Shown one piece after another: positions 1 through 33,429 of a stretch of DNA of 33,429 nucleotides (the first letter of the stretch is position 1; each line of letters begins with the position of its first letter). This DNA comes from Candidatus Nitrosopumilus sp. (GTDB lineage: Archaea > Thermoproteota > Nitrososphaeria > Nitrososphaerales > Nitrosopumilaceae): contig JACERO010000016.1 of the NCBI GenBank assembly GCA_013911135.1, positions 1 to 33,429 of the forward strand, given 5' to 3'. Under the pieces are notes generated by a model, which ran no database searches, was not told the DNA's origin, and saw only the letters and a program-made list of their open reading frames with translations. Both the position numbers and the translations under genes were made by a program.

Positions 1-62
1 AGACCCTACTTTTCGTCACACTATCTGCCAGTTTGATCGGATCAACATCAGGCACAACTTAG
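1..62. other. Left edge: possible gene end or gene start, strand undecided
   Basis: The first 62 bases are more GC-rich than the following spacer and look coding on either strand. On the plus strand, frame 3 reads as a hydrophobic tail (TLLFVTLSASLIGSTSGTT) ending in TAG at 60-62, like the end of a membrane protein. On the minus strand, a GTG at 55-53 opens MPDVDPIKLADSVTKSRV and runs off the window. The fragment is too short to decide. Confidence 0.3.
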
Positions 63-211
63 GAATGGGCGATTTAGAAATATTCTTTGTTATTTGTTCC
101 AACTGACGGGGTATTACCTTAAATTATTTGGTCAAAAAAGGTATTATTCTAATATGATCTGGTCAATTTTTATTTCATTGAATACATAAATACTCTCAAC
201 TCAGATTCAAA
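63..211. other. Intergenic spacer with repeated heptamer
   Basis: An AT-rich spacer without a convincing gene. It carries the heptamer TGGTCAA twice, at 129-135 and 160-166 (31 bp apart, about three helical turns), just upstream of the TATA-like element at 184-193. This could be a regulator site for the secreted-protein gene that follows, but the repeat is short. Confidence 0.3.
184..193 (+). promoter_or_regulatory. TATA box of the CFI-box protein gene
   Basis: ACATAAATAC is centred about 24 nt before the ATG at 212, the distance expected for a leaderless archaeal transcript. The core ACATAAATA also occurs in the promoters of two PEFG-CTERM genes in this window (minus strand, 9989-9997 and 10907-10915). 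Confidence 0.5.
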
Positions 212-1177
<966 letters not shown>

Positions 1178-1232
1178 TTTCATCCTGTTTCATTTTAGTA
1201 GGTTATTATACTAAAACACATCATGAAATTTA

Positions 1233-1556
1233 ATGCATATTGAATACGAAGAATTTGATACAATCGAAGACTTTTTCATGTATATGGCATCAGCAGCTCC
1301 TCCAATGAAAAATACAATGCCTGTTAATTCTTACAAAGGATATGTAATGTCCTTTATTCCACTTAGCCCAATAACTGGAGAAACATTCCTTATGCTTTAT
1401 TCAAAGGGTTCACTTGAATCAGGAATTTATGAATTTGATGTTACATCAAAGTCTTTCAAGAAAGTTGAAAGTATTGAAAGAGCAGACAAAGTTTACTTTA
1501 TTTCTATAACACCAAAACGAAACACTATAGCAGATGTTGCTATTGAAAATCTATAA
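1233..1556 (+). CDS. Small acidic protein of unknown function
   Basis: A 107-residue protein that I do not recognise. It has no signal peptide, membrane segment or cysteine cluster. The N-terminus is acidic (MHIEYEEFDTIEDFF) and the rest alternates short beta-like strands (GYVMSFIPLS, FLMLYSKG, GIYEFDVTSKSFKKVE), which suggests a small compact alpha/beta domain. A TATA-like stretch near 1203-1212 lies about 26 nt before the ATG, which fits a leaderless transcript and supports this start. The gene converges on the radical SAM gene, and the two coding regions overlap by 6 bp (1551-1556). Confidence 0.65.
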   Translation: MHIEYEEFDTIEDFFMYMASAAPPMKNTMPVNSYKGYVMSFIPLSPITGETFLMLYSKGSLESGIYEFDVTSKSFKKVESIERADKVYFISITPKRNTIADVAIENL

Positions 1557-3131
1557 TTTCTTTGTTATAATTTTAGGTGCAGTAACTGATCTACTTCTTG
1601 CATATTTGTCCATAATCTCTTCTGGAGTTCGTCCATTAAAGAGATCTTTACATAATCCTCTGAGATATCTCATAATTGCCCAAGTTCCTGCTTTAAGAAT
1701 TCCATACATGAAGACCTTCATTGGTGGACCATAGGTCTTGTTTCTAAGAATAATTGGAATAATGTCATTAATTACACGTAAGTTATTTTCCCAACATCTC
1801 CAAAATAGAGTAAATTGTGCTTCATTCAAGTTTCCAAAGTGCATTGAATTCTTTTCACTAAAGTCTTGGTAAAGTAATGGTGCCACTAGTCCTCTAAAAT
1901 TCATCTCTCTAAAGTCACTAATCATATCAATAGTATACTGGTTATCCTCTGGAGTTTCATCAGGCCAACCAATGATAATTGTTGCAGCTGGGAACCAGTG
2001 ATTTTCATTTAGAATTTTTGCACCATCCATTACAACACTCCCCCACTCTTCAGGTGAGAATGGTTTTGTTTTAACACCAAGATGTTTCTTTACCAAATTT
2101 GGTGCTACTGTTTCAATTCCTAAATTTGTTGCAAGCCATCTTCCTGTTTCGTCTTGTTTATTGATATGTGAAATTTGTTGCATTAATGTAGGATCTGCTG
2201 CAACTGCTGAGAATGTCATATGTGTAGTTCCAATAAAGTTTGCTCCTAATCCTTTGAGTCCTTTCCACAAGTCAGTAATAACATCTCTATTTGGAACAAA
2301 ATCTCTGTTATCACATCCATAAAGCAACATCTCATCTGAATGTAACCAAATTGAATCAAATCCATAATCTAAGTTAATTTTTGCTTCATGTTGTAATCTT
2401 TCTAATGGTAAGTCTTTCTTTGATCTTTTGTTTACGTCACAAAAGTCACATCCTCTACCACAACCTCTCATTGCCTCAATCAAAGAATTAATTGTAGGAC
2501 CTTCAATCATTGGAATATTTTCAAGGTTTCTAACAAAACAATGCATTAGTTCTGGTGCATCTCCTTTTTCAAGATCTTGGAACAAATCTATTGCTAACTC
2601 ATCGGCTTCACCTACAACTACCGTATCTATTCTGTGAATTTTCATTCTATCTGATTTAGCTAATTCCCATGCTCCATTACCTCCAACTACAACTTTGAAA
2701 TCATATTTCTTTTTGAGTTGAATAATACTGGCACACATTTTTTTGAATTTCATTGCTACATAGGATAGTTTTTCTGGTGACATTGTTGTTGTAACTGGAG
2801 CCATTCCTAATGGATCCATTACATTAATTCCTACAACTTTGGTATCAGGTCCAATTGATTTATGTAGCATTTCAGGATGTGCAAGAAATACCTCATCTCT
2901 TTTGTACCCTCCTTGAATCAGTGAGCTTTCTACTCTCCTTAATCCTACTTGAGCAACTTTAACTTCGCCAGTTGTCTTGTCTGTTTCAACTGATGGACAG
3001 AAAACTTTGTCAAAAACCCATTCAGGAAGAACCTCATATGGTCCACATGCAATAAAACCATACAGAAAATTTCCTCTATAATTTGTCATTAAACTACGAT
3101 CAGCAGTAAGTACAACACGTTTGCCAGCCAA
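1551..3131 (-). CDS. Radical SAM protein with B12-binding-like N-terminal domain
   Basis: A 526-residue member of the radical SAM superfamily, which cleaves S-adenosylmethionine at a [4Fe-4S] cluster to start radical chemistry. The cluster motif is CGRGCDFC (C224, C228, C231). The preceding 200 residues resemble the Rossmann-like domain of the B12-binding radical SAM class (KVVGINVMDPLG, KVVVGGNGAWEL, VVVGEADELAIDLF), but I see no DxHxxG cobalamin-ligating motif, so B12 binding is doubtful. The C-terminal half contains GIETVAPNLVKKHLG and IIIGWPDETPEDN, typical of the TIM barrel in this class. The substrate is unknown. The start is TTG at 3131: no in-frame ATG fits, and a TATA box (GATATATAAC, 3154-3163) lies about 27 nt upstream, fitting a leaderless message. 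Confidence 0.85.
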   Translation of the reverse strand: MAGKRVVLTADRSLMTNYRGNFLYGFIACGPYEVLPEWVFDKVFCPSVETDKTTGEVKVAQVGLRRVESSLIQGGYKRDEVFLAHPEMLHKSIGPDTKVVGINVMDPLGMAPVTTTMSPEKLSYVAMKFKKMCASIIQLKKKYDFKVVVGGNGAWELAKSDRMKIHRIDTVVVGEADELAIDLFQDLEKGDAPELMHCFVRNLENIPMIEGPTINSLIEAMRGCGRGCDFCDVNKRSKKDLPLERLQHEAKINLDYGFDSIWLHSDEMLLYGCDNRDFVPNRDVITDLWKGLKGLGANFIGTTHMTFSAVAADPTLMQQISHINKQDETGRWLATNLGIETVAPNLVKKHLGVKTKPFSPEEWGSVVMDGAKILNENHWFPAATIIIGWPDETPEDNQYTIDMISDFREMNFRGLVAPLLYQDFSEKNSMHFGNLNEAQFTLFWRCWENNLRVINDIIPIILRNKTYGPPMKVFMYGILKAGTWAIMRYLRGLCKDLFNGRTPEEIMDKYARSRSVTAPKIITKKL

Positions 3132-3153
3132 CTACAAAACGTCGTTAAAGTAT

Positions 3154-3163
3154 GTTATATATC
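3154..3163 (-). promoter_or_regulatory. TATA box of the radical SAM gene
   Basis: On the minus strand this reads GATATATAAC and is centred about 27 nt from the TTG start at 3131. The geometry predicts transcription beginning at or next to the start codon. Confidence 0.55.
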
Positions 3164-3218
3164 ATTTACGAGGATAACTTAGCTAGTTCATTTGTAAATT
3201 TTAATTAGAATTGTTTTT

Positions 3219-3992
3219 TCATTTTTTCCTGACAGCTCTGTTTGCAATATTTGCTGCAATTCCACCTGCTGCAATCCCATTATCAATATTTACCACTGAT
3301 AGTCCTAACGAACAACTTTGAAGCATTGATGCAAGTGCAGCTATACCTTTTTCTCCATATCCGTATCCTACAGATGTTGGTATTCCTATGATTGGGATAT
3401 CAACCATGGTAGAAACAAGTGTAGCCAAAGCACCTTCCATTCCTGCAGCTACTATGATACAATCTACATCTTCTTCAATCATTTTTTTTAAAATTGGAAA
3501 AATTCTCTGAATACCTGCAACTCCTACGTCATAACTTGTTATGCATTTACAATTCATTGCCTCACACATTAATCTAGATTCTTCTGCTACCCCAATATCT
3601 GATGTACCTGCAGTAAGAATCCCTACTTTTCCTCCATGAAATTTTATGGGTTTTTTAAATAACAGCAATGATGATGAATTTTTTCCAGTCCTTATTTTGA
3701 CTTTTAATCTTTTTGCAAATGCCAAAATTTTTAGATTATCTTTTTTCTTAATTCTTGAGACCATTACCGAATTTGATTTTTCTAGAGTTTTCTTTATAAT
3801 TTTTTTAATTTCATCTAGTTCTTTTGTTTCTGCAAAAATTATTTCCGGTATCCCTCTTCTCTTTCTTCGATTGATATCAATTTTAGCAAATCCCTCTACT
3901 TCTTCAATAGAATATAATGAAAGGAGCTTTTTTGCATGATTAACTGAAATTTTATTTGCTTTCAATGATTCCAAGATTTCATAAATTTCCAA
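3219..3992 (-). CDS. larB: LarB, nickel-pincer cofactor biosynthesis carboxylase
   Basis: LarB carboxylates the pyridinium ring of nicotinic acid adenine dinucleotide at C5 and hydrolyses the phosphoanhydride, giving pyridinium-3,5-biscarboxylate mononucleotide, the first step of the nickel-pincer nucleotide (NPN) pathway. The 257-residue protein has the family hallmarks: RRGIPEIIFAETK (46-57), then a PurE-like AIR-carboxylase domain (GILTAGTSDIGVAEE 124-138, AAGMEGALATLV 182-193, IIGIPTSVGYGYGEKG 201-216) and SCSLGLSVVNIDNG (226-239). C227 sits where the Lactobacillus enzyme has the cysteine that forms the covalent substrate adduct. The gene begins 33 bp after the stop of mdh on the same strand and has no obvious TATA box of its own, so the two are probably cotranscribed. 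Confidence 0.92.
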   Translation of the reverse strand: MEIYEILESLKANKISVNHAKKLLSLYSIEEVEGFAKIDINRRKRRGIPEIIFAETKELDEIKKIIKKTLEKSNSVMVSRIKKKDNLKILAFAKRLKVKIRTGKNSSSLLLFKKPIKFHGGKVGILTAGTSDIGVAEESRLMCEAMNCKCITSYDVGVAGIQRIFPILKKMIEEDVDCIIVAAGMEGALATLVSTMVDIPIIGIPTSVGYGYGEKGIAALASMLQSCSLGLSVVNIDNGIAAGGIAANIANRAVRKK

Positions 3993-4025
3993 TGATGAGT
4001 TTTCTTTGTTTGGATAAAAAAAGGC

Positions 4026-4940
4026 TTAGATCTCAATACCTGAGATGGCACTTTTCACACTCTCTACTCCTTTTTTAAAGACTTGATTTTCTTCATCATT
4101 TAGGTCTAATTCAATAATTTTCTCTACACCTTTCTTTCCAATAATTGCTGGAACTCCAATTGTAACGTCTGAATGACCATATTCTCCATCAAGATATGTT
4201 GCAACTGGAATGACTTGTTTTCTATCTCTTACAACTGATTCAATAATTGAAGAAATTGCGTTTCCTGGTGCATGTACTGTGGCACCTTTTAATTCAATAA
4301 CTTTAGCTGCAACTTGTTTAGTATTTTGAACCAATTCACCCAATTTTTCTTTTGAAAGAAAAGATGATAACGGAATACCTGAAACAGATGAAAATTTTGG
4401 CAATGGTAGCATATTTTCTCCATGTTCACCAATTACTAGTGCTCTGATTGAATCACGAGAATATCCTGTTGTCTCATGAATAAATTGTTTAAATCTTGAC
4501 AAGTCAAGCATTCCTCCCATTCCAAAGACTCTGTTTCTATCAAATCCTGATAACTTGTAAGTTACGTAAGCCATTGGATCCAGTGGATTTGTAACTGGAA
4601 TAATCATAGAGTTGTCAGCATATTTTTTAATATTCTCAACAACACTCTTAACAACTGAGGCATTAATCTTCAAAAGATCCATTCTTGTCATCCCTGGTTT
4701 TCTTCCAGCACCTGCAACAACTACAACAATGTTTGAACCTTTCATATCTGCAAAATCATTTGAACCTTTTACTTCAACATCAATTCCTTGTTCTGATAAC
4801 ATGTGGTTGATATCCATTGCTTCTCCTTGCGGAAGTCCTTCAGCAACATCTAATAACAAAATTTGATCATCTAATCTCTTCAATGCAGAGAATAATGCAG
4901 CATCTCCACCTACTTTGCCTGAACCAATTATTGTAATCAT
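4026..4940 (-). CDS. mdh: Malate dehydrogenase (NAD-dependent, LDH-like)
   Basis: Interconverts malate and oxaloacetate. The Rossmann motif [11 protein letters not shown] is at the N-terminus, and an acidic residue ends the second strand (LLLDV), which favours NAD. The substrate loop AGRKPGMTR carries Arg at the position where lactate dehydrogenases have Gln, so malate rather than lactate is the expected substrate. [10 protein letters not shown] holds the catalytic His, and ITNP-type [11 protein letters not shown] is present. The ORF extends to a GTG at 4949, but I choose the ATG at 4940 (304 residues): it places the first strand at the terminus as usual, and a TATA-like stretch at 4961-4972 is about 27 nt upstream. 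In ammonia oxidisers the enzyme belongs to the TCA and anaplerotic carbon network. It leads a two-gene unit with larB. Confidence 0.92.
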
Positions 4941-4960
4941 GAACAACACTGTTGATTTTC

Positions 4961-4972
4961 AATAATTAAATC
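4961..4972 (-). promoter_or_regulatory. TATA box of mdh-larB
   Basis: The minus strand reads GATTTAATTATT, centred about 27 nt before the ATG at 4940. It is back to back with the larC promoter in a 90-bp divergent spacer, so one regulator could control both arms of the Lar locus. Confidence 0.5.
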
Positions 4973-5000
4973 TAATGAAATTCATTACATATTAGACGAA

Positions 5001-5009
5001 TTTATAAGC
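5001..5009 (+). promoter_or_regulatory. TATA box of larC-larE-desulfurase
   Basis: TTTATAAGC is centred 26 nt before the larC ATG at 5031, predicting a leaderless transcript for the three-gene unit. Confidence 0.6.
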
Positions 5010-5030
5010 ATTTTTGATAATTTTTAATCA

Positions 5031-6251
5031 ATGGTTATTGTCATTGATCCACAGATTGCTGGAATATCTGGAGATATGCTTCTTTGCTCCTTGGTGGATT
5101 TAGGTGCTGACAAAAATAAGATAATTGATGGAGTTAAACAATCAGACAATTTTTTTTTAAATTCATCTATTAAAAAAATTGATTTTCAAAAAATTTCTAA
5201 ACATGGCATTCAATCTATTCAATTAATTTTAGAAATCGAAGAAAATATTCACGAAAGAAAAGGATCAGAAATCAAAAAGGCAATTATTGATTCTATTAAA
5301 TCAATTGGGCTTTCAGAAAAAGCAAAAACATTTTCAGAATCTTGTATTGATACACTTATTTCTTCTGAATCTACAATTCATGGAATCTCTAAAGATTCTG
5401 TTTTCTTTCACGAAGCATCTAGTATTGATACTCTTGTAGATATTGTTGGTATCACAATTGCTTTAGAAGATTTAGGACTATTTGATGAAAAATTTCTTTG
5501 TTTGCCTATTTCAGTTGGTGGAGGCAATGTAACTTTTTCACATGGAACCATGTCAAATCCAGCTAGCGCAATTCTTGAGATTTTCAAAAATTCAAATTTA
5601 ATAATCAAAGGAAATTCTGCAAATGAAGAACTTACCACTCCTACTGGAGCTTGTATTTTAGTTAATTTAGTAAATGATGCTGTAGAATATTATCCTTCCA
5701 TGAAAATTGATTCCATTGGTTATGGTGCAGGACAAAAAGATTTTGAATCTTTTTCAAATGTTTTGAAAATAGTTAGAAGCTCTGAAAATAATTTTGATAT
5801 TGATTCAGTGAAAATCCTTGAAACAAATGTAGATGATGTTTCAGGCGAAATTCTGGGAAATCTAATTGAAAAAATTATGAGAAAAGGTGCAAAAGATGTT
5901 TCAATTTACCATGGAATTACCAAGAAAGGACGACCTACAAATCTTGTGTCTGTAATTTGTAGCGATGAAAATGTTGAAGAAATAGTTGATACATTAGTAC
6001 TTGAAACTGGTACCTTGGGAATTCGAATTTCTGAATCTAATCGATTTACTGTTCCTAGAACTATTCATACTGTATCTCTAACTTTGAATGGGGAATCTTT
6101 TCAGGTAAATTATAAAAAATCCTCATTTAAAGGAAAAATTGATTTTAAAATAGAATTTGATGACTTGAAAAATGTATCTAACACAATTGACAAATCAATT
6201 AAAGAGACCGAGTCATTATTAAGAAAAGAAATTGAAAAATTAGAGGATTAA
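5031..6251 (+). CDS. larC: LarC, nickel insertion protein of the Lar cofactor pathway
   Basis: LarC (cyclometallase) inserts nickel into the dithiodinucleotide precursor in a CTP-dependent reaction, the last step of NPN synthesis. The 406-residue protein opens with IDPQIAGISGDMLLCSLVDLG (residues 5-25), the family's GISGDM signature. Further conserved blocks are FHEASSIDTLVDIVG, SVGGGNVTFSHGTMSNPA, ELTTPTGACILVNL and ETNVDDVSGEILGNLIEKIM, the last marking the start of the C-terminal domain. In Lactobacillus plantarum the two halves are joined by a programmed frameshift, whereas here both lie in one uninterrupted frame. The gene is followed by larE after 2 bp, so the two are surely cotranscribed. 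Confidence 0.92.
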   Translation: MVIVIDPQIAGISGDMLLCSLVDLGADKNKIIDGVKQSDNFFLNSSIKKIDFQKISKHGIQSIQLILEIEENIHERKGSEIKKAIIDSIKSIGLSEKAKTFSESCIDTLISSESTIHGISKDSVFFHEASSIDTLVDIVGITIALEDLGLFDEKFLCLPISVGGGNVTFSHGTMSNPASAILEIFKNSNLIIKGNSANEELTTPTGACILVNLVNDAVEYYPSMKIDSIGYGAGQKDFESFSNVLKIVRSSENNFDIDSVKILETNVDDVSGEILGNLIEKIMRKGAKDVSIYHGITKKGRPTNLVSVICSDENVEEIVDTLVLETGTLGIRISESNRFTVPRTIHTVSLTLNGESFQVNYKKSSFKGKIDFKIEFDDLKNVSNTIDKSIKETESLLRKEIEKLED

Positions 6252-6253
6252 CA

Positions 6254-7051
6254 ATGACAAAACTGGATGAATTAGTAAATTGGTTTGAATCCAAAAATAA
6301 AGTAATGATTGCACTTTCAGGTGGCGTTGATAGTGCACTTGTTGCATATGCTGCTTTTCAAAAACTAGGAAATTCAGCAATTGCAGTTACTGCTGATTAC
6401 AAAACTTTGTCTGAGGAAGAACTTCATTCTGCCAAACAAATATGCAGAGAGATAGGAATGAGACAACTCTTTTTGGATTATAATGAACTTGAAAATGAGG
6501 AATTTATAAAAAATGGCTCAAACCGATGTTTTCATTGTAGAATGGAATTAGGAGATCATTTGATTGCATTAGCAAAAGAACATGATGTTTCAGTAATAGT
6601 TGATGGAACTAATCTTGATGATTTGGGTGAATATAGGCCTGGGATTGAAGCTCTAAAACAAAATGGTATTCGTAGTCCGCTTGTAGAGACAAACTTTTCA
6701 AAATCAGAAATTAGAAAATCTGCACAATTTGTAGGGTTGTCTGTTTATGATAAACCATCAAACTCTTGTTTGGCTTCTAGAATACCTTGGGGACAAAGAG
6801 TTACAGCTGAGAAATTAACTCGAATTGAATTTGGAGAAACAATTGTAAAACAACTTACAAATGTAAAACAAGTTAGAGTTCGAGATCTTAATGGTCGTGC
6901 AAAAATTGAAGTTGATAAAGTAATGATATCTTCATTTACTGATGCTATTTTGAATAAAATCACTGAAAAATTAAAGATGATTGGATTTTCTGCAGTTGAA
7001 ATTGATCAGGATGGATACAAACCGGGAAAAATTAATGTGATTGCAGATTGA
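6254..7051 (+). CDS. larE: LarE, ATP-dependent sulfur transferase of the Lar cofactor pathway
   Basis: LarE adenylates the pyridinium biscarboxylate mononucleotide and replaces the carboxylate oxygens by sulfur. The PP-loop ATP-binding motif is SGGVDS (22-27), and the family blocks DGTNLDDLGEYRPG (117-130) and SCLASRIPWGQRVT (171-184) are intact. C172 aligns with the Cys that Lactobacillus LarE sacrifices as sulfur donor. Two more cysteines form RCFHC (C92, C95). Some LarE homologues hold a [4Fe-4S] cluster with three cysteines and carry an extra sulfide instead of destroying a Cys; whether C92, C95 and C172 come together cannot be judged from sequence. Length 265 is normal. The stop overlaps the start of the next gene, a cysteine desulfurase, by 4 bp (TTGA, 7048-7051). 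Confidence 0.92.
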   Translation: MTKLDELVNWFESKNKVMIALSGGVDSALVAYAAFQKLGNSAIAVTADYKTLSEEELHSAKQICREIGMRQLFLDYNELENEEFIKNGSNRCFHCRMELGDHLIALAKEHDVSVIVDGTNLDDLGEYRPGIEALKQNGIRSPLVETNFSKSEIRKSAQFVGLSVYDKPSNSCLASRIPWGQRVTAEKLTRIEFGETIVKQLTNVKQVRVRDLNGRAKIEVDKVMISSFTDAILNKITEKLKMIGFSAVEIDQDGYKPGKINVIAD

Positions 7052-8217
7052 TCTATCTGGATAATGCGGCATCAACTCAGATTCATGAGGATGTTTTGAA
7101 TTCAATGCTACCCTATCTGAAAGAGCAATATGGAAATCCATCATCTCTACATCGTTATGGTAGATTAGCTCACAAAGCAATTGAAAAATCCAGAAAACAA
7201 ATTGCATCTTTAATCAATGCAGAACCATCTGAAATTTTACTCACATCTGGTGGTACTGAATCAAACAATACTGCCTTACAAGGAATTGCCATGAAAAACA
7301 CCTCTGGGCAAATCATAACTTCCTTAATTGAACATGATGCAATTTTAGAACCATGTAAAAAATTAGAACAAAATGGATTTGATGTAGATTATTTACCAGT
7401 AAACAAGTTTGGAATGGTTGATTCGTCTGTTTTGAAAAGCCATATTTCTAATAAAACTAGTCTTGTCTCTATTATGTTTGGAAATAACGAAGTAGGTACT
7501 ATACAAGCAATATCTGAACTATCCAAAATATGTAATGAAAATAACATTCTATTTCATACTGATGCTGTACAAGCAGTTGGCAAAGTTCCTTTAGATGTTA
7601 AAAAACTAGGAATAGATTTACTATCTATTTCCTCTCATAAGCTCTATGGCCCCAAAGGAATAGGTGTATTATACATCAAAAATGGTATAGATATTGATCC
7701 TGTAATTTTGGGTGGAGGGCAAGAACATGGATTACGTTCTGGAACCGAAAATGTTGCGAGTATTGTAGGATTTGGAAAGGCATGTGAAATGGCAAAAAAT
7801 AATCTAAATGAAAATATCTCTCAAATAAAAAAACTTAGAGACAATCTAGTTGAAAAAATACTAAATGAAATCCCTGAAGTGGTTTTAAATGGCCATCCTC
7901 AATTTCGATTACCAAATAATGCCCATTTCACATTTCTTGGTGTTAATGGTGAAGATCTTATAATCAAACTTGATGAGTATGGAATTGCGGCATCTACAGG
8001 TTCTGCATGTTCTGTAAATACACAAAAAGCTTCACATGTTTTACAAGCAATGGGATTTTCACTTGAACAAATTACTGGTTCTTTGCGATTGACAATAGGA
8101 ATTTTTAATGACCAAAAAGAAATAGAACAAACCGTTGACATTCTCAAAAAAATAGTTCAAGAACTTCGTGCAGTTTCTCCATTCAAAGAAAAATATTCTT
8201 TTGTTTCAAAAAACTAA
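7048..8217 (+). CDS. Cysteine desulfurase (NifS/IscS family)
   Basis: A pyridoxal-phosphate enzyme that removes sulfur from cysteine as a persulfide for iron-sulfur clusters, thiolated nucleosides or cofactors. The 389-residue protein shows YLDNAAST at the N-terminus, SGGTESNN (67-74), the PLP region EHD (H96), HTDAVQ (170-175), the PLP-binding Lys in SSHK (K198), and the mobile loop STGSACS with persulfide Cys C321. The loop resembles the IscS/NifS group I form. The start is TTG within TTGA overlapping the larE stop; the first residues MIYLDNAAST match the usual N-terminus. The tight coupling to larE suggests supply of sulfur to LarE, though a general Fe-S role is equally possible if this is the only copy in the genome. 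It converges on and overlaps by 4 bp the neighbouring PEFG gene. Confidence 0.92.
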   Translation: MIYLDNAASTQIHEDVLNSMLPYLKEQYGNPSSLHRYGRLAHKAIEKSRKQIASLINAEPSEILLTSGGTESNNTALQGIAMKNTSGQIITSLIEHDAILEPCKKLEQNGFDVDYLPVNKFGMVDSSVLKSHISNKTSLVSIMFGNNEVGTIQAISELSKICNENNILFHTDAVQAVGKVPLDVKKLGIDLLSISSHKLYGPKGIGVLYIKNGIDIDPVILGGGQEHGLRSGTENVASIVGFGKACEMAKNNLNENISQIKKLRDNLVEKILNEIPEVVLNGHPQFRLPNNAHFTFLGVNGEDLIIKLDEYGIAASTGSACSVNTQKASHVLQAMGFSLEQITGSLRLTIGIFNDQKEIEQTVDILKKIVQELRAVSPFKEKYSFVSKN

Positions 8218-9008
8218 ATATTAATTTGGAATTTGTTTCTAGATGCTACAATAATTGCCATTATGCCTACAATTAGGATCATCATTACCATAGTGCCAAA
8301 TTCAGGAATAACATAAGTTCCAATAATTTCAATATCTGAATCCCCTTCTTCAAAATTAATTGTTATCGCTCTAGAATTTTGGTGTACTAAAGATTCTTGA
8401 TAGGCAACTTCTATTCCATCTATCAGAATAATAAAAGTATCATCTTTACCATCCTGTTTCTCAGCTCCTATGAATTCTCTAGGTAAATCTAATGTGATAG
8501 CTCCCTCGTCTGTTGCATCAATTTGTACTATTATTGCAAAAATATCTGAATCTACTATCATATCTTTAACTGTACCTCCTTTGATGGTATACTCTACATC
8601 AAATGTTCCAGAACTCCCTGCATCTACTTCAAAACTACTTGTGGTTTCAATTGACCCTGATTCAGGAGTATAACTAAATGTAGTTTGTACTATTTCATTT
8701 TGATAGGATGCTTTAACTATGTATTCTCCAGATTTTTTCCAGAGTGCACCTTCTGCAAGAACTGTTTCTGTAAAGCTGCCATCTTGTGCTACTTGTAATT
8801 GTGCAAGATGTGCGTATGCCGCATCATGAATAATTTGTATTATAACTGGTGTCTCACCAATTACTGTATTTACAATACCTGATATGACAATTGTATCGCC
8901 TTCATCATAATGATTATCATCTGTTTGAATAGAAAGTAAAGATGTTTGAGCAAAAGCAGTTGAAATAAAAAATAAAATTATGATGCCATGAAATATTCTG
9001 GTTTCCAC
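8214..9008 (-). CDS. PEFG-CTERM secreted surface protein (array member 1)
   Basis: 264 residues: a signal peptide (1-20, ending TAFA), a beta-sandwich-like domain (about 24-113, YDEGDTIVISGIV ... EGALWKKSGEYIVKASY), a second domain (about 135-225) with TIKGGTVKD and LPREFIGAE...DDTFIILIDGIEV, then the sorting signal PEFG (235-238), a hydrophobic segment and a short basic tail. PEFG-CTERM is the thaumarchaeal signal thought to be processed by an archaeosortase-like enzyme, so surface attachment is expected. Function is unknown. Unlike the other three array members, its tail differs in both protein and DNA. The start is GTG: there is no in-frame ATG, and the TATA box at 9029-9036 places transcription at this codon. 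A 14-bp palindrome lies in between. Confidence 0.82.
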   Translation of the reverse strand: METRIFHGIIILFFISTAFAQTSLLSIQTDDNHYDEGDTIVISGIVNTVIGETPVIIQIIHDAAYAHLAQLQVAQDGSFTETVLAEGALWKKSGEYIVKASYQNEIVQTTFSYTPESGSIETTSSFEVDAGSSGTFDVEYTIKGGTVKDMIVDSDIFAIIVQIDATDEGAITLDLPREFIGAEKQDGKDDTFIILIDGIEVAYQESLVHQNSRAITINFEEGDSDIEIIGTYVIPEFGTMVMMILIVGIMAIIVASRNKFQINI

Positions 9009-9015
9009 AAGTTTT

Positions 9016-9029
9016 CAAATGCGCATTTG
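9016..9029. promoter_or_regulatory. Perfect 14-bp palindrome between TATA box and start (operator candidate)
   Basis: CAAATGCGCATTTG is its own reverse complement. It sits directly downstream of the minus-strand TATA-like GAAATATAC (about 9029-9037) and ends 8 bp before the GTG at 9008. A dimeric regulator bound here would block transcription initiation. The GCGC centre stands out in AT-rich DNA. Confidence 0.45.
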
Positions 9030-9055
9030 TATATTTCCTTTACTATCAAAAATGA

Positions 9056-9158
9056 AAAAAAGTTGTGATTTTAGTATCTTGGTATGATGCTAAGTCTTGA
9101 CTTTGCAGATATTGCAATTATTGAGATAATTGCTACTGCTAGAATCATAGCTGCAATT
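9056..9158 (-). repeat. Homogenised PEFG tail, copy A
   Basis: This 103-bp stretch, covering the 3' spacer and the last roughly 30 codons of array member 2, is identical base for base to 10012-10114 in array member 3. Similarity continues for about another dozen bases after one mismatch (A at 9159, G at 10115). Confidence 0.9.
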
Positions 9159-9964
9159 ATACCAAATTCTGGAATCACGTAGGTACCAAATATTTCAATT
9201 TGTTCAGCGCCTGCTGGGAACATGATTGTTACTTTGTTTCCAACAATTTCAACATCATCCCACTGTTCGTCATCAACTAGTACCATGAAGATACCATCTA
9301 TGACTGTTGTTTCTGGGTTTATTGTTAATGTTCCATCTTCTTCAGCGTTGATGCTGATGATAATTGAACCATTATCACCACTATTGAGAGTTGCACCAGT
9401 TACCATCCCACCTGATATACTGTATGGTATACATTGATCACCTACAGTTATATCGTCAGCTCCACATTCTATTGGTGCTTCTATTGTAGGTATTGAGTAG
9501 TTTGGTATCCATTCAACTCCACCAGTTAGTTCAACTTTTGCGCTGTTACTTTTTTCAGCACTACCATAGTTTACTTTAATGGTGTAGGTACCGTCGTATT
9601 TCCACATTGCACCTGCTGTGCTTATTGTTGTCTCAAAACTACCATCTTCTGCTACTGTGAGTTGATCAATTGTAACAAGGGAGTTTAATGGACTCACAAC
9701 AGTTACTGTAATTGGAAATCCAGATACATTTGCTACTTGGCCTGTTACCATAATCATGTCATTGTGACCATAATCTGTTTTATCTGTCCAAACAGATACT
9801 GGAATGGATTCAAGTAACATTTCATTTGCTATTGCTCTTGCATCCTCCATGGAACATCCTACACATGCTGCTGGATAATGTTCAGTAGCATATGCTGATG
9901 ATATGGTTAAAGTACCGACTGCAGTCAAAACGGCTAGTAGCGCGAACGACGTACGGTTGTTCAT
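9071..9964 (-). CDS. PEFG-CTERM secreted surface protein (array member 2)
   Basis: 297 residues. It has a signal peptide (1-26, ending SAYA), a short PAACVGCSMEDARAIANEML segment with a CVGC pair, a beta-sandwich-like domain (about 57-148; YGHNDMIMVTGQV ... AGAMWKYDGTYTIKVNYG) and a second domain preceded by CGADDITVGDQC. The second domain contains SISGGMVTGATLNSGDNGSIIISI and IDGIFMVLVDDEQW. PEFG is at 265-268, followed by a membrane segment and the tail AKSRLSIIPRY. The last 33 residues match those of the next two genes except for one Ile/Thr. Neither ligand nor partner can be named. Its promoter shares a 30-bp block with that of the next gene, so the two are probably regulated alike. ATG at 9964 is about 25 nt from the TATA element. 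Confidence 0.85.
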   Translation of the reverse strand: MNNRTSFALLAVLTAVGTLTISSAYATEHYPAACVGCSMEDARAIANEMLLESIPVSVWTDKTDYGHNDMIMVTGQVANVSGFPITVTVVSPLNSLVTIDQLTVAEDGSFETTISTAGAMWKYDGTYTIKVNYGSAEKSNSAKVELTGGVEWIPNYSIPTIEAPIECGADDITVGDQCIPYSISGGMVTGATLNSGDNGSIIISINAEEDGTLTINPETTVIDGIFMVLVDDEQWDDVEIVGNKVTIMFPAGAEQIEIFGTYVIPEFGIIAAMILAVAIISIIAISAKSRLSIIPRY

Positions 9965-9988
9965 CTTGTTGCGATTTACACCTGTCTC

Positions 9989-10018
9989 TATTTATGTATA
10001 TTTAAAAAGAGAAAAAAG
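9989..10018 (-). promoter_or_regulatory. Shared terminator/promoter block, copy 1
   Basis: These 30 bp are identical to 10907-10936. On the minus strand they begin with T-rich tracts (TTTTTTCTCTTTTT), likely the terminator of the upstream PEFG gene, and end in TTAAATATACATAAATA, the TATA region of the gene at 9964. They end 25 nt before that ATG. Confidence 0.6.
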
Positions 10019-10128
10019 TTGTGATTTTAGTATCTTGGTATGATGCTAAGTCTTGACTTTGCAGATATTGCAATTATTGAGATAATTGCTACTGCTAGAA
10101 TCATAGCTGCAATTGTACCAAATTCTGG
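10012..10128 (-). repeat. Homogenised PEFG tail, copy B
   Basis: Positions 10012-10114 are identical to copy A (9056-9158), and 10046-10128 are identical over 83 bp to 10963-11045 in array member 4. Third-codon positions are as conserved as the others, which points to gene conversion or very recent duplication rather than protein-level selection alone. Confidence 0.9.
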
Positions 10129-10881
10129 GACTACAACGCCATCTTTGATATCTACTTCAGTTGAAGCAGTATATTTTGGATCGTCATATTGTCGTGCAGT
10201 TACAGTGTAAAAACCATCTTGTTTCCATAATGGTCCTCCTGTGGTAAATACAGAAGTTAATTCCCCATCAAGCATTGGTGATACTTGAGCAATTGATACT
10301 ACATTTCCATTTGGTGCAGTTACCGTCAATGTAATGTCTTGACTTACTCTGTCGGTCATTCCGATAATTGTGATCATATCAGATCCAATTTCAGATTCTG
10401 CATAAATTTCAATTCCTGCATCTCTAGTAGTGACATTTGGTACAATAATTCCTGTATCTAAATTAGATTCAGTTACAGAAGTTTTTTCAGTCATACCATC
10501 GTTTACTTCAACAAGAACATGTAGTGTATACAATGAATTTGCATGTACTGCTTGCATTACTTCAATTTCATAAAATCCATTTTCAGTCCATGTTGGACCC
10601 ACTATGAAATTTACCATAAATTCTCCATTATCGTCTGGTGTAACTTGCCATACAGCCACTACATTATTTCCACTTGGGGATGTTACTCTAAATGTAACAT
10701 CTGTAACATCTGAAACTGTTTTACCTGTTACAGTAATGGTGTCTGAATTTCTATCAGCTGTAGCTGTGATGGACATTCCTAGACTTTGAGCAAAAGCATC
10801 TTGCTGAATTGCGGTCACTGAAATTAATGACAGTGCCATAAGGGCTATTGCCATTGATGTTGTAGAACGTTTAAAATTCAT
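10027..10881 (-). CDS. PEFG-CTERM secreted surface protein with two tandem beta-sandwich domains (array member 3)
   Basis: 284 residues: a signal peptide (1-31, ending DAFA), then two copies of the same domain, about 36-127 (SDTITVTGKTVSDVTDVTFRV ... TENGFYEIEVMQ) and about 154-247 (SDMITIIGMTDRVSQDITLTV ... GGPLWKQDGFYTVTARQY). Each copy carries the phrase SPSGNNVV or APNGNVVSIAQVSP. It lacks the second domain type found in members 1, 2 and 4. PEFG is at 252-255, followed by a membrane segment and AKSRLSIIPRY. The mismatch between a divergent body and a nearly identical tail is striking. A surface location is inferred from the sorting signal; the role is unknown. ATG at 10881 lies about 26 nt from the shared promoter block at 10907-10936. 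Confidence 0.85.
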   Translation of the reverse strand: MNFKRSTTSMAIALMALSLISVTAIQQDAFAQSLGMSITATADRNSDTITVTGKTVSDVTDVTFRVTSPSGNNVVAVWQVTPDDNGEFMVNFIVGPTWTENGFYEIEVMQAVHANSLYTLHVLVEVNDGMTEKTSVTESNLDTGIIVPNVTTRDAGIEIYAESEIGSDMITIIGMTDRVSQDITLTVTAPNGNVVSIAQVSPMLDGELTSVFTTGGPLWKQDGFYTVTARQYDDPKYTASTEVDIKDGVVVPEFGTIAAMILAVAIISIIAISAKSRLSIIPRY

Positions 10882-10906
10882 CCTAATTCAATCCAGATAT
10901 CTTTGG

Positions 10907-10936
10907 TATTTATGTATATTTAAAAAGAGAAAAAAG
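10907..10936 (-). promoter_or_regulatory. Shared terminator/promoter block, copy 2
   Basis: Identical over 30 bp to 9989-10018. It lies 26 nt from the ATG at 10881, almost the same spacing as copy 1 (25 nt). It therefore carries both the T-rich end of array member 4's transcription unit and the TATA box of array member 3. Confidence 0.6.
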
Positions 10937-10943
10937 ATGAAAT

Positions 10944-11780
10944 TTAGTATCTTGGAATAATACTAAGTCTTGACTTTGCAGATATTGCAATTATTGAGAT
11001 AATTGCTACTGCTAGAATCATAGCTGCAATTGTACCAAATTCTGGAACCACAAATGTACCGATTATTTCGATCTCTTCAGCTCCTGCTGGGAATGCTATG
11101 GTGAGTATTCTTTCCGTTGATGTGGTTGTTTCATCAAAGTCTACTTCCTCTCCATCAATCAAGACAAAGAAGGCATCATCTTCACCATTGATTGTTGCAT
11201 CTAACACAGATCTAGGAATTGTGAGGGTCAGTGAGCCATCTTCTGTAGCTTCAATAGAGATAATCAGTGAATTTGCATCCACATCAGGTGTAATGCCTAG
11301 TAGTTTTCCACCAGTAATCACATATCCTATCAAATCACTAGAACCTTCAACTGACACGGTTGTGTCAGTTACCATAGATCCACCGTCATCACTTGGAGGT
11401 TCTACTGTAGAGCCACCAAATTCAAACGTTGTTGTTGCTGAATTAACATCGTTGTCTCCATATTGAACTGTAACTATGTATGTTCCATCAGCTTTCATCA
11501 ATGCACCTCCTGCAGCTACACTAGTGTTGAATTTTTTATCTTCACCAACTGTGAGCTGATCAATGGAAACAATGTTTCCATTTGGTGCTATCACTGTGAG
11601 AGCTAGGGCATACCCTCCTAGAAGTTGAGTGACTTCTCCTGTAATTAGGATTGTTTCACCTTCAGAATAGGATGCTTTGTCTGTAGTTACTACAACTGAG
11701 CTTTGTCCAAATGCTGGTGCCATACCAATACTTACAATCAAAATTGCAGCTAAGGCAAACACCGATAGATGAGCTTTCAT
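10944..11780 (-). CDS. PEFG-CTERM secreted surface protein (array member 4)
   Basis: 278 residues from the ATG at 11780. The frame is open to 11834, but the extra 18 residues would precede a normal signal peptide (MKAHLSVFALAAILIVSIGMAPAFG) and would run through the TATA box at 11803-11812, so the longer start is rejected. Domains: a beta-sandwich-like domain (about 28-120; YSEGETILITGEV ... GGALMKADGTYIVTVQYG), an acidic linker, then the second domain (VITGGKLLGITPDVDANSLIISIEA ... LTIPRSVLDATINGEDDAFFVLIDGEEVDFDE), closely related in plan to members 1 and 2. PEFG is at 246-249, with the common membrane segment and AKSRLSIIPRY tail. A secreted, sortase-processed surface protein is inferred. 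Confidence 0.85.
   Translation of the reverse strand: MKAHLSVFALAAILIVSIGMAPAFGQSSVVVTTDKASYSEGETILITGEVTQLLGGYALALTVIAPNGNIVSIDQLTVGEDKKFNTSVAAGGALMKADGTYIVTVQYGDNDVNSATTTFEFGGSTVEPPSDDGGSMVTDTTVSVEGSSDLIGYVITGGKLLGITPDVDANSLIISIEATEDGSLTLTIPRSVLDATINGEDDAFFVLIDGEEVDFDETTTSTERILTIAFPAGAEEIEIIGTFVVPEFGTIAAMILAVAIISIIAISAKSRLSIIPRY
10963..11045 (-). repeat. Homogenised PEFG tail, copy C
   Basis: 83 bp identical to 10046-10128. The last few codons and the stop region (10944-10962) differ from copies A and B, so the conversion tract ends inside the gene here. Confidence 0.9.
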
Positions 11781-11802
11781 CAATTTTACGCCTGAATTTA
11801 CA

Positions 11803-11812
11803 CTATTTAAGG
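11803..11812 (-). promoter_or_regulatory. TATA box of PEFG array member 4
   Basis: The minus strand reads CCTTAAATAG, centred about 27 nt before the ATG at 11780. It decides the start of that gene. Confidence 0.55.
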
Positions 11813-11871
11813 TTGTGAAAAAATTTATTGACAAAAAAGAAAAAACACACTTTGCGACGAATTTCAGATTA

Positions 11872-11882
11872 GATATATATTA
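11872..11882 (+). promoter_or_regulatory. TATA box of the rpoH-rpoB-rpoA operon
   Basis: GATATATATTA within the 166-bp divergent spacer. Predicted initiation near 11907 leaves a leader of about 40 nt that holds a strong Shine-Dalgarno sequence, unlike most genes in this window, which look leaderless. Confidence 0.5.
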
Positions 11883-11933
11883 ACCTGAACGTGAATTTTT
11901 GACAGTTTGTGTGTATTCTTTAATGTTCTATTT

Positions 11934-11940
11934 GGAGGTG
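11934..11940 (+). promoter_or_regulatory. Strong Shine-Dalgarno sequence of rpoH
   Basis: GGAGGTG ends 6 nt before the ATG at 11947 and is complementary to the 3' end of archaeal 16S rRNA. It confirms the rpoH start. Confidence 0.75.
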
Positions 11941-11946
11941 TCGTAG

Positions 11947-12198
11947 ATGGCAACTAAGAAAAACCAAGTTCTAGTCCCTGATCATATCTATGTGCCAAAA
12001 CATGAAATTATTCCCAAATCAGAAGGCGAAGAAATTTTAAAAAAATACAATTGCAAACCAACTGAATTACCATTAATCTTTGTAACTGATCCTGCAATTT
12101 TGGGACTTGGTGTAAAACCAGGTGATATAATTAAGATTACCAGAAAAAGTTCAACTGCCGGTACGAGTCTCTATTACAGATATGTGGTGGAAGTATAG
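11947..12198 (+). CDS. rpoH: RNA polymerase subunit H (Rpb5 homologue)
   Basis: The 83-residue archaeal RpoH, equivalent to the C-terminal assembly domain of eukaryotic Rpb5, sits in the lower jaw of RNA polymerase. The family signatures are DHIYVPKHEIIPKSEGEEILKKY (12-34), DPAILGLGVKPGDIIKI and the terminal SLYYRYVVEV. As usual in archaea it heads the polymerase operon. Its TAG is followed at once by the ATG of rpoB with no spacer. Confidence 0.97.
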   Translation: MATKKNQVLVPDHIYVPKHEIIPKSEGEEILKKYNCKPTELPLIFVTDPAILGLGVKPGDIIKITRKSSTAGTSLYYRYVVEV

Positions 12199-15100
12199 AT
12201 GGTACATTCTTCTAACAAACGTTGGCCAGTAATTCAAGATATCTTAAAACGTGAAGGTATTGCGCGTCAACATCTTAACTCATTTGATGAATTTTTAGAA
12301 CGAGGTCTTCAAAGTATTATCAACGAAGTTAGTCAAATAGACATTGAAAATACTGAATATCCTTACAAGATTCAACTAGGAAAAGTCAAACTACAACAAC
12401 CACGAATGATGGAACTTGATGGCTCCATTACTCATATCACACCAGCTGAAGCAAGGCTGAGAAATGTTTCATACTCTGCACCTGTAATGATGGAAGCCAG
12501 TGTTGTAGAAGATGGAAAAATTTTAGAATCTCGATTTGTTCATATCGGCGATGTTCCAGTTATGGCAAAATCAAATGCATGTATCTTACATAATTTCTCT
12601 AATCAAAAATTAATTAAACACGGAGAAGATCCAAATGATCCTGGTGGTTACTTTATTATCAATGGTTCTGAACGAGTCATTGTAGGATTAGAAGATCTTT
12701 CTTACAACAAAATTATTGTTGATAGAGAAACTGTAGGTGGAAATATTGTTTTCAAAGCTAAAGTTTATTCTTCAATTGTTGGTTATCGTGCAAAATTAGA
12801 ACTTGTAATGAAAAACGATGGACTAATTGTTGCTAGAATTCCTGGTTCTCCAGTTGATATTCCAGTTGTCATATTGATGAGAGCACTTGGATTAGAATCT
12901 GATAGAGAAATTGCTGGAGTAGTTTCACTTGTAGATGATCTTCAAGATGAATTGGAAGGTTCATTTGAAAAAGCAGCTGACGTCGCAACATCAAAAGATG
13001 CAATTGTCTACATCAGTAAAAGAATTGCACCTGGAATGTTAGAAGAATTCCAGATAAAACGTGCAGAGACTTTACTGGATTGGGGATTGTTACCACACTT
13101 GGGCAAACATCCTGAAAATAGAAAAGAAAAAGCTCAATTCTTAGGTGAAGCAGCTTGTAAACTATTAGAATTAAAACTTGGATGGATTTTACCTGATGAC
13201 AAAGATCACTATGGAAACAAAGTCATAAAATTTGCAGGACAAATGTTGGCAGACCTGTTTAGAACTGCATTTAGAAATCTTGTCAGAGACATGAAATATC
13301 AATTAGAAAGATCAGGACAAAAACGTGGAATTAATGCAGTGGCCGCAGCAATTAGACCCGGAATTATTACTGATAAACTAAACAATGCTATTGCAACTGG
13401 AAACTGGGGACGTGGACGTGTTGGTGTCACTCAATTACTTGATAGAACCAATTATCTATCTACAATCAGTCATCTTAGAAGAATTCAATCTCCTCTTAGC
13501 AGAACTCAGCCAAACTTTCAGGCAAGAGACTTACATGCAACACACTTTGGAAGAATTTGTCCCAGTGAAACTCCAGAAGGCTCGAATTGTGGTTTGGTAA
13601 AAAACTTGGCACTATCTGGAATTATTTCAGTTAGTGTTCCCTCTGAAGAAATTGTGGAAAAACTCTTTGATCTTGGAACAGTCCATTTCTTTGATGCAAA
13701 AGAAGATTTGAAAAAAGATGGAACTAGAGTATTTGTTGACGGTCGTTTAATTGGATATTTTAAAGACGGTGGAGCACTAGCCGAATCACTTAGAGACCTT
13801 AGACGAAACTCAAAGATTCATCCTCATGTTGGAGTTTCATTTCATAAATCTGACATTGAGGGTTCAACAAAAAGACTTTATGTAAATTGTAATGATGGAC
13901 GTGTCTTACGACCATTAATTATTATCAAAGATAACAAATCATTGTTAACACAAGAACTATTGGATAAAATTTCAAAGAAATTACTTTCTTGGAATGATCT
14001 TTTGAGAATGGGTGTCTTGGAAATGATTGATGCAAATGAAGAAGAAAATTGTTATGTTACTTTAGATGACAAAGATACAAAGAAGCATACTCACCTTGAA
14101 GTATTCCCACCAGCAATTCTAGGTGTAGGTGCTTCAATCATTCCATATCCTGAACACAACCAGTCTCCCAGAAATACATACGAGTCTGCAATGGTAAAAC
14201 AAAGCTTAGGATTCTCTACACCAATGATGAATACTAGTACCTATGTAAGACAACACTTTATGCTATATCCACAAGTTCCAATAGTTAACACTAAAGCAAT
14301 GAAACTTTTAGGATTAGAAGATAGACCAGCAGGTCAAAATTGTATTGTTGCAGTATTGCCATTTGATGGTTATAATATTGAAGATGCCATTGTACTTAGT
14401 AAAGCATCAGTTGATAGAGGATTAGGAAGAAGTTTTTTCTTTAGAATTTATGATGCTGAAGCAAAACAATACCCAGGTGGAATGCGTGATAGCTTTGAGA
14501 TTCCTAATGCTGAAGATAACATACGAGGTTACAAAGGCGAGCGCGCATACAGACTACTAGAAGAAGATGGAGTTGTTGCATCTGAATCTCCAATTAAAGG
14601 AGGAGATATTTTGATTGGTAAAACTAGTCCTCCACGATTTATGGAAGAATACAGAGAGTTTGAATCAACTGGTCCCTACAGACGAGATACCTCTATTGGT
14701 GTAAGACCATCTGAAACTGGAGTTGTAGATACTGTTATTATGACTCAATCAAACGAAGGTGGAAAAATGTACAAAATTAGAGCGAGAGATATGAGAGTTC
14801 CAGAGATTGGTGACAAGTTTGCATCAAGACACGGACAAAAGGGTGTACTTGGAATTTTAGCTAAAGCAGAAGACTTGCCATACACTGCATCAGGAATGTC
14901 TCCTGATGTTTTGATTAACCCTCATGCGTTTCCATCAAGAATGACAGTTGGAATGATGATGGAATCAATTTGTGGAAAAGCTGCAGCATTTCGTGGAAAA
15001 CGATTTGATGGTTCTGCATTTGTAGGAGAAAAAATGGATGAAGTTAAAGAAGTAATGGATGCACATAATTTCAAATATTCTGGTAAAGAAATAATGTATG

Positions 15101-15546
15101 ACGGAAGAACTGGAAAATCATTTCCAGTTGATGTATTTATTGGAGTTGTATATTATCAAAAACTTCATCACATGGTTGCAGATAAAATCCATGCCAGAGC
15201 ACGTGGACAAGTTCAGATGTTAACCAAACAACCAACAGAAGGAAGAGCAAGAGGTGGTGGATTGAGATTTGGTGAAATGGAACGAGACTGTTTGATTGCT
15301 TATGGTGCTTCAATGATCTTAAAAGACCGATTACTTGATGAGTCTGATAAATCTGATATCTTTGTTTGTGAACGATGTGGTTTGGTAGCATATCATGATG
15401 TTAAACAAAGAAAATATGTCTGCAGAGTTTGTGGAGATAAAGCCAAAGTATCATCTGTATCTGTAGCATATGCATTCAAACTACTCTTACAAGAGATGCA
15501 GAGTCTTAACATTGCACCACGATTATTAATCAAGGAGAGAGTCTAA
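12199..15546 (+). CDS. rpoB: RNA polymerase subunit B, unsplit (Rpb2 homologue)
   Basis: The second-largest polymerase subunit, forming one side of the catalytic cleft. At 1115 residues it is the unsplit form (B' and B'' are separate genes in methanogens and haloarchaea). Visible blocks include GGYFIINGSERVIVGLEDLSYN, RDLHATHFGRICPSETPEGSNCGLVKNLAL, GQNCIVAVLPFDGYNIEDAIVLSKASVDRG, GDKFASRHGQKGVLGIL and RGGGLRFGEMERDCLIAYGA. The C-terminal clamp has a zinc ribbon with C1057, C1060, C1075 and C1078. The stop and the rpoA start share one base (TAATG). Confidence 0.98.
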   Translation: MVHSSNKRWPVIQDILKREGIARQHLNSFDEFLERGLQSIINEVSQIDIENTEYPYKIQLGKVKLQQPRMMELDGSITHITPAEARLRNVSYSAPVMMEASVVEDGKILESRFVHIGDVPVMAKSNACILHNFSNQKLIKHGEDPNDPGGYFIINGSERVIVGLEDLSYNKIIVDRETVGGNIVFKAKVYSSIVGYRAKLELVMKNDGLIVARIPGSPVDIPVVILMRALGLESDREIAGVVSLVDDLQDELEGSFEKAADVATSKDAIVYISKRIAPGMLEEFQIKRAETLLDWGLLPHLGKHPENRKEKAQFLGEAACKLLELKLGWILPDDKDHYGNKVIKFAGQMLADLFRTAFRNLVRDMKYQLERSGQKRGINAVAAAIRPGIITDKLNNAIATGNWGRGRVGVTQLLDRTNYLSTISHLRRIQSPLSRTQPNFQARDLHATHFGRICPSETPEGSNCGLVKNLALSGIISVSVPSEEIVEKLFDLGTVHFFDAKEDLKKDGTRVFVDGRLIGYFKDGGALAESLRDLRRNSKIHPHVGVSFHKSDIEGSTKRLYVNCNDGRVLRPLIIIKDNKSLLTQELLDKISKKLLSWNDLLRMGVLEMIDANEEENCYVTLDDKDTKKHTHLEVFPPAILGVGASIIPYPEHNQSPRNTYESAMVKQSLGFSTPMMNTSTYVRQHFMLYPQVPIVNTKAMKLLGLEDRPAGQNCIVAVLPFDGYNIEDAIVLSKASVDRGLGRSFFFRIYDAEAKQYPGGMRDSFEIPNAEDNIRGYKGERAYRLLEEDGVVASESPIKGGDILIGKTSPPRFMEEYREFESTGPYRRDTSIGVRPSETGVVDTVIMTQSNEGGKMYKIRARDMRVPEIGDKFASRHGQKGVLGILAKAEDLPYTASGMSPDVLINPHAFPSRMTVGMMMESICGKAAAFRGKRFDGSAFVGEKMDEVKEVMDAHNFKYSGKEIMYDGRTGKSFPVDVFIGVVYYQKLHHMVADKIHARARGQVQMLTKQPTEGRARGGGLRFGEMERDCLIAYGASMILKDRLLDESDKSDIFVCERCGLVAYHDVKQRKYVCRVCGDKAKVSSVSVAYAFKLLLQEMQSLNIAPRLLIKERV

Positions 15547-18500
15547 TGTCTATTCAAACAATAAAAGCAATTGATGGAATTAAGTTCTCAGTATGGTCTC
15601 CAACTGAAATTAGAAAATATTCTGTTGCTGAAATTACTGCTCCTGAAACATATGATGAAGATGGAATGGCAGTTCAAGGAGGTCTTATGGATGGCAGACT
15701 TGGCACTCTTGAGCCTGGACAAAAATGTCTAACATGTGGAAACACAGCAGCGAGATGTCCTGGACACTTTGGACATCTTGAACTAGCAGAACCTGTCTTA
15801 CATATTGCATTTATTGATAACATCTACAAACTATTACAATCCACATGTCGTTCTTGTGCAAGACTCAAAGTTCCTCAAGAAGATTTAGATATATTTCTAA
15901 AAATCAAAACTAAAAAAGCAGCTTACACTGTAATTTCTCAAAAACGTATTCCAGAACAAATCATAGAGAAAGCAAAAAAAGCAAAAGAATGTCCTCATTG
16001 TGGAAAAACGCAATACGAGTTAATCTTTACAAAGCCAACTATTTTTGTAGAGAAAACAGAAATTGGTGAACATAGATTACTTCCAATTACAATTAGAGAG
16101 AGATTTTCACAAATACTTGATGAAGATTTGAAACTATTAAACTATGATCCTGTTACTGCAAGACCAGAATGGTTTATTCTTCAAGTATTTCCTGTTCCGC
16201 CTGTAACTGTTAGACCATCAATCATTCTTGAAACAGGAATAAGATCAGAAGATGATTTGACACACAAAATGGTTGATATCATTAGAGTTAATCAAAGACT
16301 AAAAGAAAGTAAAGATGTAGGAACTCCACCATTAATTGTTCAAGACTTGGTTGACTTGTTACAGTATCACACTACAACATATTTTGATAACGAAGTTTCT
16401 GGAATTCCACAAGCTCATCATCGTTCTGGACGTCCTCTCAAAACATTAACTCAAAGACTCAAAGGAAAAGAAGGAAGATTCAGAGGTTCATTATCTGGAA
16501 AGAGGGTTGACTTTTCAAGCCGAACTGTTATCTCTCCAGATCCTAACTTGGATTTGTCTGAAGTTGGAGTTCCTACTCAAGTTGCCATGAAACTAACGAT
16601 TCCTGAAATTGTTACAGAATGGAACATTGAGAGAATGAGAAAACTTGTAATTAACGGACCTGATATATTCCCAGGTGTAAATTATATCGTTAGACCTGAT
16701 GGTGTAAAGATTAGATTAGATTTTGTAGAAGATCGTTCTATAATTGCTGAAACACTTGAGAATGGATATCTAATTGAAAGACATCTTTCAGATGGTGATA
16801 TTGTGATGTTTAACAGACAACCATCACTCCATCAAATGTCTATTATGGCTCACTATGTTAAAGTACTTCCAGGTAAAACTTTCAGATTACATCCTTCTGT
16901 ATGTCCTCCATACAACGCAGACTTTGATGGTGATGAGATGAACCTTCATGTTCCTCAAAGTGAAGAAGCAAGAGCAGAAGCAATTCTTTTGATGAGAGTT
17001 CAAGATCAATTAATCTCTCCAAGATATGGTGGCCCAATTATCGGTGCACTAAGAGACTTTGTTACAGGCGCATATCTTCTCACTAAAGATGATACAACAC
17101 TATCTGTCCAAGAATTTTCAAACCTTGCAATGCTTGGTAACTATACTGGTCAACTTCCTAAACCTGCTACTAAAACAAAAGATGGACCAGCATATACTGG
17201 AAAACAACTATTTTCATTATTCCTCCCAAAAGACTTCAACTATGTTCTAACATCAAAATGGTCAAAGGGAACAGGAGGAAAACTAAAAGATGTTGTAATT
17301 AAAAATGGTGAATTAATCAGTGGTGTAATTGATAAAACATCCATTGGTGCAGAAGAACCAGAAAGTGTATTACATAGAATTGTAAAAGACTATGGAAATG
17401 AAGTTGGAAAAAATTTCCTTAACTCTATTCTAATTATGGTTAAACAATTCATCACACATTATGGTTTTAGCTATGGTTTTGGTGATCTTGAAGTTCCAGA
17501 AAAAAATAGACAACAAATTCTAGATGATATTAAATCAACTTATGATATAGTTTCTGATTTGACGCGTCAATATGAGAAAGGAACTCTAAAACTCACAAGA
17601 GGTATGAGACCTGAAGAGGCCTTAGAGGCATACATTGTAAATGAACTAGGTAAGGCAAGAGACAGAGCAGGATCTACTGCAAATGATTCTCTTGATGATA
17701 ACAATGCTGGAAAAATTATGGCTATCACTGGTGCAAGAGGCTCATCCCTAAATGTGGGTCAGATGGCAGGTGCCTTGGGTCAACAATCAAGAAGAGGAGA
17801 TAGAATGAATGATGGTTACAATAATCGAGCATTAACACATTATGTAGAAAATGATCCCAATCCTGATGCACATGGATTTGTGAAATCCAATTATAGAGAA
17901 GGTCTCTCTACATTAGAATTCTTTTTCCATGCAATGGGTGGTCGTGAAGGACTTGTAGACACTGCAGTTAGAACACAACAAAGTGGTTACATGCAACGTA
18001 GACTAATTAATGCATTAGAACACATTCGATTAGAATATGATGGAACAGTAAGAGATCCACACGGTCACATTGTTCAATTCCTTTATGGTGAAGATGGAAT
18101 CGATGTAGCAAAAAGTGATCATGGTGAAGCATTTAACGTTGAGAGATTGACTGAATCTCAAGCCCTTATTGATTCTGGAAAGAAAGCCACAAAAGATGAA
18201 ATTGATACTCTTACTAAGAAATATACAAAGACGTTTAATCCAAGATTAACTTCACTTGTAATTGACACCTTACAGAAATCTGGCATGAGTAAAGACGGTG
18301 TAGAAACTGTATGTAAGAAAGGACTTTTACTTTACAATAAAGCGCAAGTAGAACCTGGACAAGCAGTAGGAATTATCACTGCTCAATCCATTGGTGAACC
18401 TGGTACTCAGATGACTTTGAGAACTTTCCACTTTGCAGGAATTAAAGAAAGAAACGTTACATTGGGTCTTCCAAGACTAATTGAATTAGTTGATGCAAGA

Positions 18501-19337
18501 AAGAAACCTGTCACTCCAACTATGGATATTTACCTTGATGCTGAATCAAAGAAATCCCGAGAAAAAGCAATCGAGGTTGCAAGAAATGTATTACAAACTC
18601 AAGTAAGTGCATTAATTGCTGATACTGAAACTGATTATGCTACAGAAATTAAACTAATTTTGAGCGAAAATAGACTCAGAGAGCGAGGATGCTCTATTGC
18701 AGAGGTAGAAACAGTACTTTCATCAAATAAAAAATTCAAGATGGAAACAACTGGCGAATTAATCACTCTAAAACTAGTTGACGAATGTGATGCTCCAACT
18801 GCAATTGCAATTAGAAATAAAGTTCTTAAAACTACAGTTAAAGGAGTTCCAGACATTGAACGTGTCACATTAGTTCAAAAAGATGATGAATGGGTTATAC
18901 AAACAACTGGTTCTAACATTGCCAAAATACTTGAAGTCAAAGGTATTGACAAACAAAATGTTAGAACAAATAATGTCTTTGAAATTGCAGGAACTTTGGG
19001 TATTGAAGCTGCAAGAAATTCATTGATTAACGAACTAAATCATACTCTGGGCGACCAAGGATTGGAAGTTGATAATAGGTACATCATGTTGGTATCTGAC
19101 TTGATGTGCTCAAGGGGTTACATGCAACAAATAGGTAGACATGGAATTGCTGGTACCAAAGATAGTGTACTTGCAAGAGCCGCATTTGAAATTACAGTAC
19201 CAACAATTGCAAGAGCTGCACTTGGTGGAGAAATTGAACAACTAAAAGGTATCACTGAAAACGTAATTGTTGGAAGTAACATTCCAATTGGAAGTGGCAC
19301 TGTTGATTTATACATGCAAGTAAGCAAGAAAAAATGA
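15546..19337 (+). CDS. rpoA: RNA polymerase subunit A, unsplit A'+A'' (Rpb1 homologue)
   Basis: The largest polymerase subunit in one 1263-residue chain. Most archaea split it into A' and A''; the fused form is a known mark of Thaumarchaeota and relatives. The clamp zinc motif is C61, C64, C71 and H74; a second set is C101, C104, C149 and C152. The catalytic magnesium loop NADFDGDE holds D459, D461 and D463. The bridge-helix region has [22 protein letters not shown]. The A''-equivalent part starts around residue 880-900 and includes [24 protein letters not shown] (trigger loop, about 939-962). A Shine-Dalgarno AAGGAGAG (15532-15539) lies inside the end of rpoB, so translation is coupled. Confidence 0.98.
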   Translation: [1263 protein letters not shown]

Positions 19338-19369
19338 GGAACAAAAATTAAATTATCTAGTGATTAGTT

Positions 19370-19600
19370 ATGGCTTTTGAAATATCAACATTGATGAATA
19401 ATAGTAAAGACAAAATTATTTTGCTCAGAATGAAAAACGATACTACTATTCAAGGTCTACTAAAAGAATTTGATATTCACATGAATTTGACCTTGGATGA
19501 TGCAGAATACGTATCTGATGAGAAATCTGACAAACTTGGAACTATTTTGATACGTGGTGATAACATTTTGGCAGTCTCTATTCCTAAAGAAGATTCTTAG
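19370..19600 (+). CDS. Sm-like archaeal protein (LSm)
   Basis: A 76-residue LSm protein, a family that forms rings of six or seven subunits and binds U-rich RNA. The Sm1 motif is DTTIQGLLKEFDIHMNLTLDDAEYV, with the expected Asp-x-x-x-Asn RNA-binding residues (DIHMN), and the Sm2 motif is ILIRGDNILAVSI, with the RGDN signature. It starts 32 bp after rpoA. An AT-rich ATTAAATTA at 19347-19355 could be its own TATA box, so it may be transcribed both with rpoA and alone. Confidence 0.93.
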   Translation: MAFEISTLMNNSKDKIILLRMKNDTTIQGLLKEFDIHMNLTLDDAEYVSDEKSDKLGTILIRGDNILAVSIPKEDS

Positions 19601-19646
19601 AAATTTATCCATCAAACATTAAATTCAATCTTTGACAAATTTTATC

Positions 19647-20111
19647 ATGTATTTGCCTTTTCTATTTTTTCCATTAATTCTTTTTCCTGCATTTGGGGAA
19701 TCAATACCTGATTATAATGAACCCTATTCTCCAATTTTTACTGACAAGGCAACATACTCGTGGACAGACAAAATAAAAATTACAATAATAGTGCCAAGTT
19801 GGAATACTGATAGATATCTAATTGATTCAATCGGAGATACTGAAGATCATCCAATTAAAATTTCAACAAGAGACCATTCCTTAGAACCTTATCGATTTAC
19901 TGAAACAGACGTTAATTCAGGAATTTTCACCGCTGAGGTTATTCTTACAGGTTTCTCACATGATGCTGATGGTGATGGAAATATTGATACAATACCTAGA
20001 ACCACTGGTACTGGACCTACTAGTGGATTTTTAGAAGTTGACAGAGATTCAGCCATTACAATCTCATTTGAATTTGCAGATGGTGTAGTATTAAGAGTCA
20101 GTTCCTGTTAG
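19647..20111 (+). pseudogene. 5' part of a frameshifted secreted-protein gene
   Basis: The start is ATG at 19647: a signal peptide (MYLPFLFFPLILFPAFG) follows and CATTAAATTC (19616-19625) lies about 27 nt upstream. The frame also offers TTG at 19632, which I reject. The mature part reads FTDKATYSWTDKIKITIIVPSWN ... ETDVNSGIFTAEVILTGF and SAITISFEFADGVVLRV, a repeated beta-sandwich module common in thaumarchaeal exported proteins, in which each module ends in SFEF followed by a WNIG block. The frame ends at TAG 20109-20111, just where WNIG should come. VPVSWNIGTIQF continues in the +1 frame from 20101. The gene is therefore broken near 20097-20103, by one extra base or two missing ones. Confidence 0.7.
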
Positions 20112-20826
20112 TTGGAATATTGGAACAATTCAATTTTCTAACGAGAATTTTTTTTCAGATGATTCTGTAATAATACGTGTAGTTGATTTTGATATGAATC
20201 TAAACCCTGAAGCACTTGATCAAATTTCAATTCAAATTTTTTCAGATTCTGATATTGCAGGAATTGAAGTTAATGCAGTGGAGACATCTGAAAGTTCTGG
20301 TTCATTTGTTGCCACCATTTCTTTGTCTCAAACTTTGTCTTCTAGTGGAAATAAGCTTTATTCAATAACTGGAGATGAAATATTTGCCAAGTATGATGAC
20401 TATACATTACCAAAACCATATTCTACATTAGATAATTTAGAAATTGAAACTTTTGCAAAAATTGATTCATCTATTCCACCAATTAAGCGACTTGAAAATT
20501 CTCAAATTCTTTTGTCTGATAGTCTTGGTAATCAATTACAATCATTTTCATCAAATAAACAACTGCAAATAATTGGAACTATAACAAACGATCATAATTT
20601 TAAACAGAGCTTTGTTTATCTCTTTCAAGTAAAAAATACTATGGATTCTATAGAATCAATTTCATGGATTCAAGGTGAACTATCACCCAAACAAAGTCTA
20701 GATGTTTCTCAATCATGGATCCCTAAAAAATCTGGAACATATCACATTGAAACTTTTGTTTGGAATTCTCTTGATGAACTAATTCCATTATCTCCTGTAA
20801 TGTCAACTTCGATAACAGTTGAATGA
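20101..20826 (+). pseudogene. 3' part of the frameshifted secreted-protein gene
   Basis: Read from 20101 this frame gives VPVSWNIGTIQFSNENFFSD, then SVIIRVVDFDMNLNPEALDQ, ... SDSDIAGIEVNAVETSESSGSFVATISLSQTLSSSGNKLYSI and YDDYTLPKPYSTLDNLEIETFA. It continues directly from the 5' part and runs to TGA at 20824-20826. The last 120 residues (IPPIKRLENSQILLSDSLGN ... PKKSGTYHIETFVWN) form a further beta domain. There is no PEFG signal or membrane segment at the end. The ATG at 20194 is only an internal Met (DFDMNLNPEA), and no start or TATA box fits there, so independent expression is unlikely. Confidence 0.7.
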
Positions 20827-20878
20827 AAAAGTATGATTTCTTCGTGATTATTAAATAGAAAATTATGTTTTTAGTCGT

Positions 20879-21898
20879 GTGTTAGGATACTTGCTAGGAA
20901 TAACTCTAGTGTTAACCGCATTATCACCTTTTATTTTTACAGAAGTTTTTGCGGATTCATTTGTTGTTGATTTTAATCAGCAACAATACCATAGGGGTGA
21001 CTCTCTTATCATTTCAGGAGAAATTCTTGATTTTGGAATGTCAGTTATTGCGATAAGCATCTATGATCCTGATGGAAAAATTTTATCTGCAAATAATTTA
21101 GAAATTTCGCCTCAAAAAACTTTCTCTAAGACAATCTCACTTGACTCTCCCTTTTATGAAAAAATTGGAGAATACATGCTAAAATTAAATTATGGTTCGA
21201 TTTCTGAAAATCATTATTTTGTTATAGACTCTGAATACTCTGAATCTAACATTTTAGTTGATGATTTTGAAAAAACTGAAATTATTTTGCTTTATACTGA
21301 CAAAACACAATACACTGACAAAGATTTTATCAAAATTACCGGTCTAGTTTCTGCATTGGATTCCCCTACAGTGTTAATGGGAGTTTATGATCCATTTGGA
21401 ATGCCTGCAGGATTTTATTTTGGCTCAGTTGATTCTAATTTAGAATTCTCTACAAGCTTTCTTGTAAAATCTGGAGTTAATTTTAGAGTGGATGGTACAT
21501 ATTCAATAAAAGCATATTATGCAGAAACAGAAGCAATGTCTTTTTTTGATTATTACAAAGATCCACAATCTATAATTGAACACACTATTGAAGAAATAAC
21601 CGAAGTATCATCAGATGAAATTATTTCTGACACTAACAATATCTCATCAGATGAAAAAATAATTAAGAAAGAAAAAAATGACGTTAATTATAATTCTAAT
21701 AATGAAAATTCAATTATCCAAAATGATATACAAGAAACTTCTATTATAAAAACACAAAATTCTAAAATTAAAAAAGTAAAACCAATTAACAAAAAAAATA
21801 CTTTAAAAAAAATTATACCTAAAAATGAAATTAAAAAACAAACTAATCTTACTGTAGAAGATATAGAATTAGGTAAATTACAAATCAAATTAATCTGA
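20879..21898 (+). pseudogene. 5' part of a frameshifted secreted beta-sandwich/TPR protein gene
   Basis: Starts at GTG 20879 with TTATTAAATAG (20847-20857) about 26 nt upstream, hence leaderless. It has a signal peptide (1-22, ending EVFA), then two beta-sandwich-like domains: YHRGDSLIISGEILDFG ... EKIGEYMLKLNYG and YTDKDFIKITGLVSALD ... RVDGTYSIKAYY. These match the domain of the PEFG and CFI-box proteins. After them comes a Ser/Asp/Lys/Asn-rich linker of about 90 residues and TVEDIELGKLQIKLI, where the frame stops at 21898. The continuation NQINLKCDSSTFTDTISYYDGMG lies in the -1 frame from about 21881, so one base appears to be missing near 21880. The protein is named 5' part because the TPR section belongs to it. 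Confidence 0.65.
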
Positions 21899-22454
21899 AA
21901 TGTGATTCAAGTACTTTTACTGATACAATTTCATATTATGATGGAATGGGACCTGCTTTGTATCGACTATGTAAATTTGATAGTTCTTTGAATTTCTTTA
22001 ATGGTTCCTTAATTGACAATCCTAATGATGTAGAAATTCTTGTAAACAAAGGTTCTACTTTAGGGAAATTGGGATATTTTTCTGAGGCAATAATGTATTA
22101 TGATCAAGTAATCAATATTGATCCTGATTTCCTCCCTGCTAAAAATAACATGGCTAACGCTCTTGCAAATCTAGGGCATCATAATGAAGCTATTTCATTA
22201 TACAATGAAATTCTATTACAAAATCCTCATTACACTACTGCGAAAAAAAATCTTGAAATTGAATTATCTGAAACTTCACAAATTCATAATGTAGATGATA
22301 TAGTGGATGAATTTAACACTACAAATATTCTCAATCAAAAATCATTTTTAGATGAAAAAACTATTTTACTTGAATTAAAAAAACAAAAACCAACTACTTT
22401 TTTGAAGAGGCAAGTCTTGTATTTTCCTCTTTAGTTTCTTTATTTGGTTTCTAA
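21883..22454 (+). pseudogene. 3' part with TPR repeats, again frameshifted near its end
   Basis: In the frame of the ATG at 21946, coding continues upstream without stop as NQINLKCDSSTFTDTISYYDGMGPALYRLCK, so the Met is internal. TPR units follow (FDSSLNFFNGSLIDNPNDVEILVNKGSTLGKLGYFSEAIMYYDQVINIDPDFLPAKNNMANALANLGHHNEAISLYNEILLQNP), which usually mediate protein-protein contacts. The open frame ends at 22434, but adding one T to the T6 run at 22398-22403 would extend it as FFEEASLVFSSLVSLFGF to TAA at 22454, a more natural end. If no shift is assumed, a 162-residue TPR protein from 21946 to 22434 remains possible, but I see no promoter for it. Confidence 0.6.
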
Positions 22455-22496
22455 ACTAGATTTTTGCTTTTAACTATATCAAATTTTTCAATAAAC

Positions 22497-22505
22497 CTAT
22501 AAAGC
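22497..22505 (+). promoter_or_regulatory. TATA box of the L30e-nusA-S12-S7 operon
   Basis: CCTATAAAG is centred about 34 nt before the ATG at 22535, predicting initiation near 22526 and a very short leader containing AAGGA. The promoter means this block no longer depends on read-through from rpoA. Confidence 0.5.
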
Positions 22506-22513
22506 CCTGTTAA

Positions 22514-22523
22514 GACGATCGTC
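22514..22523. promoter_or_regulatory. Perfect 10-bp palindrome between TATA box and start of L30e operon
   Basis: GACGATCGTC is self-complementary and lies between the TATA box and the predicted initiation point. Three CG-type steps in AT-rich DNA make it conspicuous. A repressor site is possible. Confidence 0.3.
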
Positions 22524-22534
22524 ATAAGGAAAAC

Positions 22535-22858
22535 ATGAGTAAGATACTTGAAAAATCATTGAAAGATGCCCTCAAAGAGGATAAGTTAACGATGGGTACT
22601 AAACAAGTTTTGAACTCTGTAAAAAATTCCAAGCTACTTGTATTGTCTCAATCAGTAAAAAAAGAAATGTTTGAGAAAATTGAATCAGATGCAAAAAAAG
22701 AAAAAATACCATTAGTGAACTTTCAAGGAACATCAGTCGCATTAGGTAGACTATGTGGCTTACAATTTAGAATTTCAACAATTTCATTTACATCAATAAC
22801 TGATGCTAACATCAAATCAATTCTAAAAGATACAGAAGCTGAGGAAAAAAATGAATAG
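22535..22858 (+). CDS. rpl30e: Ribosomal protein L30e
   Basis: A 107-residue large-subunit protein of the L7Ae/L30e RNA-binding family. The core is GTKQVLNSVKNSKLLVLSQSVKKEMFEKIESDAKKEKIPLVNFQGTSVALGRLCG, with the expected G-T-K near the N-terminus and GTSVALGRLCG, the loop that contacts kink-turn RNA. In archaea L30e typically lies between rpoA'' and nusA, as here apart from the inserted genes. Confidence 0.95.
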   Translation: MSKILEKSLKDALKEDKLTMGTKQVLNSVKNSKLLVLSQSVKKEMFEKIESDAKKEKIPLVNFQGTSVALGRLCGLQFRISTISFTSITDANIKSILKDTEAEEKNE

Positions 22859-22921
22859 TTGTGTTTTATTTCATGAAAGTTTAAATGAGACATTTTTTGT
22901 TGGAGATAAAAAGGCATTCTT

Positions 22922-23386
22922 ATGACACAAGCAATCAAACTATCAACTGATCAAATGCGTATGATGTCACTTTTCCAAAATGTTACAGGTGCAACTGCAC
23001 GTGATTGTATTGAAGATGAAAAACAAGATAGAGTCATTTTTGTAGTTAATACTGGTAAAATGGGTTTAGCAATTGGTAAAGGTGGCATGCATATCAAATC
23101 ATTACAAAATATTCTTAAGCGCAATGTTGAACTGGTAGAATTTGATGAAGACCCATCAAAATTTTTGACTAATTTACTTAATTCAAAACTTGTTTCTGAA
23201 GTGAAAATAAACACACGACCAGATGGGTCAAAACAGGCAATTGTATTGGTAGACCCAAGAAAGAAAGGAATTGTTGTTGGAAGAGAAGGCAGGAATGCTG
23301 AGAAAGCACGTCTCCTTGCAAAACGATACTTCAATATCACAAACGTACTAATTAACAGTCCAGAAAGAACAACATTGGAGATGTAA
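22922..23386 (+). CDS. nusA: NusA-like transcription factor with two KH domains
   Basis: 154 residues, the short archaeal NusA consisting of the tandem KH domains without the bacterial N-terminal and S1 parts. The two KH loops are GKGG (52-55) and GREG (120-123), which bind single-stranded RNA. The family block [30 protein letters not shown] is complete. It precedes rps12 by 2 bp and carries that gene's GGAG ribosome-binding site in its last codons (23377-23380). Confidence 0.95.
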
Positions 23387-23388
23387 GA

Positions 23389-23829
23389 ATGACAAGAAAA
23401 TCACCCCTCGGATTATTTGCTGGTAGAGTTTTGAATTCTAAGAAAAAGAAACAGAGATGGGCAATTTCTACTTACAAGAGAAGAAAACTTGGTATTGATA
23501 AAAAGTCTGATCCTCTTGGAGGTGCACCACAAGGAAGAGGTATTGTTTTAGAAAAAGTAGGAATTGCTGCAAAACAACCTAACTCTGCTATACGAAAATG
23601 TGTTAGAGTTCAATTAATTAAAAATGGTAAGACAGTTACTGCATTTTTGCCACGAGATGGTGCAATGAATTTCATTGATGAGCATGATGAGGTTCACATT
23701 CAAGGTATGGGTGCAACACAAGGTGGTGCTATGGGGGATATTCCTGGTGTTAGATTCAAAGTTTTCAAAGTAAATGATACATCACTTCATGAATTAGTAA
23801 TTGGTAAAAAAGAGAAACCAAGGAGATAG
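23389..23829 (+). CDS. rps12: Ribosomal protein S12
   Basis: The 146-residue archaeal/eukaryotic type of S12 (eukaryotic uS12/S23), a decoding-centre protein. The hallmarks are [14 protein letters not shown], the motif [14 protein letters not shown] and [14 protein letters not shown]. Archaeal members carry an N-terminal extension like the [24 protein letters not shown] seen here. It forms an operon with nusA and rps7, separated by 2 bp on each side. Confidence 0.97.
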
Positions 23830-23831
23830 AC

Positions 23832-24431
23832 ATGGCAGAAACAAAGAATTTATTATTATTTAGAAAATGGGATTTGTCAAATATTGAGATTGTAGATCCT
23901 GGATTAAAGACTGCAATCTGTCTAAGAAAACAAATTTTACCATACACATATGGTCGTTCAGCATTAAAGCGATTCAACAAAGCTGATGTTAACATTGTTG
24001 AGAGATTAATCAATAAGTCAATGCATTTTGGAAAGAAATATGCAAAGAACACTGGAAGAATGACTGGAAAAAAGACCAAAGTTCTCAATACTGTAAAGAC
24101 TGCATTTGATATTATTGCACTAAAAACTGGAAAAAACCCAGTCGAAGTTTTAGTTAGAGCCGTAGAATTTTCTGCTCCAAACGAAGACACAACTAGAATT
24201 GTTTATGGTGGTACTACATACCATGTATCAGTTGATGTTGCTCCAATCCGAAGAGTTGATATGGCTTTGAAATTTATCGCCGATGCAGTCAAAGAGGCGA
24301 CATTTTCCAACCCAAAACCAATTGAAGAACACATGGCTGAGCAACTTATACTTGCAGCAGCAAACGATTCTAGCGCTCCTTCAGTCAAGAAGAAACATGA
24401 GCTAGAAAGAATCGCACAAGCATCAAGATAG
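23832..24431 (+). CDS. rps7: Ribosomal protein S7
   Basis: 199 residues, archaeal type, the assembly initiator of the small-subunit head. It shows SMHFGKKYAKNTGRMTGKKTKVLNTVKTAFDIIALKTGKNPVEVLVRAVE and the conserved IVYGGTTYHVSVDVAPIRRVDMALKFI. The start has AGGAG at 23821-23825. It is the last gene of the block: elongation factor genes that usually follow in archaea are absent, and a minus-strand tRNA comes next. Confidence 0.97.
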   Translation: MAETKNLLLFRKWDLSNIEIVDPGLKTAICLRKQILPYTYGRSALKRFNKADVNIVERLINKSMHFGKKYAKNTGRMTGKKTKVLNTVKTAFDIIALKTGKNPVEVLVRAVEFSAPNEDTTRIVYGGTTYHVSVDVAPIRRVDMALKFIADAVKEATFSNPKPIEEHMAEQLILAAANDSSAPSVKKKHELERIAQASR

Positions 24432-24436
24432 AACTT

Positions 24437-24458
24437 TACTATTTTTAGAAATTTTTTC
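24437..24458 (+). terminator. T-rich terminator after rps7
   Basis: Two T runs (24442-24446 and 24452-24457) directly after the rps7 stop fit archaeal termination at oligo-T. The convergent tRNA gene ends at 24461. Confidence 0.5.
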
Positions 24459-24460
24459 AG

Positions 24461-24548
24461 TAGCCCGAGGCAGATTCGAACTGCCGTCTCCGCCTATCCA
24501 CTCTTGAGATCCAGAGGGCAGAATCCTTGACCGCTAGACTATCGGGCT
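24461..24548 (-). tRNA. tRNA-Gln (anticodon CTG) with probable 15-nt intron
   Basis: Acceptor strands AGCCCGA and TCGGGCT pair fully, with discriminator A at 24461. The T arm is GGCAG-TTCGAAT-CTGCC, and the D arm contains AGCGGTCAAGG. The anticodon stem CTGCC/GGCGG encloses CTCTGG, giving loop CTCTGGA with anticodon CTG at 34-36. The gene is 88 nt; removing 24496-24510 (after position 37, the usual archaeal intron site) leaves a 73-nt tRNA with a 7-nt loop. AGCCCG...CGGGCT with discriminator A is the usual archaeal tRNA-Gln acceptor. CCA is not encoded. The bulge-helix-bulge around the proposed junctions is weak, so the exact intron boundaries may be off by one or so. Confidence 0.88.
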
Positions 24549-24572
24549 ACTCAAACAAATTCCAATGTTTTA

Positions 24573-24582
24573 GAATATATTC
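24573..24582 (-). promoter_or_regulatory. TATA box of tRNA-Gln
   Basis: GAATATATTC, centred about 29 nt upstream of the tRNA 5' end at 24548. It lies between the tRNA and the stop of the upstream minus-strand gene. Confidence 0.5.
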
Positions 24583-24593
24583 ATTTATCGTAA

Positions 24594-24914
24594 TTATTTT
24601 TGTCTGACTTCGTGAATTACTGTTGCATAATCACATTTGACTTTTAGTCTCATGTATGGAATTAATCTATAATGAATTGAATAGCCGTTATTTTCTTTAC
24701 GCAAAATTCCTTTTAGCACCAAAGAAACCAATCCTCTTGATGGAACTGTAATCGAGATATTCTTTTGTTTGCATATTTCATCACGTTTGTTTTGATATTG
24801 TTTTAATGAAAATTCAATCTCATTAATTTCTAAAATTAACGGCCAAACAATTTCAGCCCAGACAAATCTCCTGTTTTCTGTTGCTGAGGCATACTTTCCT
24901 TTTTCACTCAACAT
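24594..24914 (-). CDS. Small protein of unknown function, possibly winged-helix
   Basis: About 106 residues; I do not recognise the family. The C-terminal half (SRGLVSLVLKGILRKENNGYSIHYRLIPYMRLKVKC) has the helix-then-hairpin rhythm of a winged-helix DNA-binding domain, and the protein is basic there, so a transcription regulator is a guess. I choose the ATG at 24914 rather than 24923: the palindromic TATA-like GTTATAAC at 24935-24942 is about 25 nt from 24914. Its start is only about 35 bp from the divergent YkgJ-like gene, so the two must share promoter space. Confidence 0.5.
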   Translation of the reverse strand: MLSEKGKYASATENRRFVWAEIVWPLILEINEIEFSLKQYQNKRDEICKQKNISITVPSRGLVSLVLKGILRKENNGYSIHYRLIPYMRLKVKCDYATVIHEVRQK

Positions 24915-24934
24915 TAATAACATCTGAAAAAGAT

Positions 24935-24942
24935 GTTATAAC
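24935..24942. promoter_or_regulatory. Palindromic TATA-like element in a very short divergent spacer
   Basis: GTTATAAC lies in the 24915-24949 gap between two divergent genes. It is well placed as a TATA box for the minus gene (start 24914). For the plus gene (TTG 24950) it is too close, and AATAAC further left would be needed. Confidence 0.35.
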
Positions 24943-24949
24943 TTGATAG

Positions 24950-25654
24950 TTGTCTCAAAAAGAAATTGAAGAATCATTAAATCTGTTAGAAAAAGATTGG
25001 GACATTGACCCAATTTTACGAGAATTTACGCTAGGCAAAATCACTGATGTGTCTGATTATCCAATAAAAGTAAAAGATGTAATTTTTCATGTACCCTACC
25101 TTAATTCAAAAAAAAAGTACATTTTATGGAAATGCTATTGGCCTGACTGTCACAACTGTTGTGATAGACAAGGAAGACTCCCATTAACCTCTGATGATCT
25201 AATTACAATTGGAAAAGGTTTGAAATATCAAAAGCCTTCAGACTTTATAAAAAATGAAACACTTACTGTAACCTATCAGGAACCAGGTCCTTCAGGACAA
25301 ATGACTACAATGACTACAATTAATCTAAAAAGAAAAAAAGATGAGACAGAAGCTGATGATGGAACACATATTTCATGTAGATTTTTAGATAATGAAGGGG
25401 GTTGTAGTATGCATCCTGATAGACCAGGAGTGTGTTATCTTTATCCATTTAGTACATGGCTAGAAAATGAAAAAGGAATGGCACGTGTACATGCAACCTA
25501 TCAGTTTACTGGTGATTGTCCTGGATTTTACTTGGCAGATAATTTAGACCCCATGAAAGATGAATTCAAAGAATACTCAAAAATTATTTACGATTACAAT
25601 ATGGCATCAAATCGTACTAACAGGGAAGGATTAGGTTCGGTTAGTTTTGGTTAG
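24950..25654 (+). CDS. YkgJ-family cysteine-cluster protein
   Basis: 234 residues with the spaced cysteines of the YkgJ family (putative zinc- or iron-cluster proteins, function mostly unknown): C62, C67, C70 and C71 in CYWPDCHNCC, then C143, C152 and C162 in SCRFLDNEGGCSMHPDRPGVCYLYPF, and one more in GDCPGFY. The order CxxxxCxxCC ... C ... C ... P..C..YPF matches the family. The start is TTG at 24950, since no in-frame ATG occurs until residue 118. The last 4 bp overlap the convergent flavoprotein gene. Confidence 0.8.
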   Translation: MSQKEIEESLNLLEKDWDIDPILREFTLGKITDVSDYPIKVKDVIFHVPYLNSKKKYILWKCYWPDCHNCCDRQGRLPLTSDDLITIGKGLKYQKPSDFIKNETLTVTYQEPGPSGQMTTMTTINLKRKKDETEADDGTHISCRFLDNEGGCSMHPDRPGVCYLYPFSTWLENEKGMARVHATYQFTGDCPGFYLADNLDPMKDEFKEYSKIIYDYNMASNRTNREGLGSVSFG

Positions 25655-26664
25655 GCTTTAGCTACTTTCATCAAATTACTAATTTTAATATCCATTCCGA
25701 ATCTTTTTTCATGCTTTTTCATGTATAGAAATATTGCAATAAAGTCAGGTAATGCCTTGAAGAAATTAAAGTCCTTGTGGATTTTTTTTCTAACGAAATT
25801 AAAGACCTTAGCATATACCTTGAAGTGTTTATCAACTGCCTTTTCATATGCTGCAAAGTCATGCATGTTATCCAAGAAAATATCAACACACTGCATAGAT
25901 GGAATAATTCCCTCACCTAACATTGCAAAAACTGTTCCAATTGATTCTCCAACACCAACTACTTTTCCTGAATAGAATGGTTTGCATCTATCTGGTGTGG
26001 CTAGTCTAATTGGGCGTCCTTTAGTCTTGAGTACCTTACCTCCATATTTTTTCAAGAATTCGTCAGTGACTTTGATGTGATTTTTGTTGTAGTCTCCAGC
26101 ACCAATGTGTGCCCATTTCTCTCCTAATGGAAAATACCAAAAGTATCCAGACATTCCTGGAAATGGCTCTAAGTAAAAGTCATCAAATGGTACGCCGTTT
26201 TCATATTCTACTTTGTATTCATATGTCAGCAAAAAGAAATCTTCTTTTAGTTTTGGTAGATAAATTCTGTGAAATCCTGTACAATCAATTATCATGTCAT
26301 ATTCTTTTTCTAACTCTTCAAGCTTTGGTGCTGTTCCATAAAGTACCTTGGAATCTTTGATAAAATCTTTGATTAATGCTAATTTGTTATACGTACATAA
26401 CCCGTGTAATCCAATATCAAACTTTACACCATTTCCCATTTTGACTTTCATGGTTTTACCATCATGAATCATAAAGTCATCAAAATCTCTGCCAGTTTTT
26501 TTGCAGAACTTGTCTAGCTCTGACTTTATTGTGCCCCAAGCGCAGATAGAGTCATGTCTCTCTTCTACCATTCTTTCATAACCTACTACTTCATATTCAG
26601 AATCCTTTAGCCTGGCCATTAGATAAGAGCCTGCTACTCCCATACCCATTACTGCTATCTTCAA
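25651..26664 (-). CDS. Geranylgeranyl-reductase-like FAD-dependent oxidoreductase
   Basis: A 337-residue flavoprotein of the geranylgeranyl reductase family, whose archaeal members saturate the isoprenoid chains of membrane lipids or of quinones. GMGVAG (7-12) is the FAD-binding dinucleotide motif. MIIDCTGFHR is the usual DxTG region, and GYFWYFPLGEKWAHIGAGD plus GKVVGVGESIGTVFAMLGEGI are the family's substrate and second FAD blocks. At 337 residues it is somewhat shorter than typical archaeal lipid reductases (about 390-400), so its substrate is open. The start is TTG at 26664 with the Rossmann strand immediately following; AATAAATATA at 26690-26699 is a suitable TATA box about 30 nt upstream. 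Confidence 0.82.
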   Translation of the reverse strand: MKIAVMGMGVAGSYLMARLKDSEYEVVGYERMVEERHDSICAWGTIKSELDKFCKKTGRDFDDFMIHDGKTMKVKMGNGVKFDIGLHGLCTYNKLALIKDFIKDSKVLYGTAPKLEELEKEYDMIIDCTGFHRIYLPKLKEDFFLLTYEYKVEYENGVPFDDFYLEPFPGMSGYFWYFPLGEKWAHIGAGDYNKNHIKVTDEFLKKYGGKVLKTKGRPIRLATPDRCKPFYSGKVVGVGESIGTVFAMLGEGIIPSMQCVDIFLDNMHDFAAYEKAVDKHFKVYAKVFNFVRKKIHKDFNFFKALPDFIAIFLYMKKHEKRFGMDIKISNLMKVAKA

Positions 26665-26767
26665 GATATTTTGCGATTCATCTATGCCTAATAAATATAC
26701 TATCTGAAATTTTCACCTGTATCCATCACCATCTTTTTGGAGTTGATCTTCATCTCAATTGCCTTTT

Positions 26768-29629
26768 TTATTCAATTAAAATTGCAGGCTTGAATGGTCT
26801 TGCATGTTTTGCTTTTCCTTTTGGATCATAGATATTATCATCGTCTTCAGCAAAAACAACTACATCGACACCAAAGTCCTGCTTTGCAATTGAGATCAAC
26901 TCTTTAGAAATAAACTGTTTTTCATTAAATTCTTTAACTTCTAGTTTTGTCTTTCTAATTTCAGTTGGTTCAGATAAAATATCTTTGATAGCTTTTTGAA
27001 CAAAGTCAGGATTTTTCTTAATGTCAACTGTTTCAGGATTTGCAATTAATTCTTTCATTATTACTCCCATGTTAGTCTGCTCTGCCATCACTTTTTCTAA
27101 AATAGAGTGATAAGCTTTTGACTTGAATGAATCAGCTGTATAGATAGTAATCTTCTTTGGAGTAATCTTTGTAACTTTGAGAATATTTGCAATATCATTA
27201 ATAATTGACTTTAACAAGTCTTCAGCTTGGATAGCTTTAGCATCTATTACACCAGTATTTACTACAGGCCAGCTCGACTTTGAAACCATCTCTGAATTTC
27301 CAAGCTTCTCCCACATCTCTTCAGATATGTGTGGTGCAAATGGTGATAGCATTGCTACTCTGATACTGTGAATTTGATGTAGTATTCCATCATAATCATT
27401 ACGTCCTTTAGATTTGACTCGTCTGAGATACCATGACAAGTCGCCTTCAAATGCAAATAATATCTCATGTAGTGCCTCTCGTAATCTCATCTTCTCAACT
27501 GATCCTGTAACATTTGCAATCAGATTCTGTAATCTACTTGTAATCCATTTGTCTTCAGCCTCAGTATTACTAATTGAGCCTGATTTTAGACTAGAGCATT
27601 CCTCAAGAATTGATTCAAGCTTATTCTTGATTCCGCCAACTGATTCTAAATTAAAGTCAGCGTCCTGTAGCAGCTCAGCTGATATGATAATTGCCAATCT
27701 AATTGGATCTGCTCCATAATCTTGTATTGCTTGTCGCAATGGAATGATATTTCCCATTGATTTGGACATCTTCTTACCATCCATCAATACAGAACCATTA
27801 ACAACAATTTGTTGCGGCCAATTGTCTTCTGGAAATATAGCAACATGATTAAAAACAAAAAATGTCAAGTGATTTGGAACTAAATCTCGACCCGAATGTC
27901 TTGAATCAACTGGATAAAAGTATGCAAACTCTTTTCTAATCTTCTCTACTGTACTGGCTTCAATACCTGATACTTTATCAGCTGAACCCTTACCTAAAAA
28001 GACATAGTCGAAGAATTCCTTTGATAAATTCTCAGCTTTAATCGTTCCATCATTGACAAATCGAGCTATTGTATAGTATGACATGTAAATTACAGAATCA
28101 GATAAACTCTCTATAATCCAATCCTTATCCCATGGTAGTTTTGTACCCAAACCATGTTGTCTCGCACAAGCTCGTTCTCGTAACCATCCAATTACATAAT
28201 GAAATTCACTTACAATTTCATTTGGTAAAATATTCATTGAATCAAAGCACTGTGTAACTTTTGCCTTCCAATCTCTATCCCCATAATTGAGAAACCATTG
28301 GTTTGACAAAATTTTAACAACACATTCAGTTCCACAACGACACTTTACAGGAGTATTTGTCAACTCTAACAAAATATCTGAATACTTGTTCTTCTCTAAC
28401 CACTCTTTGATTGTATCTTTAACTTCAGATACTTTCTTGCCTGCAAACTGCTCACAGTTTTCTTTGAGAACTCCACCATAGAATTCTTTACCATAAATCT
28501 CAGTTGTAACTTCTTCAAGTTTGGGGTCATCCTGATTCTTTATGTCAAATTTCTCACAGGTCTCTTTTGCTGAAAATTCCCCATATCCTTCTGTAGATAT
28601 GATTGAGATAGGTTTGATTAGTTGATATTCTGAGCCTAGAGGCTGGTCTTTCTTGAAATTAACTAGAGTCTGATAGTCAAATGGAGCATGAGCTGGCACT
28701 GACATTACAAGACCAGTTCCCGTAGATGATTCAACAAAGCTAGCTTGAATCATTGGAATTGATTTATTGAGATGTGGAATGATAACATTTTGTCCGACTA
28801 ACTCGGAGCCAGCAATTTCACCATCATATGTGATCTCTTTATCCAAAAATTCTAACTTGTGTGCACACTCACTAGATACAATCCATTTTTCACCATCTAC
28901 GGTAATTTTTTTATACATTACTCCAGGATTGACCCAAAGATTTGTCACACCAAAGATAGTTTCTGGACGTAGTGTTGCAGTTGGTATGATAAAATCTCCA
29001 AACTTGAACTTAATCAAAATATATTCAGTAAAGTCTGGCTCAACATCACCCATTGTATCGTGTTGTGATACAGGATTTTGATCACGTGGACACCATCCAA
29101 CAGGATGATTCCCTTGTATGATCAAGTTTTTCTCTTTCAAAATATTAATTTGCCATTCAATAAATTTCTGATAAGCTGGAACTATAGTAGTAAACTCTCG
29201 TCTCCAATCAATGGAATAACCCATCTCTATCATTCCTGCTTTGATCTCTTCATGAAAATAGTCTGCAATCTTTATTGGTTCAACAAAAGTCTTGATAGCA
29301 TCTTCTGGAACATGATAGATGTTACGTAGTCCATTAAGTATCTCCTTATCTTCAGACTCTACTCTTCTGGCCATGCCAAGTATTGGTGTTCCAGTATAAT
29401 GGAAACCCATTGGGAACAAGACATTGTATCCTTTCATTCGATAAAATCTTGCATGAATGTCAGCTATGGTGTACGTTCTTCCATGTCCAATATGTTGAGG
29501 TGAATTAGGATATGGATATGCTACTGTGACGAATTTTTTTGGTTTCTCATTTGGATTTGTCTCAAAGTCATGGTTTTCATTCCACTTATCCCTCCACTTT
29601 GATTCAATCTCATTCCAGTTTACGTCCAT
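26768..29629 (-). CDS. leuS: Leucyl-tRNA synthetase, archaeal type
   Basis: Charges tRNA-Leu with leucine; class I. The HIGH motif is at 46-49 (SPQHIGHGRTY) and KMSKS at 620-624. Between them lies the CP1 editing domain, with TLRPETIFGVTNLWVNPG and the conserved ESSTGTGLVMSVPAHAPFDY. Zinc-binding candidates are CRCGTEC. At 953 residues it is the archaeal/eukaryotic length. Its ATG follows the alaS stop after 4 bp, with GGATGAT at the alaS end serving as ribosome-binding site, so the two synthetases form an operon. Confidence 0.97.
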   Translation of the reverse strand: MDVNWNEIESKWRDKWNENHDFETNPNEKPKKFVTVAYPYPNSPQHIGHGRTYTIADIHARFYRMKGYNVLFPMGFHYTGTPILGMARRVESEDKEILNGLRNIYHVPEDAIKTFVEPIKIADYFHEEIKAGMIEMGYSIDWRREFTTIVPAYQKFIEWQINILKEKNLIIQGNHPVGWCPRDQNPVSQHDTMGDVEPDFTEYILIKFKFGDFIIPTATLRPETIFGVTNLWVNPGVMYKKITVDGEKWIVSSECAHKLEFLDKEITYDGEIAGSELVGQNVIIPHLNKSIPMIQASFVESSTGTGLVMSVPAHAPFDYQTLVNFKKDQPLGSEYQLIKPISIISTEGYGEFSAKETCEKFDIKNQDDPKLEEVTTEIYGKEFYGGVLKENCEQFAGKKVSEVKDTIKEWLEKNKYSDILLELTNTPVKCRCGTECVVKILSNQWFLNYGDRDWKAKVTQCFDSMNILPNEIVSEFHYVIGWLRERACARQHGLGTKLPWDKDWIIESLSDSVIYMSYYTIARFVNDGTIKAENLSKEFFDYVFLGKGSADKVSGIEASTVEKIRKEFAYFYPVDSRHSGRDLVPNHLTFFVFNHVAIFPEDNWPQQIVVNGSVLMDGKKMSKSMGNIIPLRQAIQDYGADPIRLAIIISAELLQDADFNLESVGGIKNKLESILEECSSLKSGSISNTEAEDKWITSRLQNLIANVTGSVEKMRLREALHEILFAFEGDLSWYLRRVKSKGRNDYDGILHQIHSIRVAMLSPFAPHISEEMWEKLGNSEMVSKSSWPVVNTGVIDAKAIQAEDLLKSIINDIANILKVTKITPKKITIYTADSFKSKAYHSILEKVMAEQTNMGVIMKELIANPETVDIKKNPDFVQKAIKDILSEPTEIRKTKLEVKEFNEKQFISKELISIAKQDFGVDVVVFAEDDDNIYDPKGKAKHARPFKPAILIE

Positions 29630-29633
29630 TATA

Positions 29634-32324
29634 TCATCCTAAAATCATTGATTTTGCTTTGGCTATCGCCTCGTCTTTTTTAGATGTGTCTTTTCCTCCC
29701 CCTTGAGCAAATTTGGTATCTCCACCACCTGCTCCACCAAGGATTTTAGCCACAGATTTGGCAATTTCTCCAGCATTTTTGCTCTTTGAGACCTCATCTC
29801 CGCAATATGCCATTATTCGAATAGTTGGGCCTGATTCAAAGATTCCAACATAAATCGAATTTGGATTATTCTTGACTATTTTTTTACCAAAGTTTGTGTG
29901 AAAGAATTCATCATATTGTGGACTAGCTGTAAAACATATCTTCATAGAATTCTGTATAGTCATTTCAATTTCATCAATTATTGTTGTATCACTCAGAGAT
30001 ACAACTTGTTCTAATAGTATGGGAATTTTTTCTCTAGTCTTTTCTTTTCCTTCTTCTCTTTGTTTATCCATGATTTCTTTTTGAGCTGATTCTTCATCTT
30101 GCTTTGATTGTTTGACTTTTTGTTGCTCAACATATTCTTGTGCAGTTGGACCTGAAACAAATTCAATTCTTACTACTCCATCTTGAATTCTTTTTGTTCT
30201 AGTAATCTTGATTAACTCAATCTCTTTTGTCTTTTTGACATGAGTTCCACCACATGCTTCTACATCAAAGTCTTCAATTGATACAATTCTAACTGATTTG
30301 ACAGGAACTACTCCTCCTTGGTAAATCTTAAATCCATATTTTTGTTCTGCAGTACCTCTATCAAAATAATCAATTGTTACTGACATGTCTTTTACAACTA
30401 TGTCATTTGCAGCTCTCTCAATATCTTGTACTTGTTCTTCTGTAAGTGATGAATGATGTGTGATGTCTAGTCTAGCATGATCATCATCTTTGAATGCAGA
30501 ATGCTGCCAAACCCATGAACCTAACACTCCTCTAGCTGATGAATTTAAAATGTGTGTGCTGGTATGGTTTTTTGTAATGTTTGATCTACGAGTTTCATCG
30601 ACTATACATGATACTGTTTCTCCTTCTTTTGGAATCTCTCCATCTATCTTGTGCAAAATCACACCGCCGTGTTTATTCACATCAGCTACTTTTGAGCCTG
30701 AAATAGTTCCATAATCTGGTTCTTGCCCTCCTCCTCTTGCATAAAATGATGTTCTATCAAGTACTATCAAATTATCAATTACTCTAAGAACTCTGGCATC
30801 AAATGACATAGGATCATCTTTGTAAAATAACATCTCAGTTTCAGGAAGGTCCTCAATTGCTAGTTGCTCTGCAGTCTTTTTCTTGTCTGACTGGTGCAAA
30901 TCTGATAATTTTTCATAAAATGATGAGGGAATCTCTGAAATTGCATCTATCTCTTTGAGATATTCAGGTGTAATTCCATCTGATTCGTATAATGTAATTA
31001 ATTCATCAACTGATGGTGTTCCTTTTTCACGAATTTTATCTGCCTTTTTCTTCATGTGTACTTTGGATTCTACATATCTCTGAGATTCTATTTTTAGAAT
31101 AGTTTTGACGTCCTGTCTCTTCTCACCTAGTTCTGGATATGTGTCTTTGAGATACTCAATATGCATATCCACTAATTCATCAATGTCTAGCTTCAAATTC
31201 ATTCTATCAATTGTTCCATTAATTCTTCGTATCATCATTCTTAGATTATATCCTCCGCCAACATTGCTTGGTAGAGCACCATCAGCTATTGCAAAGATCA
31301 AAGTACGAAGATGATCTGCAATAAGATACATTCCTTCAAGTGATGTGATGATTCTATTTACTTGGTCCTCGCTTAATCCTACACTCTTTACTGCATGTTT
31401 TCTTACATCAATCAAGTCATCATGTATCTCTAGATTCTTCGCAATTGCTGTAAAGTATTTTCTTAACATTTCAGAATCTGAATCAATTCCTATTTTTTCA
31501 AACAAGTGATTTGTAATTGGACCAAAACAGCAGTCATATGCAGTAGGAGTGCCCATGGTAATCCATGCAAATCTTTCTAAACCTGCACCCATGTCTATAA
31601 TTTTCTGGTCAAGTGTAGTGTGCTTGCCTAATTCTCCCTGAAATTCAGTAAATACTGCATTCCCAAGCTCCAATCCTTTAACAAAATATTCTAATGATGA
31701 TCCAAAAGAACCACCTCCTGCCCATACGTCTTCAACAAAAACAACTTCTTCTTTTTTAATTCCAAATTGTTCAGTTAGTAATCTAAAGTCTAAATCAACA
31801 CATTGGTCTTTCCAATAACCATCTGTATTTGGTATACTGTGTTGCCCAATCATACAAAAGCTAGAAAAGTGTCTACCAGTTACTCCAACATTTTCCAAAT
31901 CTTTGAAACGCAAACAAGTTTGTGGGACCACTAATGGATTTGCAGGAAACTCAAAAACTACTTTTGAACCCATCACTCTTTGAAAATCAACAATTGATGC
32001 AATTGTAAAGTACAAGTCATCACGCCATCTACATACAACTGGATATCTACTAACTGAAGTGTGACCATTTTTTACAAAAAATTCTTCAACTTGTTTCCAT
32101 GCTTGTGTATAATCAAATCTTTTAGTTGTTGGCGGTTCTCCAATGAATGAATACGTATCATCTGCATCATCAGGACAAACATTTCTTTCAGAATCTAAAG
32201 TCCAAAAGAATCTACCACACTTTGAGCAAGCTTTTCTGACAAAACCCTGTTCGTCAAATAATTTGACTTTATAGTATCTATCAGGATCTGATGAAAATTC
32301 CTTTAGAATCTCTTTTTTATCCAA
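29634..32324 (-). CDS. alaS: Alanyl-tRNA synthetase, archaeal type
   Basis: Charges tRNA-Ala; class II. Archaeal AlaRS starts with a cysteine-rich extension, here CSKCGRFFWTLDSERNVCPD (C33, C36, C50). The class II catalytic core is followed by the editing domain with HTSTH and CGGTH, which hold the zinc-binding residues, and a C-terminal domain ending in GGAGGGDTKFAQGGGKD. Length 896 is typical. The start is TTG at 32324; no in-frame ATG precedes MDKKEILKEF, and TTCTTAATAA (around 32345-32355) lies about 26 nt upstream, again a leaderless geometry. Confidence 0.97.
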   Translation of the reverse strand: MDKKEILKEFSSDPDRYYKVKLFDEQGFVRKACSKCGRFFWTLDSERNVCPDDADDTYSFIGEPPTTKRFDYTQAWKQVEEFFVKNGHTSVSRYPVVCRWRDDLYFTIASIVDFQRVMGSKVVFEFPANPLVVPQTCLRFKDLENVGVTGRHFSSFCMIGQHSIPNTDGYWKDQCVDLDFRLLTEQFGIKKEEVVFVEDVWAGGGSFGSSLEYFVKGLELGNAVFTEFQGELGKHTTLDQKIIDMGAGLERFAWITMGTPTAYDCCFGPITNHLFEKIGIDSDSEMLRKYFTAIAKNLEIHDDLIDVRKHAVKSVGLSEDQVNRIITSLEGMYLIADHLRTLIFAIADGALPSNVGGGYNLRMMIRRINGTIDRMNLKLDIDELVDMHIEYLKDTYPELGEKRQDVKTILKIESQRYVESKVHMKKKADKIREKGTPSVDELITLYESDGITPEYLKEIDAISEIPSSFYEKLSDLHQSDKKKTAEQLAIEDLPETEMLFYKDDPMSFDARVLRVIDNLIVLDRTSFYARGGGQEPDYGTISGSKVADVNKHGGVILHKIDGEIPKEGETVSCIVDETRRSNITKNHTSTHILNSSARGVLGSWVWQHSAFKDDDHARLDITHHSSLTEEQVQDIERAANDIVVKDMSVTIDYFDRGTAEQKYGFKIYQGGVVPVKSVRIVSIEDFDVEACGGTHVKKTKEIELIKITRTKRIQDGVVRIEFVSGPTAQEYVEQQKVKQSKQDEESAQKEIMDKQREEGKEKTREKIPILLEQVVSLSDTTIIDEIEMTIQNSMKICFTASPQYDEFFHTNFGKKIVKNNPNSIYVGIFESGPTIRIMAYCGDEVSKSKNAGEIAKSVAKILGGAGGGDTKFAQGGGKDTSKKDEAIAKAKSMILG

Positions 32325-32402
32325 CGATGAGCATGCTCCAGTCCATTATTAAGAATTGTCGATTAATAATAAATTAAATACACTACATGATTCAGTTTAT
32401 CC

Positions 32403-32912
32403 GTGTTTGGAAAAAAACTTACTCTAAAAGAAGGGGCTCATGTTTTTGCTACTAAAAAAAATGGTGATTTTTTTGACTTTATCTTTGGAGTAATAACAGG
32501 TATTGATGGTAAAAAAGTAGGAGTCAATGGTGTAATAGTCAATCCTGTTGGCCTCAAAAATAAGGTAGAACAAGGAAAAACAGGAGAACGTTCACGAGAA
32601 ATACTTGAGCATCCAACACCTGATAATGTTGTTCTAGCTTTAGTCTATAGAATTGAATATGAAAATTATGCTGATATAGTTAATCTTGATGAAGACAAAT
32701 GCGATATTATTCCTCCACAAGTGTATCAAATGTTAGATGGTTGGATTAGAGAATCTCTATCAGAATTTCTAAATAAAGTATTGTCATTACCTCTTGGTTC
32801 AGAAAGAGATGAAGCAAAACGGGTTTTAAAACAGAGAATGGAGAGTTTGGTTGATAAAAACCTAAGAAGAACACTTTATTCTGTTTGTCGAAGTCTTAGA
32901 ATCTTGAACTAA
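32403..32912 (+). CDS. Conserved-looking protein of unknown function
   Basis: 169 residues from GTG at 32403, supported by AAATTAAATA (32371-32380) about 28 nt upstream. I do not recognise the family. Residues about 8-60 look like a small beta barrel (GAHVFATKKNGDFFDFIFGVITGIDGKKVGVNGVIV), and the rest is helical and charged (WIRESLSEFLNKVLSLPLGSERDEAKRVLKQRMESLVDKNLRRTLYSVCRSLRIL). There is no signal peptide or membrane segment. It sits just upstream of the P1 gene on the same strand, but 66 bp apart and with a separate promoter for P1, so a shared function is not implied. Confidence 0.65.
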   Translation: MFGKKLTLKEGAHVFATKKNGDFFDFIFGVITGIDGKKVGVNGVIVNPVGLKNKVEQGKTGERSREILEHPTPDNVVLALVYRIEYENYADIVNLDEDKCDIIPPQVYQMLDGWIRESLSEFLNKVLSLPLGSERDEAKRVLKQRMESLVDKNLRRTLYSVCRSLRILN

Positions 32913-32946
32913 TTTTTAAATTTTTTAGGCATGATTTCTCCATAGT

Positions 32947-32955
32947 TTTATATTA
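32947..32955 (+). promoter_or_regulatory. TATA box of the P1 gene
   Basis: TTTATATTA, centred about 28 nt before the ATG at 32979, so initiation is predicted within a few bases of the start codon. Confidence 0.6.
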
Positions 32956-32978
32956 TGCTCTAGGAAAATCTCGATACA

Positions 32979-33260
32979 ATGGAATATGTTTACGCTGCTT
33001 TACTTCTTCACAAGCTAGAAAAAGAAGTCGATGAGACAAACGTCATCTCAGTTGTCAAAGCCTCTGGTGCTGAAGTTAATGAAGCTCAAGTTAAAGCACT
33101 AGTTGCAGCCTTGGCCGATGTAAATATTGACGATGCAATTAAAGCCGCACCTATAGCAGTTGCAGCAGCCGGTGGTGAAGCAAAGAAAGAGGAAAAACCT
33201 AAAGAAGAAGGTAAAACCGAAGAAGCAGCCATAGAAGGATTATCTTCTCTATTTGGCTAG
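32979..33260 (+). CDS. rpl12: Ribosomal protein P1 (archaeal L12 stalk protein)
   Basis: The 93-residue stalk protein, present as several dimers on L10 (P0), recruits elongation factors. The N-terminal dimerisation domain is [57 protein letters not shown]. It is followed by an Ala/Gly-rich hinge, a Lys/Glu-rich stretch and the factor-binding tail GLSSLFG. In many archaea the gene follows L10 and precedes alaS. Here alaS is nearby but on the opposite strand, and L10 and L1 are not in the window. Confidence 0.96.
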
Positions 33261-33265
33261 ATAAC

Positions 33266-33285
33266 TTTACTTTTTTTCAATTTAA
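33266..33285 (+). terminator. T-rich terminator after P1
   Basis: A run of seven T (33271-33277) shortly after the P1 stop fits archaeal oligo-T termination. From here to the window end I see no gene. A short inverted repeat (ATGATA-GTG-TATCAT, 33381-33395) is the only other structure. Confidence 0.4.
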
Positions 33286-33429
33286 TTTTCTAAATACGAA
33301 TACAGTAGATGGGAAAGTAACTCAAATTAGATCAGAAACTATCAATTATTCAATCAAATTATTCCGATAGAAAAAGCTTGATGATAGTGTATCATTTTAT
33401 CAAATGTGAATCACAACTCATTTGATACC

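Follow-up and report, generated by a model that had tools for sequence, protein, structure and literature searches.

Within a 33,429-nucleotide stretch of DNA from a Candidatus Nitrosopumilus sp. (the window), two adjacent genes for putative secreted proteins change reading frame before reaching their ends, raising the question of whether the genes are decaying, vary in phase or have been misread. The window corresponds to contig C10 of G000, a draft genome (1,709,843 bases in 107 contigs, 98.6% complete), and the named relatives that share the locus belong to Nitrosopumilus and other Thaumarchaeota. Gene 1 (19632-20826) and gene 2 (20879-22454) sit between an LSM-domain gene (19370-19600, + strand; Pfam LSM 2e-20) and a ribosomal protein L30e/L7Ae-type gene (22535-22858, + strand; Ribosomal_L7Ae 6.9e-13), both of them unbroken. 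Upstream, an unbroken frame of 1263 aa (15546-19337, + strand) is what we take, following a preliminary reading of the sequence, to be RNA polymerase subunit A. That sequence-only reading had seen no break in the rpoB-rpoA flank, which holds and can be extended to 26 other window genes with matches in the one-contig relative G007, each in one frame (27 query ORFs, two of which are halves of one gene cut by a sampling boundary). A plasmid search gave no match.

In a DNA alignment of the locus with 18 relatives, the window carries four gaps, all on the + strand, that occur in none of the others. The 5´ fragment of gene 1 (19632-20111, + strand; stop at 20111) has a signal-like N-terminus starting at TTG 19632 or ATG 19647 and covers the initial half of a protein of the S-layer C-terminal type. 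Between 20094 and 20095 lies a 2-nt gap that sets the window apart from all 18 relatives (lesion A), and the second half, detected by tblastn against relatives, follows in a shifted frame (20095-20826, + strand; stop at 20826). In gene 2, the 5´ fragment (20879-21898, + strand; stop at 21898) comprises a signal-like N-terminus, a beta-sandwich-like region and a low-complexity linker. Across a 1-nt gap between 21881 and 21882, again relative to all 18 relatives (lesion B), it is succeeded by a TPR fragment in a shifted frame (21883-22434, + strand; stop at 22434; TPR_2 5e-12, TPR_1 1.2e-11). Another 1-nt gap, between 22396 and 22397 (lesion C), precedes a C-terminal tail in the third frame (22395-22454, + strand) that matches the conserved C-terminus of the orthologues and that, for example in L008, L010 and L016, is read in one frame with the TPR part. 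The last gap, also of 1 nt, falls between 22447 and 22448, just before the natural stop of gene 2 (lesion D).

Three frameshifts had been proposed from the sequence, near 20100, near 21880 and at a T6 run (22398-22403). The breaks themselves stand, the first two corresponding to lesions A and B, but lesion D makes the gaps four. The end of gene 2 is indeed in a third frame, but the lost base lies beside the T6 run: the run is also six T long in the two nearest relatives, L032 and L033, and lesion C is therefore directly upstream of it, not in it. Runs of at least seven T or A inside genes 1 and 2 do not coincide with the lesions. The four trimmed pieces of the two genes contain no in-frame stops. 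Chance is excluded as the source of the frame changes; whether mutation or error lies behind them is considered separately below.

In a tree of RNA polymerase A and L30e, the window falls into one group with L033 (casp-thauma3) and L032 (support for the trio 100/99). By tblastn, in the orthologue comparison that the sequence-only reading had called for, both genes are single open frames in these two nearest relatives, gene 1 encoding 398 aa in each, and gene 2 encoding 461 aa in L032 and 516 aa in L033. The frames of the window are disrupted relative to intact orthologues, as those of pseudogenes are.

Gene 1 has a recognizable relative in the structural database. A profile of nine orthologues matched residues 1369-1733 of 1734 of PDB 8c8k, 'Cell surface protein', with E 1.1e-109, and a single orthologue matched it with E 1.5e-87; the profile matched no other PDB sequence at E 0.1 or better. 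These matches were made with intact orthologues, to one and the same of which both window pieces align. We take 8c8k to be the Nitrosopumilus maritimus S-layer protein NmSLP (Nmar_1547) of PMC11153153, which cites 8C8K and gives a length of 1734. The same paper describes ten Ig-like domains, of which the first eight end near residue 1499 and the ninth, located at the foot of the layer next to the membrane, ends near 1616, with a structurally unresolved tenth proposed as its anchor (PMC11153153). From the matched interval and this domain layout, we conclude that gene 1 is a stand-alone foot of the Nitrosopumilus S-layer protein, corresponding to the C-terminal end that faces the membrane. Homology of the gene 1 orthologues with NmSLP spans the last ~365 residues of the latter, whereas gene 1, at ~398 aa, lacks the first ~1370; holding only those ~365 of 1734 residues, it does not contain the full multi-domain array able to build a lattice. 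On contig C19 of G000, a long S-layer-type relative has an open frame of 1771 aa. Gene 1 might add a further copy of the membrane-proximal S-layer domains to the pseudoperiplasm, possibly serving as a spacer or anchor. It is intact in 33 of the 34 other loci that hold the whole gene (two of the 34 apparently repeat counted contigs), so that its loss is unusual; the sole broken copy, in L025 of draft G017, is interrupted at a different place, about L025 1800.

Gene 2 is arranged as a beta-sandwich-like region, a low-complexity linker, TPR repeats and a conserved short C-terminus. Its N-terminal region, predicted from inspection of the sequence here and in the earlier reading to be secreted and beta-sandwich-like, matched no Pfam family. 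In placing TPR repeats behind such a region, gene 2 resembles other TPR-containing secreted proteins, but differs from them in that the N-terminal region lacks a Pfam family. The product would be a secreted TPR scaffold beside that of gene 1. We also considered a SlaB-type S-layer anchor; the match was not significant (E 0.044, 12.7 bits against a cut-off of 700) and is only a lead. Of the 26 relatives whose distinct loci show the whole interval, 16 have an intact gene 2. In the other 10 it is lost or damaged: seven lack it, L019 retains a relic, L036 has a stop, and in L037 the frame is broken toward the 3´ end, possibly through an error of that draft. When 24 of these relatives are placed on a tree together with the window, the state of gene 2 changes five times, three of the changes being forced by well-supported branches. 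The losses and these changes mark gene 2 as an often-lost accessory; loss of gene 1 is the rarer event. In L036 (Nitrosopumilus sp. DT_77, 10774-12414), the one in-frame stop lies between the two conserved parts of gene 2.

We also asked how common such breaks are elsewhere in the genome, comparing 893.5 kb of G000 (61 stretches, window included) with 1.2 Mb of G007. When G000 was searched with G007 proteins, 669 genes had a counterpart (515.6 kb aligned), and 31 of them showed 33 frame breaks in total; the reverse search gave two in 658 genes. After verification by codon-position differences and removal of five doubtful genes, namely L110 (rRNA), L114, L103 and L106 (doubtful frames, by judgement) and L092|7914 (failed coding filter), 26 of 653 coding-verified G007 genes had a frame-broken counterpart. 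These breaks occupy 27 sites and affect 25 different G000 genes, as L119 and L129|8992 match the same broken gene. Breaks were present in 21 of the 47 sampled stretches that hold coding-verified genes, with no clustering by stretch beyond chance (11 pairs against 12.6 expected, for 32 sites including doubtful ones). Purely local damage was rejected on this spread, and the window breaks are therefore one case of a genome-wide property. Other assemblies gave three frame breaks and three internal stops in 218 orthologues from 33 loci, a narrow control in which the same few genes recur and two loci repeat contigs. An apparent 23S rRNA indel (L147), considered as possible error evidence, was dropped because the segment is equally long, at 1778 nt, in G013, G018, G002 and G009.

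The breaks avoid conserved genes. By G007-G000 identity, a measure that is not independent of the compared pair, broken genes number 10 of 86 below 70%, 10 of 163 at 70-80%, 6 of 323 at 80-90% and 0 of 81 at 90% or above. Only six of the 26 are at least 80% identical, against 17.0 expected by length (binomial P 1.3e-5), and the bias persists without the window (P 3.5e-5), without genes under 60% (P 9.6e-5) and once redundant rows are taken out (6 of 25 where 16.8 are expected, P 1.2e-5). Raw counts favor secreted-like genes (11 of 117 broken versus 15 of 536), but in a logistic fit, where identity and length matter for breakage, a crude secretion signal adds nothing to those two (P 0.38). Applied to 481 genes of at least 150 aa, a fixed rule called 13 internal stops in ten of them (three of the ten, L091, L103 and L106, being doubtful frames), compared with 2 in 1 of 451 in the reverse direction. 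From 65 stop positions in the 669 genes, we picked eight nonsense genes by eye, all but one of which (L130) pass the fixed rule; the 38 stop positions in 658 genes of the reverse direction lay mainly in short frames or close to the ends of genes. The eye-picked stops add seven genes to the broken set, for a total of 33, and show no conservation bias, with four of the eight genes at 80% identity or above against 5.2 expected.

The gaps also span a narrow range of sizes. Among 19 clear single-gap events, 16 are 1-nt deletions, two are 2-nt deletions and one is a 2-nt insertion. The 19 events show no homopolymer preference, the longest nearby run averaging 3.5 against a background of 3.2 (P 0.76). 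A valley of coverage at low GC is not convincing as a source of the breaks, which have 32.7% GC against 33.1% for the background (P 0.07); three window break sites are low in GC, at 31, 26 and 28%.

Selection on the two genes was assessed from codons changed along the branches of the trio. The ratio of nonsynonymous to synonymous changes in genes 1 and 2 together was 57/55 for the window, 41/47 for L032 and 55/40 for L033, giving no indication of relaxed selection on the window branch (P 0.57 versus L032, 0.33 versus L033). A very recent loss would show no relaxation either, and this null result is therefore compatible with a young pseudogene. The window branch has 112 changed codons in genes 1 and 2 versus 88 (L032) and 95 (L033), an extra length contributed by both synonymous and nonsynonymous change; for five control genes, it has 265 versus 315 and 307.

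Elsewhere in the genome, a second aminotransferase copy (G000:C26, L065 350-1750) combines a frameshift with a net deletion of about 86 nt, which may fit a real pseudogene, and a full-length open copy is carried on G000:C66. The TldD-type gene, broken in G000, is also degraded in the congener G009, where pieces with many stops remain (G009:C1:57305-58667), an apparent independent loss. Within G000 itself, both PmbA/TldD-type genes are frame-broken, the one in L163 (G000:C59) twice and the one in L070 (G000:C31) as well. An internal stop further interrupts an oligopeptide-type ABC ATPase on C59, and another a solute-binding protein in L056 (G000:C17).

Several explanations can be weighed against these observations. 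Phase variation, in which slippage at the T6 run would toggle the tail of gene 2, draws on the run adjoining lesion C, but with the run equal in length in the nearest relatives and the missing base outside it, this proposal of the sequence-only reading is unsupported. The three further lesions, in other contexts, would keep the genes off and would not be reversed by T6 slippage, and seven-T matches on either strand of the window number 44 against 47.7 expected; we consider the mechanism extremely improbable. We give little more credence to the idea that each piece is a functional gene in its own right, or that programmed frameshifting links them; this reading is very unlikely. The pieces do keep codon-like substitution patterns, but the orthologues are fused in one frame and require no recoding, no shared signal is visible at the breaks, and none of the 18 aligned relatives has orthologues that end at the same places as separate genes.

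More weight is due to the explanation that the organism's own genes are intact and that the four gaps arose in an indel-prone draft through mistakes of sequencing, assembly or polishing; we judge this a substantial possibility though not the leading one. G000 is a draft in 107 contigs with far more breaks than the closed G007, few breaks were found in the other sequences tested, the window genes lack relaxed selection, and 18 of the 19 clear events genome-wide are 1-2 nt deletions. Real gene decay usually gives a wider range of indel sizes, so this narrow spectrum also counts against decay, as do a gene 1 otherwise intact in nearly all loci and eye-picked nonsense genes without conservation bias. 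Blind errors, however, should not avoid conserved genes, yet the breaks do (P about 1e-5); instead of being independent of conservation, they fall in genes of at least 80% identity in 6 of 26 cases where 17 are expected. Nor are the indels homopolymer-driven, as in errors of the pyrosequencing or nanopore type, the lesions lying away from the longer A/T runs of the same genes, and internal stops and the ~86-nt deletion occur besides. An account by error would need correction to have acted mainly in conserved genes, for example by homology-guided or cross-recruiting polishing. The local patch of sequence errors suggested earlier keeps some probability, but the breaks are not merely local and an error process would have to spare conserved genes. 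If error is the cause, about 4% of the tested genes in the draft (26 of 653) are falsely split, and these are mostly fast-evolving genes, the ones that comparative studies care about.

We find it somewhat more likely than error that the genes have decayed, and on balance favor a reading in which the two adjacent secreted-surface-protein genes were recently inactivated by the four small deletions, alongside other young pseudogenes across the genome. Of the three options originally offered, two neighbouring genes decaying is the best supported, with the amendment that the process is genome-wide and biased to weakly conserved genes, not purely local. Avoidance of conserved genes is the pattern that decay filtered by selection should leave, and the broken aminotransferase copy and the losses elsewhere, of the TldD-type gene in G009 and of gene 2, likewise favor real mutation. 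Young prokaryotic pseudogenes are similar in their small deletions, intact orthologues and bias to weakly conserved genes; the window genes differ from them in that the indels are unusually narrow in size (1-2 nt) and relaxation is not measurable.

Under gene decay, the gaps would be present in the DNA of the living cell, each gene would be non-functional, and the small deletions would have been fixed recently in the lineage. The loss would presumably be tolerated because genes 1 and 2 are dispensable accessories of the surface layer, the long S-layer-type protein still being encoded. It is doubtful, in our estimation, that the pattern, with the S-layer foot and its TPR neighbour included, reflects an early burst of erosion in this lineage that falls on secreted, surface and peptide-handling functions, its mutations being dominated by single-base deletions outside repeats and so pointing to an unusual mutational process. 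Gene decay through small deletions is ordinary. If real here, it would present a marine ammonia oxidizer at an early stage of genome erosion. It would also show that a stand-alone S-layer-foot gene, though conserved, is open to loss in a genome whose long S-layer-type gene remains intact in frame. PMC3043068 counts 6 pseudogenes in N. maritimus and 74 in the 454-sequenced N. limnia. Judged by titles and abstract openings, the literature on Nitrosopumilus frameshifts and pseudogenes contains nothing on this locus, and the passages used from the papers cited here describe no stand-alone S-layer foot.

Elsewhere in the window, four tandem genes of similar length on the minus strand (8214-11834) cross-match as a local family of secreted paralogues. 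Relatives of one of these paralogues weakly match the N-terminal region of gene 2 (within 20885-21247) as well as window positions 182-592.
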